From Jiangella mangrovi (GTDB taxonomy: Bacteria; Actinomycetota; Actinomycetes; Jiangellales; Jiangellaceae), in NCBI RefSeq assembly GCF_014204975.1, contig NZ_JACHMM010000001.1, positions 3,968,001-4,032,000 on the forward strand: 64,000 bases of DNA, read 5' to 3'. Each line of letters begins with the position of its first letter. Positions within the stretch are counted from its first letter, which is position 1. This document shows positions 1 to 64,000 of the stretch, in pieces. The position numbers were made by a program, and so were the translations under genes. The notes under the pieces were generated by a model. The model ran no database searches. It was not told the origin of the DNA and saw only the letters and a list, made by a program, of their open reading frames with translations.

Positions 1-798
1 GACGCGCCGCAGGACGGTGGCGGGGTCGGCCTGGTCGTGCACGACGTCGAACGCGACGACCACGTCCAGCGGCGGGTCGGACGGCAGGTCGACGAGGTCC
101 AGCGGCTCGAACGTCACGTTGTCCAGCCCCCAGCCGTCGGCCTCGGCGCGGCCGTGGTCCAGGGCGTCGCCGGCCAGGTCGTAGCCGACGAACGTCGACC
201 GCGGATACGTCCTGGCCAGCAGGTTCGTGCTGTGCCCGGTGCCGCAGCCGATGTCGGCGACGGCGACACCGGCGGTCAGCGTGGGGGCCAGCCCGGCCGG
301 CTCGACGATGCCGGTGATGAGCTGGTCGTCGAAGAGCCCGCGCGACATGCCGTCCATGACGGTGGTGAACTCGGGCCGGTACGCCTCGTACGGGATGCCG
401 CCGCCGTCGCGGAACACCTGCGCGAGCGGCCCGACCTGCCGGGCGAGCAGGGTGACGACTGCGCTCATCGGCGCCAGGTCGGTGGAACCGCCGCCGGTGA
501 GGCAGACGGCGTGCTCGGCCGGCAGCGTGTAGACGCCTCCGTCCGCGGCGTAGTCGACGATGCCGGCGGTGGTGAGCGCGCCCAGGCACTCACGCACGTA
601 GCGCTCCTCGAGTCCGGCCCGCGCGGCCAGCTCCGCGCTGGTGCCCGGACCGGCGGCGAGCGCCGAGAACAGGCCGGTGCGCTGGCCGACGTCGATCATC
701 AGCGTCAGCAGGCCGTCGGTGTACAGGCCGAAGAGCCGCTCGGCGAACGCCCCGACCCTGTCATCGTCGAGCTCCCCCGGTGTGAAGGACGTGGTCAT
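1..798 (-). CDS. Class I SAM-dependent methyltransferase, cut by window edge
   Basis: Only the first 266 residues are present; the C-terminus lies beyond base 1. The protein opens MTTSFTPGELDDDRVGAF. It has an N-terminal winged-helix part of about 100 residues (SAELAARAGLEERYVRECLG), then the SAM-binding Rossmann core with motif I ADIGCGTGHS and a later VVAFDVVHDQ strand. This arrangement resembles mycobacterial Rv2258c-type methyltransferases. The substrate cannot be told. The ATG at 798 follows a strong GGAGG ribosome site. It diverges from the class IV aminotransferase gene. Confidence 0.88.
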   Translation of the reverse strand, partial: MTTSFTPGELDDDRVGAFAERLFGLYTDGLLTLMIDVGQRTGLFSALAAGPGTSAELAARAGLEERYVRECLGALTTAGIVDYAADGGVYTLPAEHAVCLTGGGSTDLAPMSAVVTLLARQVGPLAQVFRDGGGIPYEAYRPEFTTVMDGMSRGLFDDQLITGIVEPAGLAPTLTAGVAVADIGCGTGHSTNLLARTYPRSTFVGYDLAGDALDHGRAEADGWGLDNVTFEPLDLVDLPSDPPLDVVVAFDVVHDQADPATVLRRV

Positions 799-855
799 GG
801 CTGCCCCCTCCCCCTTGCTCGCAGCGTAGACCCGCCGCCGGGCGCCGAGAAGGAC

Positions 856-887
856 TTGACCCTGACACCGGTGTGAACCCTTACGGT
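856..887 (+). promoter_or_regulatory. Promoter with long spacer and central palindrome upstream of class IV aminotransferase
   Basis: TTGACC at 856-861 and TACGGT at 882-887 are separated by 20 bases, with the palindrome ACACCGGTGT in between. A 19-20 base spacer holding an inverted repeat is the layout of MerR-family promoters. The -10 box ends 6 bases before the ATG at 894, so the transcript would be leaderless. No MerR gene is in the window. Confidence 0.4.
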
Positions 888-893
888 CGGCGC

Positions 894-1682
894 ATGATCG
901 TGCATCGCAACGGGCGCGCCGCGACGGCCGACGACCTCGCGCCACTGGCCTTCGCCGGCTACGCCCACTTCACCGCCGCCCAGGTCCGCGACCGGCGGAT
1001 CCGCGGCCTCGACCTGCACCTCGAGCGGCTGCGCACCGCCTCGCTGGAGCTGTTCGGCACCGCCCTTCCTGACGACGTCGTCCGCACCCACCTGCGGACG
1101 GCGCTGGCGGCCGGACCGGCGGACGTCTCCCTGATGGCGACGGTGTACTCCGCGGCCGGCGAGTTCACGGCGGCCGACGGCGCCCTGGACCTGCTGGTGC
1201 GCACCGGCCCGCCGTTGACCGGCCCGGACAGCCCGCTCGCGCTCGCCGTCGTCGAGCACGAGCGCTACCTGCCCGCCGTCAAGCACGTCGGCGAGGTCGC
1301 CAAGACCCACGTCCTGCGCACCGCCGCGGCCGTGGGCTTCGACGACGCCGCCTTCGTGGACCGGCAGGGCCGGCTCAGCGAGGCGTCGATCTGGAACCTC
1401 GCCTTCTGGGACGGCTCGGCCGTCGTATGGCCGGTCGCCGACGTGCTCGGCGGCATCACGATGGGGATCCTGCGCCGGCAGCTGGCCGCCCGCGGGGTGC
1501 CGCAGCGCGACGCCGAAGTCCGCCCCGGTGATCTGGTGGGCCTCACCGGCGCCGTCGTCATGAACTCGTGGACGCCGGGGATCGCGGTGCACCGCATCGG
1601 CGAGGCCGCCCTGCCGGCCGCGCCGGAGTTCGTCGCCCTGCTGCACGAGGTCTACGGGGTCGAGCCGCTCACCGCACCCTGA
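894..1682 (+). CDS. PLP-dependent aminotransferase class IV family protein
   Basis: A 262-residue protein of the fold-type IV PLP family, which contains branched-chain aminotransferase, D-amino acid aminotransferase and 4-amino-4-deoxychorismate lyase. K130 in VKHVGEV is the likely PLP lysine, aligned with KHLNR of PabC. E163 in LSEASIWNLAF, 33 residues later, is the usual cofactor glutamate. Which activity it has cannot be decided from sequence. The ATG at 894 is preferred over an in-frame start at 873 because a TACGGT -10 box ends 6 bases before it. The 3' end overlaps the convergent lipoprotein gene by 31 bases. Confidence 0.85.
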   Translation: MIVHRNGRAATADDLAPLAFAGYAHFTAAQVRDRRIRGLDLHLERLRTASLELFGTALPDDVVRTHLRTALAAGPADVSLMATVYSAAGEFTAADGALDLLVRTGPPLTGPDSPLALAVVEHERYLPAVKHVGEVAKTHVLRTAAAVGFDDAAFVDRQGRLSEASIWNLAFWDGSAVVWPVADVLGGITMGILRRQLAARGVPQRDAEVRPGDLVGLTGAVVMNSWTPGIAVHRIGEAALPAAPEFVALLHEVYGVEPLTAP

Positions 1683-2218
1683 CCGTCGTCGTCCCCGTCG
1701 TCATCGGAATCGTCCCCGTCGTCGTCACCGGTGTCGTCATCCCCGTCGTCATCCCCGTCGTCGTCGCCCGGGTCGTCGTCATCGTCGTCATCCTCCGTGG
1801 GGCCGCCGCCCAGGCGGATGATCACGGCGACCTCCGCCTGGGCGCCCGCGTCGGACTCGTCGGGGTTGCGCAGCGAGACGTTCAGGGTGTGCTCGCCCGA
1901 GTCGATTCCGGCGAGCGCCGCCGAGTCGGCGGTGACCTCGTACTCCTCGCCGTTGCCGGCCTCGATCGTCTCGAAGGTGCCGTTGTCGCCGTCGACGTAG
2001 AGCCGCACGTGGTGACTGTCGGAGCCGAGCTCCTCGCTGGAGTCGACGACGAGAGTGAACGGCAGGGTCAGCTCGGCGCCGTCGGCGGGCCGGACGATCT
2101 GGACCGTGGGCTCGCCGGTGCCCCCGTCGGTCGTGGTGCTCGGCTCATCGTCGTCGCTGCCGCAGGCGACGAGGCCGAGGACGAGCGCGATGCTGGACAG
2201 CAGCACGGACCTGGACAT
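1652..2218 (-). CDS. Lipoprotein with Ig-like domain and aspartate-rich tail
   Basis: A 188-residue secreted lipoprotein. The signal peptide ends in a lipobox, LGLVAC, so the mature protein starts at a lipidated cysteine. The middle (PADGAELTLPFTLVVDSSEE to SGEHTLNVSLRNPD) looks like an Ig-type beta fold, distantly like DUF4399, and contains an SHHVRLYVDGD strand. The last 45 or so residues are almost only Asp and Gly, and may bind cations; they lack the GGxGxDxxx pattern of RTX repeats. It is a paralogue of the lipoprotein at 2948-3439, with a cytochrome b gene between them. The start at 2218 follows a GGGGGC ribosome site. Confidence 0.82.
   Translation of the reverse strand: MSRSVLLSSIALVLGLVACGSDDDEPSTTTDGGTGEPTVQIVRPADGAELTLPFTLVVDSSEELGSDSHHVRLYVDGDNGTFETIEAGNGEEYEVTADSAALAGIDSGEHTLNVSLRNPDESDAGAQAEVAVIIRLGGGPTEDDDDDDDPGDDDGDDDGDDDTGDDDGDDSDDDGDDDGQGAVSGSTP
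1683..1800. repeat. GTC-rich low-complexity tract
   Basis: An irregular run of GTC, GTCGTC and GTCATC units, about 115 bases, that encodes the Asp/Gly tail of the lipoprotein on the minus strand. Its length may vary by slippage. There are no regular spacers, so it is not a CRISPR. Confidence 0.7.
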
Positions 2219-2274
2219 GATCGCCCCCATTCCGAGGCTCCGCGTGATCACGACGCTACCCCCGAACCGGGAAG

Positions 2275-2958
2275 TCAGCGATCGGGCGGGCGCCGCCGAT
2301 CACCGTCGATGCGCTCGAGCCAGGCCGGCCAGACCCGCTCGGCGTCCCGGCGGCGCAGGCGGCCGCCCAGGTGCATCGCCCGCCAGACGCCGCGATAGCC
2401 GGGCAGCACACCGGCCGCGATCAGGACGTGCCCGGCGATCACGGGCGTGAACAGGTACGTCGCCCACCGGTGGATCCGGTTGAACCAGACGAACGCGGGC
2501 CCGCCCGACACCGCCCACAGCCCGATCCCGCAGACGATCAGCACCAGCAGCAGCACGATCATGACGAGGTTCGCCACCCGCTGACCGGGGTCGAAATGGC
2601 CCTCGTGGCGGCCGAACCGCCCGGTGACCACGGCCCGCGGCCAGCGGGCGAACCAGCGCAGGTCGGTGCGCCGGAACCGCACGGAGTCGGTCAGCAGGGT
2701 CCGCGCGGCCCGCCACCCGGCGACGATACCGAGCAGCGCGACGCCCGCGAACACCCAACCGGCCATCGTGTGGATCTCGGCGTCCGCCGCCCGGGTGAGC
2801 TCGGCCAGCGGGCTCGGACGGCCCTCCTGACCGAGCGTCAGCCACCAGCCGGTCAGCAGCAGCACCAGCACCGTCACGTAGACGGCGGCGTGCAGCCAGC
2901 GGGTGCGGGCGTTGTTCCGCTCGACGCTCCGGCTCCGCTCGCCGTCCTCAGTAGTCAT
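2275..2958 (-). CDS. Di-haem cytochrome b561-type membrane protein
   Basis: A 227-residue integral membrane protein with about four transmembrane helices. Histidines sit within or at the ends of helices at H23 (RWLHAA), H63 (EIHTMAG), H163 (RIHRWATY) and H177 (AGHVLI), the pattern expected for two b haems in the formate dehydrogenase gamma / hydrogenase cytochrome b superfamily. It probably passes electrons between the quinone pool and a partner outside the membrane. Its start overlaps the upstream lipoprotein by 11 bases, and the second lipoprotein follows 56 bases after its stop, so the three likely form one unit. No dehydrogenase catalytic subunit lies nearby, so its partner is unknown. 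Confidence 0.8.
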   Translation of the reverse strand: MTTEDGERSRSVERNNARTRWLHAAVYVTVLVLLLTGWWLTLGQEGRPSPLAELTRAADAEIHTMAGWVFAGVALLGIVAGWRAARTLLTDSVRFRRTDLRWFARWPRAVVTGRFGRHEGHFDPGQRVANLVMIVLLLVLIVCGIGLWAVSGGPAFVWFNRIHRWATYLFTPVIAGHVLIAAGVLPGYRGVWRAMHLGGRLRRRDAERVWPAWLERIDGDRRRPPDR

Positions 2959-3439
2959 AGCCGGGCGGCTGCTCGTCGTCGCTCTCGTCGTCCTCGTCGT
3001 CCGAGGACCCGGAGCCGGACCTGCCGCCCTCCCCCACGGTCACGGTGACCTCGGCCTCGGCCCCCGCGGCGGAGTGATCGGCGTTGCGCAGCGAGATGTT
3101 CAGCGTGTGCTCGCCGGGCTCCACCCCCTCGAGTGCCGACGAGTCGGCCGTGATCTCGTGTTCCTCACCGTTGCCGGATTCGATCACCTCATAGGAGCTG
3201 TCGTCACCGTCGAAATAGACGTGGACGTGGTGGTTCCCGGTGTCGGTGGTCCCGAGTTCCTCGCTGGAATCGACGACGAGCGTGAAGGGCACGCCCAGCT
3301 CCGCGCCGTCGGCCGGTTCGACGATCTCGACCGAGGGCCCGTCGCCCCCTCCGGAGGTCGTACTGGCGTCGTCATCACCCCCACACGCTGCGAGGACGAG
3401 GACGAACGCGACGCTGGACAGCAGCGATGACCTGAACAT
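2948..3439 (-). CDS. Lipoprotein with Ig-like domain, first gene of cytochrome b operon
   Basis: A 163-residue lipoprotein with lipobox LVLAAC. The core (PADGAELGVPFTLVVDSSEE, NHHVHVYFDGD, GEHTLNISLRNADHS) is clearly paralogous to the lipoprotein at 1652-2218. It ends in a shorter acidic tail and PPGYDY. The HHVHVY strand is histidine-rich and could bind metal; that is a guess. I chose ATG 3439 over the longer in-frame start because GGAG lies 5 bases upstream and the signal peptide then begins properly. It is the promoter-proximal gene of the three-gene unit. Bases 3440-3607 upstream hold no gene. Confidence 0.82.
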   Translation of the reverse strand: MFRSSLLSSVAFVLVLAACGGDDDASTTSGGGDGPSVEIVEPADGAELGVPFTLVVDSSEELGTTDTGNHHVHVYFDGDDSSYEVIESGNGEEHEITADSSALEGVEPGEHTLNISLRNADHSAAGAEAEVTVTVGEGGRSGSGSSDDEDDESDDEQPPGYDY

Positions 3440-3607
3440 GGTGTCTCCGTTCCGTGGATCTGCGTACTCCTGGCGATACGCGTCCACGGCCCGGCCGGAT
3501 TGATTTCGGGTCGGATCAATCCATTTCCGTGCCCGGTACGTATGGAAAGACGTGCGGGTATCCCGGAAGGAATCGCCCCACGTCCCTCCGGGAACTCATC
3601 TACATTG

Positions 3608-4345
3608 TCACGCTGTACGCGCGAACGACGGCGTCTCCCCCGCCTCCGCGCGCCGCAGCCAGTCCGCCGTCATCGTCGCCCACAGAGGCCGCAGCCGCCC
3701 CGACCCCGCCTGCTCCACCGACTCCCGCAACACCGCCACGCCCTCGGACCGCTCCCCGGCCACGAGCAGAGCCTGCCCGAGCGCCAGTGACGCCGTCGCG
3801 AGCAGCCGCGGATCGCCGAGCTCCTGCCGCAGTGCGAGCGAGTGCCGTAGGTGCCCGACGGCGACATCGTGGCGGTCGGTGACCACGAGATGGAAGAAGC
3901 CCACGTGCCGGTGCGTCTCGGACCGCGTGAGCAGGTCGGCGTGCTCGTCGGCCTCGGTGAGCGCTTCGAAGAAGTACGGCTCGGCCGCGTCCCAGTCGCC
4001 GCGCAGCACCTGGTGCACCAGCCCGAGGCCGAACAGCGACTCCGCCACCCCGGCGCGGTCGTCGATCGACCGGCGCAGCCCCAGCGCCTCGGTGAACAAC
4101 GCCTCCTCTGCCTCGATGGTCTCCGGCGCCAATGACGACAGGCCGGCATCGATCGCCCGGTAGTGCAGCGCCATCGCCTGCCAGTGCAGCAGCGCCGCCT
4201 CGGCGCCCCGCTCCCCCGCGCCCCGGGCCACGGCCAGCCGGTCCGCCAGTGCCCGGTCGGCCGCGTCGAAGTCGCCGGTGACGAAAGCCGCCTCCAGAAC
4301 CGGATCGGCGCCCACCGGCAACGCCGGCGCCCCGGCCGTCGTCAT
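3608..4345 (-). CDS. Tetratricopeptide-repeat protein
   Basis: A 245-residue soluble protein of TPR-like helical pairs: RAGVAESLFGLGLVHQVLRG, the DAAEPYFFEAL helix, the SETHRHVGFFHLV helix and the LATASLALGQALLV helix. This looks like the helical part of bacterial transcriptional-activator or NB-ARC-type TPR proteins, but no DNA-binding or ATPase domain is attached. Its ATG overlaps the stop of the upstream oxidoreductase gene by 4 bases (ATGA), so the two are translationally coupled. The function and any link to the oxidoreductase are unknown. Confidence 0.75.
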   Translation of the reverse strand: MTTAGAPALPVGADPVLEAAFVTGDFDAADRALADRLAVARGAGERGAEAALLHWQAMALHYRAIDAGLSSLAPETIEAEEALFTEALGLRRSIDDRAGVAESLFGLGLVHQVLRGDWDAAEPYFFEALTEADEHADLLTRSETHRHVGFFHLVVTDRHDVAVGHLRHSLALRQELGDPRLLATASLALGQALLVAGERSEGVAVLRESVEQAGSGRLRPLWATMTADWLRRAEAGETPSFARTA

Positions 4346-5916
4346 CGGGCCGCATCCAGCAAGGCCATCGCGGCCGCGCGGCCGGGGATGCCGCTGACTC
4401 CCCCGCCGCGCCGGGCGCCCGCGCCGCAGAGCAGCACCCGCGGGTGCGCCGTCTCGACGCCCCAGCGGCCCACCTCGTCCGGCGACTCGGCGAACGGCCA
4501 GGACAGGTCGCGGTGGAAGATGTGCCCGCCCGGCAGCCCGACCGACGACTCGAGGTCGACGGGGGTGCGCGCGTCCAGGCAGGGCCGGCCGTCGGCGTCG
4601 ACCGCGAGGCAGTCCTCGATCGGTTCGGCGAGCACCGAGTTCAGCGAGGCCAGCGTCGCCTTCACGGCCGCCGTGCGCGTCCCCTCGTTGTCGGCGCGGA
4701 ACAGCCGGGCCGGCAGGTGCAGACCGAACAGCGTGATCGTGTGCGCGCCGGCCTCGCGCAGCGAGGGTCCCAGGATGGACGGGTCGGTCAGCGAGTGGCA
4801 GTAGATCTCGCACGGCGGCAGGTCCGGCACCGAACCCGCCGCGGCCTGCGCGTATGCCGCCTCGAGCTGCGTCAGCGACTCGTTGACGTGGAAGGTGCCG
4901 CTGAACGCCGCGGCCGGGTCGACGGACGACCGCAGCCGTGGCAGCCGGGTCAGCACCAGGTTGATCTTCAGCTGCGCGCCCTCGGGCTCGTCCCAGGGCG
5001 ACGACGGCGACGACGGCGCCTGGCCCAGCAGGCGGGCCAGCGTCGACGGCGCGCAGCCGGCCATGACGTGCCCCGCGCCCACCCGCCGGCCGGCGCCGTC
5101 GCCGTCGGTGAACTCCACCTCGCCCGCGGCGGGATCGACGGCGGTCACCGTCGCCCGGGTGACGACGGTGGCACCTGCGGCGACCGCGGCGTCGCGCAGC
5201 GCCCCGCTGACCGCGCCCATGCCGCCGACCGGGACGTCCCAGTCGCCGGTCCCGTTGCCGATGACGTGGTACAGGAAGCACCGGTTCTGCCGCAGCGACG
5301 GCTCGTCGACGGCGGCGAAGGTGCCGATCAGCGCGTCGGTCAGGACGACGCCGCGGACGGTGTCGTCGGCGAAGGTGTCGCGCACCTCGGCGCCGATCGG
5401 CTCCGAGAACAGCGCCGTCCACGCCTCCGGTCCCACCAGTGATCGGACCTCGGCCGCCGGCAGCAGCGGCTCCGTCAGCGTCGGCGCCAGGCGACGGGCC
5501 ACCTCGCCGGTCATCGCGTAGAACCGCGACCACGCCTCGTGGTCGGCGGCCGCGCCGAGCGAAGCGAACGAGGCCCTCGTCGCCTCCTCCGAGCCGGTGT
5601 CGACCAGGAGGCCGCCGTCGCCCACCGGCGTGTACGACGAGTACCGGCGCCGCCGCAGCGTGATCGGCAGCGACAGCTCGTCGACGATCTGCCGCGGCAG
5701 CAGCGACACCAGGTAGGAGTAGCGCGACAGCCGGGCGTCGACGCCGGGGAACGGCCGCTCCGAGACGGCCGCTCCCCCGACGTGGTCGAGGCGTTCCAGG
5801 ACCAGGACGCTGCGCCCGGCCCGGGCGAGGTAGGCGGCGGCGGTGAGCCCGTTGTGCCCGCCGCCCACCACCACGGCGTCGTACCGGGCCTGCAGCGTCG
5901 AGAGATCGTCAGCCAT
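4342..5916 (-). CDS. FAD-dependent oxidoreductase, phytoene desaturase / PYROXD2-like
   Basis: A 524-residue flavoprotein. The dinucleotide-binding motif VVVGGGHNGLTAAAYLARAG at about residues 15-35 is followed by VLVLERLDHVGGAA, the hallmark of the CrtI/PYROXD2 group of amine-oxidase-like proteins. The C-terminus has the second FAD contact, LLCGAGARRGGGVSGIPG. There are no other carotenoid genes here, and these proteins are often annotated as desaturases without proof, so the substrate is open. ATG 5916 has GAGGA 8-9 bases upstream; ATG 5925 sits directly on that site and is less likely. Confidence 0.85.
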   Translation of the reverse strand: MADDLSTLQARYDAVVVGGGHNGLTAAAYLARAGRSVLVLERLDHVGGAAVSERPFPGVDARLSRYSYLVSLLPRQIVDELSLPITLRRRRYSSYTPVGDGGLLVDTGSEEATRASFASLGAAADHEAWSRFYAMTGEVARRLAPTLTEPLLPAAEVRSLVGPEAWTALFSEPIGAEVRDTFADDTVRGVVLTDALIGTFAAVDEPSLRQNRCFLYHVIGNGTGDWDVPVGGMGAVSGALRDAAVAAGATVVTRATVTAVDPAAGEVEFTDGDGAGRRVGAGHVMAGCAPSTLARLLGQAPSSPSSPWDEPEGAQLKINLVLTRLPRLRSSVDPAAAFSGTFHVNESLTQLEAAYAQAAAGSVPDLPPCEIYCHSLTDPSILGPSLREAGAHTITLFGLHLPARLFRADNEGTRTAAVKATLASLNSVLAEPIEDCLAVDADGRPCLDARTPVDLESSVGLPGGHIFHRDLSWPFAESPDEVGRWGVETAHPRVLLCGAGARRGGGVSGIPGRAAAMALLDAAR

Positions 5917-5984
5917 GCCGGCCATCCTCACGCGAACCCCGGCACCGGTGCCACCCCTGCCCGGGACCGCCGTCAGCCAGAGCA

Positions 5985-8180
5985 TCAGGGCACTCGCGTC
6001 AGCTCGTGCTCGGGCCCGGCCGCCGCGACCGGCGCCGGCGACCTCCGCAGCCACCGCGGCGCCCACCAGTTCGCGTTGCCGAGCAGCGCCATCAGCGACG
6101 GCAGCACGACCGCCCGGATCACTACCGCGTCGATGAGCACGGCGACGGCGAGCCCGACGCCCATCTGCTTCATCTCGATGACCCGCATGGCCGCGAACAG
6201 CCCGAAGACCGCAACCATGACGAGCGCCGCGCTGGTGACGGTGCCGGCCGAGCTGGTGATGCCCTCGCGGACGGCGGCCCGGATCGGCAGCCCGCGGTCG
6301 GCGGCCTCCCGGATCCGGCTGACGACGAACACGTGGTAGTCCATCGACAGGCCGAACAGGATCACGAACAGGAACAGCGGGATCCAGACCACCACGGACC
6401 CCGTCGACGTGAAGTCCAGCAGCCCCTCGGCCCACGAGTACTGGAACACCAGCGCCAGCACGCCGAACGCCGCCACCGTCGACAGCAGGTTGACGAACAC
6501 GGTGGTGAGGCCGACGACGACGGAGCGGAACGTCACGGTCATCATGACGAAGGCCAGTCCGAGCACGAACGCGATGATCCACGGCAGCTTCGCGGCCAGG
6601 TTGTCGTTGTAGTCGACGCCGCCCGCGACATCGCCCGTCACAGCCGTCGTCGCGCCGGGCAGCGCGCCGAGCGTCGCCGGGATCAGCTCGCCGCGCAGCA
6701 CGTCCAGCGAGTGCGCGGCCTCCTCGGTGTCCGGGCCGAACGGAACGCCGACGGTCAGGGAGCTGAACCGGCCGTCGTCGGACTGCGCGATAACCGGCTC
6801 CTGGTCGTGGGCGAAGTTCTCGTCATCGCCGGTGCGGGCGGCCAGGTCCTCCAGGGCCGTGCGGACGCCGTCGGCCTCCCCCGCCGGTGCCTCGACGACG
6901 ACGGTGTGCGCGGCGCCGGTGCTCGGGAACGCCTCGACCAGCCGGTCGTAGCTCTGCATGACCGGCAGGCTGCGCGGGAACGCGGCCTCGTCGGGGTTGG
7001 CCAGCTTCAGGTTCAGGGCGGGCGCCGCCAGCGCGAGCAGCGCGACGACGGAGACGACCAGCGTGGCGACGGGGTGGCGCAGCGCCGGGCGCAGGACGGC
7101 CGGCCAGAACCGCGGCGGCCGCTGCTGGTTCGTCAGCCGCCACAGCACCGGGACCCGCGGCCGGTCGATGCGGTGGCCGAGCTTCGCGAGCAGCGCCGGC
7201 AGCACCGTCAGCGACCCGATGACGGCGATGGCGACGACGAGGATCGCGCCGGTGGCCATCGAGGCGAAGTTGACGTCCGCGGCCAGGTAGAGCCCGGCCA
7301 TCGACACGGCGACGGCCAGCCCGGACACCACGACGGAGTGGCCCGAGGTGGCGGCCGCGATCTCCACGGCCTCCAGCGTGCCGCGGCCCTTGGCCCGTTC
7401 CTCGCGCTCGCGGCGCAGGTAGAACAGCGAGTAGTCGACGCCGACCGCCATGCCGATCAGCAGCACCAGGTGGGTGACGGTGCCGCCGTCGGGCACCGCG
7501 TAGGACGCCAGCGCGTACAACCCGATGGCCGACCCGACCGACGAGATCGCCAGCAGGACGGGGACGCCTGCGGCCAGGATCGCGCCGAACGCCACGAGCA
7601 GCACGATCAGCGTGATCGGCAGGCTGAGCATCGCGATGGTGCCGAGGTCCTCCTCGAGCAGCGCGAAGAAGCCCTTCATGACCGACGCCTCGCCGGCCTG
7701 CTCGACCCGCAGGTCCGGGTACTGCTCCTGCACGCCGGCGGTGACGTCGAGGAGCGCCTGCACGTCCTCCTCGGCCTGCTCCTCGTCGCCGGTCATGGTG
7801 ACGGGGACGGTGACGGCGGCGCCGTCGGGCGAGGTCACGGGGTCGCCGACGGCGTCGACCTCGGGCAGGGCGGCCATCCGACCGGTGATCTCCGCCGCCG
7901 CCGAGTCGGCGTCGGCGCCGGCCGGGCTGATGAGCACGTTCTCGGTGATCGGCGACTCGAGGCCGCCCTCGTCGAGCATGCGGTCGGCCCGGCCTGACTC
8001 GCCGATGCCGAGGTCGAGCTGGCTGGCCTGCTGGATGCCGGCGACGCTCATCGCGGCCAGGCACAGCACCACGAAGGCGAACCAGCCGCCGATCGCGCGG
8101 CCGGGGTGGGTCGCGCTCCAGCGCGCGATGCGGACGGTCACGGGTGGTCGGGAGTAGCGGGAGCTGGTGGTGTGAGACAC
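5985..8180 (-). CDS. MMPL-family RND transporter
   Basis: A 731-residue inner-membrane transporter of the MmpL/HpnN type. It has two halves, each one helix, an extracytoplasmic domain of about 130-150 residues and five helices: first helix AIGGWFAFVVLCLAAMSVAG, then LLIGMAVGVDYSLFYLRRERE in half one and ILFGLSMDYHVFVVSRIREA in half two. The paired Asp-Tyr motifs (VDYSLF, MDYHVF) are the proton-relay signature. Substrates in this family are lipids or hydrophobic compounds; none is implied here. GTG 8180 was chosen because GGAGG lies 8 bases upstream. The divergent sigma factor gene starts 204 bases away. Confidence 0.88.
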   Translation of the reverse strand: MSHTTSSRYSRPPVTVRIARWSATHPGRAIGGWFAFVVLCLAAMSVAGIQQASQLDLGIGESGRADRMLDEGGLESPITENVLISPAGADADSAAAEITGRMAALPEVDAVGDPVTSPDGAAVTVPVTMTGDEEQAEEDVQALLDVTAGVQEQYPDLRVEQAGEASVMKGFFALLEEDLGTIAMLSLPITLIVLLVAFGAILAAGVPVLLAISSVGSAIGLYALASYAVPDGGTVTHLVLLIGMAVGVDYSLFYLRREREERAKGRGTLEAVEIAAATSGHSVVVSGLAVAVSMAGLYLAADVNFASMATGAILVVAIAVIGSLTVLPALLAKLGHRIDRPRVPVLWRLTNQQRPPRFWPAVLRPALRHPVATLVVSVVALLALAAPALNLKLANPDEAAFPRSLPVMQSYDRLVEAFPSTGAAHTVVVEAPAGEADGVRTALEDLAARTGDDENFAHDQEPVIAQSDDGRFSSLTVGVPFGPDTEEAAHSLDVLRGELIPATLGALPGATTAVTGDVAGGVDYNDNLAAKLPWIIAFVLGLAFVMMTVTFRSVVVGLTTVFVNLLSTVAAFGVLALVFQYSWAEGLLDFTSTGSVVVWIPLFLFVILFGLSMDYHVFVVSRIREAADRGLPIRAAVREGITSSAGTVTSAALVMVAVFGLFAAMRVIEMKQMGVGLAVAVLIDAVVIRAVVLPSLMALLGNANWWAPRWLRRSPAPVAAAGPEHELTRVP

Positions 8181-8384
8181 CGGACGGCCCTCCGAGCGGG
8201 TGATCAACAGGTCGCCACCCATGCTTCTCGCGCTCGGCCGCGCCCACATTGGTGCCAGGTACCGGCCCGGGGTGGGGCTATCCCCCCGCTGTCTCTTCGG
8301 GTTCGTCCGCCGACGGCGACAACCGGATGCCCGCGGGCTCCGTCTAGGGGGTGACAGGATGAGAGACCGCACGAGGGAGACGGT

Positions 8385-8906
8385 GTGAGTAGACGTCAAG
8401 CGCGAGCTGACGAGTTCGTGGCGTACGTCGATGCCCGGCGCGGCTACCTGCGCCGCGTCGCCTACCTCGTGTGCGGAGACTGGCACGCCGCCGAGGACCT
8501 GGTCCAGACCGCGCTGATCAAGCTGTACGCGGCCTGGCCCCGGATCCACACCGACGGCGCCGAGGACGCGTACGTCCGCCGGATCATCGTGCGGGCGCAC
8601 CTCGACGAGCGGCGCCGGCCGTGGCGGCGCGAGCGCATCGGACTCGACGGTGTCGACGCCGCCGAGCCCGAGAGGCTCTCGTTCGAGGACAGCGACGCCC
8701 TCGTCGCCGCGCTCAAGACCCTGCCCGAGCGGCAGCGCGCGACCATCGTGCTGCGCTACTGGGTCGGGTTGTCCGTGGAGGAGGCGGCCGACGACCTCGG
8801 TTGCACCACGGGCACGGTGAAGAGCCAGACCGCGCGGGCCATGGCGCACCTGCGGGCCTCCCTGTCGACCGATGACGTGACGACGACCGAGAGGCGATCG
8901 AGATGA
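8385..8906 (+). CDS. SigE-family ECF RNA polymerase sigma factor
   Basis: A 173-residue sigma-70 family factor with region 2 (YLRRVAYLVCGDWHAAEDLVQTAL) and region 4 (LKTLPERQRATIVLRYWVGLSVEEAADDLGCTTGTVKSQTARAM). The short linker and the F-Y-V-D-A-R-R-G start are typical of the actinobacterial SigE family. GTG 8385 has GAGGGAGA upstream. Its stop overlaps the ATG of the next gene (ATGA), which encodes a membrane protein and probable partner. Target promoters cannot be read from this window. Confidence 0.9.
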   Translation: MSRRQARADEFVAYVDARRGYLRRVAYLVCGDWHAAEDLVQTALIKLYAAWPRIHTDGAEDAYVRRIIVRAHLDERRRPWRRERIGLDGVDAAEPERLSFEDSDALVAALKTLPERQRATIVLRYWVGLSVEEAADDLGCTTGTVKSQTARAMAHLRASLSTDDVTTTERRSR

Positions 8907-9820
8907 CCGAGCACGACGAGCTGCTGCGCACGCGGCTGGAACGCCTGGGGTTCGCGGGCGAGCCGCCGATGGCCTCCACCGCGACGGACGACCTGGAGCG
9001 GGGACGGCGGCACCTGCGCCGCCGTCGCATCGCGACCCTGGGCGGCGGCGCGCTGGGCGTGGCCGCGGCCGGGGTGGGCGTGGCGCTGCTGCTGCCCGGC
9101 TTCGGCCCGGCGGCGCAGAGCGACCTGAACGTGGCCGGCAGCGGCGACGGACCGGCCGCCGTCGAGGCGCCCGCCGTGCCCAGCACGACCGCGACCGCCC
9201 CGCCCGAGGCGCCGCCTGTGGACCACGAGCTGGGATTCCCGGTCACCCGGCAGCTGCTGCTGGACACCGCGGTCGAGCACCTCGACCCGGCGCACGAGCA
9301 CCTGGACGCCGAGAGCACCGGACTCACCGGCGGCGGGTTCGAGGACGCCTTCGAGGTGGGCACCAAGCTCGGCTGGACGGTTCCGGGCGAGGACGGGCTG
9401 GGCCTGGTCCAGGTGGCCGTGACCTCGCCCGGCTACGCGACCGCCGACGAGTACGCCCGCGCCCAGTTCGGCGGGAGCTTCGGCTGCTCGGGGCCCGACG
9501 ACGGCTGCGAGGAGCAGCCCGTGCCGGGCACCGACGAGACGGTCCTGGTGGCCGGGCCGAACTCCGAGTCGACCCTGCAGTTCGGCGTGGTGTACGAGCG
9601 TGCCGACGGGTCGATGGTCGGCATCGGCGTGAGCAGCCTCTTCGGCAACAACAGCGTCACGCCGGTGTCCGAGGTGGGCATCACGCTGGAGCAGGCGATC
9701 GCGTTCGTCACCGACCCCGGCCTGCTGGTCGATCCCGCCGAAGCCGCCGAGGACGACCCCTTCGGCACCTGGCCGGAGACCGTCGGCCCGGAGGGCACCT
9801 CGACGACGCCGGTCGACTAG
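8903..9820 (+). CDS. Single-pass membrane protein coupled to sigma factor, probable anti-sigma
   Basis: A 305-residue protein with a short cytoplasmic N-terminus of about 45 residues (MTEHDELLRTRLERLGFAGE to RRHLRRRR), one transmembrane helix at about 47-70 (ALGVAAAGVGVALLLPG), and an extracytoplasmic domain of about 230 residues after a Pro/Ala/Thr-rich linker. The order sigma gene then membrane gene with a 4-base overlap is the usual sigma/anti-sigma layout. No zinc-binding HxxxCxxC anti-sigma motif is visible, so the role is inferred from position. The gene ends 20 bases before a strong hairpin. Confidence 0.78.
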   Translation: MTEHDELLRTRLERLGFAGEPPMASTATDDLERGRRHLRRRRIATLGGGALGVAAAGVGVALLLPGFGPAAQSDLNVAGSGDGPAAVEAPAVPSTTATAPPEAPPVDHELGFPVTRQLLLDTAVEHLDPAHEHLDAESTGLTGGGFEDAFEVGTKLGWTVPGEDGLGLVQVAVTSPGYATADEYARAQFGGSFGCSGPDDGCEEQPVPGTDETVLVAGPNSESTLQFGVVYERADGSMVGIGVSSLFGNNSVTPVSEVGITLEQAIAFVTDPGLLVDPAEAAEDDPFGTWPETVGPEGTSTTPVD

Positions 9821-9840
9821 GCCGCTACTCCCCCACAACG

Positions 9841-9891
9841 ACACGGTGCCGGCTGCCCCACGCTCATGGCGTAGGACAGCCGGCACCGTGT
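9841..9891 (+). terminator. Strong hairpin after the sigma/anti-sigma operon
   Basis: Perfect 15-base arms, ACACGGTGCCGGCTG (9841-9855) and its complement (9877-9891), enclose a 21-base loop. It lies between the stop at 9820 and the convergent small gene ending at 9934. There is no long T run, as is common in this GC range. It could terminate both strands. Confidence 0.75.
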
Positions 9892-9933
9892 GTCTGTAAC
9901 TGCCGGACGACGGATCGCGTCGGGTTCGCGCTC

Positions 9934-10107
9934 CTAGTCGTCCCAGCCCGTACCGAGCGGCGAGCTCATGGCCCAGGCCGGATCACCCATCTGGGTGCCG
10001 CCGCCGATCTGCATGATCTGGTTTCCATCGCGTTCGATCGGCCGCACCAGCCAGCTGTGGTTCTGTGCGTTCCAGGTCAACACGTACTCCGTGTCCCGGC
10101 GCAACAT
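9934..10107 (-). CDS. Small protein of unknown function (57 residues)
   Basis: Begins MLRRDTEYVLTWNAQNHSW and ends in WDD. AGGAGG sits 7 bases before ATG 10107, one of the best ribosome sites in the window, which is the main reason to believe the gene. It is hydrophilic, with three tryptophans in TWNAQNHSWLVRP and PAWAM and a Gly/Met-rich middle. I do not recognise a family. There is no signal peptide and no tailoring enzyme nearby, so nothing supports a peptide-natural-product precursor. Confidence 0.6.
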   Translation of the reverse strand: MLRRDTEYVLTWNAQNHSWLVRPIERDGNQIMQIGGGTQMGDPAWAMSSPLGTGWDD

Positions 10108-10293
10108 CGTGATCCTCCTGCTCCTCGCTGCCCGTCCCAGCAGCGATCGGTCGGTACCTGAGCCCGCCCAAAACTTCGGCCAGATCACCGAATGATCTAC
10201 CGATCATGCCGGGCCCGCAACGCGAACGACTCCCGCCACGCCGCGTTTCGCCTGGTCGGCCCGCGTGTGCGGCCTCTGAAACGCAAATTTCGT

Positions 10294-10325
10294 CCGTTCG
10301 GTCGTGGCATGCCCTGACCGAACGG
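10294..10325. promoter_or_regulatory. 32-base palindrome upstream of the CHRD gene
   Basis: Ten-base arms CCGTTCGGTC (10294-10303) and GACCGAACGG (10316-10325) flank a centre holding the palindrome GGCATGCC; only two base pairs are mismatched across 32 bases. It lies about 113 bases upstream of the CHRD start in a gap of 331 bases (10108-10438) with no gene. It could be an operator for a dimeric regulator or a hairpin. Confidence 0.5.
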
Positions 10326-10438
10326 CCGATGCCAGCACGGCTGGTCCGTACCCATCGGCAGCCCTTCGGCGATCACCTTCGTAGAAAGACGGGACGGCTC
10401 GGCCGGGACGTCCCGCCACCGGACCGAAGGAGAGCATC

Positions 10439-10912
10439 ATGCGCACCTGGCTCGTCCGCTCGACAGCGCTTGCCGTGGCCGCGGGAGCGGCGATCGTCGC
10501 GGGCGCTGTACCCGCCTCGTCCAACGAGGCCGATGTCACCACACTCCATGCCGTGCTGACCGGAGCCGCCGAGCGGCCCGGACCGGGCGACACCGACGGC
10601 CGCGGCGCGTTCGCGGCCATCGTCCGGGGCGACACGCTCTGCTACACACTCGTCGCCGTGCGGATCGAGCCGGCGACGGCCGCCCACATCCACATCGCCC
10701 CGCCGACCGCGCCCGGTCCGATCGTCATCGGCCTCGACACGCCCGACCCCGTCAGTCACGGCTGCATCACCGCGGTCCCCGACGACCAGAACTCGACGTC
10801 GACGCTCACCGAGAGCGAGCTGGCCGCACTCGTGGCCAACCCCGGCGACTACTACGTGAACGTGCACAACGCGTCGTTCCAGCCGGGCGCGATCCGCGGC
10901 CAGCTCCGCTGA
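10439..10912 (+). CDS. Secreted CHRD-domain protein
   Basis: A 157-residue protein with a cleavable signal peptide (LAVAAGAAIVAGAVPASS) and one CHRD domain: LHAVLTGAAERPGPGD at the start, CYTLVAVRIEPATAAHIHIA in the middle, and the closing NVHNASFQPGAIRGQL. CHRD domains occur in chordin and in many bacterial secreted proteins; the bacterial role is not known. ATG 10439 follows GAAGGAGAG. Confidence 0.85.
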   Translation: MRTWLVRSTALAVAAGAAIVAGAVPASSNEADVTTLHAVLTGAAERPGPGDTDGRGAFAAIVRGDTLCYTLVAVRIEPATAAHIHIAPPTAPGPIVIGLDTPDPVSHGCITAVPDDQNSTSTLTESELAALVANPGDYYVNVHNASFQPGAIRGQLR

Positions 10913-10932
10913 CCCCAGCACGACGCATGCCG

Positions 10933-10961
10933 TTGCGGTTATATAGCTAGAGAGCTATACT
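10933..10961 (+). promoter_or_regulatory. arsR-family gene promoter with embedded inverted-repeat operator
   Basis: TTGCGG (10933-10938) and TATACT (10956-10961) are 17 bases apart. A perfect inverted repeat, TATAGCT/AGCTATA with a 4-base spacer (10942-10959), covers the spacer and the start of the -10 box. ArsR-type repressors bind such sites, so self-repression is likely. The -10 ends 6 bases before ATG 10968, implying a leaderless transcript. Confidence 0.7.
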
Positions 10962-10967
10962 CGTGGC

Positions 10968-11282
10968 ATGTCGTCCGAACCGTTCACCGTTCTCGCCGAT
11001 CCGGCCCGGCGGCGCATCCTGGACCTCCTCCGCGAGCGCCCCCGGCTGGTCGGCGAGCTCACCGAGGCCGTCGGGCTCTCCCAGCCCGGCACGTCCAAGC
11101 ATCTGCGGGTGCTGCGCGAGGCCGGGCTGGTCACCGTCCGCCCCGAGGCGCAGTGCCGCTGGTACGAGCTGCGCGCGGAGCCGCTCGCCGAGGTCGACGC
11201 CTGGCTGACGCCGTACCGCTGGATGTGGGCCGACCGCTTCGACGCCCTCGAGCGGCACCTCGACACCATGGACGACGCATGA
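10968..11282 (+). CDS. ArsR-family winged-helix transcriptional regulator
   Basis: A 104-residue regulator with the ArsR/SmtB winged helix: FTVLADPARRRILDLL, then LTEAVGLSQPGTSKHLRVLREAGLV as helix-turn-helix, and a wing at VRPEAQCRWYEL. There are no metal-binding cysteine pairs, so it is probably not a metal sensor but one of the SRPBCC-linked ArsR proteins. Its TGA overlaps the ATG of the SRPBCC reading frame (11279-11282). The operator above covers its own promoter. Confidence 0.88.
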   Translation: MSSEPFTVLADPARRRILDLLRERPRLVGELTEAVGLSQPGTSKHLRVLREAGLVTVRPEAQCRWYELRAEPLAEVDAWLTPYRWMWADRFDALERHLDTMDDA

Positions 11283-11782
11283 CGGCGCCGGGCAGCGTGC
11301 GACGCGTAGGCGGCGGGCGGGTCGAGATCCGGTTCGAACGCCGCCTCGCCCACCCGCCCGCGAAGGTGTGGCGCGCCCTCACCGACCCCGCCGAGCTGCG
11401 CGGCTGGCACTTCCCCGCCGTCGTCGAGCTCGACCTCACGCCCGGCGCGACCGTCTGGTTCCACCCGACCCCGGAGTAGCGCGAGCGCTTCGGCGCCTCC
11501 CCCGACCCCGTCGCCGGCCGCGTCCTCGCCGCCGACCCTCCCCGGCTGCTCGAGTACACCTGGGGCACCGAGACGCTGCGCTGGGAGCTCACGCCCGACG
11601 GCGACGGCTGCCGGCTGGTCTTCGTCAACACCATCGCCGACGACGGCGCGGGCCCGGCCGTCGCGGGCGGCTGGCACGCGGGGCTGGACCTGCTCGACGC
11701 CGCGCTGGCGGGCCGGGCGACCGATCCTGAAGCGGCGTGGCAACGCGCCGCCGACCTGCACCGACTGTACGAGGAGCACCTC
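11279..11782 (+). pseudogene. SRPBCC (AHSA1-like) domain gene interrupted by an in-frame TAG
   Basis: Reading from ATG 11279 gives an AHSA1/START-type domain (FERRLAHPPAKVWRALTDPA, GATVWFHPTPE) that meets TAG at 11477-11479 after 66 residues. The same frame then continues without any other stop (RERFGASPDPVAGRVLAAD, YTWGTETLRWEL, DGCRLVFVNTIAD), completing a normal SRPBCC domain, and runs straight into the next gene. TAG may have arisen from CAG or GAG by one base change, or be a sequencing error. It is listed as a pseudogene because the first piece is too short to fold as this domain. Confidence 0.75.
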
Positions 11783-12559
11783 ATGACCGAGTCCCTGCAC
11801 ACCGACGGCGACCGCACGGTCCTGCGCATGGAGCGCCGGTTCCGGCACCCGCGGTCGCGCGTCTGGGCCGCCATCTCCGAGCCGGGCCACCTGGGACAGT
11901 GGTTCCCCGCCCAGGTCGAGCTGAGCCCCGTCGCCGGCAGCGACGTCAGCTTCGACACGGGCGACGGCCCCAGCGTCGACGGCCGCGTCATCGAGGCCGA
12001 ACCGGGCCGCGTCCTGGCCTTCACCTGGGGCGACGATCACCTGCGGTTCGAGCTGCACGACGACGGCGACGGCTGCCGGCTGGACTTCGCGCACACGTTC
12101 GCCGACCGCTACGGCGCGGCCAGCTTCGCGTCCGGCTGGGTGCAGTGCCTGGTCGCCCTCGACGAGGTGCTCGACGGCGTCCCCGTCACCGCCGCGTCGC
12201 CGTCGGCCGAGCAGCACGACGCCTACGTCGAGCGGTTCGGCCTCGACACCGGCGTGGCCTCGACCGGGGACGACGGCGGCCCGCGGGTCCGGTTCGAGCG
12301 CCAGCTCACCGCCCCGGCCGAGGCCGCCTGGCCGGTCATCGAACGGCTCGCCGGGACGCCGGCCGACGTGCGGGAACGCGACGAGCCCAAGGTGCTCGCC
12401 TACACCACGGCCGGTGGCGACGACGTGCGGTGGGAGCTCGGCGAGGGCACCGGCCACGGCGCCCGCCTGGTCCTCACCGCCTCCGGCGACGACGACGCCT
12501 GGGCCGGCCGCGTGGCCGAGCTGGCCCGCGAGCTCCGCGACCGCCCCCAGCCGAGTTGA
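11783..12559 (+). CDS. SRPBCC domain protein, second of tandem pair
   Basis: A 258-residue protein. Residues 1-160 form an AHSA1-like SRPBCC domain (MERRFRHPRSRVWAAISEPGHLGQWFPAQV, AFTWGDDHLRFEL, GCRLDFAHTFAD). Residues 170-258 look like a second, degenerate copy (RVRFERQLTAPAEAAWPVIERLAG). GAGGAG 6 bases before ATG 11783 allows independent translation, although the upstream frame is open through it. Beside an ArsR gene, such proteins are common in actinobacteria; the ligand is unknown. Its stop codon TGA lies inside the left arm of a dispersed palindrome. Confidence 0.8.
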   Translation: MTESLHTDGDRTVLRMERRFRHPRSRVWAAISEPGHLGQWFPAQVELSPVAGSDVSFDTGDGPSVDGRVIEAEPGRVLAFTWGDDHLRFELHDDGDGCRLDFAHTFADRYGAASFASGWVQCLVALDEVLDGVPVTAASPSAEQHDAYVERFGLDTGVASTGDDGGPRVRFERQLTAPAEAAWPVIERLAGTPADVRERDEPKVLAYTTAGGDDVRWELGEGTGHGARLVLTASGDDDAWAGRVAELARELRDRPQPS

Positions 12560-12615
12560 TCACGGAGAAGGTCGGCTTCCGGAGCGCTCGGGGGCCGACC
12601 TTCTCCATGATCAAC
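12555..12615. repeat. Dispersed palindrome, family A, copy 1
   Basis: Left arm 12555-12576 and right arm 12594-12615 are complementary over 22 bases with one mismatch (GTTGATCACGGAGAAGGTCG on the left). The loop is 17 bases. Two more copies are at 31481-31541 and 59108-59164. It supplies the stop codon of the upstream gene and probably acts as its terminator. Confidence 0.85.
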
Positions 12616-12680
12616 GGGGTGGGCGGAAGCTCATGGGCGGGTGGTGACTTCCGTCATGGGTGCGCCGGCCGCGGTCTTCC

Positions 12681-12686
12681 TAGCGT
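12681..12686 (+). promoter_or_regulatory. -10 box for esterase gene (leaderless)
   Basis: TAGCGT ends 6 bases before ATG 12693. No ribosome site or clear -35 box is visible. Confidence 0.45.
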
Positions 12687-12692
12687 GGCGGC

Positions 12693-13874
12693 ATGCCCTA
12701 CGGATACCTGGTCTCCATCGTCATCCTCGCCTTCGGCACGCTGGCGGCGCTCGCCCCCGTGCCGTATCGCTACCCCGTCGTCGGCAAGCTGGGCTTCGTC
12801 ACCGGCCTGGTGGTCAACGAGCTGCCATTCCTGGCGCTGACCCTCCTCGCCGGGTCGACGGCGCTGGCGTTCGCCGAGGGCGACATCGCGTCGGCGGGCT
12901 CCTGGGCCGTCGTCGGGCTCGCCGCACTGATCCCGGCCGGGCTGGTCGTCGTCGCCCGCCGGTCACTGGGTGCGCCGGGGATCGTCCGAGCCGCGCTCGC
13001 CGAGGCCCTCGGCGCCGGCGCGACCGGCGGCCTCCGCCGGACCCCGTGGGCGTCGATCCTGCTCCGGCCGCTCTGGGTGCACCGCCTCGACGTCCGGCGC
13101 GTCCGCAACCTGGCCTACGGCCCGGCCGGCCGCCGCAACCGGCTCGACGTGTACCGCTCCCGCGCGGCCGGCGGTGCAACCGAAACGGCGCCCGTCATCG
13201 TCTACTTCCACGGCGGTGGCTACTACAGCGGTAGCAAGAACCGCGAGGGCCGGCTCATGCTGTACCGGCTGGCCGCCGGCGGCTTCGTCGGCGTGAGCGC
13301 CAACTACCGGCTGCGGCCGCGCGCGGACTTCGCCGACCACCTCGCCGACGTCGAGCGCGTCCTCGCCTGGGTCCGCACGCACATCGCGGAGCACGGCGGC
13401 GACCCGGACCGGGTGATCGTCGCGGGCAGCTCGGCCGGCGCGCACCTGGCCGCGATCACCGCGCTGACCCCGGCCGACACGTCCACCCCCGACGCCCCGG
13501 TGACCACCCGGCCGCTCGCGGCGGTCTGCCTGTACGGCTACTACGGGTACTACTACGGCACAGGGCCGGCCGACCTGCCGGTGTCGTCGCCGCTCGGCTA
13601 CGCCGCCGACGCCGCGCCGCCGGTGTTCGTGGCCCACGGCGACCGCGACCCGATGGTGCCGGTCGAGGCGGCCCGCGAGTTCGTCGCCCACCTGCGGTCG
13701 GCCTCGCCGAACCCGGTCGTCTACGCCGAGCTCCCGGGCGCCCAGCACGCGTTCGACCTGTTCCGCTCGGTGCGGCACGAGGCCGTGATCGACGGCGTGG
13801 AGGCGTTCGCCGCCGCCGTCGCCCGGCCCACCGCCCGTCAGCCCGAGGTCATCACCTCGTCGCCGCGGGTCTGA
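12693..13874 (+). CDS. Alpha/beta hydrolase (esterase/lipase) with membrane-spanning N-terminus
   Basis: A 393-residue protein. Residues 1-90 hold about three hydrophobic segments, the rest an alpha/beta hydrolase of the hormone-sensitive-lipase group. HGGG at 173-176 is the oxyanion hole, S247 in GSSAG the nucleophile, D318 in HGDRD and H351 in AQHAFD complete the triad. It probably hydrolyses an ester at the membrane. The 3' end overlaps the convergent ABC transporter gene by 37 bases. Confidence 0.87.
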   Translation: MPYGYLVSIVILAFGTLAALAPVPYRYPVVGKLGFVTGLVVNELPFLALTLLAGSTALAFAEGDIASAGSWAVVGLAALIPAGLVVVARRSLGAPGIVRAALAEALGAGATGGLRRTPWASILLRPLWVHRLDVRRVRNLAYGPAGRRNRLDVYRSRAAGGATETAPVIVYFHGGGYYSGSKNREGRLMLYRLAAGGFVGVSANYRLRPRADFADHLADVERVLAWVRTHIAEHGGDPDRVIVAGSSAGAHLAAITALTPADTSTPDAPVTTRPLAAVCLYGYYGYYYGTGPADLPVSSPLGYAADAAPPVFVAHGDRDPMVPVEAAREFVAHLRSASPNPVVYAELPGAQHAFDLFRSVRHEAVIDGVEAFAAAVARPTARQPEVITSSPRV

Positions 13875-15727
13875 TCGAACTGCGTGCGGTGCAGCTCGGC
13901 GTAGCGTCCGCCCGCCGCCAGCAGTTCGCCGTGGGTGCCGCGCTCCACGACGCGGCCGGCCTCGACGACGAGGATCTGGTCGGCGGCGCGGATGGTCGAC
14001 AGCCGGTGCGCGATGACCACCGCCGCGCGGCCCTCGAGCGCCGCGCCGAGCGCCTCTTGCACCGCGGCCTCGGAGGTGGAGTCGAGGTGCGCGGTCGCCT
14101 CGTCGAGGATCACGACGCGCGGCCGGGCCAGCAGCAACCGCGCGATGGTGAGCCGCTGCCGTTCGCCGCCGGAGAGCCGGTAGCCGCGCTCGCCCACGAC
14201 CGTGCCGAGCCCGTCGGGCAGCGACTCGACCAGCGCGTCGAGCCGGGCCCGGCGCAGGACGTCCCAGATGTCGTCGTCGGTGGCCTCGGGCCGGGCGATG
14301 AGCAGGTTCTCGCGCAGCGACTCGTGGAACAGGTGACCGTCCTGAGTGACCATGCCGAGCGTGGACCGCACGGACGCCGTCGTCAGGTCGCGGACGTCGA
14401 CGCCGCCGAGCCGCACCGCCCCGGAGTCGACGTCGTAGAGCCGCGGCAGCAGCTGGGCGATGGTCGACTTGCCGGCACCGGACGAGCCGACCAGCGCGAT
14501 CATCTCGCCCGGCGCGGCGGTGAAGGAGACGCCGTGCAGCACCTCGTCGCCGCCGCGGGTGTCGAGCATTGCGACCTCTTCGAGCGAGGCCAGCGACACC
14601 TTGTCGGCCGCCGGGTAGCTGAAGTGCACGTCGTCGAACTCGACCGACACCGGGCCGTCGGGCACTTCGCGCGCGCCCGGCCGCTCCTGGATCAGCGGCT
14701 TGAGGTCGAGCACCTCGAACACCCGGGCGAAGCTGACCAGCGCGCTCATGACCTCCATGCGCGCGCTGGCCAGCGCCGTCAGCGGCGCGTACAGGCGGGT
14801 CAGCAGCAACGCCATGGACACGACGGCGCCGGCGTCGAGCTGGCCGCGCAGCGCGTAGAAGCCGCCCAGCCCGTAGACGAGGGCCAGCGCCAGCGCGCCG
14901 ACCAGTGTGAGCGCCGTGATGAACAGCCACTGCACCATGGCGGTGCGCAGCCCGATGTCGCGGACCCGGCGGGCCCGGGCGGCGAACTCGGCGGACTCGC
15001 GCTCGGGCCGGCTGAACAGCTTGACCAGCGTGGCGCCGGGCGCGGAGAACCGCTCGGTCATCTGGGTGCCCATGACGGCGTTGTGGTTGGCCGCCTCGCG
15101 TTCGAGCCGGGCCAGCTTGCCGCCCATGCGCCGCGCGGGCAGCACGAACACCGGCAGCAGCACCAGCGCCAGCACCGTGATCTGCCACGAGATGTCGAAC
15201 ATGACCACGAGTGCCAGCACCAGCATGACGACGTTGCTGACGACGCCGGAGAGCAGGTCGCTGAACGCCCGCTGGGCGCCGATGACATCGTTGTTGAGCC
15301 GGCTGACCAGCGCGCCGGTGCGGGTGCGGGTGAAGAACGCGACAGGCATCTTCTGCACGTGGTCGAAGACGGCCTGGCGCAGGTCGAGGATGAGGCCCTC
15401 GCCGATGCTGGCCGAGAGCCAGCGCTGCACCAGCCCCACGCCGGCCTCGGCGACGGCGATGACCGCGATGACCAGCGCCAGCACGATGACCGTGCGCTGG
15501 GCGTCGCCCTCCATGATGGCGTCGACGACCCGCCCGGCGAGCACTGGAGTGGCCACCGCCAGGACCGCGGTCACGACGCTGAGCAGCACGAACGCCACCA
15601 GGTAGCGACGGTGCGGCCGGGCGAACCCGGCGATGCGCCGCAGCGTCGCGCGCGAGAACGGCCGGGTGTCCTGCTGGGCGTGCATGGCGTTGTAGAGGGC
15701 GTTCCAGGCGGTGACTTCCATGCTCAT
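13838..15727 (-). CDS. ABC exporter half-transporter, permease fused to ATPase
   Basis: A 629-residue protein with six transmembrane helices in residues 35-320 and a C-terminal ATPase: Walker A GSSGAGKST at 414-422, signature LSGGERQR at 518-525, Walker B VVILDEA at 538-544. This is the MsbA/LmrA-type exporter layout, working as a dimer; a short insertion (SLASLEEVAMLDTRGGDE) sits just before Walker A. Its ATG overlaps the stop of the upstream MFS gene (ATGA), so two exporters are made together. This suggests export of a toxic or signalling compound; the substrate is unknown. Confidence 0.9.
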   Translation of the reverse strand: MSMEVTAWNALYNAMHAQQDTRPFSRATLRRIAGFARPHRRYLVAFVLLSVVTAVLAVATPVLAGRVVDAIMEGDAQRTVIVLALVIAVIAVAEAGVGLVQRWLSASIGEGLILDLRQAVFDHVQKMPVAFFTRTRTGALVSRLNNDVIGAQRAFSDLLSGVVSNVVMLVLALVVMFDISWQITVLALVLLPVFVLPARRMGGKLARLEREAANHNAVMGTQMTERFSAPGATLVKLFSRPERESAEFAARARRVRDIGLRTAMVQWLFITALTLVGALALALVYGLGGFYALRGQLDAGAVVSMALLLTRLYAPLTALASARMEVMSALVSFARVFEVLDLKPLIQERPGAREVPDGPVSVEFDDVHFSYPAADKVSLASLEEVAMLDTRGGDEVLHGVSFTAAPGEMIALVGSSGAGKSTIAQLLPRLYDVDSGAVRLGGVDVRDLTTASVRSTLGMVTQDGHLFHESLRENLLIARPEATDDDIWDVLRRARLDALVESLPDGLGTVVGERGYRLSGGERQRLTIARLLLARPRVVILDEATAHLDSTSEAAVQEALGAALEGRAAVVIAHRLSTIRAADQILVVEAGRVVERGTHGELLAAGGRYAELHRTQFDQTRGDEVMTSG

Positions 15728-17319
15728 GGCGCGGCGACCTCCACGGCGGACTCGCCAACGGCGGACCCGGCGGGCGCGGGCTCGCCCGCTGGAACCCCGA
15801 CCCGCCGCAGCAACACCGCCGCGAGCAGCGCGCCGGCCAGCACGATGACCGTGGCCACGACGGCGGTGACCTGGAGCCCGTCGGTGAACGCGGCGCGGGC
15901 GGCCGCCAGCAGCGGGGCGCCGTCGGGCAGCGTGGCCGCCACCGCGACCGCACCGGCCAGGGTGTCGCCGGCGGCCTCGGTGGCCTCGGGCCCAAGGGAG
16001 GCGGGCAGGGAATCGCTCATGCCCGAACGGTAGACGGCGGTACCGACAGAGCCGAGGATGGCCAGGCCGAGAGCGCCGCCGAACTCGTTGCTCGTCTCCG
16101 ACGCCGCCGACGCCGCGCCCGCCTTCGACGCCGGCGCGGCACTGATGACGAGGTCGGTGCCGAGCGCAGCCGGCGGGGTGAACCCGGCCGCCATGACGCA
16201 CGTGCCGGCGATCAGCACGCCGAACCCCGACGAGCCGCCGACCTGCGTCATGATGCCGATGCCCACGGCCGACACGAGCAGCCCGCCGGCGATCAGCCAC
16301 CCGGGCCGGACCCGCGACGCGAGCAGGGGGACCAGGATCATCCCGAGCATCATCGCCCCGGTCATCGGCAGCACCCACAGCCCCGCCCGGAACGGCGACA
16401 GCCCGTGGACCAGCTGCAGGTACTGCATGACGAACAGGTTCAGCCCCATCATCGCGAACGTCGCGGTCGTCATGACGCCGAGCGTGGCGCCGAAGGCGCG
16501 GTTGCGGAACAGCTCCATGTCGATGAGCGGGTCGGCCAGCGTCCGCTGCCGCCGTACGAACAGCACGGCGAACGCGACCCCCACGACCAGGGACACCACG
16601 AGCAGCCAGCCGAACCCGTCCTCGGCCAGCTTCTTGACGCCGTAGATCACCGGCAGGACGGCGGCCAGCAGCAGCACCGCGCTGAGTAGGTCGAGCCGGC
16701 CGGCGACGGGGTCGCGGTACTCCGGCAGCAGCACCGGGCCGGCGACCAGCAGCAGCACCATGACCGGCACGCCGACCAGGAACACCGAGCCCCACCAGAA
16801 CGCCTCGAGCAGCGCCCCGCCGACCAGCGGCCCGATGGAGCCGCCGACCATGAAGCTCATCATCCACAGCGAGATCGCCGTGGTCCGCTGCCGGTCGTCG
16901 TGGAACATGTTGCGGATCAGCGAGAGCGTCGACGGCATCAGCGTCGCGCCGGCGATCCCCATGAGCGCCCGGGCTGCGATCAGCATCTCGGCGCTGGTCG
17001 CGTACGCGGACAGCACGGACGCGAGCCCGAACCCGGCCGCGCCGATGAGCAGCAGCTTCCGCCGTCCGATCCGGTCCCCCAGCGACCCCATGGTGATGAG
17101 GAAGCCGGCGATGAGGAACCCGTAGATGTCGGTGATCCAGAGCAACTGCGAGGCGGTCGGGGTCAGGTCGGCGCTCAGGTGCGGCACGGCGAGGTGCAGC
17201 ACGGTCAGGTCCATGATCACGAGCATGGCGGGCAGGCTCAGCACGGCCAGGGCCGTCCACTCCTTCGCCCCGGCACGGGGCGGGGGCTGCGGCGCCAGGG
17301 CGTCTGTGTCGGTCGTCAT
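15724..17319 (-). CDS. DHA2-family MFS drug exporter
   Basis: A 531-residue protein with about 14 transmembrane segments. The N-terminal motif D-L-T-V-L-H-L-A-V-P-H-L and motif A GSLGDRIGRRKLL place it in the EmrB/QacA (DHA2) drug:proton antiporters. It is the first gene of a two-gene unit with the ABC exporter and is headed by an inverted-repeat operator. ATG 17319 keeps the normal N-terminal length; a TTG at 17343 is also in frame but overlaps the operator. Induction by the transported compound is likely. Confidence 0.9.
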   Translation of the reverse strand: MTTDTDALAPQPPPRAGAKEWTALAVLSLPAMLVIMDLTVLHLAVPHLSADLTPTASQLLWITDIYGFLIAGFLITMGSLGDRIGRRKLLLIGAAGFGLASVLSAYATSAEMLIAARALMGIAGATLMPSTLSLIRNMFHDDRQRTTAISLWMMSFMVGGSIGPLVGGALLEAFWWGSVFLVGVPVMVLLLVAGPVLLPEYRDPVAGRLDLLSAVLLLAAVLPVIYGVKKLAEDGFGWLLVVSLVVGVAFAVLFVRRQRTLADPLIDMELFRNRAFGATLGVMTTATFAMMGLNLFVMQYLQLVHGLSPFRAGLWVLPMTGAMMLGMILVPLLASRVRPGWLIAGGLLVSAVGIGIMTQVGGSSGFGVLIAGTCVMAAGFTPPAALGTDLVISAAPASKAGAASAASETSNEFGGALGLAILGSVGTAVYRSGMSDSLPASLGPEATEAAGDTLAGAVAVAATLPDGAPLLAAARAAFTDGLQVTAVVATVIVLAGALLAAVLLRRVGVPAGEPAPAGSAVGESAVEVAAP

Positions 17320-17333
17320 CTCCGCAGTCTCAT

Positions 17334-17357
17334 ACCTCAACAAAGGTTGAGGTCAAG
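17334..17357 (-). promoter_or_regulatory. Inverted-repeat operator before MFS/ABC exporter operon
   Basis: ACCTCAAC (17334-17341) and GTTGAGGT (17346-17353) form a perfect inverted repeat with a 4-base spacer. On the minus strand it follows directly on TTGACC, so the repeat occupies the promoter spacer. This matches MerR/SoxR-family operators of the TTGACCTCAA type. The regulator gene is not in the window. The -10 box is weak (TATGAG or GAGACT). Confidence 0.6.
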
Positions 17358-17445
17358 TTCGCCGGCCGCGAACGGCCGGCGCGAGCAGTGTCGCGCCCAG
17401 GGTCAGCGCCGCGGCCGCCAACGGTGTGGCACCACCGCGACGACC

Positions 17446-17485
17446 GGGTGGCATCACTGTCGCTGTAGCGACAGCAACGCCACCC
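17446..17485 (-). terminator. Hairpin after the NgcEFG operon
   Basis: Outer arms GGGTGGC/GCCACCC (17446-17452, 17479-17485) and an inner stem TGTCGCT/AGCGACA with a 2-base loop. It lies downstream of the sugar-permease stop at 17533 and before the MFS promoter, so it probably separates the two minus-strand units. The rest of 17358-17532 holds no gene. Confidence 0.6.
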
Positions 17486-17532
17486 GTACTCGACAGCAAC
17501 GCCCGCTGCCGGCGAGTACGAGCCGTCCACCC

Positions 17533-18471
17533 CTACTTCAGCACCCCGGCTGTGAGCCCGGCCTGCACCTGCTTCTGGAACACGATGTAGACGATCAGCA
17601 CCGGCAGCAGCGCGATGACCAGCCCGGCGAACAGCGCCGTCCAGTCCGCGCGGAACCCGGTGTTGGCGGCCAGCGTGCCCAGCCCCTGCGCCAGCACCCG
17701 TTTGTCGCCGTCCTGCATGATGACCAGCGGCAGCACGTACTGGTTCCAGTGGCCCAGGAAGTTGAACAGCGCCAGGCTGATCATGCCGGGGCGGGCCATG
17801 GGCAGCATGACCTTCCAGAACAGCGAGAAGTGCGAGCAGCCGTCCATGACGCCCGCCTCGGCCACGGAGTTCGGCAGCGTCCGGAAGAACGCCGTCAGGA
17901 AGAACACCGTGAACGGCATCGAGAACGCGACGTACACCAGGGCCAGGCTCAGGTAACTGTTCAGGCCCAGGAACTGCCCGATCACCGGCAGGTTGCCGAG
18001 GTTGCGCACGACGAAGAACATCGGGACGAGCGCGAGGAAGACCGGCAGGATCAGCCCGCCGACGAACAGGTAGTAGACGAACCGGTTGCCCGGGAAGTCG
18101 TAGCGGGCCAGCACGTAGGCGCCCATCGCGCCGAACAGCATGGTCAGCGTCAGCGAGATGGACACGACGATGACGCTGTTGAGGAAGTACTGGCCGATGT
18201 TGGCCGCCGACCACGCCCGCGAGAAGTTGTCCCACTGGACGCCCGACGGCAGCCCGAGCGGGTCGACGCGGAACTCGCCGTTGGTCTTGAACGAGGACAG
18301 GATCGCCCACACCAGCGGCAGCGCCGTGATGAGCCCCCACAGCAGCAGGAAGCCGCCGTTGATCAGCCCGACCGCCTTGTCGCCCGCGCCGATGCCGGGC
18401 ATCCGGTGCCCCCGCGCCCGGCCGTTGCCACCGCCGTCGGCGACCCGGGGCGGACTCTGCATGGTCGTCAT
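17533..18471 (-). CDS. ngcG: Sugar ABC transporter permease, NgcG-like
   Basis: A 312-residue MalG-type permease with six helices. The cytoplasmic EAA loop reads EAGVMDGCSHFSLFWKVMLP. Together with the neighbouring permease and binding protein it forms an importer of the NgcEFG type, which in Streptomyces takes up N-acetylglucosamine and chitobiose. No ATPase gene is present here; in that system a shared ATPase (MsiK) is encoded elsewhere. Its ATG overlaps the stop of the upstream permease gene (ATGA). The sugar specificity is inferred from the whole locus. Confidence 0.85.
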   Translation of the reverse strand: MTTMQSPPRVADGGGNGRARGHRMPGIGAGDKAVGLINGGFLLLWGLITALPLVWAILSSFKTNGEFRVDPLGLPSGVQWDNFSRAWSAANIGQYFLNSVIVVSISLTLTMLFGAMGAYVLARYDFPGNRFVYYLFVGGLILPVFLALVPMFFVVRNLGNLPVIGQFLGLNSYLSLALVYVAFSMPFTVFFLTAFFRTLPNSVAEAGVMDGCSHFSLFWKVMLPMARPGMISLALFNFLGHWNQYVLPLVIMQDGDKRVLAQGLGTLAANTGFRADWTALFAGLVIALLPVLIVYIVFQKQVQAGLTAGVLK

Positions 18472-19397
18472 GCCAGCTCCACCCTCTCGCGCCGCAGGCC
18501 GCGCATGAACGCGACGGCGACCACCATGGTCAGGACCAGCATGAGCACGCCGATGGCGGCCGCGTAGCCGAAGTCGGCCTCGGCGAACGCCTCGCGGTAC
18601 ATCGCGATGCCGAGCACGTCGCCGGCGCCCTCGACGCCGCCGTTGATGCCCAGCATGATGTGCACCGTCGCGAAGCCGTCCATGGCCTGGATCGCCATGT
18701 ACACCCAGCCGACCTGCACGGTGTCCCAGACCAGCGGGACGGTGACCTTGCGGAACGTCGTGAAGCGGCTGGACCCGTCGAGCAGCGCCGCCTCGTAGAT
18801 GTCGCGCGGGATCGACTGCATGGCCGCCGAGAACAGCACCACGTAGAAGCCGACGAACGACCACGTCATGACCAGGACGATGATCCAGATCAGGTAGTTC
18901 GGCTCGGCCAGCCAGAGCTGTTGCAGCCCGCCGAGCCCGATGGCGCCGAGCACCCGGTTGAGGATGCCGCCGGCGTTCTCGGGCGCGAACACGTACTTGA
19001 AGACGATGCCGATGATCGCGACCGAGAGCACCTGCGGGAAGAAGTACACGACCTTGTAGATCGACGACCCGCGCACACCGGTGACCGCGCCGCCGCGGCT
19101 GCGCCCGCCGACGTTGAGCATCGAGGCGAAGAACAGGCCCAGCAACAGCGTGAGGACGGGGACGACCAGCACCAGGATCAGGTTGTTCCAGAGCGCCTTG
19201 CGGAGCTGGTCGTCGCCCCACATCTCCACGTAGTTGTCGAACCCGATGAACGTCTGGGCGGCGGTGAGGCCGCTCCAGTCGGTCATCGAGATGTAGATGG
19301 CCTGGACATACGGCGACAGCATGTAGATCGCGTAGATCCCGACCGGCGGCAGCAGGAACGCCAGGATGAACGGATACTTGCCGTGCCGCATGTTCAC
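18468..19397 (-). CDS. ngcF: Sugar ABC transporter permease, NgcF-like
   Basis: A 309-residue MalF-type permease with six helices and the EAA loop EAALLDGSSRFTTFRKVTVP. GTG 19397 is preferred over ATG 19391 because AGGAGG lies 7 bases before it. The binding-protein gene ends 12 bases upstream, so the three importer genes are co-transcribed. It pairs with the NgcG-like permease to form the channel. Confidence 0.86.
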   Translation of the reverse strand: MNMRHGKYPFILAFLLPPVGIYAIYMLSPYVQAIYISMTDWSGLTAAQTFIGFDNYVEMWGDDQLRKALWNNLILVLVVPVLTLLLGLFFASMLNVGGRSRGGAVTGVRGSSIYKVVYFFPQVLSVAIIGIVFKYVFAPENAGGILNRVLGAIGLGGLQQLWLAEPNYLIWIIVLVMTWSFVGFYVVLFSAAMQSIPRDIYEAALLDGSSRFTTFRKVTVPLVWDTVQVGWVYMAIQAMDGFATVHIMLGINGGVEGAGDVLGIAMYREAFAEADFGYAAAIGVLMLVLTMVVAVAFMRGLRRERVELA

Positions 19398-19408
19398 GAG
19401 CGCCCCTC

Positions 19409-20884
19409 CTAGCCCTCGCGGGTCTGCTTGACGATGGAGTCGTCCTCGCGGATCTCCGTCGCCACCGCCTCGCACTGCTCCGCCCACTGGTCGACGGTGA
19501 TCTCGGCCCGCAGCAGGGCGCCGGTCACCTGGTCGATGCCGGGGTTCTCCATGGTCCCGTACCAGCTCGGGTAGAACCAGTTGATGACGTTGTCGCCGGC
19601 GGCCTGCAGCGCGGCCTGCGCCGACGCCAGGCCGGGCGCGTCGATCTGCACGCCCTCGGACGAGCCCGCCACCGACGTCAGGCTGGTGACCCGCTCGGTG
19701 AAGCCGCGGGCGCCCTCCATCGAGAGCATGGCCCGCATGTACTCCATGCCGCCGAGCGGGTTCTTCGCGTCGGCCGGGACGACGTACGGCTCGCCCGCCG
19801 TCGCGCGGACGGTCTCGAGCGGCATGACGGAGTCGGGCGAGAGCAGCGGGTCGGGCATCATCGCCATCTGGAAGTCCGGGTTCTCGGCGATCGCGTCGGC
19901 CTCCTCGTTCTCCAGCCAGGAGCCCGACGGGCAGAAGACGGCCTCGCCGCGCGCCCACAGGCCCTGCGCGTCGCGGAACTCCATGCCCTCGACACCCGGC
20001 AGGAAGTAGCTGTTCTCGGCGAGGCTGCGGATGGCGGCCGCCGACTCCAGGATGGCCTCGTGACCCCAGGCGCCGGGCTCGAGGTTGTCGATGGAGACCA
20101 GGATCTCGGGGCCGGCCAGCTTGGTGGCCATGGAGAGCAGCGGCCAGTTCATGTACCGCGGCGCCGTGACGCCCTGGTAGACCCACGGCGCGATGCCGGT
20201 GGCGGCGATGTCGGCGCAGACGTCCATCATCTCCTGCCACGTCGTGGGCACCGGCCAGCCGTTCTGCTCCATGAGGGCGGCGTTGTACCAGAGGCCGAAG
20301 ACGGTGAACGCGTAGTTGAGGACGTACGGCTTGCCGTCGCGGGTGCCGGACTCGATCGTGCCGGGCAGCAGGGTGTCGCGCACCGTCACGCTCGGGTCGT
20401 CCCAGCTCGGGGCGTCGAACAGCGGCGTGAGGTCGGCGAGCAGGCCGTCGCTGACGAGCTGGCCGGGGTCCATCTGGCCGTCGCCGGAGTTGTTGATGAA
20501 GTCCGGCGGGTCGCCGGCGACGAACCGCGCCTGCAGCTCCGCGCCGATGTCGACCGCCGCGTGGTGGTCGATCTGGATGTCCGGCCACTTCTCGTTGAAG
20601 ATCGGCTGGTGCAGCTCGGTGGCGTACTCGTCGCCGAAGCCGCCGTCGAAGATGTAGACCTCGACCGGCTGGTCCGTGGGGATGCCGAGCGGGTTGTCGT
20701 CGGACACGTCGCCCGACGGCGCCTCGGAGGCCTCGTCGTCGGTGTCGTCACCGCCTCCGGTCGCGCAGGACGCGAGGAAGGCGCCACCGGGCCCGAGGGC
20801 CACACCGGCGAGCGCGACGCGCTGCAGGAAGGTCCGGCGGTCGGTCCCGGCCGCCGCAGGGGTGCGTTCGATGCTGCTGGACAT
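19409..20884 (-). CDS. ngcE: Sugar-binding lipoprotein, NgcE-like (N-acetylglucosamine/chitobiose)
   Basis: A 491-residue solute-binding protein. The N-terminus has a twin-arginine signal (DRRTFLQRVALAG) and a lipobox ending in FLASC, followed by an acidic linker. The TDRRTFLQRVALAG start and the overall length match the NgcE family of GlcNAc/diacetylchitobiose binding proteins. Mature parts such as DFINNSGDGQMDPGQLVSDG and VYQGVTAPRYMNWP are also of that type. AGGAGAGG lies 7 bases before ATG 20884. Neighbouring SIS, RpiR and BadF-kinase genes support an amino-sugar substrate; direct proof is lacking. Confidence 0.82.
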   Translation of the reverse strand: MSSSIERTPAAAGTDRRTFLQRVALAGVALGPGGAFLASCATGGGDDTDDEASEAPSGDVSDDNPLGIPTDQPVEVYIFDGGFGDEYATELHQPIFNEKWPDIQIDHHAAVDIGAELQARFVAGDPPDFINNSGDGQMDPGQLVSDGLLADLTPLFDAPSWDDPSVTVRDTLLPGTIESGTRDGKPYVLNYAFTVFGLWYNAALMEQNGWPVPTTWQEMMDVCADIAATGIAPWVYQGVTAPRYMNWPLLSMATKLAGPEILVSIDNLEPGAWGHEAILESAAAIRSLAENSYFLPGVEGMEFRDAQGLWARGEAVFCPSGSWLENEEADAIAENPDFQMAMMPDPLLSPDSVMPLETVRATAGEPYVVPADAKNPLGGMEYMRAMLSMEGARGFTERVTSLTSVAGSSEGVQIDAPGLASAQAALQAAGDNVINWFYPSWYGTMENPGIDQVTGALLRAEITVDQWAEQCEAVATEIREDDSIVKQTREG

Positions 20885-20930
20885 CGTGAAACCTCTCCTG
20901 GACTGATTCGGATGTGGGTCCGGCGGTCGC

Positions 20931-21686
20931 TCAGCCACCGCGCCGGATCCGGCCCGCGTACCGCTGCAGCAGGCCGTCGTTGTGGACGTCTCCCCCTGGG
21001 ACGTTGGCGGAGAGATAGACAGGCGGCGTGTCGCCGGCCTCGAGGAGCCGGCGGACCACCTCTGCCGTGAGCAGCTGCGCGAGCAGCGCCGCGGTGATCG
21101 ACGAGACCGCGCAGACGTCGCCGCCACCGGGGAGCGGCAGGACGGCGTCACCGAACGGCCCGCCGTTGTCGAGGACGACGTCGGCGAAGTCGGGCAGCTT
21201 GCGCCCCGTGGGGTGCCGCGACTCCACCTGCGCGCCGTGCTGCAGCGACGTGATGGCGATGACGGGGTGCCCGTTCTTGCGGGCGACCTCGGCCATGCCG
21301 ACGATGCTGCCGTTGATGCCGGAGTTCGACGCGATGACGAAGACGTCGTTCGCCTCGATGGGTGCGAGGTCGTACAGCCGCTGGGCCAGCGACGGCTCCC
21401 GCTCGGTGCGCGGGTCGAGGATCGTCGCCGGGTCCTCGCCGCCGTACATGACCAGGTCGGAGATGGCGATGCGGTTGGTCGGGATGAGCCCGCCGGCCCG
21501 CCCGGCGATCTCCATGGCCGTCGCCTGCGAGTGCCCGGTGCCGAACGCCTGCACCACCCCGCCGTCGCGCACCGACCGGGCGACGATGTCCGCCGCGCGG
21601 TGCACGCCGTCGAGCTGCGTCGAGGTGACGCCGTCGACGATCTCGGTGAGGCGGGCCAGGTAGGCCGCCGCGCTGACCTCGTTCAC
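20931..21686 (-). CDS. SIS-domain protein of the UPF0309/COG4821 type
   Basis: A 251-residue single-SIS-domain protein with the phosphosugar site FGTGHSQATAMEIAGRAGG near residue 50 and IASNSGINGSIVGMA. Other members are uncharacterised sugar-phosphate isomerases or deacetylase partners. Here it probably acts on phosphorylated GlcNAc or a related sugar. GTG 21686 overlaps the stop of the RpiR gene (GTGA), with AAGGAG upstream. The binding-protein gene follows 46 bases later. Confidence 0.85.
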   Translation of the reverse strand: MNEVSAAAYLARLTEIVDGVTSTQLDGVHRAADIVARSVRDGGVVQAFGTGHSQATAMEIAGRAGGLIPTNRIAISDLVMYGGEDPATILDPRTEREPSLAQRLYDLAPIEANDVFVIASNSGINGSIVGMAEVARKNGHPVIAITSLQHGAQVESRHPTGRKLPDFADVVLDNGGPFGDAVLPLPGGGDVCAVSSITAALLAQLLTAEVVRRLLEAGDTPPVYLSANVPGGDVHNDGLLQRYAGRIRRGG

Positions 21687-22636
21687 CGTTGCTCCTTCTT
21701 CAGGGCGCGGGCGAGCTCCGGGCTGACCGCCCGGTGCGAGCTGACCGCCTGCGCCGTCAGGTTGAGGGCCACTCCGGTCGTCTCGTACCGCCGCTGCGCG
21801 ACCGCCACGTAGATGAGGTCGAGCACGATCAGCTGCGGGTGCCGGGCGGCCAACGCGTCGGGCCGGAACGTCGTCTCGTGGATCGCCGTCGTGAGGACGA
21901 TGTCGGCGACCTCGGCGAGCGCGGAGTTGCGGTAGCTGGTGAGCGCGACGGTGGTGGCGCCGCGGCTGCCGGCCGCCGACAGCATCTCGACCGTCTCGTA
22001 GGTGGCGCCGGAGTGCGACACCGCGATGGCGACGTCGCTGGGTCCGAGCAGGGCGGCGCTGGTGAGGCCCGAGTGGACGTCGCTCCACGACCACGTCGGG
22101 ATGCCGATGCGGTGCAGGCAGAGCTGCATCTCGCCGGCGACCAGGGCGCTGCCGCCGATGCCGTAGACCTCGACCCGGCCGGCGTGCGCGATGGCGTCGG
22201 CCGCCTTCTCGACCTCGGCGAGGTCCAGCTGCGCGGCGGTCTCCTGGATGGCCCGCAGGTCGGCGGTCGTGATGAGGTCGAGCATGGCCTGCAGGGAGTC
22301 CGTCGGCAGGATCTCGCGGCCGATGTCGATCTCCCAGCCGGCGACGGCGGACGAGCGGCCCGTCTCCTCGGCCATGGCCAGCCGCAGGTCGGCGTAGCCC
22401 GGCAGCCCGAGCGCCCGGCAGAACCGGGTCACCGTCGCCGCCGATGTCCCGCTGCGCTCCGCCGTCTCGAGGATGGTGGCCCGGGCGACGACGGCGGGAG
22501 CGGAGAGCACCTGCTCCCCCACCCGCTGCAGTGCGGCGGGCAGGTCCGGCAGCGCGGCCCGGATCCGCATGAGCACGGAGTCGGCGGGCAGCCCGGCCTC
22601 GGGGACCTCCGAGGTGGGTAGTGTCCCTTCCGCCAC
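21683..22636 (-). CDS. MurR/RpiR-family transcriptional regulator
   Basis: A 317-residue regulator: an N-terminal helix-turn-helix (ILETAERSGTSAATVTRFCRALGLPGY) and a C-terminal SIS domain that senses phosphosugars (VEVYGIGGSALVAGEMQL, IAVSHSGATYETVEM). It heads the operon regulator-SIS-NgcE-NgcF-NgcG and faces the kinase gene across a 171-base gap with two matching operator-like sites. Likely ligand: GlcNAc-6-phosphate or a relative. GTG 22636 has GGGAGG 5 bases upstream. Confidence 0.9.
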   Translation of the reverse strand: MAEGTLPTSEVPEAGLPADSVLMRIRAALPDLPAALQRVGEQVLSAPAVVARATILETAERSGTSAATVTRFCRALGLPGYADLRLAMAEETGRSSAVAGWEIDIGREILPTDSLQAMLDLITTADLRAIQETAAQLDLAEVEKAADAIAHAGRVEVYGIGGSALVAGEMQLCLHRIGIPTWSWSDVHSGLTSAALLGPSDVAIAVSHSGATYETVEMLSAAGSRGATTVALTSYRNSALAEVADIVLTTAIHETTFRPDALAARHPQLIVLDLIYVAVAQRRYETTGVALNLTAQAVSSHRAVSPELARALKKEQR

Positions 22637-22689
22637 GCGACCTCCCGTCCTGGTAGTCAGTTTCGCCCGCGGCCTCCCAGGCCGCAGTG

Positions 22690-22706
22690 GTGAGAATTCT
22701 TTCTAC
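22690..22706. promoter_or_regulatory. Putative RpiR operator, site 1
   Basis: GTGAGAATTCTTTCTAC. The complementary strand of 22790-22806 reads the same except for two C-for-T changes. On the minus strand it lies at the -10 position of a TTGACA box (22718-22723, read right to left), so a bound regulator would block the ngc operon promoter. Confidence 0.62.
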
Positions 22707-22789
22707 CCTGGCCCGGATGTCAAGTGTTTGACGAGAGTTTTCGGAAGCGTGACCCAGCCGCAGCCCGGGTGAGACCGGGTCGGTACCGG

Positions 22790-22806
22790 GTGGAAAGGAT
22801 TCTCAC
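22790..22806. promoter_or_regulatory. Putative RpiR operator, site 2
   Basis: GTGGAAAGGATTCTCAC, the inverted copy of site 1, ending one base before the kinase GTG and overlapping its ribosome site GAAAGGA. The two sites face each other 83 bases apart over the divergent promoters. This would allow joint repression, perhaps by looping. Confidence 0.62.
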
Positions 22807-22807
22807 G

Positions 22808-23782
22808 GTGGTGCTCGCACTGGGCCTGGACATCGGCGGCACGTCCACGCGCGCCCTGGTCATCGACGACGCCGGCCGGAGGCTGGGATCGGGGCGGGCC
22901 GACGGCGCCAACCTCACCTCGCACGCGGCCGAGAAGGCGTTCGACGCGGTGTCCTCCGCGGTCGCGGCGGCGCTGGCGTCGGTGTCCCCTGCGGACGTGG
23001 GCGCGGCGGTCATCGCGACGGCCGGGGACCACAACTTCAGCCGGCCCCCGATCGTGGCCGAGTTGAACGTGCGGTGGAAGGCTGCGGGCCTGACCTGCGG
23101 TTACACGGTGGTCGCGGACGCGCTGGCCGCCTTCGTCGCCGGGACGCCGTCACCGGACGGGACGCTCGTGCTGTCCGGCACCGGTGCCATCACCGCCCGC
23201 TTCACCGGCCGCCGGCTCGAGCAGATCATCGACGGCCACGGCTGGCTGCTGGGAGACTTCGGCTCCGGCTTCTGGCTCGGGCGCGAGGCGGTCCTGTCGA
23301 CGCTGGCCGCGTTGGACCGGGGGGTGCTGCCGGGGCCGCTCGGTGACGCCGTGGTGCAGGCGCTGCTGGGGCGCTCCGTGGTGGCGCCGGCCCGTGACGT
23401 CACCAACGACATCGTGCTGGCGGTGCACTCGCGGCCGCCGGTCGCGCTGTCGGAGCTGGCCCCACTGGTGACGGCCGTCGCTGGGGTGGACCCGGTGGCC
23501 GACCGCATCCTCGCCACGGCCGCCGACCACCTGCTGGCCGCCGCCGGGGAGGTTCGCTCGGCGGATGACGCGTCGCCGATCGTCCTGGCGGGGTCGCTGC
23601 TGACGGGCTCCACTCCCCTGGCTTCCCTGGTGCGGGAGCGGCTGGCGTCGTCGTGGCCGTCGGCGCCGGTCGGGGTCGCGCTCGACGGTGCGGCCGGGGC
23701 CGCCTGGCTGGCCGCCCGCTCCCTCTCCCCCGGCGACGAAGACGCCGCGGCACGGTTGCACGCGGCTCTGTTCTCGGCCTGA
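22808..23782 (+). CDS. BadF/BadG-type sugar kinase, probable N-acetylglucosamine kinase
   Basis: A 324-residue ASKHA-fold ATPase. Phosphate-1 motif LGLDIGGTSTRALVIDDAG at the N-terminus; phosphate-2 region LVLSGTGAITARF with HGWLLGDFGSGFWLG, typical of GlcNAc kinases; and adenosine motif IVLAGSLLTGSTPL. It probably phosphorylates the sugar brought in by the NgcEFG importer, making the ligand for the RpiR regulator. GTG 22808 follows GAAAGGA by 8 bases; GTG 22811 is an alternative. Confidence 0.83.
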   Translation: MVLALGLDIGGTSTRALVIDDAGRRLGSGRADGANLTSHAAEKAFDAVSSAVAAALASVSPADVGAAVIATAGDHNFSRPPIVAELNVRWKAAGLTCGYTVVADALAAFVAGTPSPDGTLVLSGTGAITARFTGRRLEQIIDGHGWLLGDFGSGFWLGREAVLSTLAALDRGVLPGPLGDAVVQALLGRSVVAPARDVTNDIVLAVHSRPPVALSELAPLVTAVAGVDPVADRILATAADHLLAAAGEVRSADDASPIVLAGSLLTGSTPLASLVRERLASSWPSAPVGVALDGAAGAAWLAARSLSPGDEDAAARLHAALFSA

Positions 23783-23790
23783 CCGCTCAA

Positions 23791-23861
23791 CCTTGGCACG
23801 CCGGAGCGTTCCACGAACCGGGGCAATTCGGGCGCGCGAGCTCACCTCCGGCGTGCCAAGG
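23791..23861. repeat. Inverted repeat after the kinase gene
   Basis: CCTTGGCACGCCGGAG (23791-23806) and its exact complement (23846-23861) with a 39-base loop; a partial third copy, GCCGACGTGCCAAGG, is at 23870-23884. It begins 8 bases after the kinase stop and may terminate transcription. The gap 23783-24126 holds no gene. Confidence 0.7.
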
Positions 23862-23954
23862 GGTCACCGCCGACGTGCCAAGGCCCGAACCGCACCCACC
23901 GCGTGGGTGCACCTCACTCGCGCGAGCTCCCTCATCACCCCCGCCAGTCCCGCA

Positions 23955-24007
23955 GTGGTGGGCGGTTTGGTGGGCCCATAGCGCCAGGAGGGCGGCCCGC
24001 CGACCAC
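23955..24007. repeat. Dispersed palindrome, family D, copy 1
   Basis: Arms GTGGTGGGCGG (23955-23965) and CCGCCGACCAC (23997-24007) with one mismatch, containing GGGCGGTTTGGTGG. The same core occurs at 54674-54723. Confidence 0.55.
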
Positions 24008-24126
24008 CCGGCCGCGCGCGGAACCGGGCGGGTTCGGGTCGGGATCGGGGCAGTTCAGGGGCAATTGGAGGATGTCGTCCACCGGTTGTACGACAGGTTT
24101 GACGCAGCACCCCACTCGGGGTCACG

Positions 24127-24975
24127 ATGAAGCGCACATCCGGCGGATCGGACATACCGGAGGCGCGCGTGCAGACCGAGTCGCTGCTCGAGGACCTGGG
24201 GCTCACCAAGACCGAGGCCCGCATCTACCTGTGCCTGCTCGAGCAGTCGCCGCTGGCCGCCGGCACCATCGCCGAGATCACGGGAACCAGCCGCAGCAGC
24301 GTCTACCTCATCCTGCGCTCGCTGGTCGACAAGGGCCTGGTCGACGCGGGCGCCGGCTACAGCAGCAGGTTCGCGCCGTCGGCCCCCGATGTCGCGTTCG
24401 CGGGGCTGCTCCAGCGCGACCGCGAGGAGCTGCGCGAACGCGAGCGGAACGTCGAGACGGCGCTGCCCGACCTCATGCGCCGATTCGGCTCGAACACCGG
24501 CGGCGACGGCGAGCTGGTCGAGATCCTGCGCACGCCGAAGCTGGTCGGAGACCGGTTCGACCGGCTGCACGCGGCGGCCGAGGACGCCGTCGACATCGTG
24601 GTGCGCCGGCCCATCCAGGTCGGCGGGTCCAACCAGCCCGAGCTCGACGCGCTGGCCCGTGGGGTACGGGTGCGCGCCATCTACGACCACGGGCTCATGC
24701 TCCACCCGGCGGTGGTCGAGAACATCGGCGCCTGGATGGCGGCCGGCGAGCAGGCCCGCGTCTTCCACGGTGAGCTGCCGATGAAATGGGCGGTGTTCGA
24801 CGGCCACACGGTGCTGACGCCGCTGTTCGCACCGGGGGTCGGCGGTGTCGTCGCGCTCATCGTGCGCAGCCGCGAGCTGGCCGGGGCGCTCGGGCTGCTG
24901 TTCGACACGCTCTGGGCGGCCGCGGTGCCGGTCGAACCCAACCTCGCGACCGTGGGCGGCGGCCATGCCCAGTGA
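24127..24975 (+). CDS. TrmB-like winged-helix regulator
   Basis: A 282-residue regulator. Residues 15-80 carry a TrmB-type winged helix (LLEDLGLTKTEARIYLCLLE, IAEITGTSRSSVYLILRSLVDKGLV), followed by a short coiled stretch (RDREELRERERNVETALP) and an effector domain (DRLHAAAEDAVDIVVRRP, VFDGHTVLTPLF). TrmB proteins sense sugars in archaea; bacterial members vary. The stop overlaps the next regulator gene by 11 bases. A start at GTG 24169 is possible. No target gene is evident. Confidence 0.78.
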   Translation: MKRTSGGSDIPEARVQTESLLEDLGLTKTEARIYLCLLEQSPLAAGTIAEITGTSRSSVYLILRSLVDKGLVDAGAGYSSRFAPSAPDVAFAGLLQRDREELRERERNVETALPDLMRRFGSNTGGDGELVEILRTPKLVGDRFDRLHAAAEDAVDIVVRRPIQVGGSNQPELDALARGVRVRAIYDHGLMLHPAVVENIGAWMAAGEQARVFHGELPMKWAVFDGHTVLTPLFAPGVGGVVALIVRSRELAGALGLLFDTLWAAAVPVEPNLATVGGGHAQ

Positions 24976-25519
24976 CCCGGCGCCGATGATCGTCTGCATC
25001 TCCAGCTCCCCCGCCGAGCGGGCCCGGCTCGCGGGTCAGTTCGACGGCGCCGGCATCCTGGTGCTCGCGCCCGACGCCGGCGCCGCGGGCGTCCTGCTCC
25101 GCCGCCTCGCCGGAACCGGATCCGGAGCCGCGGCCGTCGTCGACCCGGCCCGCCGGCGCCGTCCCGCGCCGCAACCGCCGGACGAGGTCCTGCGGGTCGG
25201 CGGGCTCGCCCTCGACCTCTCCCGGCACGAGGCCACCTGGCACGGCCGCGGCCTGCCGCTGACGCCGTACGAGTTCAAGGTACTCGGCTGCCTGGCCGGC
25301 CGCCCCGGGCAGGTGTGGAGCTACCAGCAGCTGCACGAACGCGCCTGGGGCGGCACCTACTTCGCCGGACCGGCCGCCGTGCAGTCGGTCATCAAGCGGC
25401 TGCGGGCCAAGCTGCGCGAGGCGGGCGCCTCGGTGACGATCCGCGCCACCCGCGGGGTCGGCTTCCGCCTCGACGGCGGACCGGAACTCTCCCTCGTCCG
25501 GCCCGCCGCGCGCGGCTGA
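24965..25519 (+). CDS. OmpR/PhoB-type DNA-binding protein without a recognisable receiver domain
   Basis: A 184-residue protein. Residues 80-175 form a winged helix of the OmpR/PhoB type (LTPYEFKVLGCLAGRPGQVWS, AVQSVIKRLRAKLREAG, IRATRGVGFRL). The first 60 residues (IVCISSSPAERARLAGQFDG, LVLAPDAGAAGVLLRRL) resemble a degenerate receiver but lack the acidic pocket and phospho-acceptor Asp, so it probably acts without a histidine kinase. Coupled to the TrmB-like gene by an 11-base overlap; the two may act on the same promoter. Confidence 0.78.
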   Translation: MPSDPAPMIVCISSSPAERARLAGQFDGAGILVLAPDAGAAGVLLRRLAGTGSGAAAVVDPARRRRPAPQPPDEVLRVGGLALDLSRHEATWHGRGLPLTPYEFKVLGCLAGRPGQVWSYQQLHERAWGGTYFAGPAAVQSVIKRLRAKLREAGASVTIRATRGVGFRLDGGPELSLVRPAARG

Positions 25520-25531
25520 CGCGAAACCCCG

Positions 25532-26806
25532 TCAGTCCAGGCCGGGAGTCGGGAACCGGCCGGTGAGCTCGGTGACCTCGCCGCGGACCCGCGTGATGAC
25601 CGACTCGAGCGCGTCCTCGTCGGACCCGGCGGCGGCCGTGACGACCTCGTCCATCCAGCGGCCGACCTCGCGCATCTCGGCCTCGCCCATGCCGCGGCTG
25701 GTCAGCGCCGGGGTGCCGATGCGCAGGCCGGACGGGTCGAACGGCTTGCGGGGGTCGAACGGGACGGTGTTGTAGTTGGTCTCGAGGCCGGCCCGGTCGA
25801 GCGCCTTCGCGGCGGGCTTGCCGGCGACGTCCTTCGACGTGAGGTCGATGAGGATCAGGTGGTTGTCCGTGCCGCCCGAGACGAGGTCGAACCCGCGGGC
25901 CAGCAGCTCGTCGGCCAGGGTGACGGCGTTGGCGACGATCTGGTGCGCGTAGTCCTTGAACTCCGGCTGGGCCGCTTCGCCGAGCGCGACGGCGATGCCG
26001 GCGGTCGTGTGGTTGTGCGGGCCGCCCTGCAGGCCGGGGAAGACGGCCTTGTCGATGGGCTTGGCGTACTCCTCGGTGGTGAGGATCATGGCGCCGCGCG
26101 GCCCGCGCAGCGTCTTGTGCGTTGTCGTGGTGACGATGTCGGCGTGGCCGACGGGTGTCGGGTGCGCCCCGCCGACGACCAGGCCGGCGATGTGCGCGAT
26201 GTCGGCGACCAGGACGGCCCCGACCTCCTGCGCGATGGCGGCGAACCCGGCGAAGTCGATGGTGCGCGGGATGGCGGTGCCGCCGCAGAAGATCAGCTTC
26301 GGCCGCTCGGCCAGCGCGATCTCGCGGACCTGGTCGAGGTCGATGCGGCCGGTGTCGCGGCGCACGTCGTACTGGACGGGACGGAACCAGGTCCCCGTCG
26401 CCGACACCTTCCAGCCGTGGGTCAGGTGCCCGCCCATGGGCAGCGACATGCCCATGACGGTGTCGCCGGCGTTGGCCGTCGCCAGGTAGACGGCGAGGTT
26501 GGCCGGCGAGCCGGAGTACGGCTGCACGTTGGCGTGGTCGGCGCCGAACAGCGCCTTGGCCCGCTCGACGGCGAGGGTCTCGAGCTGGTCGATGACCTGC
26601 TGGCCCTCGTAGTAGCGGCGCCCGGCGTAGCCCTCGGAGTACTTGTTGGTCAGCACGGTCCCGGTGGCCTCGAGGACCGCCGAGGACACGTAGTTCTCGG
26701 ACGGGATCAGCTTCAGCGTCTGCCGCTGGCGTTCCTCTTCGGCCGTGATGAGCGCGGCGACCTCGGGGTCGGCGGACTGCAGCGCGGCGCGGTCGGTGGT
26801 GGTCAT
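25532..26806 (-). CDS. glyA: Serine hydroxymethyltransferase
   Basis: A 424-residue PLP enzyme that makes glycine and 5,10-methylene-THF from serine and THF. Family signatures: LIPSENYVSSAVLEATGT, NKYSEGYAGRRYYEG, and DIVTTTTHKTLRGPRG with K231 as the PLP lysine. Length is normal. ATG 26806 is the family start; the only GAGGGG upstream is 14 bases away, in the loop of a small hairpin (CACATC/GATGTG), which fits translational control by the riboswitch. The gene faces the wHTH gene with 12 bases between the stops. Confidence 0.96.
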   Translation of the reverse strand: MTTTDRAALQSADPEVAALITAEEERQRQTLKLIPSENYVSSAVLEATGTVLTNKYSEGYAGRRYYEGQQVIDQLETLAVERAKALFGADHANVQPYSGSPANLAVYLATANAGDTVMGMSLPMGGHLTHGWKVSATGTWFRPVQYDVRRDTGRIDLDQVREIALAERPKLIFCGGTAIPRTIDFAGFAAIAQEVGAVLVADIAHIAGLVVGGAHPTPVGHADIVTTTTHKTLRGPRGAMILTTEEYAKPIDKAVFPGLQGGPHNHTTAGIAVALGEAAQPEFKDYAHQIVANAVTLADELLARGFDLVSGGTDNHLILIDLTSKDVAGKPAAKALDRAGLETNYNTVPFDPRKPFDPSGLRIGTPALTSRGMGEAEMREVGRWMDEVVTAAAGSDEDALESVITRVRGEVTELTGRFPTPGLD

Positions 26807-26834
26807 GGCGAGAGCCACATCCCCTCGATGTGTC

Positions 26835-26942
26835 GGTGTGTCCCGGGGCACCCAGGCGCGCGGTGCCACGGACGTCCGCTCCCCGGTGGTCGGTTCCACC
26901 CGTGCCCGGTCTCCCGGGCCGTTGCGCCAGTCGCGACGGGCA
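26835..26942 (-). promoter_or_regulatory. ZTP (pfl) riboswitch upstream of glyA
   Basis: On the minus strand the leader contains the conserved ZTP elements in order: TCGCGACTGGCG, TGGAACCGACCACCGGGGAG, then CCGCGCGCCTGGGTGCC. These match the pfl motif, which senses ZTP/ZMP when folate one-carbon units run short and often controls glyA and folD. A TAGAGT -10 box (26945-26950, inside the end of the acetyltransferase gene) would start transcription at about 26938, exactly at the 5' edge of the RNA. Confidence 0.88.
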
Positions 26943-27635
26943 TCACTCTAACGGGTCCGACGGCGCCTCGGGCGTCGCGTGGCCGGACCAGTGCGCGACC
27001 GTCATCTCGGCCTCGAGACGCCAGCCGAGCCGCTCATAGAGCTGGCGCCCGTCGGCCGACGCGACCAGCAGCCCGGTCCGCGCGCCGCGCTCGCGAGCCG
27101 CCGCCGTCAGCGTCCCCATGACGACGGAGCCGAGCCCCCGCCGGCGGTGCGCGGGGACGGTGAAGATCCGGTCGGCGACGGCGTCGGCGTCACCCTCGCC
27201 GGACAGGGCCAGGTGGCCCTTCGCCGCCAGGGCCCGCGGGTCGCCGTCGCCGGTCACGACCTCGGCGACCAGGACCGGCGGCCGGCCGCTGAGCCAGACC
27301 TCGTACCCCTCCGGCGCGCCCGGACCGGGGTCGTCGTCGAGTGGGCGCGACATCAGCCACTCCGGCGCGTGCACGGCGAACCCGGCGTCGACGGCGGCGG
27401 CCTCGGTCCGCGCGCGGTCGCTCGTCGGGGCGGTCAGCCAGCGGCTCGGCCCGCCGACCCGCCCGGCCACGTCGGCATAGAGGTCCGGGTCGTCGGTGAG
27501 CAGGATCGTCTCGGTGATGCGGTCGGGCAGCCCGATGCGGACGGTGACGACGTCGCCGTCGACGCTGCTGCGGTAGTCGCGAGCCGTCACCCAGCCCGCC
27601 TGCCAGCGCAGCACCACGTCGCGCAGCTCACTCAT
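26943..27635 (-). CDS. GNAT-family N-acetyltransferase
   Basis: A 230-residue protein with a C-terminal GNAT fold: acetyl-CoA loop VPAHRRRGLGSVVMGTLTAAAR and closing GLLVASADGRQLYERLGWR. The N-terminal half (about 100 residues) is a second, weaker domain seen in similar actinobacterial proteins. ATG 27635 has GGAGG 7 bases upstream. Its stop abuts the ZTP riboswitch, so its last bases also carry the glyA promoter. The substrate is unknown. Confidence 0.85.
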   Translation of the reverse strand: MSELRDVVLRWQAGWVTARDYRSSVDGDVVTVRIGLPDRITETILLTDDPDLYADVAGRVGGPSRWLTAPTSDRARTEAAAVDAGFAVHAPEWLMSRPLDDDPGPGAPEGYEVWLSGRPPVLVAEVVTGDGDPRALAAKGHLALSGEGDADAVADRIFTVPAHRRRGLGSVVMGTLTAAARERGARTGLLVASADGRQLYERLGWRLEAEMTVAHWSGHATPEAPSDPLE

Positions 27636-27655
27636 CTCCGACCTCCCGCGACGGT

Positions 27656-27661
27656 TAGCCT
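27656..27661 (+). promoter_or_regulatory. -10 box for phosphodiesterase gene (leaderless)
   Basis: TAGCCT ends 6 bases before GTG 27668. The LysR gene at 35007 has the identical hexamer at the same distance. Confidence 0.5.
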
Positions 27662-27667
27662 GGCCCC

Positions 27668-28450
27668 GTGGCCGGCATCCATCCGTATCTCGATCGTCCC
27701 GGACCGCTCGCGCTGGCCCACCGGGGATTCTCCCTCGACGGGCGCGAGAACGGCATGGCGGCCTTCGCGGCGGCGGTGGAGCTCGGCTACGAGTACGTCG
27801 AGACCGACGTCCACGCCACGGCCGACGGTGTCGCCGTCGCCCTGCACGACGCCACGCTGGACCGGGTCACCGACCGCACCGGCGCCGTCGCCCAGCTGCC
27901 GTGGTCCGAGGTGCGGACGGCGCTGATCGGCGGGGTCGAGCCGGTGCCGGCGCTCGAGGACGTGCTGGGCAGCTGGCCGGACCTGCGGGTGAACATCGAC
28001 GTGAAGTCCGCCGGCGCCGTCGTCCCCCTCGCCCGCGTGCTCGACCGCACCCGCGCGCACGGCCGGGTCTGCGTCGCCTCGTTCTCCGACGCCCGCCGCC
28101 GCGCCGTGCTGCGCCGCGTGGCCGCCCCCGTCGCGACGTCGGCCGGGCAGACATTGATCGCCGCGTTCGTGACGGCGGCGTCGACGCCGGGGCTGGCGGG
28201 GTTCGCCGGGCGCGTCCTGCGCGGGGTCGACTGCCTGCAGGTGCCGGCGACGTTCCGCGGCCGGACGGTGGTGTCGGCGGCGACGGTGGCGGCCGCCCAC
28301 GCGGCGGGCCGGCCGGTGCACGTCTGGACAGTGAACGAGCCGGCCGAGATGCGCCGCCTCCTCGACCTCGGCGTCGACGGCCTCATCACCGATCGCGCCG
28401 ACCTGCTGCGCGACGTCCTCGAGTCCCGCAACCAATGGCACAGGGGTTGA
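27668..28450 (+). CDS. Glycerophosphodiester phosphodiesterase
   Basis: A 260-residue GDPD-family TIM barrel, hydrolysing glycerophosphodiesters to glycerol-3-phosphate and an alcohol. ALAHRGFSLDGRENGMAAF gives the HR and EN catalytic signature, with ETDVHATADGVAVALHDATLDR following (metal-binding E and D, catalytic H) and HVWTVNEPAEM near the C-terminus. There is no signal peptide, so it is cytoplasmic. The last 65 bases overlap the convergent PH-domain gene. Confidence 0.92.
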   Translation: MAGIHPYLDRPGPLALAHRGFSLDGRENGMAAFAAAVELGYEYVETDVHATADGVAVALHDATLDRVTDRTGAVAQLPWSEVRTALIGGVEPVPALEDVLGSWPDLRVNIDVKSAGAVVPLARVLDRTRAHGRVCVASFSDARRRAVLRRVAAPVATSAGQTLIAAFVTAASTPGLAGFAGRVLRGVDCLQVPATFRGRTVVSAATVAAAHAAGRPVHVWTVNEPAEMRRLLDLGVDGLITDRADLLRDVLESRNQWHRG

Positions 28451-28829
28451 GCTGCAGCCGCTCGGTCAGCTCGCGGCCGTCGTCCTTCTGCACGTTCGTG
28501 ATCTCGGCCTTCACGCCGGTGGCGAAGACCGTGATGGTGCCGCTCATCACCGAGACGTGCCACTGGACCGACGTGATCCGGGCGACCGGGAAGTCCTCGA
28601 GGGTCTGCGACAGCCAGCGGCGGCGGAGGAACATCAGGCGCTGATCGGTCAGCGCGAGCAGCCCGACGCCGCGGCCGTGGATGCCGGACGCCAGCCGCTC
28701 CACGGTCTCGCCGTCGTGCAGCACCCACTCCAGCCGGCGCAGCTCGCGGCCGACGCCGGTCGGAAGCCGCATGCGCCGCCTGGCCGCGGCGATGTCGGGC
28801 CGCAGGTCGTCCTCGTCGTCGCCGCCCAT
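28386..28829 (-). CDS. PH-like domain protein (bacterial PH, YokE/bPH_4 type)
   Basis: A 147-residue protein. The core LLALTDQRLMFLRRRWLSQTL, then FPVARITSVQWHVSVMSGTITVF and VKAEITNVQ, is the seven-strand bacterial PH fold found in many uncharacterised actinobacterial proteins. The N-terminus is acidic (MGGDDEDDLRPD). The C-terminus is Arg-rich and encoded in the 65 bases shared with the phosphodiesterase gene, so its true end is less certain. Confidence 0.72.
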   Translation of the reverse strand: MGGDDEDDLRPDIAAARRRMRLPTGVGRELRRLEWVLHDGETVERLASGIHGRGVGLLALTDQRLMFLRRRWLSQTLEDFPVARITSVQWHVSVMSGTITVFATGVKAEITNVQKDDGRELTERLQLNPCAIGCGTRGRRAAGRRDR

Positions 28830-28846
28830 CGCTCGGCCCCCGGACG

Positions 28847-29341
28847 CTAGGCGCTGAACCAGGCGCTGCGGCGGATCTCGCGCATGGCGCCGCGGCGGGT
28901 CGAGGGCTCGAGGCGGTGGATGTAGACGATGCCGTCGAGGTGGTCGGTCTCGTGCTGCAGGCAGCGGGCCAGCTCGCCCTCGCCCTCGACGCGGACCGGC
29001 TCGCCGTCGGCGTCGAAGCCCTCGACGGCGGCCCAGGCGGCTCTCGTCGTCGGGAACCAGAGGCCGGGCACCGACAGGCAGCCCTCCTCGCCGCCCTGCT
29101 CCCCCTCGGTGCCGACCAGGGTTGGGTTGAACACGACGCCGCGCTGACCCTCGAGGTCGTACGAGAACGCCCGCAGCGGCACGCCGATCTGCGGCGCCGC
29201 CACGCCCGCGCGTCCGGGCAGGTCCAAGGTGTCCAGCAGGTCCTGGGCCAGCGCGCGGCTCGCCTCGCCGAACTCCTTGACCGGGTCGGTCACCGTCCGC
29301 AACACCGGGTCGCCGTAGAGGCGGATCTCCCGCACCGTCAC
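28847..29341 (-). CDS. def: Peptide deformylase
   Basis: A 164-residue metallo-enzyme removing the formyl group from nascent proteins. All three motifs are present: GVAAPQIG at 46-53, EGCLS at 86-90 (C88 metal ligand) and QHETDHLDG at 129-137 (H130, H134 ligands, E131 catalytic). GTG 29341 follows GAGGAG. The MFS gene diverges 99 bases upstream. Confidence 0.95.
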   Translation of the reverse strand: MTVREIRLYGDPVLRTVTDPVKEFGEASRALAQDLLDTLDLPGRAGVAAPQIGVPLRAFSYDLEGQRGVVFNPTLVGTEGEQGGEEGCLSVPGLWFPTTRAAWAAVEGFDADGEPVRVEGEGELARCLQHETDHLDGIVYIHRLEPSTRRGAMREIRRSAWFSA

Positions 29342-29427
29342 CGTCGTCGTCTCCTCATCACTCGTTCACCATGACACGTTCACGGGCGTGCCATCGTGTC
29401 GTCTGGCCACGACGGCCCCGCACCCGA

Positions 29428-29433
29428 TACCGT
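29428..29433 (+). promoter_or_regulatory. -10 box for MFS gene (leaderless)
   Basis: TACCGT ends 6 bases before GTG 29440; no ribosome site is visible. Confidence 0.42.
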
Positions 29434-29439
29434 CCGCGC

Positions 29440-30837
29440 GTGACCCGTGTCCTCGCCCCGTCGGGCCCGCTGGCCGACCCCGTCGAGCGGGCCAGGGAGC
29501 ACCGTGCATGGTACTTCTACGACTGGGCGAACTCGGCCTTCGTCACGACGACGGCCACCGTGCTGTTCGGTCCCTACCTGACGGCGGTCGCCGAGACGGC
29601 CGCGTGCGGCGAGGCCGGCACCACCGACGACCCCTGCCGCGGCGATCTGTCCGTGCTGGGCATCCCCATCGCGGCCGGGTCCGTCGCCGCCTACACCATC
29701 ACGTTCGCGACCATCCTGTCCGCGATCCTGCTGCCGATCGTCGGGGCGATCGCGGACCGCACGTCGAAGAAGCGCCACCTCATGGCGGGGTTCGCGTGGA
29801 CGGGGTCGGCTGCCGCCGCCGCGATGTTCTTCGTCGCCGGGGCGAACTGGCAGCTCGGGGCCGGTCTGCTGGTCGTGGCGGCGATCTGCCTCGGCTCGTC
29901 GATGGTGGTCTACGACGCGATCCTGGTGCAGATCGCGGACGAGGACGACCGCGACCGCGTGTCGTCGCGCGGCTGGGCGTTCGGCTACCTCGGCGGCGGC
30001 CTGCTGCTGGCGCTGAACCTCGCGCTGGTCACGCTGGAGCCGTTCGGGCTGAGCCGGTCCGACACCGTCCGCATCAGCCTGCTGTCGGCCGGGTTGTGGT
30101 GGGCGGCGTGGACGATCATCCCGTACCGCGGCATCCGCGACCGGCCGGCCACCGGCGTCGAGCAGGTCGGCGGCGGGGCGACGCACCGGGCGTTCGGGCA
30201 GCTGCGCGAGACGCTGCGCCACGCCCGCGGCTACCCGCAGACCCTGCTGTTCCTGATCGCGTACATGCTCTACAACGACGGCGTCCAGACGGTCATCTCG
30301 GCGTCGTCGATCTACGGCAACCGGGAACTGGGGCTCGGCGAGGACATCCTCATCATCGCGATCCTCATCGTGCAGTTCGTGGCGTTCGGAGGCGCGCTGG
30401 CGCTGGGCCGGCTGGCCGACCGGTTCGGCGCCAAGAACGTCGTCATGTCCAGCCTGGTGCTGTGGACGGTGGTCGTCGCCGCGGCGTTTTTCCTGCCGGT
30501 CGAGCAGGTGGTTCCGTTCCTGGTGCTGGCCGTGGCCATCGGGTTCGTGCTGGGCGGCAGCCAGGCACTGTCGCGGTCGCTGTTCAGCCTGCTCGTCCCG
30601 AAGGGCAAGGAGGCGGAGTACTTCAGCCTCTACCAGGCCGCCGAGCGCGGCACGAGCTGGTTCGGAACTCTGGCGTTCGGTCTGGCGTTCCAACTGACGC
30701 ACAGCTACCGATGGTCGGTCGTGGTGCTGGTGGTGTTCTTCATCGCCGGAATGATCCTGCTGTCGCGGGTGGATCTGAAGGCCGGCATCGTCGCGGCGGG
30801 CAACCGGGTACCCCGATCCGTCGAACGTTACCGGTGA
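29440..30837 (+). CDS. MFS transporter, UMF1/Atg22-like
   Basis: A 465-residue protein of about 12 transmembrane helices. The opening HRAWYFYDWANSAFVTTTATVLFGPYL is the signature of the UMF1/Atg22 group (family MFS_1-related, vacuole effluxer in yeast). Middle: YLGGGLLLALNLALV and a loop AIADRTSKKRHLM corresponding to motif A. In bacteria the substrate is unknown. GTG 29440 is chosen because it gives the conserved N-terminus and follows a -10 box. Confidence 0.88.
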   Translation: MTRVLAPSGPLADPVERAREHRAWYFYDWANSAFVTTTATVLFGPYLTAVAETAACGEAGTTDDPCRGDLSVLGIPIAAGSVAAYTITFATILSAILLPIVGAIADRTSKKRHLMAGFAWTGSAAAAAMFFVAGANWQLGAGLLVVAAICLGSSMVVYDAILVQIADEDDRDRVSSRGWAFGYLGGGLLLALNLALVTLEPFGLSRSDTVRISLLSAGLWWAAWTIIPYRGIRDRPATGVEQVGGGATHRAFGQLRETLRHARGYPQTLLFLIAYMLYNDGVQTVISASSIYGNRELGLGEDILIIAILIVQFVAFGGALALGRLADRFGAKNVVMSSLVLWTVVVAAAFFLPVEQVVPFLVLAVAIGFVLGGSQALSRSLFSLLVPKGKEAEYFSLYQAAERGTSWFGTLAFGLAFQLTHSYRWSVVVLVVFFIAGMILLSRVDLKAGIVAAGNRVPRSVERYR

Positions 30838-30878
30838 GGAACATCACGTCACCCGAATTGCATTATCACAGGGAACGC

Positions 30879-30904
30879 GGAACATTACTCTTCGGCTGTC
30901 CGTT
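30879..30904 (+). promoter_or_regulatory. SigR-type (thiol-stress) promoter of rbpA
   Basis: GGAAC (30879-30883), 18 bases, then GTT (30902-30904). GGAAY-N18-GTT is the consensus for SigR/SigH, the disulfide-stress sigma factors, and rbpA is a known SigR target in Streptomyces. The transcript would start about 90 bases before the ATG. Bases 30838-30999 hold no gene. Confidence 0.75.
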
Positions 30905-30999
30905 GTCACCATGTCGTTGTGATCGCGACCTGACCACGACGGCGAGGTAATGGACCGACGTCTCGTCCCAGGGGCCACCGCCCCGGAAGGGTTTCACAC

Positions 31000-31389
31000 A
31001 TGTCCGAGCGTTCCACCCTGCGCGGCTCCCGCCTCGGCGCGACGAGCTACGAGGACGAGCGCGGCGTCGAGTTCGCCGAGCGCCAGACGGTCGCCTACAG
31101 CTGCACCGCCGGCCACCGCTTCGAGATGACGTTCTCGACCGAGGCCGAGGTGCCGGCACTGTGGGACTGCCCGCGGTGCGGCTCGGAGTCGCTGCGTGTC
31201 GCCGCTGATCGTCCCGAGGAGGCGCCGGGCAAGCCTGCCCGCACCCACTGGGACATGCTCCTCGAGCGCCGTTCCATCGAGGACCTCGAGGCACTTCTCG
31301 ACGAGCGGCTCGAGCTGCTGCGCTCCGGGCTCATCCCCGGCGCCGCCCACCTGGCCGACCGCGGGGCGCGTCGCAAGAAGACCGCCTGA
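31000..31389 (+). CDS. rbpA: RNA polymerase-binding protein RbpA
   Basis: A 129-residue actinobacterial transcription factor that binds the sigma subunit and stabilises open complexes. The C-terminal sigma-interaction part reads ARTHWDMLLERRSIEDLEALLDERLELLR, and the core has the tyrosine/zinc-ribbon region TVAYSCTAGHRFEMTFSTEAEVPALWDCPRCGSES with C-x2-C. Length fits the family. It is monocistronic: own SigR-type promoter, strong terminator after it. Confidence 0.96.
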   Translation: MSERSTLRGSRLGATSYEDERGVEFAERQTVAYSCTAGHRFEMTFSTEAEVPALWDCPRCGSESLRVAADRPEEAPGKPARTHWDMLLERRSIEDLEALLDERLELLRSGLIPGAAHLADRGARRKKTA

Positions 31390-31420
31390 CGGCCACGGCC
31401 GTTCGTCTCGTCCGCTGAAT

Positions 31421-31461
31421 CGCGCCTGCCCCCGGAACCCATCCGGGGGCAGGCGCGTTTT
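31421..31461 (+). terminator. Rho-independent terminator of rbpA
   Basis: Perfect 15-base arms (CGCGCCTGCCCCCGG at 31421-31435; complement at 31443-31457), a 7-base loop and a TTTT run. This is the most classical terminator in the window. Confidence 0.92.
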
Positions 31462-31480
31462 CGCGTCCGCACCCCGCCGA

Positions 31481-31541
31481 GTTGATCATGGAGAAGGTCG
31501 TCTCCGCAGCGCCGTGAGAGCCGACCTTCTCCATGATCAAC
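31481..31541. repeat. Dispersed palindrome, family A, copy 2
   Basis: GTTGATCATGGAGAAGGTCG (31481-31500) and its exact complement (31522-31541), loop 21 bases. It sits between rbpA and the convergent fxsA-like gene, so it may terminate the latter. Confidence 0.88.
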
Positions 31542-31564
31542 TTGCTCGTGGGGCCGTGACGGGG

Positions 31565-32104
31565 TCAGCGCTGATCGCGGGGCGGGTCGTTCTCGACGAC
31601 CTCGCCCTCGATGACGACGCCGTGGTGGATGCCGCCCGGGCCGGCCCCGCTGCCGGGCACGCCCGGACCGCCCTGCCCGCCGGGGCCGGGACGACCCAGC
31701 CCGCCGGGACCCCGTCGGCCGGGGAACGTGCGGAACGCCGACGCGGCCAGGCGGCGCCCGACGCCGCGGCGGATCGGCGGGATCAGCAGGACCAGGCCGA
31801 TGAGGTCGGTGATGAAGCCGGGGAAGGTCAGCAGGACGCCGGAGAGGAGGCGCGCGCCGGTGTCGGCCATGCGCGCCGACCGGGCGTTCGCCGTCTCGGC
31901 CTCGCCCTCGGGGTAGCGGCCGTCGGCGGCCGCGGCGCGCAGTTCCGACCACGCGCGCAGGCCCACGATGCGCAGCAGCGCGATGCCGAGCACGCTGGTG
32001 CCGGCCAGGAGCAGCAGCGCCCAGCCGAGTCCGACCCAGTTGGCCACCATGACCAGCGCGATCAGCTCGATCACGCCGAGGGCCAACGGACCGAAACGTC
32101 TCAC
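31565..32104 (-). CDS. FxsA-family membrane protein
   Basis: A 179-residue inner-membrane protein. Helices ALGVIELIALVMVANWVGLGWALLLL and ARLLSGVLLTFPGFITDLIGLVLLIPPIR are the FxsA signature; the E. coli member protects against phage T7 exclusion by F. The C-terminus is a Gly/Pro-rich tail. GTG 32104 overlaps the stop of ppm1 by 4 bases (GTGA), making lnt-ppm1-fxsA one coupled unit. Confidence 0.87.
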   Translation of the reverse strand: MRRFGPLALGVIELIALVMVANWVGLGWALLLLAGTSVLGIALLRIVGLRAWSELRAAAADGRYPEGEAETANARSARMADTGARLLSGVLLTFPGFITDLIGLVLLIPPIRRGVGRRLAASAFRTFPGRRGPGGLGRPGPGGQGGPGVPGSGAGPGGIHHGVVIEGEVVENDPPRDQR

Positions 32105-32844
32105 CGAGGGCTCCCTCCGAGCAGCCCGCGCAGCTGCCGGCCGCGGTGGGCGGCACCCCACTGGGTGACCCTCCACAGCGCCTCGCGCACGATCCTGCCG
32201 TCCATCTTCGACTCTCCCTGCTCGCGCTCGACGAACGTGATGGGGACCTCCATGACCCGCAGGCCCGCCCGGATGGTCCGCCACGCCATGTCGACCTGGA
32301 AGCAATAACCTTGCGACGCCACGGCCTGCATGTCCAGTGCGCGCAGGGCGGACGCCCGGTACGCCCGGTACCCGCCGGTGGTGTCGCGCAACGCCGTCCC
32401 GAGCGCGATGCGGGTGTAGGTGTTGCCGATGCGCGAGAGCGCCTGACGCTTGTATGGCCAGTTCACGACCCTGCCGCCGGGCACGTACCGTGAGCCGATG
32501 ACGAGGTCGGCGCGCTCGAGGGCGTGCAGCAGCAGCGGCAGCTCCTCGGGCTGGTGCGAGCCGTCGGCGTCCATCTCGACCAGCACGTCGTAGTCACGCG
32601 AGAGCCCCCAGGCGAAACCGGCCAGGTAGGCCGCGCCCAGGCCCTGTTTGCCGCCGCGGTGCAGCACGTGCACGTGGTCGTCGAGCTCGGCGAGGTCGTC
32701 GACGATGGCGCCGGTGCCGTCGGGCGAGCCGTCGTCGACGACGAGGATGTGGGCGCCGGGCACGGACGTGCGGGTGCGGTCGACCGCCTTGGCGATCGTC
32801 AGAGCCTCGTTGTAGGTCGGGATCACGACGAGGACGGACGTCAC
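32101..32844 (-). CDS. ppm1: Polyprenol-phosphate mannosyltransferase
   Basis: A 247-residue family 2 glycosyltransferase that moves mannose from GDP-mannose to polyprenol phosphate, feeding lipoglycan and protein mannosylation. Motifs: VVIPTYNEALTI, LVVDDGSPDGTG, and the metal-binding DAD at 92-94 (VEMDADGSHQPEE). It is the catalytic domain only; in M. tuberculosis Ppm1 is fused to an Lnt domain, here the two genes overlap by 4 bases instead. Confidence 0.92.
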   Translation of the reverse strand: MTSVLVVIPTYNEALTIAKAVDRTRTSVPGAHILVVDDGSPDGTGAIVDDLAELDDHVHVLHRGGKQGLGAAYLAGFAWGLSRDYDVLVEMDADGSHQPEELPLLLHALERADLVIGSRYVPGGRVVNWPYKRQALSRIGNTYTRIALGTALRDTTGGYRAYRASALRALDMQAVASQGYCFQVDMAWRTIRAGLRVMEVPITFVEREQGESKMDGRIVREALWRVTQWGAAHRGRQLRGLLGGSPR

Positions 32845-34382
32845 GGGACTCCTGCCTCCACGGTGGGCCGGGGCTGGTCGTCGACGGCGCCGTCGTCACG
32901 TCGGCCGCGGCGGGCGTTGACGACGACGAGCGCCACGGCGCCGGCGCCGATGGCCGTGAGGATCCATTCGGGCCAGGCACCGAGACGCGTGGCCAGCGTC
33001 AGGCCGTCGGCCAGCGGGACGTCGGTGACCAGCACGTCCTGGGTGAACAGCTCGGCGCGGTCGAGCACGCTGCCGTCGGGGGCGACGACGGCGCTGACCC
33101 CGGCGAGCGCCGACACGAGCACCGTCCGGCCGTGCTCGAACGCCCGCAGCCGCGACTGCGCGAGCTGCTGCTCGGTCATCTCGGTGCGGCCGAACGTGGC
33201 GTTGTTGGTCTGGACGGCGAGGAACTGCGCGCCGTGGGTGACGGCGTCGCGGACGATGCCGTCGAAAGCCACCTCGAAGCAGATGACGTCGCCCAGGGTG
33301 ACGTCGCCGACCTGGAAGGTGCCGATGCGGTCGCCGGGCAGGTGGTCGCGCGGCTGCTGGTTGACGGCGTCGGTGATGCGCGCGGCGATGGAGCGCATGG
33401 GGATGTACTCGCCGAACGGCATGGGGTGGCGCTTCACGTACGTCTCGCCCGGGCCGTCGACGGGGTCCCAGAGGATCGAGGTGTTGCGGACGTTGCGGCC
33501 GTCCTCGGTGGGGACGATGGCGCTGATCAGCGTCGGCACGCCGATGGACCGCACCGCGCCGTCGATGGCGCGGTAGGTGTCGGCGTCGTCGAACGGGCTG
33601 ATGTCGGAGGAGTTCTCGGGCCAGACCACGATGTCGGGCCGCTCGACCCGGCCGGCCTCGACGTCGGCGGCCAGCCGCTCGGTGGCCTCGACGTGGTTGC
33701 GCGTGATGGCGCGTTTCTCGTCGTTGTAGGCCAGCCCCTCGGCGGGCACGTTGCCCTGCACCACGGCGACGGTGATGGTGTCGCCGTCGGGCTCCATGGG
33801 CTGGATGAGCGCCGGGGCGAGGACGATGCCGACGGCGCCCGCGGCGGCCGCCGCCCGGATCCAGAGCCGCCGCTCGACGACGACCCACGCCAGCAGCCCG
33901 CCGGCCAGTGCGACGGCGAACGACAGCCCCGGCGAGCCGATCCAGGACACCAGGCCCAGCGTGGGGCTGTCGGCCTGCGAGAACGCCAGCTTGCCCCAGG
34001 TGAACCCGCCGTACGGGATGCGCCCGCGGATGGCCTCGTCGGCGACCCAGACGGCCGCCGTCCACACCGGCCAGCCCGGCAGCCGCATGACCAGCGTGAC
34101 GCCGAGCGCCAGCGGGATGAAGAACAGCGCCTCGAACAGGGCCAGGATGATCCACGGGATCGGCCCGACCTCCATGCCGGTCCAGTCGAGCAGCGGCAGG
34201 AAGAAGCCGGCGCCGAACAGGTAGCCCAGGAGGGCCGAGCGCTTCAGCGGCTGGTCGCGGACCAGGAGCGCGAAGGCCGCCGGGACGAGGACCGCGACGA
34301 ACCAGAGGTCGTACGGCGGGAACGCGGCGGTGAGGGACGCGCCGAGGAGCGCGGCTCCTGCGTATCGCCACAGGTGACTCAC
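32841..34382 (-). CDS. lnt: Apolipoprotein N-acyltransferase
   Basis: A 513-residue membrane enzyme that adds the third acyl chain to lipoproteins. Six or more helices fill residues 1-195, then a nitrilase-type domain with the triad E256 (VVWPENSS), K317 (YVKRHPMPFGEY) and C368 (DVICFEVAF), and a last helix near the C-terminus. The partner ppm1 follows with a 4-base overlap, as is usual in actinobacteria. GTG 34382 has GGAG 8-9 bases upstream. The substrates would include the lipoproteins encoded near 2-3.4 kb. Confidence 0.94.
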   Translation of the reverse strand: MSHLWRYAGAALLGASLTAAFPPYDLWFVAVLVPAAFALLVRDQPLKRSALLGYLFGAGFFLPLLDWTGMEVGPIPWIILALFEALFFIPLALGVTLVMRLPGWPVWTAAVWVADEAIRGRIPYGGFTWGKLAFSQADSPTLGLVSWIGSPGLSFAVALAGGLLAWVVVERRLWIRAAAAAGAVGIVLAPALIQPMEPDGDTITVAVVQGNVPAEGLAYNDEKRAITRNHVEATERLAADVEAGRVERPDIVVWPENSSDISPFDDADTYRAIDGAVRSIGVPTLISAIVPTEDGRNVRNTSILWDPVDGPGETYVKRHPMPFGEYIPMRSIAARITDAVNQQPRDHLPGDRIGTFQVGDVTLGDVICFEVAFDGIVRDAVTHGAQFLAVQTNNATFGRTEMTEQQLAQSRLRAFEHGRTVLVSALAGVSAVVAPDGSVLDRAELFTQDVLVTDVPLADGLTLATRLGAWPEWILTAIGAGAVALVVVNARRGRRDDGAVDDQPRPTVEAGVP

Positions 34383-34994
34383 GTGTCGTGCTCCGTCCGA
34401 CGTCCAGCGATTGGCGGTGGGCGACCCTTGGATCGGGCTGCCCCGTCAAGTGTGATGCTGATCGCGTGACGGTACAACGTGCGCCCCGGGCCGAGAGTGC
34501 CCGGGGGCCGGTCGAACCCCAGCAATTGTGACAGAGGACGCAGCCCGGCTCCGCCCTTCGGACCGGGCCGCGGACGCCGCTGGATGCGGCTCGCGGACCG
34601 TTGTCTACTGGGCGGGCCGGGCCCGACCTCGTCTCACCCCGTGCCGTTGCGAGCGACGTTCAGACGGGCCATGCGAGCGAGGGCCTGGCTCACGAAAGGA
34701 TGCCCGGCCCCGGTGAGACACCGGAACCGCCCCTCGACCCTCCTCGCAACGCCCGCCCGGGCCGTCGACCCGAACGGTTTCGTCCGCTGGTGGACTGTCG
34801 TGACTTTGCTGCACGCAAAGGCAGGGTGTCAAGCCGCTGGTCGACCTGCGGAAACGCCTCTGCGCGGCAGGTCAGAAACGAATGGATCCACAGAAGTCGA
34901 TCTCAAAACGTTGACATCTACCGGCGTGTCGTGATCGTCGAGTCGGACAAACCGCTCCCATGATCATCAACTGCCACCCTGGCCCCACGGGCGC
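34383..34994. other. Gene-free stretch between lnt and the LysR gene
   Basis: About 610 bases without a convincing gene. Two plus-strand reading frames of 120-150 codons cross it, but neither shows a family motif or normal codon bias. Bases 34830-34975 are less GC-rich than the surroundings and end in a lone half of a dispersed palindrome, CATGATCATCAAC (34959-34971). It may be decayed sequence. Confidence 0.5.
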
Positions 34995-35000
34995 TAGCCT
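34995..35000 (+). promoter_or_regulatory. -10 box for LysR gene (leaderless)
   Basis: TAGCCT ends 6 bases before GTG 35007. Confidence 0.5.
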
Positions 35001-35006
35001 GGACCG

Positions 35007-35966
35007 GTGACGCCGACGCAGCTGCGGGCCTACCTCGCGGTCGTCCGGCTGGGCTCGGTCAAGCAGGCGGCCGGTGAGCTGTCCATCACCGAGGCCGCCG
35101 TGTCCCTGCACGTCGGCAAGCTGCGCCGCGAGCTGGGCGACCAGCTGTTCAGCCGCACGGCGGCGGGGCTGGCGTTCTCGCCCGGCGGGCTGCGGCTGGC
35201 CAGCCGCGCGGCGGAGCTCCTGGGCCTGCAGGACCGCACGATCGTCGAGGTCAGCCAGGCTGGCAACGGCCGCCGCCTGCTGCGCATCGCCGCGTCCAGC
35301 CTGTTCGCCGAGTACGCCGCGCCCGGGCTCATCGACCTCTTCGCCGGCCGCGCCGACGACCTCAACGTCGAGCTCAGCGTCCACAACCCGCGCGCGTTCG
35401 CCGGACTCCTCCACACCCGCGCCGTCGACGTCGCCATCGGGCCGCAGCCCGCCACCGTCGACGACTCCCTGCGCTGCACCCGGTTCCTGCAGTACCAGCT
35501 CGTCGCCGTGGTCGGCCCGCAGCACCCGCTCGCCACGGTGACGTCGCCCGGTGCGGGGCAGTTGCGCGAGCACGTCTGGCTGCTGGGCCCGTCGGCGGCC
35601 GCCGAGACCGGCACCGTGCCCGCCCTGCTGCGCCGCTTAGGGGTCCCCGAGGAACGGCAGCGGATCTTCCAGAGCCACGCGGCGGCCCTCGAGGAGGCGC
35701 AGCGCGGCCACGGCGTCGCCCTGGCGGTCTCGTACGCCGTCGCCCGCGACGTTGGCAGCGGCCGCCTGGTCCGCCTCTCCGGCCCGTCCCTGCACGGCGA
35801 GGGCGTGTGGTCGATCCTCACGTTGGCGGACCGCGGCGCGCCCGCTGCGGCGGCCGAACTGGTCCGCTTCGTCACGACCCCGCGCGCCACCCAGGCGATG
35901 CTCAAGGGCTCCGGCGTGCACGTGGGCCGCTTCCGTCCGGCGGTCCACGTGACGTTGTGGAGCTAG
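35007..35966 (+). CDS. LysR-family transcriptional regulator
   Basis: A 319-residue regulator: N-terminal winged helix (LRAYLAVVRLGSVKQAAGEL, then ITEAAVSLHVGKLRRELGDQLFSR) and a substrate-binding domain (LNVELSVHNPRAFAGLL, VDVAIGPQPATVDDSL, LVAVVGPQHPLA). It lies next to the cox operon but at its 3' end and convergent with it. LysR regulators are common beside cox genes, so control of CO oxidation is plausible but unproved. Confidence 0.88.
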   Translation: MTPTQLRAYLAVVRLGSVKQAAGELSITEAAVSLHVGKLRRELGDQLFSRTAAGLAFSPGGLRLASRAAELLGLQDRTIVEVSQAGNGRRLLRIAASSLFAEYAAPGLIDLFAGRADDLNVELSVHNPRAFAGLLHTRAVDVAIGPQPATVDDSLRCTRFLQYQLVAVVGPQHPLATVTSPGAGQLREHVWLLGPSAAAETGTVPALLRRLGVPEERQRIFQSHAAALEEAQRGHGVALAVSYAVARDVGSGRLVRLSGPSLHGEGVWSILTLADRGAPAAAAELVRFVTTPRATQAMLKGSGVHVGRFRPAVHVTLWS

Positions 35967-36003
35967 GTTCTGCGGGGGTCGAGGTTCTGCGGTGGGGTCC
36001 TGG

Positions 36004-36266
36004 CGTGGGTCGGGCCCCTGCTGTCTCGATTGTCGAGGGCGCGGCGGCGCGCCTCAAGTCTGCGCGCGCTGGGGTCGCTTCGCCGCTGTGGTGGGGGCGC
36101 TGGACTTGACCCGCGCCGCCGCGCCCTCGCCTTTCACAGCACCAGGGCCCCCTCCCGGAATGGACCCGGCCCTCAGACCCGCTGTGCTCCTGTTCCGCTG
36201 GCCGCTGACGGTTGCGCTGTGGGGTTCGGCCATTGGTCTCGCTGTGGTCCAGTTCCGCCGGCCGCT
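36004..36266 (+). repeat. 263-base dispersed non-coding repeat, family C, copy 1
   Basis: Matches 59171-59433 in inverted orientation over the same 263 bases with scattered substitutions and a few balancing indels, so no frame is kept. It contains complementary blocks GAGGGCGCGGCGGCGCG and CGCCGCCGCGCCCTC about 60 bases apart, able to form a large foldback. It starts 37 bases after the LysR stop. No transposase or terminal repeats are seen. Confidence 0.85.
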
Positions 36267-36304
36267 GGCGGTGGTGGCGACGCCCTGCGATCCGGCTCAC
36301 GCCT

Positions 36305-36379
36305 CGGAATCCGGCGCTTACCGCCCGGATTCCGCTGCCAACCGCCGGTTTCCCGAGCGTCCGCCGGTTTCCAGAGCGT
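36305..36379. repeat. Hairpin and short tandem repeat between LysR and coxE
   Basis: CGGAATCCGG (36305-36314) and its complement (36325-36334) form a hairpin. A 19-base unit, CCGCCGGTTTCCCGAGCGT, then occurs twice in tandem (36342-36360, 36361-36379) with one change. Neither is coding. Confidence 0.65.
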
Positions 36380-36395
36380 CAGGGCGCCCCGGTTC

Positions 36396-36446
36396 CATGA
36401 TCATCAACCTTTTTGGGCTGCCATGGCGACGCGGTTGATGATCATG
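36396..36446. repeat. Dispersed palindrome, family B, copy between LysR and coxE
   Basis: CATGATCATCAAC (36396-36408) and its exact complement (36434-36446), loop 25 bases, between convergent genes. A likely bidirectional terminator. Confidence 0.75.
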
Positions 36447-36557
36447 TCCGGGGCACGTCATGAGGCGTTTCCCTGCATCACGAGGCCTGCAGGCCTGGTT
36501 GGGCAGGGAATTGCCTGCTGAACGTGATCATTTCGAGGCCGGCGGGGGACGGACCGG

Positions 36558-37760
36558 TCAGCGGTGGTGGCCGACGACGGCGATGGCGTCGGCGAGGGAG
36601 CGGAACGTCGCGGCGGGCAGGAACTCGTCGCAGTAGGGCAACGCCGCCGCCATGCTCGCGACCGCCGGGACGTAGCCGGGCGCGCCGGCCCGGGGGTTCA
36701 GCCAGACGACCCGGTAGGCACGCCGCCGCAGCTTCGCCAGTGCCGCCGCCAAGTCCCCAGGCGGGTCGCTGTCCCAGCCGTCCGACGCGATGACGACGAC
36801 GGCGCCGCGGGTGCTGTCGGCGTGGTGCGAGGCGAGTAGGGCGCGCAGGCTCGACGCGATCCGGGTGCCGCCGAACCGGTCCGCCACCTTCTCGGACGCC
36901 CGTGCTACGGCCAGGGCCGGCGACCGGTGCGCCAGCACCGGCGTGAGCCGGGTCAGGCCGGTGGCGAACGCGAACACCTCGGCGTCGGCGCCGGTCGCGA
37001 GGGCCCGCATGAGGTGCAGGTACGCCGTCGCCTGGGGCTGCATGGACCGGCTGACGTCGCAGAGCAGCACCACCCGCCGCGGCCGCCGGGCCGGCCGGGT
37101 CCGGACCAGCGTGACGGCCTCCCAGCCGGTCCGCCGGGCCCGCGCGATGGTGGGCCGGACGGCGACCCGGTGCCCGGCGTGGTCGGCCAGTTGTCGCCGG
37201 GTCCGCCGCGTCGGCCGGGCCGGGAGGGCCGCCCGCAGCCAGGCGCCGAGCAGCGCCATCTCCCCCGCGTCCAGCGCGGCGAACGGCGCGTCCGGTAGTC
37301 CGGCCAGCGCGCTGGGCAGCCGCTGCGGCACGACGACGGCGCCGGGGTCGCCAGGGTCATCGGCGGCGGCCACGACCCGCGGAAGCGTCGCCCACGGCAG
37401 ACCGCCCTCGGAACCGCCCGCGATCGGACGAGCCCCCGGCGGCGGAAACGGGGAGTCGTCCGGATACGGGTCCGGAAGCGTGCCGTTCCCCGCCTGGCCG
37501 CGGTTGTCGAGGTCCAGCGAGGCGTACTCGAACACCGCCCGGAAGACCGCGTCGAAGGCCGCCAGCTCGCCGTGGCGGCGCACCAGCGTCGTCCGGGCGG
37601 TCCAGTACAGCCGCGACCGGGTGTCCGGCGGGCAGGCCGCCAGCGCCCGCACGAAGTCCTCGACGGCGGTCTGCCCGACGGCGACCCCGTGCTCGCGCAG
37701 CCGGACGCCGAACGCCGTCGCGAACGCCGCCCGGTCCGCCCCGCGCAGCAGCCCGGCCAT
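36558..37760 (-). CDS. coxE: CoxE-like VWA-domain protein
   Basis: A 400-residue protein with a C-terminal von Willebrand A domain: MIDAS start VVLLCDVSRSMQPQA (DxSxS), VADRFGGTRIASSLRALLA supplying the conserved Thr, and VVIASDGWDSDPPGDL. CoxE works with the MoxR ATPase CoxD to insert the copper-sulfur part of the CO dehydrogenase active site. It is the last gene of the operon, 5 bases after coxG. ATG 37760 was taken because it starts the conserved N-terminal region. Confidence 0.88.
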   Translation of the reverse strand: MAGLLRGADRAAFATAFGVRLREHGVAVGQTAVEDFVRALAACPPDTRSRLYWTARTTLVRRHGELAAFDAVFRAVFEYASLDLDNRGQAGNGTLPDPYPDDSPFPPPGARPIAGGSEGGLPWATLPRVVAAADDPGDPGAVVVPQRLPSALAGLPDAPFAALDAGEMALLGAWLRAALPARPTRRTRRQLADHAGHRVAVRPTIARARRTGWEAVTLVRTRPARRPRRVVLLCDVSRSMQPQATAYLHLMRALATGADAEVFAFATGLTRLTPVLAHRSPALAVARASEKVADRFGGTRIASSLRALLASHHADSTRGAVVVIASDGWDSDPPGDLAAALAKLRRRAYRVVWLNPRAGAPGYVPAVASMAAALPYCDEFLPAATFRSLADAIAVVGHHR

Positions 37761-37765
37761 GGCCG

Positions 37766-38467
37766 TCAGCGCGACGCCAGGTACGCGATCAGCCCGGCCA
37801 GCACGATGAGCACGAGGATCAGCGGGACGATCCGCTTGGCGATCGACCCGCCGGCCACCCCCATGATGTCCAGCGGCTCGGGCTCGGGGGCCGGAGCGCT
37901 CGGCGACGACGGCGCCGGCTGCGGCTCGATCGGCACCTCCCGCTGCGGCTCCACCGCGACCGGCTCCGACACCGGCTCGACGGGGGTCGACGGCGCCGCA
38001 GCGGCCGCCGCCGGGGTCGCCGGAGTCGCCCCGATCTTGCCCTCGAGGCAGTCGACGAACTGGCCGAGCAGCTTCGTCGACACCTCCTTGATCATGCCGC
38101 GGCCGAGCTGGGCGATCTTGCCGGTGATGCGCAGGTCGGTGTTGACCGTCACGACTGTGCTGTCGCCGTCGGGCCGCAGCTGGGCGACGATCTCGGCGGT
38201 GGCGTTGCCGGCGCCGCGGGAGTCGCGCCCGGACGCGCTGATGACGGCGCGGTGGGCGGCGTCGTCCTTCTCGGTGAACGTGGCGGTGCCGGCGTACTCG
38301 GACACCACCGGCCCGACCTTGATCTTCACCCTGCCCTTGTAGGCGTCGCCGTCGCGGCCCGTGAGCTGGGCGCCCGGCATGCACGGCGCGATGCCCTCGA
38401 GGTCGGTCAGGATCTCCCAGGCCCGCTCGACGGGCACTCCGACGGTGAACTCGTTGTCGATCTGCAT
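37766..38467 (-). CDS. coxG: CoxG-like SRPBCC membrane-anchored protein
   Basis: A 233-residue protein. Residues 1-145 are the CoxG SRPBCC domain (VPVERAWEILTDLEGIAPCMPGAQL, YKGRVKIKVGPV, ITGKIAQLGRGMIKEVSTKLLGQF), followed by a Pro/Ala/Glu linker and a C-terminal helix (IVPLILVLIVLAGLIAYLAS). CoxG is thought to recruit CO dehydrogenase to the membrane and may bind quinone. It lies between coxD and coxE. Confidence 0.9.
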   Translation of the reverse strand: MQIDNEFTVGVPVERAWEILTDLEGIAPCMPGAQLTGRDGDAYKGRVKIKVGPVVSEYAGTATFTEKDDAAHRAVISASGRDSRGAGNATAEIVAQLRPDGDSTVVTVNTDLRITGKIAQLGRGMIKEVSTKLLGQFVDCLEGKIGATPATPAAAAAAPSTPVEPVSEPVAVEPQREVPIEPQPAPSSPSAPAPEPEPLDIMGVAGGSIAKRIVPLILVLIVLAGLIAYLASR

Positions 38468-38488
38468 GGATCCCCTCCTGTCACCGGA

Positions 38489-39349
38489 TCACGCCAGCTC
38501 CTCGAACGCCGCCGCGATGGTGCCGCGGTCGTCCGGGGTCTTCGCGATGGTGGACAGCGTACGGACGGCATCGGCCCTGACGAGCTCTGTTGCACCGATC
38601 GCCGACAGCGCGGCCACCCAGTCGATGGTCTCGGCCATGCCCGGCGCCTTGTCGAGGTCCAGCGTGCGGACCCGGCCGATGAACCGGCTGGTCGACGCGA
38701 TCAGCGGCTCGGCCGCGGCCGGGACCGTCCGCCGCAGGATCTCCGCGGCCCGCTCCGGCGCCGGGAAGTCGATCCAGTGGTAGAGGCAGCGGCGGCGCAG
38801 GGCGTCGTGCAGCTCGCGGCTGCGGTTCGACGTCAGGACGACGACCGGCGGGCGCGCCGCCGTGTACGTGCCCAGTTCCGGCACGGTCACCGACGCCTCG
38901 CCGAGGAACTCCAGCAGCAGCGCCTCGAACTCGTCGTCGGCACGGTCGATCTCGTCGATGAGCAGCACCGGCGGCACCGGCCCGGTCGCCCGTACGGCGG
39001 CCAGGATCGGCCGTTCCAGCAGGAACTCCTCCGTGAACAGGTCGGCGTCGGTGAGCCGCTCGTGCCGCGCCTCGGCCAGCCGGATCGCCAGCAGCTGGCG
39101 CTGGTAGTTCCACTCGTAGAGCGCCTCGCCCGCCGTCAGGCCCTCGTAGCACTGCAGCCGCAGCAGCGGCGCGTCCAGGGCCCGCGAGAGCGCCTTGGCG
39201 GCCGCCGTCTTGCCGACCCCGGGCTCGCCCTCGAGCAGCAGCGGCTGGCCGAGCGCCACGGCGAAGTACATCGCCGTGGCCGTGCCCTCGTCGACCAGGT
39301 AGTCGACGGCGTCGAGCCGGCGCCGCACCTCGTCGGGGTCGGCGAACAA
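38489..39349 (-). CDS. coxD: CoxD-like MoxR AAA+ ATPase
   Basis: A 286-residue MoxR-family ATPase: Walker A GEPGVGKT at 41-48, Walker B LLIDEID at 129-135, sensor LTSNRSRELHDALRRRC. CoxD is needed to mature the Mo-Cu site of CO dehydrogenase together with CoxE. The gene is 3 bases downstream of the XdhC-type gene and 21 bases upstream of coxG. Confidence 0.92.
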   Translation of the reverse strand: MFADPDEVRRRLDAVDYLVDEGTATAMYFAVALGQPLLLEGEPGVGKTAAAKALSRALDAPLLRLQCYEGLTAGEALYEWNYQRQLLAIRLAEARHERLTDADLFTEEFLLERPILAAVRATGPVPPVLLIDEIDRADDEFEALLLEFLGEASVTVPELGTYTAARPPVVVLTSNRSRELHDALRRRCLYHWIDFPAPERAAEILRRTVPAAAEPLIASTSRFIGRVRTLDLDKAPGMAETIDWVAALSAIGATELVRADAVRTLSTIAKTPDDRGTIAAAFEELA

Positions 39350-39352
39350 GCG

Positions 39353-40255
39353 CTACCTCCCTGCCTGCTCGGCGGCGTAGCGGTCGCGGCAGCCCGGACC
39401 GCAGAACCAGACGTCCTCGCCGTCGACCACCAGGTGCGGGGTGTCCGGCCCGACGACGACGGTCATGCCGCAGACCGGGTCGACGGCCTCGACCGGTCGT
39501 TCACCGAGCGGCCGTTCCGGTGCCCCCGTGGACCCGACGGCGAGCCGCCCGGACCGCACCTCCTGCACGATCTCGGCCAGGATCGACAGCGCGATCTCCG
39601 CCGCCGTCCTGGCGCCGATGTCCAGCCCGGCCGGGGTGCTGATCCGCGCCCGCTCCCCCTCATCAAGCGTCAGCTCCGACAGCACGCCCGCACCCCGACG
39701 CGGACTCGCGACCAGGCCGATCCAGCCGACCCCGGCGTCCAGCGCGGCTCGGATGGCGGCCGGCTCGTCGCCGCCGTGGCTGGCCAGCACCAGCGCCGTC
39801 GGCGCACCGGACGCGGCGCCGTCGGCCCGGCGCATGTCGAAGCCCAGCGGCCCGCCCAGGTCGAACAGCGCCGCCGCGATGGGCGACTGCCCCACCACGT
39901 GCACGAGCGGCCGCGGCAGCCGCGGCTGCAGGAAGATCTCCATCGCTCCCCCCGACAGGCACGGGTTGACGACGACGCGCGCGCCGGGCGTTTCGGGGAA
40001 CTCCCCGGATCCCTCCGGCAACACCCGCAGCAGCACGCTCTCGCCGTCGCGCATGGCCCCGAGCGCCGCCACCCGGACCGAGCTCTCGGTGCACTGACCG
40101 CCGACGAACCCCTCGATGCTGCCGTCGGCCAGGATGATCGCGTCGTCGCCGGCCCGTGCGGACGCCGGAACCTGGGCCCGCACGACCGTCGCGTGGACGA
40201 ACGGGACCCGGCCCGCGAGCAGTTCGCCGGCCCGGTCCCCGATCGTGTGCGTCAC
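39353..40255 (-). CDS. XdhC/CoxI-family maturation protein with C-terminal YHS domain
   Basis: A 300-residue protein. N-terminal XdhC_CoxI domain (PFVHATVVRAQVPASARAGD, IEGFVGGQCTESSV), a Rossmann-type middle (VHVVGQSPIAAAL, ALVLASHGGDEPA, GWIGLVASPRRG), and a C-terminal YHS/TRASH module at 255-297 (DPVCGMTV, DGEDVWFCGPGCRDRYAA). XdhC proteins bind and sulfurate the molybdenum cofactor before insertion. The YHS module with two cysteines followed by CGPGC is a metal-binding unit, which suits an enzyme needing copper. CoxF or CoxI are the nearest named homologues. Confidence 0.87.
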   Translation of the reverse strand: MTHTIGDRAGELLAGRVPFVHATVVRAQVPASARAGDDAIILADGSIEGFVGGQCTESSVRVAALGAMRDGESVLLRVLPEGSGEFPETPGARVVVNPCLSGGAMEIFLQPRLPRPLVHVVGQSPIAAALFDLGGPLGFDMRRADGAASGAPTALVLASHGGDEPAAIRAALDAGVGWIGLVASPRRGAGVLSELTLDEGERARISTPAGLDIGARTAAEIALSILAEIVQEVRSGRLAVGSTGAPERPLGERPVEAVDPVCGMTVVVGPDTPHLVVDGEDVWFCGPGCRDRYAAEQAGR

Positions 40256-40279
40256 CGTCGCCTCCGTCAGCTCAGCCGG

Positions 40280-42669
<2,390 letters not shown>

Positions 42670-42673
<4 letters not shown>

Positions 42674-43209
42674 TGCGCACCTCCCGCGACGGGTTCGGCG
42701 ATCGAGCCGGGCTCCGGTTCGGCGACGGCGTCCGCCGCGGCCTGGTCGCCGGCCTCGTAGGCGGCCGCCCAGCGGACCGAGCGGACGATCGTGGCGTAGC
42801 CGGTGCAGCGGCAGATCTGCCCGCTGATGGCCTCGCGGATCTCGTCGGGCGACGGGTCCGGGTTCTCGTTCAGCAGGGCGCGCGCCGTCATCATCATGCC
42901 CGGCGTGCAGAAGCCGCACTGCAGGCCGTGGCACTCCATGAAGCCGCGCTGGACGGGGTCGAGCTCGCCGCCCCGGGCGAGGCTTTCGACGGTGCTGACC
43001 TCGTGCCCGCCCGCCATGGCCGCGAGCACCGTGCACGACTTCACCGGCCGCCCGTCGATCCAGACGACGCAGGTGCCGCAGTTGCTGGTGTCGCAGCCCC
43101 AGTGCGTGCCCGTCAGCCCGAGCACGTCGCGCAGGAAGTGGACGAGGAGCAGCCGCGCCTCGATCTCGCGGGTGACCTCGTCGCCGTTGACGATCATGGT
43201 GACCTGCAT
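42670..43209 (-). CDS. coxS: Carbon monoxide dehydrogenase small iron-sulfur subunit
   Basis: A 179-residue protein with two [2Fe-2S] clusters: C39, C44, C47, C59 (plant-type, [12 protein letters not shown]) and C98, C101, C133, C135 ([19 protein letters not shown]). The last 25 residues form an Ala/Glu/Pro-rich extension beyond the usual 155-165 residues. It relays electrons from CoxL to CoxM. Confidence 0.95.
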
Positions 43210-43333
43210 CTCATCTCCTCATGTGTCGTGCCGGGCACATCCAGCCCGTGCGGTCCGTCCTCGGCGTAGGGCCGACAACTCGTGGGGAGCCTCCGGCCCC
43301 CAGTCGCCGCCGGCGTGCCCGCCACTCCACGGG

Positions 43334-44221
43334 TCATCCCCTCCCCTGCCGCGCGCGCTCGACCGACCGGCGCAGCGCCCGCGTCGTCAGCTCGCCGGCG
43401 AGGTGGCGCTTGTACTCCTCGCTGCCGCGCATGTCGGTGTCCGGGCTGCAGTCGCGGGCGGCGATGCGCCCGGCCTCGTCGTACAGCTCCTCGGACGGCT
43501 CGCGCCCGGCCAGCGCCGCGGTGACCGCCGGCAGCGCCGTCGTGTTCGGCCCGACGGCGGCCAGCCCGACCCGCGCATCGGCGACGGTGCCGCCGGTGTC
43601 GCCGTCGAGCCAGACGGCGGCGCCGGCCGACACGACCGCCCAGTCGCCGGCCCTCCGCTCGACCTTCTCGAACGCGCTGCCGCCGCCCGGGCGGACCGGG
43701 AACCGGATCTCGGTGAGGATCTCGTCGTCGCCGACGGCGGTCTCGTACGGACCGCGGTGGAACTCCGTCATCGGCACGACCCGCTCGCCGCCGCTGCCGC
43801 GGATGACGCAGCTGCCGTCGAGAGTGGTGCAGACCGCGGAGAGGTCCTCGGACGGGTCGGCCTGGCACAGCGACCCGCCGAGCGTCCCCCAGTTGCGCAC
43901 GACGGGGTCGGCGATCACCTTCTCGGCGTCGCGGAAGATCGGGAACGCCGCGGCCAGCGCGTCGGACTCGAGCAGCTCGCGATGCCGGGTGAGCGCCCCG
44001 ATCCGGATCTCGTGCGGCTCGATCCGGATGTACCCGAGCTCGTCGCGCAGGTCGTTGATGTCGACCAGATACTCGAAGTTCGCCAGCCGGAGCTTCATCA
44101 TCGGCAGCAGGCTGTGACCGCCCGCCACCAGCCGGGCGCTGCTGCCCAGCCGCTCCAGCAGCCCGATGGCGTGCTCCACGCTGGTGGCACGCTCGTACTC
44201 GAACGGTGCGGGAACCTGCAT
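43334..44221 (-). CDS. coxM: Carbon monoxide dehydrogenase medium FAD subunit
   Basis: A 295-residue FAD-binding subunit of the xanthine-oxidase family. Motifs LVAGGHSLLPMMKLRLA and WGTLGGSLCQADPSEDL bind FAD. It takes electrons from CoxS and gives them to the quinone pool. First gene of the cox operon; the ribosome site GGGGG precedes ATG 44221. A 124-base gap without a gene separates it from coxS. Confidence 0.94.
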   Translation of the reverse strand: MQVPAPFEYERATSVEHAIGLLERLGSSARLVAGGHSLLPMMKLRLANFEYLVDINDLRDELGYIRIEPHEIRIGALTRHRELLESDALAAAFPIFRDAEKVIADPVVRNWGTLGGSLCQADPSEDLSAVCTTLDGSCVIRGSGGERVVPMTEFHRGPYETAVGDDEILTEIRFPVRPGGGSAFEKVERRAGDWAVVSAGAAVWLDGDTGGTVADARVGLAAVGPNTTALPAVTAALAGREPSEELYDEAGRIAARDCSPDTDMRGSEEYKRHLAGELTTRALRRSVERARQGRG

Positions 44222-44254
44222 GCCGGACCCCCTTGTCCTGTGCCTGCTCTGATC

Positions 44255-44283
44255 AGCACACGCCCAGGGACCCGGGATGTCAA
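44255..44283 (-). promoter_or_regulatory. Promoter of the cox operon
   Basis: On the minus strand TTGACA (44283-44278) and TGTGCT (44260-44255) are 17 bases apart, a good primary-sigma promoter 34 bases upstream of coxM. Confidence 0.6.
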
Positions 44284-44291
44284 CGGCGACC

Positions 44292-44305
44292 TAATCGATC
44301 GCTTA
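44292..44305. promoter_or_regulatory. Near-palindrome just upstream of the cox promoter
   Basis: TAATCGATCGCTTA is palindromic at 12 of 14 positions and AT-rich in a GC-rich setting. It lies directly upstream of the -35 box, the usual place for an activator; LysR proteins favour such sites. Confidence 0.45.
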
Positions 44306-44321
44306 ACTCACCTCGCGGAGA

Positions 44322-45911
44322 TCACTCCGCGCGATACACCGTCCGGCCGCGGACCACGGTGCGCAGGCAGCGCGGCAGATCCACGTCCGGCGAGAGGTCC
44401 GGCAGCCCCGGCACGCCCGCCCGGGGGTCGGTCGACCAGGCCGCCACCCGCGAGTCCGGCGCCTGCACCACCAGCTCGTACGGGACCTCCCACACGGCGA
44501 ACGAGGCGCGCATGCCGGGCGCCAGCACGCCGGCGTCCTCGACCCGCGCCGCCCGCCAGCCACCGCGCGTCGCCGCCGAGAATGCCGCCCGCGCGCTCAG
44601 CCGCTGCGACGGCGTGCGGTGCTGCGACGCCGCGCGCACCGTCTCCCAGCCGGCCAGCGGCGTGACCGGCGAGTCGGAACCGAACGCGAGCAGCACGCCG
44701 GCCCGGGCCATGGCGGCGAACGGGTTGAGCGCCACGCCCCGGTCCGGCCCCAGGCGCTCCACGTAGAGCCCGTCGGTGCCGCCCCACAGCGCGTCGAACG
44801 ACGGCTGCACGCTCGCCGCCACCCCGAGCCGGGCCATCTCGGCGATCAGCAGGTCGTCGATCATCTCGACGTGCTCGAGCCGGTGCCGCGACCCGACGAC
44901 GGCGGCCAGCCCGCACACGTCGGCGGCGGCCGCGATCGCCTCGACGGCGACCCGGACGGCCTCGTCGCCGATGCAGTGGAAGCCGGCCTGGATGCCGGCC
45001 CGGGTGCAGGCGACGACGTGCTCGGTGGCGGTCTCGGGGTCGAGGTAGAGCCGTCCGCGCTCCCTGGGTGCGTCCGCATAGGGCGCCGACAGCCGGGCGC
45101 TGCGCGAGCCGATGGACCCGTCGATGTTGAGGTCGCCGGCCGCACCGGCCGCGCCCAGCGCCTGGGCCTCGCCCACCGCCGTCGCGCCCCAGTAGCCGAT
45201 GACTTCGGGCAGATCCGGGGACGTCCCCAGCGCCAGCACCGCCGTGAAGTCGGCGGGGTCGCTGATGTGCGGCGCGCCGATCTCGTGCACGGCGCCGATG
45301 CCGAGCGACGCCGCGTGCCGCAGTGCGTCCTCACGCAGCCGCGCCATCCGGCCGGCGGGGACGGCCGACCGGGCGGCCTGCCGGGCCCGGTGGTGTGCGT
45401 CGCGGCGGACCAGGCCGGCCTCGGCCCCGTCGGCACGGGCGATGGTCGGGTCGGCGTTGAGCAGCGCCGAGGAGACGGCGGCGGTGTGCACGTCGCGGCG
45501 GGCGAGGTAGACGGGGGCGCCGGCGGCCGCGCGGTCGAGCTCGTCGGGCATAGGGGCGCGACCCTCGGGCCAGCCGTCCTCCTCCCAGCCGAAGCCCAGG
45601 ATCACCTCGCCGGGCCGCTCCTTCGCCCGCGCCGCGACCAGGTCCAGCAGCGCCGTCAGGCTGCCGACCCCCTCCAGCGCGAGGCCGTCGCGGGCCAGCC
45701 CGGTCTCCGTCAGGTGCACGTGCGCGTCGACGAATGCCGGGGCCACGAGCGCGTCCTCGAGGTCGACCACCTCGTCGGCCGCGTCCAGGTGCGTCTGTGC
45801 CGCACCCTCCGCGCCCACCCAGGCAACGGTGTCGTCGACCACCACCATCGCGGTCGCGAACGGGTCGGCGGGATTGTGGATGCGGCCGTTGCGGTAGAGC
45901 GTCGTCGTCAC
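44322..45911 (-). CDS. YtcJ-like amidohydrolase
   Basis: A 529-residue metal-dependent hydrolase of the amidohydrolase_3 group. VDAHVHLTETGL gives the HxH metal site, DGSIGSRSARLS and FHCIGDEAVRVAVEAI the middle signatures, HRLEHVEMI and FGSDSPVTPLAGWE the C-terminal ligands. Substrates for YtcJ-type enzymes are mostly unknown. It ends 100 bases before coxM on the same strand, but the cox operon has its own promoter in that gap. GTG 45911 is the first good start. Confidence 0.88.
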   Translation of the reverse strand: MTTTLYRNGRIHNPADPFATAMVVVDDTVAWVGAEGAAQTHLDAADEVVDLEDALVAPAFVDAHVHLTETGLARDGLALEGVGSLTALLDLVAARAKERPGEVILGFGWEEDGWPEGRAPMPDELDRAAAGAPVYLARRDVHTAAVSSALLNADPTIARADGAEAGLVRRDAHHRARQAARSAVPAGRMARLREDALRHAASLGIGAVHEIGAPHISDPADFTAVLALGTSPDLPEVIGYWGATAVGEAQALGAAGAAGDLNIDGSIGSRSARLSAPYADAPRERGRLYLDPETATEHVVACTRAGIQAGFHCIGDEAVRVAVEAIAAAADVCGLAAVVGSRHRLEHVEMIDDLLIAEMARLGVAASVQPSFDALWGGTDGLYVERLGPDRGVALNPFAAMARAGVLLAFGSDSPVTPLAGWETVRAASQHRTPSQRLSARAAFSAATRGGWRAARVEDAGVLAPGMRASFAVWEVPYELVVQAPDSRVAAWSTDPRAGVPGLPDLSPDVDLPRCLRTVVRGRTVYRAE

Positions 45912-45983
45912 CCGGCGATTCTTCCCTACGCGTTCTGACGGCCGACGGTGACGTTGTCGGTGTGGTGCGAGAGGGTGGGGCGC

Positions 45984-47087
45984 ATGCCCGACGTGCTGAC
46001 CCGGCGCGAGCTGAACCGCGCCACGCTGGCCCGGCAGCTGCTGCTGGACCGTGCCGACCGCCAGGTGCTCGAGACCGTCGAGCACCTGGGCGGGCTGCAA
46101 GCCCAGCAGCCGTTCTCGCCGTACTACCAGCTCTGGTCCCGGCTGCGCGGTTTCCGGCCCGACGACCTCGCCCGGCTGCTGGTCGACCGGACGGTGGTGC
46201 GCATCGCCGCGCAGCGGGGCACCATCCACCTGCTCTCGGTGCCCGACGCGCTGGGCGTGCGGGCCTGGGTCCAGCCCCTGTACGTCGCGGACCTGCGGGT
46301 GAACGCGGAGCACGCCAAGGCGCTGGCCGGCGTCGACGTCGACGCGGTGGCCGCCGCCGCCCGGGTGCTCGTGGAGGAAGAGCCGCGGACCATGGCCGAG
46401 CTGGGCGCCGAGCTCTCGCCGTCGTGGCCCGATGTGGGGGCGACGCACCTCGCGCACGCGGCCCGGGCGCTGCTCGGGCTGGTGCAGGTGCCGCCGCGGG
46501 CGGTCTGGGGGCAGAGCGGGCTGACCCGGCTGACGACGGTGGAGGCCTGGCTCGGGCGGCCGCTCGACCCGGCGCCGTCGCCGGCCGAGTACGTGCTGAG
46601 GTTCCTCGGCTCGTTCGGCCCGGCGTCGATCATGGACGTGCAGACGTGGTGCGGCCTGACCCGGCTCCGCGGTGTCGTCGACGAGCTTCGGCCGGGGTTG
46701 CGGGTGTTCCGCGACGAGACCGGCCGCGAGCTGTTCGACCTCCCCGACGCGCCGCGCCCGCCGTCGGACACCCCCGCCCCGGTCCGCTTCCTGCCCGACT
46801 TCGACAACGTGCTCCGCTCCCACGCCGACCGCACCCGGGTCATCGACGACCTCAGCCGCAAGCGCATGAACCGCCGCAACGGCGTCGTCCCGCACGCCCT
46901 CCTGGTCGACGGCGAGGTCGCGGGCTGGTGGCGGCTCGAGGACGCGGTGCTGACGGTGACGCCCTTCCGCCCGCTGACGGCGGCCGAGGCGGACGCCGTC
47001 GGGACCGAGGGTGCCGACCTGCTGTCGTTCGCGCTCGACGGTTCGGCCGACGGCGCCGACGTGCGGCTGCTGCCGCCCGAGGAGTGA
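45984..47087 (+). CDS. AlkZ/YcaQ-like winged-helix DNA glycosylase
   Basis: A 367-residue protein of the HTH_42 family, in which Streptomyces AlkZ unhooks interstrand crosslinks from DNA. The family's catalytic QxQ motif is present as Q39-A-Q41 in GGLQAQQPFSPYYQLWSR. Repeated winged-helix segments follow (TMAELGAELSPSW, FGPASIMDVQTWCGL). AlkZ paralogues often sit beside antibiotic gene clusters, but none is here, so general repair is more likely. ATG 45984 matches the family start. Confidence 0.82.
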   Translation: MPDVLTRRELNRATLARQLLLDRADRQVLETVEHLGGLQAQQPFSPYYQLWSRLRGFRPDDLARLLVDRTVVRIAAQRGTIHLLSVPDALGVRAWVQPLYVADLRVNAEHAKALAGVDVDAVAAAARVLVEEEPRTMAELGAELSPSWPDVGATHLAHAARALLGLVQVPPRAVWGQSGLTRLTTVEAWLGRPLDPAPSPAEYVLRFLGSFGPASIMDVQTWCGLTRLRGVVDELRPGLRVFRDETGRELFDLPDAPRPPSDTPAPVRFLPDFDNVLRSHADRTRVIDDLSRKRMNRRNGVVPHALLVDGEVAGWWRLEDAVLTVTPFRPLTAAEADAVGTEGADLLSFALDGSADGADVRLLPPEE

Positions 47088-47119
47088 GGATGTCCTCGCC
47101 CGCCGGCGGCGCGAGCCCG

Positions 47120-47689
47120 TCAGGTGCGCGAACGCATGATCAGCGCGGCGACGTGGTAGGCGCACGGCTCGTCCCACGGGTTGGCGTACGCGTGGCTGAC
47201 GTCGGCGGCGAAGTAGATCGAGTCGCCAGCCGCCAGTTCGTGGGTGTCGCCGTCGTCGCCGCCCAGGGTGAGTGACAGCCGGCCGGACTCGACGACGACG
47301 TACTCGTGCGATCCGGCCGCGTAGGGCGGGTAGGCGCCCGGCGCCGCCCCCGGCGGGAGCTCGGTCCGCACCCACTCGAAGTTCACCCCGGGCACGACCG
47401 GGGTCAGGATCGTGCGCCGCCAGCCGTCCGGGGGCTCGGCGACGTCCTGGTCCGCGGCCCGGCGCACGATGACCCGCGGCACGTCGCCGGGATCGAGCAG
47501 AGCGGCCAGCGGCGTGCCCAGCGCCCGGGCGATCCGGTCCAGCACGACGACGGTGGGCGCCTTGCGGCCGCGCTCGACCGACCAGAGCATGCTCGCGCTG
47601 ACGCCGGCCTTCTCGGCGAGGGCCTTCATGGTCGTGCGGCGCTGCAGCCGCGCGTCGGTGATGCGCCGGCCGAGCGCCTCGAGGTCCAT
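47120..47689 (-). CDS. XRE-family regulator with C-terminal cupin domain
   Basis: A 189-residue regulator: helix-turn-helix at 8-60 (ITDARLQRRTTMKALAEKAG, SASMLWSVERGRKAPTVVVL) and a cupin at 90-185 (AGSHEYVVVESGRLSLTLGG, ELAAGDSIYFAADVSHAYAN). Such proteins bind small molecules in the cupin and often control neighbouring catabolic or detoxifying genes. It faces the acetyltransferase gene across 21 bases that hold overlapping promoters and operator-like palindromes. Confidence 0.87.
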   Translation of the reverse strand: MDLEALGRRITDARLQRRTTMKALAEKAGVSASMLWSVERGRKAPTVVVLDRIARALGTPLAALLDPGDVPRVIVRRAADQDVAEPPDGWRRTILTPVVPGVNFEWVRTELPPGAAPGAYPPYAAGSHEYVVVESGRLSLTLGGDDGDTHELAAGDSIYFAADVSHAYANPWDEPCAYHVAALIMRSRT

Positions 47690-47695
47690 GACGAC

Positions 47696-47728
47696 TCACT
47701 ATAATGAGGCATGCTTCGCTATAGCGAA
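47696..47728. promoter_or_regulatory. Overlapping divergent promoters and paired palindromes
   Basis: CTCACTATAATGAG (47695-47708 region) and TTCGCTATAGCGAA (47715-47728) share the core TCRCTATARYGA. The first contains both -10 boxes: TATAAT (47700-47705) ends 5 bases before ATG 47711, and TATAGT on the other strand (47703-47698) ends 8 bases before ATG 47689. Both mRNAs would be leaderless. The XRE protein probably binds both palindromes. Confidence 0.65.
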
Positions 47729-48247
47729 CCGTCGAGCATCCGCCCCGCAACGGAGGCCGACCTGCCGGCCGTCGCCGCGATCTTCGCCCACTACGTCGAG
47801 ACAAGCGTCGTCACGTTCGAGGAGACTCCCCCGTCGGCCGCCGACTGGGCGCGAAAGCTGCGCGACCTCGACGACCGCGGCCTGCCGTTCCTGGTCGCGA
47901 CCGACGGCGCCGCCGCGGACGCCGTCGCCGGCTACGCGTACGCCGCGCCCTGGCGGCCCAAGCCGGCCTACCGGCACACCGCCGAGAACACCGTCTACCT
48001 CTCCCCCGCCCACACCGGCCGGGGCCTCGGCCGCGCCCTCATGACGGCGCTCCTCGACGCGTGCGCACGCACCGCCGTCCGGCAGCTGGTCGCCGTCGTC
48101 GTCGACGAAGGGGCCGAGCCGAACCGGTCGCTGGCCCTGCACCGCTCCCTCGGCTTCACCGAGGCCGGGCGGCTGAGCGCCGTCGGGCACAAGCACGGCC
48201 GCTGGCTCGACACCGCCCTGCTGCAGCGGGATGTCTTCTTGCCCTGA
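47711..48247 (+). CDS. GNAT acetyltransferase, phosphinothricin-acetyltransferase-like
   Basis: A 178-residue acetyltransferase of the Pat/Bar/YncA group: IRPATEADLPAVAAIFAHYVETSVVTFEETPPS, YAAPWRPKPAYRHTAENTVYL, acetyl-CoA loop TGRGLGRALMTALL and LHRSLGFTEAGRLSAVGHKHGRW are characteristic. These enzymes acetylate phosphinothricin, methionine sulfoximine or related amino acids. The divergent XRE-cupin gene probably controls it. ATG 47711 lies on the transcription start. Confidence 0.88.
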   Translation: MLRYSEPSSIRPATEADLPAVAAIFAHYVETSVVTFEETPPSAADWARKLRDLDDRGLPFLVATDGAAADAVAGYAYAAPWRPKPAYRHTAENTVYLSPAHTGRGLGRALMTALLDACARTAVRQLVAVVVDEGAEPNRSLALHRSLGFTEAGRLSAVGHKHGRWLDTALLQRDVFLP

Positions 48248-48335
48248 TGGCGAATCAACGCAAGAATTACGCCAAGGCGAGCCTCACAAGGGACGTCTTC
48301 TGTCACCGTACCCGGTTCGAGGAGGTTCACCGATC

Positions 48336-49676
48336 GTGGCCGAACAGCTCACCATCACCGCCGCCGAGGTCCACGCCGTGCTGGGCAAGCACCTGCTGAC
48401 CGACGGCTTCAAGCTGGTCCTCGACACCGACGCGAGCCAGGGCAGCTGGCTGGTCGACGCGCGCGACGGCAAGCGCTACCTCGACATGTACACGTTCTTC
48501 GCGTCCGCGCCGCTGGGCTGCAACCCGCCCGGCCTGGTCGACGACATCGCGTTCATGGACCTGCTGGGCCGGGTCGCCGCGAACAAGCCGGCCAACCCCG
48601 ACATCTACTCGATCCACCTCGCCGAGTTCACCGAGACGTTCGTCCGGGTGCTCGGCGACCCGCGGCTGCCGCACCTGTTCTTCGTCGAGGGCGGCGCGCT
48701 CGCCGTCGAGAACGCGCTCAAGGTCGCCTTCGACTGGAAGAGCCGGCAGAACGAGGCGAACGGCCGCGACCCGCGCCTGGGCACCCGCGTCATGCACCTC
48801 ACCCGCGCCTTCCACGGCCGCAGCGGCTACACCATGTCGCTGACGAACACCGAGCCGAACAAGACCGCCCGGTTCCCGCAGTTCGACTGGCCGCGCATCG
48901 ACGTCCCGGCCATCACGTTCCCGCTCGAGGACCACCTGGCCGAGGTCGAGGCGGCGGAACAGCACGCCCTCGAGCAGGCCCGCGCCGCCTTCGCGGCCCA
49001 CCCGCACGACATCGCCGCATTCATCTGCGAGCCCATCCAGGGCGAGGGCGGCGACAACCACATGCGCCCCGAGTTCCTGCAGGCCATGCAGGCCCTCGTG
49101 CACCAGCACGACGCCCTGTTCATCGTCGACGAGGTCCAGACCGGCGCCGGCACCACGGGGTCCGCCTGGGCGTACCAGCAGCTCGGCCTGAAGCCCGACG
49201 TCGTCGCGTTCTCGAAGAAGACCCAGGTCGGCGGCGTCATGGCCGGCGGCCGGGTCGACGAGGTCCCCGACAACGTCTTCACCGTGTCCGGCCGCATCAA
49301 CTCCACGTGGGGCGGCGGGCTCGCCGACATGGTCCGGTCGCGCCGGCTGCTCGAGATCATCGAGAAGGACGGGCTCATCGAGGCCGCCGGCCCCAAGGGC
49401 GAGCGGTTCCTTGCCGGGCTGCGCGCCGTCGCCACCGAGACCGGCGCCGTCAGCAACGTGCGCGGCCGCGGCCTCATGCTCGCCTGCGACCTGCCCGACG
49501 GCGCCACCCGCGACGCCGTCGTGGCCGACCTTCGCGAGAACGAGCAGGTCATCGCCCTTCCCTGTGGCGGGCGCGCGATCCGCTTCCGTCCCGCACTGTC
49601 GGTGACCGATGATGAGATCGACCTCGCCGTCGCGGCGCTCGGCCGCGCCGTCGCCCGTCAGTTCGCCAGCGTCTGA
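48336..49676 (+). CDS. lat: L-lysine 6-aminotransferase
   Basis: A 446-residue class III aminotransferase. The opening VHAVLGKHLLTDGFKLVLD, YTFFASAPLGCNPPG and FFVEGGALAVENALKVAFDW are typical of LAT (EC 2.6.1.36), which converts lysine and 2-oxoglutarate to 2-aminoadipate semialdehyde and glutamate. VAFSKKTQVGG has the PLP lysine and VDEVQTG the pyridine-N aspartate. It starts a four-gene operon whose later genes continue the pathway. GTG 48336 follows GGAGG by 10 bases. In beta-lactam producers LAT makes aminoadipate for antibiotics; here catabolic neighbours point to degradation. Confidence 0.92.
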   Translation: MAEQLTITAAEVHAVLGKHLLTDGFKLVLDTDASQGSWLVDARDGKRYLDMYTFFASAPLGCNPPGLVDDIAFMDLLGRVAANKPANPDIYSIHLAEFTETFVRVLGDPRLPHLFFVEGGALAVENALKVAFDWKSRQNEANGRDPRLGTRVMHLTRAFHGRSGYTMSLTNTEPNKTARFPQFDWPRIDVPAITFPLEDHLAEVEAAEQHALEQARAAFAAHPHDIAAFICEPIQGEGGDNHMRPEFLQAMQALVHQHDALFIVDEVQTGAGTTGSAWAYQQLGLKPDVVAFSKKTQVGGVMAGGRVDEVPDNVFTVSGRINSTWGGGLADMVRSRRLLEIIEKDGLIEAAGPKGERFLAGLRAVATETGAVSNVRGRGLMLACDLPDGATRDAVVADLRENEQVIALPCGGRAIRFRPALSVTDDEIDLAVAALGRAVARQFASV

Positions 49677-49697
49677 GCACCGAGGAGCACAAGCACC

Positions 49698-51254
49698 GTG
49701 ACCCGCACCGTCACCTCCGTCGTCGACGGCAAGGCCGTCTTTGATTCGACACAGCCGATCGCGCAATCGCTCAACCCGGCTGACCTCGACGACGTCGTCG
49801 GCGAGGTCGCCCTCGCGCCGGGACGCATCTTCACCGCCGCCGCCGTCGTCGCCCGCAATGCTCAGCGCGCGTGGGCCGACATCCCGGCGCCGGTCCGCGG
49901 CCGGGCCATCGCCCACATCGGCCGCGTGGTCGAGGAGAACGCCGAGTCGCTGGCCCGGCTGGTGACCCGCGAGATCGGCAAGCCGTACGCCGAGGCCCTC
50001 GGCGAGGTCCGCGAGATCGTCGACACCTGCGACTTCTTCCTGGGCGAGGGCCGGCGTCTCTACGGCCAGACGGTGCCCAGCGAGATGCCCGACAAGCAGC
50101 TGTTCACGTTCCGCAACCCGGTCGGCACGGTCGCCGTCATCACCGCCGGCAACTTCCCGGTGGCGGTGCCGTCCTGGTACATCGTCCCGGCGCTGCTCAC
50201 CGGCAACACCATCGTCTGGAAGCCGGCCGAGTACTCCGCGGTCGTCTCCAACGCCTTCCACGACCTGTTCGTCAAGGGCGGCGGGCTGCCCGACGGCGTG
50301 TTCAACCTGGTGCACGCCGACGGCGCCGAGACGTACGCCGGCCTGCAGGAGTCGCTCGAGCTCGGCTACATCGACAAGGTCGGCTTCACCGGCTCGTCCG
50401 AGGTGGGCCGCGAGATCGGCGCGCTCACGGGCCGGCACCTGCAGACCGCCTGCCTCGAGCTGGGCGGCAAGAACCCGCTGGTCATCGCTCCGAGCGCCGA
50501 CCTCGACCTCGCCGTCGAGGGCGCGCTGTTCTCCGGCTTCGGCACCGCCGGGCAGCGCTGCACGTCGCTGGGCACGGTCATCGTGCACGAGTCGCTGCAC
50601 GACGAGTTCATCCGCCGCTACGGCGCGGCGGTCGACGCCGCCGCCGTCGGCGACCCGACGCAGGACGTCCTCATGGGCCCGCTGCTCGACGCCAAGTTCG
50701 CTGAGCGGTACGAGAAGTTCCTCGGCTGGGTCCAGCCGCAGCACACCGTGCTCGGGCGCACCGGCCGCATCACCGGCGCCAACCCGCGCGACGGCTTCGT
50801 CGGCGACCCCGCGAAGGGTCTCTTCTACCACCCGGTGGTCGTCGACGGCGTCAGCCCCGGCGACGAGCTGTTCGACCAGGAGACGTTCGGCCCCATCGTC
50901 GGCGTCACCTCGTACTCGACGCTCGACGAGGCCATCGACCTCGCCAACGCGCCCGGCTACGGCCTGTCCAGCAGCATCTACACCACCGACCCGGCTGACG
51001 CGTTCGCGTACCGGCGCGGCATCTCCGCCGGCATGGTGAGCATCAACAACTCCACGTCCGGCGCCGAGGCGCACCTGCCGTTCGGCGGCAACGGCAAGTC
51101 CGGCAACGGGTCGCGGCAGTCCGGCATGTGGGTGCTCGACCAGTTCACCCGCTGGCAGTCGGTCAACTGGGACTACTCCGGGCGGCTGCAGAAGGCGCAG
51201 ATGGACGTCGCCGACCTCGACGCGGATCTGGCCTTCCGGCTCGACGAGTCGTGA
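49698..51254 (+). CDS. Aldehyde dehydrogenase, probable 2-aminoadipate semialdehyde dehydrogenase
   Basis: A 518-residue NAD(P)-dependent aldehyde dehydrogenase. FRNPVGTVAVITAGNFPVA, KPAEYSA, FTGSSEVGREI, CLELGGKNP (catalytic Glu) and GTAGQRCTSLGTV (catalytic Cys) are present. It probably oxidises the LAT product to 2-aminoadipate. It starts 21 bases after lat with GAGGAG upstream and its stop overlaps the next start (GTGA). The assignment to the semialdehyde is by context. Confidence 0.9.
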   Translation: MTRTVTSVVDGKAVFDSTQPIAQSLNPADLDDVVGEVALAPGRIFTAAAVVARNAQRAWADIPAPVRGRAIAHIGRVVEENAESLARLVTREIGKPYAEALGEVREIVDTCDFFLGEGRRLYGQTVPSEMPDKQLFTFRNPVGTVAVITAGNFPVAVPSWYIVPALLTGNTIVWKPAEYSAVVSNAFHDLFVKGGGLPDGVFNLVHADGAETYAGLQESLELGYIDKVGFTGSSEVGREIGALTGRHLQTACLELGGKNPLVIAPSADLDLAVEGALFSGFGTAGQRCTSLGTVIVHESLHDEFIRRYGAAVDAAAVGDPTQDVLMGPLLDAKFAERYEKFLGWVQPQHTVLGRTGRITGANPRDGFVGDPAKGLFYHPVVVDGVSPGDELFDQETFGPIVGVTSYSTLDEAIDLANAPGYGLSSSIYTTDPADAFAYRRGISAGMVSINNSTSGAEAHLPFGGNGKSGNGSRQSGMWVLDQFTRWQSVNWDYSGRLQKAQMDVADLDADLAFRLDES

Positions 51255-53398
51255 GCACCACCGCCGCGCTCGAGGAGTCGCTGCTTGCGGCGATCTCGGC
51301 GCTGCCCGCGGGGACGGCGTCGGCTGCCGGTTCCGCCGGGGTGCTGCAGGGCGTCTTCGACGCGCAGGTGACCAGCCGGCACCTCGACGTCGTCGCGCGT
51401 GAGCTGCAGGCGGCGGGGCGCGGCTTCTACACCATCGGGTCAGCGGGGCACGAGGCGAACGCGCTGGTCGCGACGGCGCTTCGGCCCAGCGACCCGGCGC
51501 TGCTGCATTACCGCTCGGGCGGCTTCTACGCCGCCCGGGCGGCCCAGGTGCCGGGCAGCACGCCGGTCCGCGACGTGCTGCAAAGCCTCATGGGCGCCGC
51601 CGACGAGCCGATCGCCGGCGGGCGGCACAAGGTGTTCGGGAACGCGGCGCTGTCGGTCATCCCGCAGACGTCGACCATCGCCTCGCATCTGCCGCGCGCG
51701 GTCGGGCTGGCCATCGCGCTGCACCGGGCGCACCGGCTCGGCGTGTCCGTGCCCTGGCCGGACGACGCCGTCGTCGCGTGCTCGTTCGGCGACGCGTCGG
51801 CCAACCACTCGACCGCCGTCGGGGCGATCAACGCCGCCCTGAACACGGCGTTCCGCGGGCTGCCGGTGCCGGTGCTGTTCGTCTGCGAGGACAACGGGCT
51901 CGGCATCTCGGTCCCGACGCCGGCCGGCTGGGTCGAGACGGCGTACGGGTCGCGGCCGGGGCTCACCTACGTGCGGGTCGACGGGTCGGACCCGTTGACG
52001 GCGCTCACGGGGGCTCGGCGGGCGGTGGGCTACGTCCGGTCCGAGCGCAAGCCCGCGTTCCTGCACCTGCAGACCGTCCGCTACCTCGGGCACGCCGGCA
52101 GCGACGCGGAGATCAGCTACCGCACGACCACCGAGATCGCGGCCGACCACGCCCGCGACCCGATCCTGGGGACGGCGCGCGCACTGGTCGCCGCGGGGGC
52201 CGCGACGCCGGCCGAGCTGCTGACCCGGTACCGCGAGCTGCGGGCCGAGGTCGACGCCGTCGCCTCGTCGTTGCGGGGCGCCCGCACCCTCGGGTCCGCG
52301 CCCGAGATCGTCGCCCCGCTCTCCCCGCGCACACCGGACGCCGTCGCCGTCGCCGCCCGTTCGCTCTATGACGAATCGCGCGGCGGCGAGCCGGCGACGC
52401 TGGCCGAGTCGATCAACGCCACGCTGTCGGCGGCGCTCGAGCGTGACCGCCGGGTCGTCGTCTTCGGCGAGGACGTGGGGCGCAAGGGCGGCGTCTACGG
52501 CGTCACCCGCGGCCTGGCGCGCAAGCACGGCCGGGCCCGGGTCTTCGACACGCTGCTGGACGAGCAGTCGATCCTCGGCCTCGGGCTGGGCGCGGGCCTG
52601 GCCGGGCTGCTCCCCGTCCCCGAGATCCAGTACCTCGCCTACCTGCACAACGCCGAGGACCAGCTGCGCGGCGAGGCGGCGTCGCTGGCGTTCTTCTCCA
52701 CCGGGCAGTACCGCAACCCGCTGGTCGTGCGGATCGCCGGGCTGGCCTACCAGCGCGGGTTCGGCGGGCACTTCCACAACGACAACGGCGTCGCCGTGCT
52801 GCGCGACATCCCGGGCCTGGTGGTCGCCTGCCCGTCGCGCGGTGACGACGCCGCCGCCATGCTGCGGACGTGTCTGGCGGCCGCTGTGGTCGATGGAACC
52901 GTCTCGGCGTTCCTCGAGCCGATCGCGCTCTACCACACCCGTGACCTGCATGGGGACGGCGACGGCGCCTGGCTCTCTGTTGACGGTGGGGAGCATGTGC
53001 CGATCGGCCGGGCGCGTGTGTACGGGGCGGGTGCCGACCTGACCATCGTCACCTTCGGAAACGGCGTGCCGATGAGCCTGCGGGTCGCGAAGCGGCTGGC
53101 CGAGCGGGACATCGCGGCGCAGGTGCTGGACCTGCGCTGGCTGGCGCCGCTGCCGGTCGAAGACATCGTCCGCGAGGCCAACCTCACCGGCAGAGTGCTG
53201 GTGGCCGACGAGACCCGCCACTCCGGCGGGGTCGGCGAGGGCGTCATCACCGCGCTGGTCGAGGCCGGCTACCAGGGCCGCATCGCCCGGGTCGCCAGCC
53301 ACGACAGCTTCGTGCCGCTGGGCAGCGCCGCGAACCACGTGCTGCTCGGCGAGCAGGACATCGAGAGGGCCGCCGTCGAGCTGGCCGAGAAGGAGTGA
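51251..53398 (+). CDS. Fused alpha-beta 2-oxoacid dehydrogenase E1, candidate 2-oxoadipate dehydrogenase
   Basis: A 715-residue thiamine diphosphate enzyme. Residues 1-355 match the alpha subunit of branched-chain-type E1 (TIGSAGHEANALVATALRPS; ThDP/Mg site GDASAN at 180-185 ending in EDN at 213-215). Residues 385-715 match the beta subunit (LERDRRVVVFGEDVGRKGGVYGVTRGL, FGGHFHNDNGVAVLRDIPG, VLDLRWLAPLPVEDI). Placed between a lysine-to-aminoadipate pair and glutaryl-CoA dehydrogenase, the missing reaction is 2-oxoadipate to glutaryl-CoA, so this is the proposed substrate. No E2 or E3 is in the window; housekeeping ones may serve. Confidence 0.85.
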   Translation: MSTTAALEESLLAAISALPAGTASAAGSAGVLQGVFDAQVTSRHLDVVARELQAAGRGFYTIGSAGHEANALVATALRPSDPALLHYRSGGFYAARAAQVPGSTPVRDVLQSLMGAADEPIAGGRHKVFGNAALSVIPQTSTIASHLPRAVGLAIALHRAHRLGVSVPWPDDAVVACSFGDASANHSTAVGAINAALNTAFRGLPVPVLFVCEDNGLGISVPTPAGWVETAYGSRPGLTYVRVDGSDPLTALTGARRAVGYVRSERKPAFLHLQTVRYLGHAGSDAEISYRTTTEIAADHARDPILGTARALVAAGAATPAELLTRYRELRAEVDAVASSLRGARTLGSAPEIVAPLSPRTPDAVAVAARSLYDESRGGEPATLAESINATLSAALERDRRVVVFGEDVGRKGGVYGVTRGLARKHGRARVFDTLLDEQSILGLGLGAGLAGLLPVPEIQYLAYLHNAEDQLRGEAASLAFFSTGQYRNPLVVRIAGLAYQRGFGGHFHNDNGVAVLRDIPGLVVACPSRGDDAAAMLRTCLAAAVVDGTVSAFLEPIALYHTRDLHGDGDGAWLSVDGGEHVPIGRARVYGAGADLTIVTFGNGVPMSLRVAKRLAERDIAAQVLDLRWLAPLPVEDIVREANLTGRVLVADETRHSGGVGEGVITALVEAGYQGRIARVASHDSFVPLGSAANHVLLGEQDIERAAVELAEKE

Positions 53399-53399
53399 C

Positions 53400-54575
53400 A
53401 TGACCTCGCCCCTGGAACTGCTGAGCGCCGAGCACCTGCTCAGCGAGGAGGAGCGCGACCTGCGCGACGCCGTCGCCCACTTCGTCGACGACCGCGTCCG
53501 CCCGTCGATCGCGGACTGGTACGAGTCCGGGCTGTCGCCGTCCGCGGTGCGCGACCTGGCCCTCGAGGCCGGGAAGCTCGGGCTGCTCGGCATGCACCTG
53601 ACCGGCTACGGCTGCGCCGGCACCAACGCCGTCTCGTACGGCCTCGCCTGCATGGAGCTGGAGGCCGGCGACTCCGGCGTCCGCTCGCTGGTGTCGGTGC
53701 AGGGGTCGCTGGCGATGTTCGCGATCTGGAAGTTCGGCTCCGAGGAGCAGAAGCAGCAGTGGCTGCCGGGGATGGCGTCCGGCGAGCTGATCGGGTGCTT
53801 CGGGCTGACCGAGCCCGACTTCGGCTCCAACCCGGGCGGCATGCGCACCCGCGCCCGCCGCGACGGCGACGACTGGGTGCTCGACGGCACCAAGATGTGG
53901 ATCACCAACGGCTCGGTCGCCGACGTCGCGGTGGTGTGGGCGCGCTGTGTCGACGACGATGCCGTGCGCGGCTTCCTGGTGCCGGCGGGGACGCCCGGGT
54001 TCTCGGCACCTTCGATCGGGCGCAAGCTGTCGCTGCGGGCGTCGGTGACGAGCGAGCTCGTGCTGGAGGGAGTCCGGCTGCCCGCCGACGCCGTCCTGCC
54101 CGAGGTGTCCTCGCTGCGGGGGCCGCTGTCGTGCCTGAACGAGGCCCGCTTCGGCATCGTGTTCGGCGCGCTGGGCGCCGCGCGGGACTGCCTGGCGGCG
54201 GCCCTGTCGTACGTCGGGACCCGCGAAGTGTTCGACCGGCCGCTCGCGTCGTTCCAGCTCACCCAGGCCAAGCTCGCCGACATGGCGCTGGAGCTGCAGA
54301 AGGGCTACCTGCTGGCCCTGCACCTCGGCCGGCTGAAGGACTCGGGTTCGCTGACGCCGCAGCAGGTGAGCCTCGGGAAGCTGAACAACGTCCGCGAGGC
54401 GCTCGCGATCGCCCGCGAGTGCCGGACGATCCTGGGTGCCAACGGCATCACGCTGGAGTACCCGGTGCTGCGCCACGCCAACAACCTCGAGTCGGTGCTG
54501 ACGTACGAGGGCACCAGCGAGGTGCACCAGCTGGTCATCGGCCAGGCCCTGACCGGCCACAGCGCCTTCAGCTGA
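53400..54575 (+). CDS. gcdH: Glutaryl-CoA dehydrogenase
   Basis: A 391-residue acyl-CoA dehydrogenase. It follows human GCDH closely: R95 and S99 in DSGVRSLVSVQGS correspond to the glutaryl-carboxylate-binding Arg and Ser; CFGLTEPDFGSNPGGMRTRA binds FAD; E370 in TYEGTSEVH is the catalytic base. It oxidises and decarboxylates glutaryl-CoA to crotonyl-CoA. ATG 53400 lies one base after the E1 stop. Last gene of the lysine operon. Confidence 0.93.
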   Translation: MTSPLELLSAEHLLSEEERDLRDAVAHFVDDRVRPSIADWYESGLSPSAVRDLALEAGKLGLLGMHLTGYGCAGTNAVSYGLACMELEAGDSGVRSLVSVQGSLAMFAIWKFGSEEQKQQWLPGMASGELIGCFGLTEPDFGSNPGGMRTRARRDGDDWVLDGTKMWITNGSVADVAVVWARCVDDDAVRGFLVPAGTPGFSAPSIGRKLSLRASVTSELVLEGVRLPADAVLPEVSSLRGPLSCLNEARFGIVFGALGAARDCLAAALSYVGTREVFDRPLASFQLTQAKLADMALELQKGYLLALHLGRLKDSGSLTPQQVSLGKLNNVREALAIARECRTILGANGITLEYPVLRHANNLESVLTYEGTSEVHQLVIGQALTGHSAFS

Positions 54576-54585
54576 CCCCGTCCCT

Positions 54586-54639
54586 CATGATCATCCAGGA
54601 TTAGTGGCGCTATAGCCCCACCAATCCTGGATGATCATG
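54586..54639. terminator. Long palindrome ending the lysine operon (family B)
   Basis: CATGATCATCCAGGATT (54586-54602) and its exact complement (54623-54639) extend inward to GTGG/CCAC with one mismatch. It lies between gcdH and the convergent Lrp gene, 11 bases after the gcdH stop, and can stop both. Confidence 0.8.
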
Positions 54640-54673
54640 GCCGCGTCGGCGCTCCGCGGCCTTGCCGCCCCTC

Positions 54674-54723
54674 GATGGCGGGCGGTTTGGTGGCGCCAGG
54701 GCGCCACTCATCCACCCGCCATC
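54674..54723. repeat. Nested palindrome, family D, copy 2
   Basis: Outer arms GATGGCGGG/CCCGCCATC (54674-54682, 54715-54723) and inner arms GTGGCGCC/GGCGCCAC around a 2-base centre. The core GGGCGGTTTGGTGG is shared with 23955-24007. It lies just after the Lrp stop at 54737 on the minus strand. Confidence 0.7.
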
Positions 54724-54736
54724 CCGCACCCCGCCG

Positions 54737-55177
54737 TCAGGCTGTCATGGGGCGGTTCTCGTAGGCCGTCGACAGGACGATGGTGGTGCGGGTGGAGACG
54801 TTCGCCGACGACCGGATGCGGGCCAGCAGGTCCTCGAGGTCGGCGGGACGCCCCACCCGCACCTTGAGGATGTAGTTCTCGTCGCCGGCGACGGAGTAGC
54901 AGGCCTCGATCTCGGGGATGCCGGCCAGCCGGTCCGGTGAGTCGTCGGGCTGGCTCGGGTCGATCGGCTTGATGGAGATGAACGCCGTCAGCGGGAGCCC
55001 CACCGCCTCGTGGTCGACGACGACCGAGTAGCCGCGGATGACGCCGCGCTCCTCGAGCCGTCGGACGCGCTGGTGCACGGCCGACGTGGACAGGCCGGTG
55101 GACTTGCCGAGATCGGTGTAGCTCATCCGGCCGTCCCGCATCAGCAACGCCACGATCTTCCTGTCGATGTCCTCCAC
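54737..55177 (-). CDS. Lrp/AsnC-family transcriptional regulator
   Basis: A 146-residue regulator: helix-turn-helix at 4-50 (IDRKIVALLMRDGRMSYTDL, LSTSAVHQRVRRLEERGVI) and an amino-acid-binding RAM domain (TAFISIKPIDPS, IEACYSVAGDENYILKVRV). It lies tail-to-tail with the lysine degradation operon, so lysine or aminoadipate is the likely ligand. GTG 55177 is preceded by TAGAGT at 55189-55184 ending 6 bases away, so the transcript is probably leaderless. Confidence 0.92.
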   Translation of the reverse strand: MEDIDRKIVALLMRDGRMSYTDLGKSTGLSTSAVHQRVRRLEERGVIRGYSVVVDHEAVGLPLTAFISIKPIDPSQPDDSPDRLAGIPEIEACYSVAGDENYILKVRVGRPADLEDLLARIRSSANVSTRTTIVLSTAYENRPMTA

Positions 55178-55295
55178 GGGTGCACTCTAGCGTCGCCCCT
55201 GGCAGGACACCGTCGCGGCGCGCGGCACCCGTTCCATGACCGAATAGTGCAATGTCATATGGACAATTCCACAACAATCCATTACAGACACGGAC

Positions 55296-56528
55296 ATGAG
55301 CCGCAGACTCGTCGCCCTGATCACCCTCCTCACCGCCCTCCTGATCGCCCCCACCCCGGCGCAAGCCGACACCGTCGCGCCCGACCACGACCATGCCCAG
55401 GCGTGCGCCCTGCCCGGCGTCCCCGGCGAGCCCGGCGGCACCGACCGGAAGAACTGGTGGGGCGACGGCGGCCACGAGACCCGCTGGGAGCGCTACGTCC
55501 CGCCCGTTGGCCAGGTCCGCGCGATCATGCTGTTCGTCGACTTCCCCGACGCGGTCGCCTCGGCCAACGCGGCGCCGTACGACGACACCGGCTACTACTA
55601 CGACTACCTGCGCCCGGGCGCGGAGTGGCTGGAGCGCTCGTCCTACGGGAGGCTCGACTTCGAGGTCACGCCGACCCGGCAGTGGGTCCGGATGCCGCAG
55701 GCCAGCACCACCTACGGCTTCGCCCGCACCATGACGCTGTCGACCCAGACCGAGTACGTGCGCGACGCCGTCGAGGCCGCGGACCACCTGGTCGACTACT
55801 CGCAGTACGACGTCGTCCTCGTCGTGCCGCCGCGCAACGCGTCGGCCATCAGCTTCTCGCCGGGCTACGTGTCGGGGCCGGGCGACGAGATCATCGCCGA
55901 CGGCACCTGGGTGCGCCACGGCGTCACGTTCGGCCAGGACATGCGCAGCTGGGGCAGCAAGCTGCTCAGCCACGAGGCCGGCCACATCTTCGGGCTGGCC
56001 GACCTCTACGTCGAGCCGGGCGACCAGCACCGCGCGGTCCGCGGCTGGGACCTCATGGGCAACATCGGCGGCCACGCGCCGGACTTCTTCGCCTGGCACA
56101 AGTGGAAGATGGGGTGGCTCGACGACGACCAGATCGACTGCGTGACGGGTCCGGGCGTCAGCCAGCACCGGCTCACGGCGGTCGAGCGGTTCCCGTACGG
56201 CACGAAGGCGGTCGTCATCCGGACCAGCGAGACGACGGCGTACGTCGTCGAGAGCCGCCGGAGGTTCGAGCACGACGTCCAGGCCTGCAGCACGGGGGCG
56301 CTGGTGTACTCGGTGGACTCGCAGAAGCGGTCGGCGCAGGCACCGATCTGGGTGGTCGACGCCAGCCCCGGCGCCGGCGGCAGCACCCGTCAGTGCACCG
56401 ATCTGGACCACGCCACGCTCTCGCTCGACGGCGTCACCTCGCTCACGCTGCCCGAGGGCATCACCGTCGAGATCGTCCGCCAGTCCGGCCTGAGCGACAC
56501 CGTTACGGTCACCTGGCCCGGCGACTGA
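55296..56528 (+). CDS. Secreted M6-like zinc metalloprotease
   Basis: A 410-residue secreted protein: signal peptide LVALITLLTALLIAPTPAQA, then an M6-type catalytic domain (AIMLFVDFPDA, GRLDFEVTPTRQWVRMP) with zinc motif HEAGHIFGLAD (H226, H230, D236; E227 catalytic) and WDLMGNIGGHAPDFFAWHKWKMGWL, the met-turn region. The C-terminal 130 residues are beta-rich. The upstream region is unusually AT-rich and has TGTCATATGGACA (55253-55265), a possible operator. Confidence 0.88.
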   Translation: MSRRLVALITLLTALLIAPTPAQADTVAPDHDHAQACALPGVPGEPGGTDRKNWWGDGGHETRWERYVPPVGQVRAIMLFVDFPDAVASANAAPYDDTGYYYDYLRPGAEWLERSSYGRLDFEVTPTRQWVRMPQASTTYGFARTMTLSTQTEYVRDAVEAADHLVDYSQYDVVLVVPPRNASAISFSPGYVSGPGDEIIADGTWVRHGVTFGQDMRSWGSKLLSHEAGHIFGLADLYVEPGDQHRAVRGWDLMGNIGGHAPDFFAWHKWKMGWLDDDQIDCVTGPGVSQHRLTAVERFPYGTKAVVIRTSETTAYVVESRRRFEHDVQACSTGALVYSVDSQKRSAQAPIWVVDASPGAGGSTRQCTDLDHATLSLDGVTSLTLPEGITVEIVRQSGLSDTVTVTWPGD

Positions 56529-56553
56529 GGCCGCCCGGTGGCACGATGACCGG

Positions 56554-57591
56554 ATGGACCTGGCAGCGGCGCGCGCCCTCTTCTCCCCCGACCCCGGCTG
56601 GCTGAACACCGCGAGCTACGGCCTGCCGCCGTCCACCGCGTGGGCGGCGCTGCAGGCCGCGCTCGACGAGTGGCGGCACGGCCGGGTGTCGTGGGAGGGC
56701 TGGGGCGAGTCGACAGCGCGGGCGCGGACGGCGTTCGCTCGGCTCGTGCACGCCGACGAGGCCGACGTGACGACGGGCGCCCAGGTGTCGCAGCTGGTCG
56801 GGCAGCTGGCCGCGTCGGTGCCGGACGGGACCGTCGTGCTGGCGCCCGAGGAGGACTTCACCTCGCTGCTCTTCCCCTGGTTCGCCCAGCAGCACCGCGG
56901 TGTGGTGGTGCGGACGGCGCCCGCCGCGACCCTCGCCGACGCCGTCACGCCCGACGTCGACGTGGTCGCGTTCAGCCTCGTGCAGTCCGCCACGGGCGCT
57001 GTGGCCGACGTCGACGCCGTCGTCGCCGCGGCAGGTGAGGCAGGCGCATCGACGGTCGTCGATGCGACCCAGGCGGTCGGCTGGCTGCCGGTCGACGCCC
57101 GGCGGTTCGACGCCCTGGTCGCGGGCGGGTACAAGTGGCAGCTCTCGCCGCGTGGGACGGCGTTCCTGGTCACGACGGCGCAGCTGCGGTCGCGGGTGGT
57201 GCCGTCGCAGGCCGGGTGGTGGGCGGGCGAGGACCCGTTCGGCTCGTACTACGGGCCGCCGCTGCGCCTCGCCGCCGACGCGCGACGGCTGGACCTGTCG
57301 CCCGCGTGGTTCTCCTGGGTCGGCGCCGCGCCGGCGCTGGAGCTGCTCGCATCGGTGGGCGTCGATGCGGTGCACGACTGGAACGTGGGGCTGGCGAACC
57401 GGTTCCTCGACGGGCTCGGGCTGGCGCCGGGCGACTCCGCGATCGTGTCGGTGGACGTGCCCGGCGCGCAGGAGCGGCTCGAGGCGGCCGGCGTGCGGGC
57501 GGCGGTGCGCGGCGGCCGGCTGCGCGCGTCGTTCCACCTGTACTCCACCGAGGACGACGTCGACCGCGCCGTCGAGGCCCTGACCAGCTGA
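56554..57591 (+). CDS. Aminotransferase class V-fold PLP protein
   Basis: A 345-residue fold-type I PLP protein of the class V/NifS-like group: STVVDATQAVGWLPVDARRF supplies the Asp for the pyridine nitrogen and AGGYKWQLSPRG the Schiff-base lysine K194. LNTASYGLPPSTAWAAL is the usual opening of isopenicillin-epimerase-like or kynureninase-like members. No cysteine for desulfurase activity is near the active site. It follows the protease gene by 25 bases. Reaction unknown. Confidence 0.85.
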   Translation: MDLAAARALFSPDPGWLNTASYGLPPSTAWAALQAALDEWRHGRVSWEGWGESTARARTAFARLVHADEADVTTGAQVSQLVGQLAASVPDGTVVLAPEEDFTSLLFPWFAQQHRGVVVRTAPAATLADAVTPDVDVVAFSLVQSATGAVADVDAVVAAAGEAGASTVVDATQAVGWLPVDARRFDALVAGGYKWQLSPRGTAFLVTTAQLRSRVVPSQAGWWAGEDPFGSYYGPPLRLAADARRLDLSPAWFSWVGAAPALELLASVGVDAVHDWNVGLANRFLDGLGLAPGDSAIVSVDVPGAQERLEAAGVRAAVRGGRLRASFHLYSTEDDVDRAVEALTS

Positions 57592-57682
57592 TGTCACATT
57601 CGCGGGCGTCAATCCGTCCCAGTGTCAGTCCCGCCGGGCAGACTGGCGGGGTGCCGCAGACACAGCACCGGATGGAGTACCC

Positions 57683-59035
57683 ATGAACACCCTCGACGGC
57701 TTCCGCACCTCCCTGACCGGCCGGGCCTACAAGCCCGGAGACGACGGCTACGACGACGTCCGGCGGCCGTGGAACCTGCTCATCGACCAGCACCCCGGCG
57801 TGGTGGTGGCGGCCGAGACCCCGGCCGACGTCCAGGCGGCGGTCCGGCTGGCCCGCGAGCGCGGCCTGCCGTTCGCCGTCCAGTCCTCCGGCCACGGCGC
57901 CGTGCGCGGCAACGACGACGGCGTCGTCGTCAACGTCACCCGGCTCACGGGGGTCGAGGTCGACGCCGAGCGCAAGGTCGCCCGCATCGTCGGCGGCACC
58001 CGCTGGCGCGAGGTCCTCGAGGCGACCGCCCCGCACCAGCTCGCCGGCCTGTCCGGCACGGCGCCCACCGTCGGTGCCGTCGGCTACTCCATGGGCGCCG
58101 GCCTGGGCCTGCTGCTGCGCAGCCACGGCTTCGCCGCCGACAGCATCGTGGCGGCCGACGTCGTCACCGCCGGCGGCGAGCTGGTGCGGGCGAGCGCCGA
58201 CGAGAACCCCGACCTGCTGTGGGCGCTCAAGGGCGGCGGCGGCAACTTCGGCGTGGTGACGGCGCTCGAGGTGCGGCTGCACCACGTGCCGGCCGTCCAC
58301 AACGGCACCATGATCTACCCCGGCGCGCGGGCCGCCGAGGTGCTGCGCACCTGGGCCGACTGGACTGGCCAGGTCTCCGACGACGTCTCCGCGGCGGCCA
58401 TGGTCATGACGGTCCCGCCGGCGCCGACGGTGCCCGAGCCGCTGCGCGGCCAGCACGTCGTCATGCTGCGGGCCACCATCGCCGCCGACCACGGCGCCGA
58501 GCTCGACGCGCTGCGCTCCGCGCTCGGCGAGCCCATCGCCGACATGTTCCGCACCATGACGTACCTCGAGGCGGCGCTCTCGGGCAGCGAGCCCACCGAC
58601 CCCATGCCGGCGGCCGGGCGCAGCACCGCGCTGGGCGAACTGAGCGACGACGTCATCGGCGCGCTGGTGGGGCTGACCGAGCCGGGCTCGCCGGTCCCGG
58701 GCATCGAGATCCGCCACCTCGGCGGCGCCGCGGCCAAAGAGCAGGACAGCCCCGTCTCGCACCGCGACGCCCCGTACATCGCGGCGGCGCACGCCATGGC
58801 CGCCACACCGGAGCAACTGGCCACCGTCGAGGAGCGCCTCGACCACGGCTTCGCCGCCCTCGGCGACGCCGCCCGGCCGCACGGGTTCCTCAACTTCCTC
58901 GAGCCTGGCTCCACGCCCGAGGTGGTGAAGGCCGCCTACTCCCCTGCCGCCTACCAGCGGCTGCAGCAGGTCAAGACGGCTTGGGACCCCGAGAACCTGT
59001 TCCAGTACACCCACAACATCCCGCCGGCGACCTGA
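57683..59035 (+). CDS. FAD-linked oxidase, berberine-bridge-enzyme type
   Basis: A 450-residue flavoprotein with an N-terminal PCMH-type FAD domain (VVVAAETPADVQAAVRLARE, FAVQSSGHGAVRG with the His that usually links FAD, and TVGAVGYSMGAGLGLLLRSHG) and a C-terminal BBE segment (SPAAYQRLQQVKTAWDPENLFQYTHNI). Such enzymes oxidise sugars, alcohols or alkaloid-like compounds. No Tat or Sec signal is present. GGAG precedes ATG 57683. No cysteine is seen for a second flavin link. Confidence 0.88.
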   Translation: MNTLDGFRTSLTGRAYKPGDDGYDDVRRPWNLLIDQHPGVVVAAETPADVQAAVRLARERGLPFAVQSSGHGAVRGNDDGVVVNVTRLTGVEVDAERKVARIVGGTRWREVLEATAPHQLAGLSGTAPTVGAVGYSMGAGLGLLLRSHGFAADSIVAADVVTAGGELVRASADENPDLLWALKGGGGNFGVVTALEVRLHHVPAVHNGTMIYPGARAAEVLRTWADWTGQVSDDVSAAAMVMTVPPAPTVPEPLRGQHVVMLRATIAADHGAELDALRSALGEPIADMFRTMTYLEAALSGSEPTDPMPAAGRSTALGELSDDVIGALVGLTEPGSPVPGIEIRHLGGAAAKEQDSPVSHRDAPYIAAAHAMAATPEQLATVEERLDHGFAALGDAARPHGFLNFLEPGSTPEVVKAAYSPAAYQRLQQVKTAWDPENLFQYTHNIPPAT

Positions 59036-59060
59036 TCACCAGCCCTGCGGGGGCCGCTTT

Positions 59061-59116
59061 CCATGATCATCAAGGATTCACCACACCATAGGGGGTCGGA
59101 TCCTTGATGATCATGG
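59061..59116. terminator. Dispersed palindrome, family B, after the FAD oxidase
   Basis: CCATGATCATCAAGGAT (59061-59077) and its exact complement (59100-59116), loop 22 bases. The right arm shares TGATCATGG with the next palindrome. Confidence 0.8.
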
Positions 59117-59164
59117 AGAAGGTCGGCTCAAACGGGCCTCGGAAGCCGACCTTCTCCATGATCA
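59108..59164. repeat. Dispersed palindrome, family A, copy 3
   Basis: Twenty-one-base arms (59108-59128 and 59144-59164) with the family A core TGATCATGGAGAAGGTCGGC, loop 15 bases. It overlaps the family B palindrome, giving two mutually exclusive hairpins. The 263-base repeat begins 6 bases later. Confidence 0.85.
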
Positions 59165-59170
59165 ACAGCG

Positions 59171-59433
59171 AGCGGCCGGCGGAACTGGACCACAGCGAGA
59201 CCAATGGCCAAACCACGCGAGAACAGCTAGCGGCCAGCGCAACCCCACACCAGCGGCAAGAAGGGCGTGGCCATTCCGGGGGAAGGGCCCTGGTGCTGTG
59301 AAAGGCGAGGGCGCGGCGGTGCGGGTCAAGTCCAGCGCCCCCCACCACAGCGGCGACGCAACCACGGCGCGCGCAGACTCGAGGCGCGCCGCCGCGCCCT
59401 CGACAATCGAGACAGCAGTGGGCCCGACCCACG
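59171..59433 (-). repeat. 263-base dispersed non-coding repeat, family C, copy 2
   Basis: Inverted copy of 36004-36266, of the same length. The complementary GC blocks that form the foldback are kept in both. It lies between convergent genes. The stretch 59036-59463 holds only these repeats and no gene. Confidence 0.85.
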
Positions 59434-59463
59434 CTCGGACGCCACCGCCGAACTCGGCAAACC

Positions 59464-61086
59464 TCACTCCGACTGTTCAGCCGCCTCAGCCGCAGTGAGG
59501 CGGAGCCGGGCCGACGCCAACGATCGCGCCCAGCCGGCCGCCGCCGGGTCGGGCGGACGCTGCCAGTGCCAGTCGGTCAGTGCCTGGTAGGCCGCCGCCA
59601 CGGACAGCAGCCGGTCCTCGGCGTACGGCCGGCCGCCCAGGATGGTGCCGATCGGAATGCCCCCGGAGAACCCGATCGGCAGCGCCAGCTCCGGCAGCCC
59701 GATGATGTCGAACGGCACCGGCGACGTCTGCACCACGACGTCGCACTGCGAGAACAGGTCGTCGAGCACCCGCTCCAGCAGCACCAGTTTGGCCCGCTGG
59801 CCGGTCACGTACTCGTCGGCGCCCATCAGCGCGCCCTGCAGCCAGCTGGTCAGCGACACCCCGAACAGCTTGAGGTCCTGGCGCAGGTACGGGACGAACG
59901 GCTCGGCCCGCTCCGGCAGCCGGACGTCGTTGAACCGGCCGGTCAGCACGTCCCACTCGTCGGGCAGCGTCACGTCCACCACGGAACAGCCCTCGATGCC
60001 GGCCAGGGTGTCGAGGAACGCCCGCCGCGCGGCCGCCGTCGGGCTGGTCCCGGACAGGAACCCGGGGATGACGCCGATCCGGGTCTTCCACCGCAGCCTC
60101 ACCCGCGAGCCCGAGCCCCGGTACACCGGCGTGGCCGCGGAGACCAGGTTCGGCACCGGCGGCAGCCCCTGCGTGCGGGGGTCGTTGACGTCCTCACCGG
60201 CCATGGCCTGCAGCATGATCGCCGCGTCCTTGGCGTCCCTGGCCAGCGGTCCCGGGTGGTCGCGCGAGTAGGTCAGCGGCACGATCCCGTACAGCGACGC
60301 GCGGCCCATGGTCGGCTTGAGGCCGGTGAGGTTCTGCGCGTTCGACGGCGCCGTGATCGACCCGCCGGTCTGCGTGCCGATGCCCGACGTCGCCAGCCGC
60401 CCGGCCACCGCCGTCGCCGTCCCCGTCGACGATCCGCCGGGGTTGGTCGTCGGGTTCGACGGCGTCCACGCGTTCACCGTGGTCACGACTCCGTCCGGCG
60501 TGGTCGCGCGGGTGGTCGCCAGCGGGCCCATCTGGGTCTTGCCCAGGACGATGCCGCCGGCCGCGGTCAGCCGGGCCACCGCCGTCGCGTCGAACGGCGG
60601 CACGAAGTCGGCGAAGACGTACGAGTTCGCCGTCGTCGGCACGCCGGCCGTGTAGTAGTTGTCCTTGATCGCCAGCGGGATCCCGTGCAGCGGGCCGTGG
60701 TACCGGCCGCGCCGCAGCGCACGGGCGGCAGCAGCCGCCTCGGCGGTGAGCACCAGGTTGAACGCCTGGTAGGTGCCGTCGAACGCGGCGATGCGGTCCA
60801 GGTGCGCCTCGACCAGCGCCTCCGGCCGCAGCCGGCCCTCCCGGATCAGCCAGGCGGCCTCGGCGATGGTCAGCTCGGTGAGGTCGGCGAGCGCCTCGGG
60901 CCGCGGCTCGGTGTAGGCGTCCGGGTGCGGGCTCGACCCCGACCGGGTGGCGACGGGGCCGACCGGGCCCGCGAACGCGACCTGCGGCAGCCCGACGGCG
61001 CCGGCCACCGCCGCGCCGGCCCCGAGCACCGCCATGCGGGCCAGGAACGAGCGCCGGTCGACGTGGACGTCCTGCGGCCCCGTCAC
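59464..61086 (-). CDS. Tat-exported amidase (amidase-signature family)
   Basis: A 540-residue enzyme. A twin-arginine signal (VDRRSFLARMAVLGAGAAVA) sends the folded protein out of the cell. The Ser-Ser-Lys triad is K141 (AIKDNYY), S219 (NPGGSSTGTA) and S243 (GTQTGGSITAPS). The substrate amide is unknown. GTG 61086 is preferred: it overlaps the stop of the small upstream gene (GTGA) and has GGAGGG in front; GTG 61098 would add four residues. Confidence 0.88.
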   Translation of the reverse strand: MTGPQDVHVDRRSFLARMAVLGAGAAVAGAVGLPQVAFAGPVGPVATRSGSSPHPDAYTEPRPEALADLTELTIAEAAWLIREGRLRPEALVEAHLDRIAAFDGTYQAFNLVLTAEAAAAARALRRGRYHGPLHGIPLAIKDNYYTAGVPTTANSYVFADFVPPFDATAVARLTAAGGIVLGKTQMGPLATTRATTPDGVVTTVNAWTPSNPTTNPGGSSTGTATAVAGRLATSGIGTQTGGSITAPSNAQNLTGLKPTMGRASLYGIVPLTYSRDHPGPLARDAKDAAIMLQAMAGEDVNDPRTQGLPPVPNLVSAATPVYRGSGSRVRLRWKTRIGVIPGFLSGTSPTAAARRAFLDTLAGIEGCSVVDVTLPDEWDVLTGRFNDVRLPERAEPFVPYLRQDLKLFGVSLTSWLQGALMGADEYVTGQRAKLVLLERVLDDLFSQCDVVVQTSPVPFDIIGLPELALPIGFSGGIPIGTILGGRPYAEDRLLSVAAAYQALTDWHWQRPPDPAAAGWARSLASARLRLTAAEAAEQSE

Positions 61087-61364
61087 GACTCCCTCCACGC
61101 CGTGCTGATGGACGGATACAGCATCGGGGCGGCCTGCTGCGACACCTCGACGCTGGGCGCCGGCGGCACCCAGGCGCTGATCTCGGCCAGCGAGGACCGG
61201 ACGAACGAGCGCAGCGACGACAGGACGGCGGCCTGGCCGGGCGCGCCGGTCTCGGGGTCGTCGGCCGTGCCGGGCGGCAATTGGCCGAGGTCGATGCCGA
61301 CGGCCGCGAGCCGGGCCCGGATCATGATGTCGAGCTCGGCGTCGGTGGGTGGGGTGGGCGCCAT
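61083..61364 (-). CDS. Small protein coupled to the Tat amidase
   Basis: A 93-residue soluble protein beginning MAPTPPTDAELDIMIRARLA. Two predicted helices (DAELDIMIRARLAAVGIDL and GQAAVLSSLRSFVRSSLAEI) are joined by a Pro/Gly linker; the C-terminus is extended. No signal peptide or metal site. The 4-base overlap with the amidase gene suggests it acts with it, perhaps riding through Tat as a bound partner; that is speculation. I do not recognise the family. Confidence 0.68.
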   Translation of the reverse strand: MAPTPPTDAELDIMIRARLAAVGIDLGQLPPGTADDPETGAPGQAAVLSSLRSFVRSSLAEISAWVPPAPSVEVSQQAAPMLYPSISTAWRES

Positions 61365-61442
61365 GTCGCTCCTCGAGGGTGGGACGGACGGGGGTGCCCG
61401 AACACTCTCGTGCGGAACGGTTTCGGCGCTATGTCGGCAACG

Positions 61443-62549
61443 TCACGTATCAAGGATCACGAGGTCGCGCGGGCGCCGGTTCAGCGCCTCGACCCCGTCG
61501 GCCGTCGCCACCACGATGTCCTCGATGCGCGCGCCGTACCGCCCGGCCAGATAGAACCCCGGCTCCACGGAGAACGCCATGCCCGGCTCCAGGGCCAGCG
61601 TGTTGCCGGCGACGATGTACGGCTCCTCGTGCGTCTCCATGCCGATGCCGTGGCCGGTGCGGTGGATGAAGGCCTCGCCCAGCCCGGCCTCGGTCAGGAC
61701 GGAGCGCGCGGCGGCGTCGACCGACTCCGCCGTCACCCCGGGCCGGACGTGCGCGACTGCCGCCGCCTGCGCCGCCTGCAACGCGTCGTAGGCCGCCCGG
61801 TACTCAGCGCCCGGGTCGCCGACGGCGTACGTGCGGGTGGAGTCCGAGCAATAGCCGGCCTCCGTCGTGCCGCCGATGTCGACGACCACGGGGTCGCCGG
61901 CCGCGATGACCCGGCCGCTGGTCTCGTGGTGCGGGCTGGCGCTGTTCGGGCCGGAGGCGACGATGACGAAGTCGGCCGTGACGTGGCCCTCGGCCAGGAT
62001 GGCGGCGGCGATGTCGCGGCCCACCTCGGCCTCGGTGCGGCCGGCCCGGAGCCACTCGCCGACCCGGGCGTGCACGCGGTCGATGGCGGCGCCGGCCTCG
62101 CGCAGCGCCTCGACCTCGGCCGCGGACTTGCGCATGCGCAGCTCGGCCAGCACCGCACCCGCGGCCACCTGCTGGACGCCGGGCATGGCGGCGCGGAACC
62201 GCAGCGCCTTCTCGGCCCACATCTGGTCGTCGAGCCCGACCCGTCGGGCGTCCGGCAGCAGCGCGGCGGCGAGGGCGACGGCGTCGTCCGTCTCGTCCCA
62301 CGGCAGGATGTCGAGGGCCAGCTTCCCGGCGCCGGACGCGACGGCGGCCGGCTCCTCCAGCCCGGGCACCACCAGTGACGCCGTCCCGTCGGCCGGCAGC
62401 ACCAGGCAGGTGAGCCGCTCGAGCGGCTTCGCGTCGTAGCCGGTGAGGTAGCGCAGGCCCGCGCCGGGCGTGATGAGCAGGGCGTCGAGGCCCGCGGCGG
62501 CAGCGGCGGCACGGGCGCGGACGAGGCGGTCGTCGAGGTCGGCGGTCAC
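61443..62549 (-). CDS. M24-family metallopeptidase (Xaa-Pro aminopeptidase-like)
   Basis: A 368-residue protein with an N-terminal creatinase-like domain (LLITPGAGLRYLTGY) and a C-terminal pita-bread domain: metal ligands D in VVVDIGGT, D in YCSDSTRTY, H in HRTGHGIGMETHE, and E in FSVEPGFYL and YGARIEDIVV. It probably removes residues before proline. GTG 62549 is chosen because TAGGGT (62562-62557) ends 7 bases before it; GTG 62558 overlaps that box. The GPP34 gene ends 29 bases upstream. Confidence 0.9.
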   Translation of the reverse strand: MTADLDDRLVRARAAAAAAGLDALLITPGAGLRYLTGYDAKPLERLTCLVLPADGTASLVVPGLEEPAAVASGAGKLALDILPWDETDDAVALAAALLPDARRVGLDDQMWAEKALRFRAAMPGVQQVAAGAVLAELRMRKSAAEVEALREAGAAIDRVHARVGEWLRAGRTEAEVGRDIAAAILAEGHVTADFVIVASGPNSASPHHETSGRVIAAGDPVVVDIGGTTEAGYCSDSTRTYAVGDPGAEYRAAYDALQAAQAAAVAHVRPGVTAESVDAAARSVLTEAGLGEAFIHRTGHGIGMETHEEPYIVAGNTLALEPGMAFSVEPGFYLAGRYGARIEDIVVATADGVEALNRRPRDLVILDT

Positions 62550-62578
62550 GCCTCGCACCCTATCGACCGGCGCCCCGC

Positions 62579-63256
62579 TCAGCTCCCGCCGGCGGCCGCC
62601 GCGGTGCTGGCACCGACGATGGCCGCCGTCACCGCGGCCTGCACCTCCTGGACCGCCCGCTTGACCGCGTCGGCCGCCCAGGCGCCCTCGGAGATCTCCT
62701 TGGCGCGCCGTTTGACGGCCCGCCGGTCGTCGGACGGCACGACCTTGTTGACGCCGTCGACGGCGAGCAGCAGCGACACCAGCGCCGCCGTACGCGGGTC
62801 GGGCTCGAGCCCGGTGACCAGCACGTCGTGCAGCCGCTGACGGACTCCGGCCTCGTGCGTGGCGTCGGCGGCCGGCCAGCGGGTGGTCGGGAAGATGCCG
62901 AGCACCCTGCCCTCCTCCTCGCGCAGTAGCCCGCGGTCGGCCAGACGGCGCAGCAGCCGGTCGCGCGTGCCCTTGCGCAGCTGGCCGAGCACGTTCTTCG
63001 GCTTCTTGCCCTCGTCGTCGGACAGCTCGGTCAGCGCGTGGTCGAGGACGTCGTCGCCGACGGGGCTCGCGTCGCGCACGACCAGGCGGTCGCGCTTGAC
63101 CGCCTCGCCCTCGCCGGCCACGTCGACCTTCCCGAGCATGGACAGTTCGAGCAGCAGAGCGCCGGCGAGCGAGTACTCGAGGCGTGTGCCGTCGAAGGTC
63201 GCTTTGCCCGATTCGTCGTCATAACTCAGCAGCAGGAGGTCCTCGGCGATCAGCAC
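62579..63256 (-). CDS. GPP34 (GOLPH3-like) family protein
   Basis: A 225-residue protein of the GPP34 family: VLIAEDLLLLSYDDESGK at the start, YSLAGALLLELSMLGKVDV, and the C-terminal part RTAALVSLLLAVDGVNKVV. In eukaryotes the family binds PI4P at the Golgi; the actinobacterial members have no known role. GTG 63256 lies 7 bases after TAGAGT (63269-63264), implying a leaderless transcript. It diverges from the sortase gene. Confidence 0.88.
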   Translation of the reverse strand: MLIAEDLLLLSYDDESGKATFDGTRLEYSLAGALLLELSMLGKVDVAGEGEAVKRDRLVVRDASPVGDDVLDHALTELSDDEGKKPKNVLGQLRKGTRDRLLRRLADRGLLREEEGRVLGIFPTTRWPAADATHEAGVRQRLHDVLVTGLEPDPRTAALVSLLLAVDGVNKVVPSDDRRAVKRRAKEISEGAWAADAVKRAVQEVQAAVTAAIVGASTAAAAGGS

Positions 63257-63263
63257 GCTCTCG

Positions 63264-63288
63264 ACTCTAGCCGCGTTCCTATTAGGGT
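63264..63288. promoter_or_regulatory. Back-to-back leaderless promoters of GPP34 and sortase genes
   Basis: TAGAGT on the minus strand (63269-63264) and TAGGGT on the plus strand (63283-63288), each 7 bases from its start codon. The two genes are only 39 bases apart, so the promoters overlap. Confidence 0.5.
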
Positions 63289-63295
63289 CGTGGGT

Positions 63296-64000
63296 ATGCC
63301 ACGACACGCGCAGCAGCGCGTCAGCACCAGGCCGCGCCGCAGTGCTTGGGCCGTCGTCATCGGCGGCATCGGCGAGATCCTCCTCACCGCCGGCGTCCTC
63401 GTCCTGCTCTTCGTCGTCTACGTCATCTGGGGCACCGGCATCCAGACCGCCCAGGCGCAGGACGCGCTCGAGGACGAGCTGGGCCAGCAGTGGGGCCAGC
63501 TCGACCCCGGCACGCCGCCGCCCGACCCCGACGAACTGGCCGACGGCGACGCGTACGGCGTCCTGCGCATCCCCCGCTTCGGCGACGACTGGGAGTTCAC
63601 CGTCGTCCAGGGCGTCCTCGCCGACGACCTCGCCCGCGGGCCCGGCCACTACCCCGGCACCGCCAACCCCGGCGAGGTGGGCAACGTCGGCATCGCCGCG
63701 CACCGCTCGGGCCACCTGTCCCCGTTCGCCGACTTCCCGGACCTGCGGGTGGGCGACACCATCGAGCTCGAGATGGCCGACGGCACCTACGTCTACCAGC
63801 TCGACTCCGCCCCCGACGGCGACAGCGACGGCAACAAGATCGACATCAACGACGTCTGGGTGGTCGACCCCGTCCCCGGCGAGCCGAGCGACACCGAGCC
63901 GACGGAGCGGCGCATCACGCTGACCACCTGCTGGCCGCGGTTCGGCTCGTCACACCGCATGTACGCCACCGGCACCCTGGTCAGCGGCCCGACCGGCTGA
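63296..64000 (+). CDS. Class E sortase
   Basis: A 234-residue membrane-anchored transpeptidase. One N-terminal helix (IGEILLTAGVLVLLFVVYVIW) and a sortase domain: IPRFGDDWEFTVVQGV, catalytic His in IAAHRSGHLSPF, Cys in ITLTTCWPRFGSSHRMYATG with the catalytic Arg in SHRM. Class E enzymes join proteins with an LAxTG-type signal to the wall in high-GC actinobacteria. The TGA is the last three bases of the window, so the gene is complete. No substrate protein is nearby. Confidence 0.92.
   Translation: MPRHAQQRVSTRPRRSAWAVVIGGIGEILLTAGVLVLLFVVYVIWGTGIQTAQAQDALEDELGQQWGQLDPGTPPPDPDELADGDAYGVLRIPRFGDDWEFTVVQGVLADDLARGPGHYPGTANPGEVGNVGIAAHRSGHLSPFADFPDLRVGDTIELEMADGTYVYQLDSAPDGDSDGNKIDINDVWVVDPVPGEPSDTEPTERRITLTTCWPRFGSSHRMYATGTLVSGPTG

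Follow-up and report, generated by a model that had tools for sequence, protein, structure and literature searches.

How might an actinobacterium carry lysine through 2-oxoadipate to glutaryl-CoA when the operon that appears to serve this route offers, for the step in question, a fused E1 component of a ThDP-dependent 2-oxoacid dehydrogenase and no partner for it? The question is posed by a locus of Jiangella mangrovi within the stretch of 64,000 nucleotides analyzed here (the window), in which lat, an aldehyde dehydrogenase (ALDH) gene, the fused E1 gene and gcdH follow one another on the forward strand and a convergent lrp gene comes after them. The preliminary description of a four-gene operon with a closing Lrp gene is borne out: lat (L-lysine 6-aminotransferase, LAT, 446 aa; 48336..49676, +; GTG start at 48336 with GGAGG upstream) is separated by 21 bases from the ALDH gene (518 aa; 49698..51254, +; GTG start), which overlaps the E1 gene (51251..53398, +; GTG start) by 4 bases, and a single base lies between the latter and gcdH (391 aa; 53400..54575, +; ATG start). 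We do not regard this arrangement as fortuitous, because E1 was matched in 21 of 22 genomes in a same-order survey and its neighbors keep their order in relatives, with the ALDH gene upstream and gcdH downstream of E1 wherever the sequence extends that far. In the class survey, lat likewise lies upstream of the ALDH gene, on the same strand, in genomes of the window's family. The operon appears to encode the aminoadipate branch of lysine catabolism, apparently ending at crotonyl-CoA.

The two ends of this pathway are fixed by LAT exceeding its family cut-off (686.3 bits against the curated equivalog TIGR03251, cut-off 520.8) and by the closeness of GcdH to solved glutaryl-CoA dehydrogenases, the mycobacterial 3swo and 3sf6 being its best PDB matches (E about 1e-180). 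GcdH also displays the motifs of a decarboxylating glutaryl-CoA dehydrogenase, DSGVRS at 91-96 and YEGT at 369-372, whose DSGxRS and Tyr-Glu residues we take to be catalytic. The ALDH has NF050084 (Pcd) as its best NCBIfam match, scoring 343.3 bits with a cut-off of 730, and is not filed as Pcd; its PDB matches are, in order, a Thermus ALDH, and then Pcd 6rtr and ALDH7A1. In ALDH7A1, aminoadipate is contacted by Glu121, Phe168, Trp175, Arg301, Thr303, Gly461, Ala462 and Phe468 (PMC11362210). All eight are conserved in the operon ALDH when aligned with antiquitin 2jg7. The motifs of this alignment to which we assigned the human residue numbers are presumably the corresponding ones. As the score falls under the Pcd cut-off, the role of the enzyme is argued from its context and these residues, and we take it to be, in all probability, an aminoadipate-semialdehyde dehydrogenase whose lineage is distinct from that of Pcd/ALDH7.

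The E1 is a single 715-aa chain with the domains PF00676, PF02779 and PF02780 (E1_dh, Transket_pyr and Transketolase_C), which, together with conserved ThDP and catalytic residues, place it among the alpha2-beta2-type 2-oxoacid dehydrogenases. Its PDB sequence matches comprise only alpha2-beta2 PDH/BCKDH-type E1s, transketolases and DXS, with no OGDH or DHTKD1 chain, and hence no sign of an OGDH/SucA/DHTKD1-type E1, among the 42 matches at E <= 0.001. The predicted model (pLDDT 85.7, pTM 0.88) matches PDH E1 beta 1w85_B with a Foldseek TMt of 0.90. The protein is only 27-36% identical to the other E1s compared and falls into a separate family, found mostly in actinobacteria, of which 122 members were aligned; a genome scan found more than 570 relatives. 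The polar or charged residues invariant in this family (H85, R124-H125-K126, H465-N466, R472 and H506, counted from position 51254) mostly differ from those at the aligned positions of the genome's other E1s; H125 aligns with a His found in some of them. Since the least confident loops of the model (121-123, 501-506 and 558-565) lie at or beside invariant residues, we claim no pocket contacts from it; the putatively distinctive substrate-pocket residues are argued from the alignment. The homology to alpha2-beta2 pyruvate and branched-chain E1s could also mean that the substrate is some other 2-oxoacid, be it a branched-chain oxoacid, pyruvate or 2-oxoglutarate, with co-regulation as the only reason for the enzyme's place in a lysine operon. 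We judge this unlikely, given the low identity, the divergence at family-invariant polar positions, and a genome that elsewhere already encodes three linked E1-E2 complexes of the PDH/BCKDH type along with a fused E1-E2 KGD-type gene (369081-371198).

The operon encodes no 2-aminoadipate transaminase, E2 or E3. Hence, the preliminary description overstated its case in calling the route complete, for LAT and GcdH are present at both ends but these three components lie outside the operon; nor is the 2-oxoadipate step the only unfilled chemistry besides a transamination, with E2 and E3 likewise absent. The likeliest source of the E2 is the orphan gene at genome position 6616123 or some other shared E2. 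Neither the amino-acid dehydrogenase nor the FAD oxidase linked to E1 in other genomes has an orthologue here that could convert 2-aminoadipate to 2-oxoadipate (best matches 32% and 26%, respectively), and we therefore assume a transaminase encoded elsewhere. HglS, as another fate of 2-oxoadipate, is ruled out by its absence from the genome. Alternatively, the KGD/OdhA-type 2-oxoglutarate dehydrogenase might itself handle 2-oxoadipate, leaving E1 accessory or of unknown role: the KGD-type gene is at hand, and mammalian 2-oxoglutarate and 2-oxoadipate dehydrogenase activities overlap (PMC7002488). However, this would leave the operon position and the recurrent linkage of E1 unexplained, and we consider it very improbable.

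That linkage emerges from 97 E1 loci outside the closest group, in which genes within 10 kb were taken as neighbors. Six families belonging to the lysine/pipecolate-aminoadipate-glutaryl-CoA route were followed, and 22 loci have at least one of them near E1: ALDH in 16, LAT in 8, an FAD amine oxidase in 7, GCDH and a Glu/Leu/Phe/Val-type dehydrogenase in 5 each, and Pcd in 3. The association has undergone at least 12 state changes on the E1 tree, and none of 31 unrelated window ORFs, used as a control, has a homologue in the E1 neighborhoods. Two arrangements serve as examples: gcdH, E1, Pcd, dehydrogenase and oxidase are consecutive in L125, where Pcd passes NF050084 (792 bits, cut-off 730), and L042 has the order ALDH, oxidase, dehydrogenase, E1. 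The linked FAD oxidase was rejected as AmaA, scoring just 59 bits against a cut-off of 600, and its designation as a pipecolate oxidase is accordingly conjectural. In the other 75 loci no route family lies within 10 kb, and most homologues are solitary; a frequent divergent neighbor of these solitary genes looks like one for a secreted repeat protein and tells us nothing further. This unlinked majority would suit an E1 acting on some other 2-oxoacid, whereas the recurrence of the lysine-gene linkage over the tree speaks against it.

The E1 neighborhoods examined showed neither an E2 nor an E3, and in three mycobacteria-like loci a CaiB/BaiF-type CoA-transferase gene lies directly 3' of E1. Together with the ALDH being the commonest partner of E1, these observations lend some weight to a scheme in which E1, working without E2, would decarboxylate 2-oxoadipate to glutarate semialdehyde, an ALDH (that of the operon or another) would oxidize it to glutarate, and a CoA-transferase would supply glutaryl-CoA to GcdH. 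Yet the CoA-transferase link is restricted to a single mycobacterial clade on the E1 tree, the window operon has neither a CoA-transferase nor a ligase, and its ALDH, besides bearing the aminoadipate-binding residues, tracks LAT, being found in 45 of 56 LAT genomes (56 of 56 when Pcd-like enzymes are counted too). We accordingly regard this scheme as improbable.

In the class survey of 197 genomes, 42 with E1 and 155 without, counted without phylogenetic correction, LAT is present in 34 of the 42 as against 22 of the 155. Outside the window's family the figures are 16/24 and 22/155 (P = 2e-7, phylogeny not corrected), and either the operon-type ALDH or a Pcd-like enzyme, both likely aminoadipate-semialdehyde dehydrogenases, is found in 40 of the 42. 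The co-occurrence survey proposed in the preliminary description thus supports the pairing of E1 with LAT but not with GcdH taken alone, whose association outside the family is not significant (16/24 versus 76/155, P = 0.13). A gcdH match at E <= 1e-90 is missing from four genomes that do have LAT, ALDH and E1. The concern of that description that fused E1 homologues might generally occur without lat and gcdH receives a mixed answer: beyond the unlinked loci and the GcdH result, LAT is missing from 8 of the 24 genomes outside the family that have E1. Two Actinoplanes-like genomes on the tree (G098 and G182) carry E1 but neither LAT nor an ALDH of the two types. Conversely, LAT is present and E1 missing in a Frankia-like family as well as in mycobacteria-like genomes. 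Linkage to lysine genes in many lineages, and co-occurrence with LAT and the dehydrogenase, support the idea of a dedicated fused E1 for 2-oxoadipate well outside the window; the many unlinked homologues temper it.

On the strength of linkage and co-occurrence, we think it probable that the operon E1 is the E1 of a 2-oxoadipate dehydrogenase that borrows E2 and E3 from elsewhere. Briefly, LAT would remove the epsilon-amino group of lysine, with 2-oxoglutarate as co-substrate, to give 2-aminoadipate-6-semialdehyde/P6C, which the operon ALDH would convert to 2-aminoadipate and a transaminase encoded elsewhere to 2-oxoadipate. The ThDP-dependent E1 would then decarboxylate 2-oxoadipate and load the glutaryl moiety onto the lipoyl domain of an E2 from outside the operon, and this E2 with a shared E3 would yield glutaryl-CoA, which GcdH would oxidize and decarboxylate to crotonyl-CoA.

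The human 2-oxoadipate dehydrogenase complex has components in common with the 2-oxoglutarate dehydrogenase complex. Its E1a, DHTKD1, resembles the operon E1 in the proposed reaction, the place in lysine catabolism and the lack of an E2 of its own, but is of the OGDH/SucA lineage, whereas the operon E1 is of the alpha2-beta2 PDH/BCKDH type with a C-terminal PF02780 domain. The branched-chain and pyruvate E1s (Thermus 1umd, human 1dtw, Geobacillus 1w85) share its fold, catalytic His/Arg positions and ThDP motifs; unlike them, it joins alpha and beta in a single chain, is about 30-36% identical, has no linked E2 and differs at its invariant residues in cofactor and substrate segments. The D-lysine/pipecolate route of Pseudomonas putida also converts 2-aminoadipate to 2-oxoadipate, a step in common with the proposed route. 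There, HglS, the enzyme missing from J. mangrovi, turns 2-oxoadipate into D-2-hydroxyglutarate (PMC7286885). With somewhat less assurance, we favor the view that the E1 family constitutes a dedicated bacterial 2-oxoadipate dehydrogenase E1 whose origin lies within the alpha2-beta2 PDH/BCKDH lineage and is independent of that of DHTKD1. It would be the step shared by all versions of a modular lysine/pipecolate route of actinobacteria, in which LAT could be exchanged for an FAD oxidase, one ALDH lineage for the other, and a transaminase for an amino-acid dehydrogenase.

The bacterial fate of 2-oxoadipate is documented mainly via HglS, and the open-access literature searched yielded no dedicated bacterial 2-oxoadipate dehydrogenase E1. 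If confirmed, our proposal would name the missing enzyme for hundreds of mostly actinobacterial genomes, correct annotations that follow pyruvate or branched-chain E1 models and point to an independent origin of 2-oxoadipate specificity. LAT is known chiefly from beta-lactam biosynthesis and mycobacterial persistence; it would then also be tied to carbon catabolism via GcdH.

The Lrp/AsnC-family protein (146 aa; 54737..55177, -; PF13404 and PF01037), convergent to gcdH, is a probable amino-acid-responsive regulator of the locus and probably controls this gene set. Homologues of lrp adjoin lat in two further loci (L054 and L097), and an lrp homologue accompanies mycobacterial lat, with LrpA binding upstream of the latter (PMC4726150). 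That lat-lrpA locus (Rv3290c region) is similar in having LAT, the adjacent regulator and an AASA dehydrogenase, a Pcd-type ALDH nearby (PMC4726150), but the present operon has the other ALDH lineage and, additionally, E1 and gcdH. Between gcdH and lrp lies a 52-bp palindrome (54587..54638, no strand), which was dismissed as an operon-specific site, being a genome-wide intergenic repeat with at least 14 copies.

The operon comprises four closely packed forward-strand genes: lat (48336-49676, start GTG), coding for L-lysine 6-aminotransferase (LAT); an aldehyde dehydrogenase (ALDH) gene (49698-51254, GTG); the gene for the fused alpha-beta ThDP-dependent E1 (51251-53398, GTG); and gcdH (53400-54575, ATG), coding for glutaryl-CoA dehydrogenase. 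The first two genes are 21 bases apart, the ALDH and E1 genes overlap by 4 bases and a single base separates the E1 gene from gcdH, in agreement with the gene order and 1-21-base junctions of the preliminary description; the lrp-type gene is likewise present on the reverse strand (55177-54737), convergent to gcdH. The setting is similar to that in mycobacteria, whose LrpA, encoded next to lat, binds upstream of that gene (PMC4726150). The host genome is a single contig of 7.16 Mb. A search of the window's order matched E1 in 21 of 22 genomes; in the relatives fetched, ALDH and gcdH lie on either side of E1 wherever the sequenced stretch extends to them, with lat as the next gene upstream. The intergenic stretches at 54587-54638 and 59063-59114 are copies of a 52-bp palindromic repeat whose arms co-vary (CAGGAT/ATCCTG or AAGGAT/ATCCTT); the repeat is REP- or MITE-like, with 14 genomic sites by a strict pattern.

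The LAT family produces 2-aminoadipate semialdehyde (AASA) and the GcdH family acts on glutaryl-CoA. LAT scores above its curated model cut-off (686 vs 520.8 bits), and GcdH resembles solved glutaryl-CoA dehydrogenases (E ~1e-180), with the motifs DSGVRS (91-96) and YEGT (369-372). The model closest to the ALDH is piperideine-6-carboxylate dehydrogenase (Pcd), yet the score is far below cut-off (343 vs 730 bits); its closest solved relative is 6fjx, a Thermus ALDH, followed by Pcd and ALDH7A1. Aligned with antiquitin (2jg7), it retains all residues reported to hold aminoadipate in ALDH7A1 (PMC11362210), and this ALDH or a Pcd-like enzyme is present in all 56 LAT-encoding genomes among 197 genomes of the class. 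Hence, it is most likely the AASA dehydrogenase, of a lineage apart from Pcd.

Briefly, we propose that LAT would convert lysine to AASA/P6C and ALDH would convert this to 2-aminoadipate; a transaminase encoded elsewhere would then yield 2-oxoadipate, which E1, with shared E2 and E3, would turn into glutaryl-CoA for conversion to crotonyl-CoA by GcdH. Of the complete lysine to crotonyl-CoA route initially read from the operon, LAT and GcdH can be assigned, ALDH and E1 are candidates for their steps, and the transaminase, E2 and E3 are placed outside it. Such sharing has a precedent in man, where the 2-oxoglutarate and 2-oxoadipate complexes have components in common (PMC10415282). Three of the five E2 genes in the genome adjoin other E1s, one lies within a 2-oxoglutarate dehydrogenase (KGD)-type fusion and the orphan at 6616123 is the likeliest partner of E1. 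A rival explanation is that the KGD itself performs the 2-oxoadipate step. The other known consumer of 2-oxoadipate, HglS, was not found in this genome.

E1 is a single 715-residue chain uniting PF00676, PF02779 and PF02780, in which a domain search found no E2 or lipoyl domain; it could alternatively be a stand-alone decarboxylase, with the route passing via glutarate. Overall, AlphaFold gives a good model of E1 (pLDDT 85.7, pTM 0.88), whose beta half superposes on the pyruvate dehydrogenase E1 beta subunit 1w85_B (TMt 0.90); no OGDH/DHTKD1-type chains appear among its sequence matches. A branched-chain or pyruvate E1 is a further alternative. Against the other E1s examined, which came mainly from its own genome, E1 shows 27-36% identity. 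With relatives drawn from named genomes and genomes of the class, an alignment of 122 long family members has many invariant columns; the (near-)invariant residues include H85, R124-H125-K126, H465-N466, R472 and H506 (counted from the codon at 51254), mostly unlike the paralogues at aligned positions, with H125 aligned to a His common to some of them. If E1 is the 2-oxoadipate enzyme, one might guess from the alignment that the polar residues among these bind the distal carboxylate. The genome also encodes a second fused alpha-beta E1 (L002, 6704905-6705792), about 30% identical and without a linked E2.

Across the 197 genomes, E1 is found in 42, of which 34 encode LAT (vs 22 of 155 lacking E1) and 40 the ALDH or a Pcd-like enzyme. 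With the window's own family excluded, the proposed co-occurrence with lat holds (16/24 vs 22/155, P = 2e-7, relatedness ignored), whereas that with gcdH does not (16/24 vs 76/155, P = 0.13); gcdH is common throughout. Two genomes, apparently Actinoplanes-like by tree position (G098, G182), encode E1 and GcdH but lack LAT and both ALDH types; family f14 has LAT, ALDH and E1 with no gcdH at E <= 1e-90, a pattern shown by four genomes (G034, G052, G066 and G117; loci L121-L124). LAT without E1 occurs in a Frankia-like family and in mycobacteria-like genomes, as we name them by inference; the Frankia-like loci L138 and L139 have lat-ALDH and no E1, with gcdH mostly absent.

We surveyed 10 kb from E1 at 97 loci outside the closest group, using heuristic gene calling, with some loci shortened by contig ends. 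ALDH is the commonest of the recurring neighbours (16 loci), followed by LAT (8) and an FAD amine oxidase (7); gcdH and a Glu/Leu/Phe/Val-type dehydrogenase each occur at 5 loci and Pcd at 3. At least one gene of the lysine/pipecolate-aminoadipate-glutaryl-CoA route lies near E1 in 22 of the 97, against roughly 2 estimated by chance. The other 75, most of the loci, have none of these genes within that distance; the refuting condition of the preliminary description, that fused E1 homologues generally occur without lat and gcdH, has a mixed outcome. The 31 other window ORFs of at least 250 aa served as an empirical control: at 50% identity, none had a homologue in the 97 loci. The arrangements are varied: lat-ALDH-E1 in Streptomyces and family f14; ALDH-oxidase-dehydrogenase-E1 in Saccharopolyspora; gcdH-E1 in Mycolicibacterium vaccae; ALDH or Pcd divergent to E1 in Actinomadura and Pseudonocardia; and gcdH-E1-Pcd-dehydrogenase-oxidase at locus L125, whose Pcd is above cut-off (792/730). 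The linked state must change at least 12 times across a 105-member E1 tree. The dehydrogenase and FAD oxidase, from their inferred substrates, may provide alternative routes into and out of 2-aminoadipate. The Glu/Leu/Phe/Val-family dehydrogenase accompanies E1 and ALDH/Pcd at L042 (7845-8996), L125 (13478-14641), L044, L047 and L050, and is a candidate 2-aminoadipate dehydrogenase in place of the transaminase. A CoA-transferase is the sole such neighbour at three loci besides the 22; a CaiB/BaiF-type enzyme lies immediately 3' of E1 at L052, L059 and L126, all from a single mycobacterial clade.

In the open-access literature, the scope of our search, 2-oxoadipate dehydrogenase is essentially the animal DHTKD1 enzyme, and subscription journals may hold an earlier description. 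HglS is the bacterial alternative for 2-oxoadipate (PMC7286885); for Agrobacterium there are physiological hints that 2-oxoadipate feeds glutaryl-CoA, the passages concerned naming no enzyme (PMC7645780). The reaction and the type of complex are already known; what would be new are the candidate E1 lineage, its fused form and the modular operons. Finally, a very small actinobacterial genome (1.24 Mb) has consecutive ALDH, FAD oxidase and gcdH genes with a divergent acetolactate-synthase-like ThDP enzyme and no fused E1 (L140, 5701-11342), perhaps a different way from 2-oxoadipate to glutaryl-CoA.
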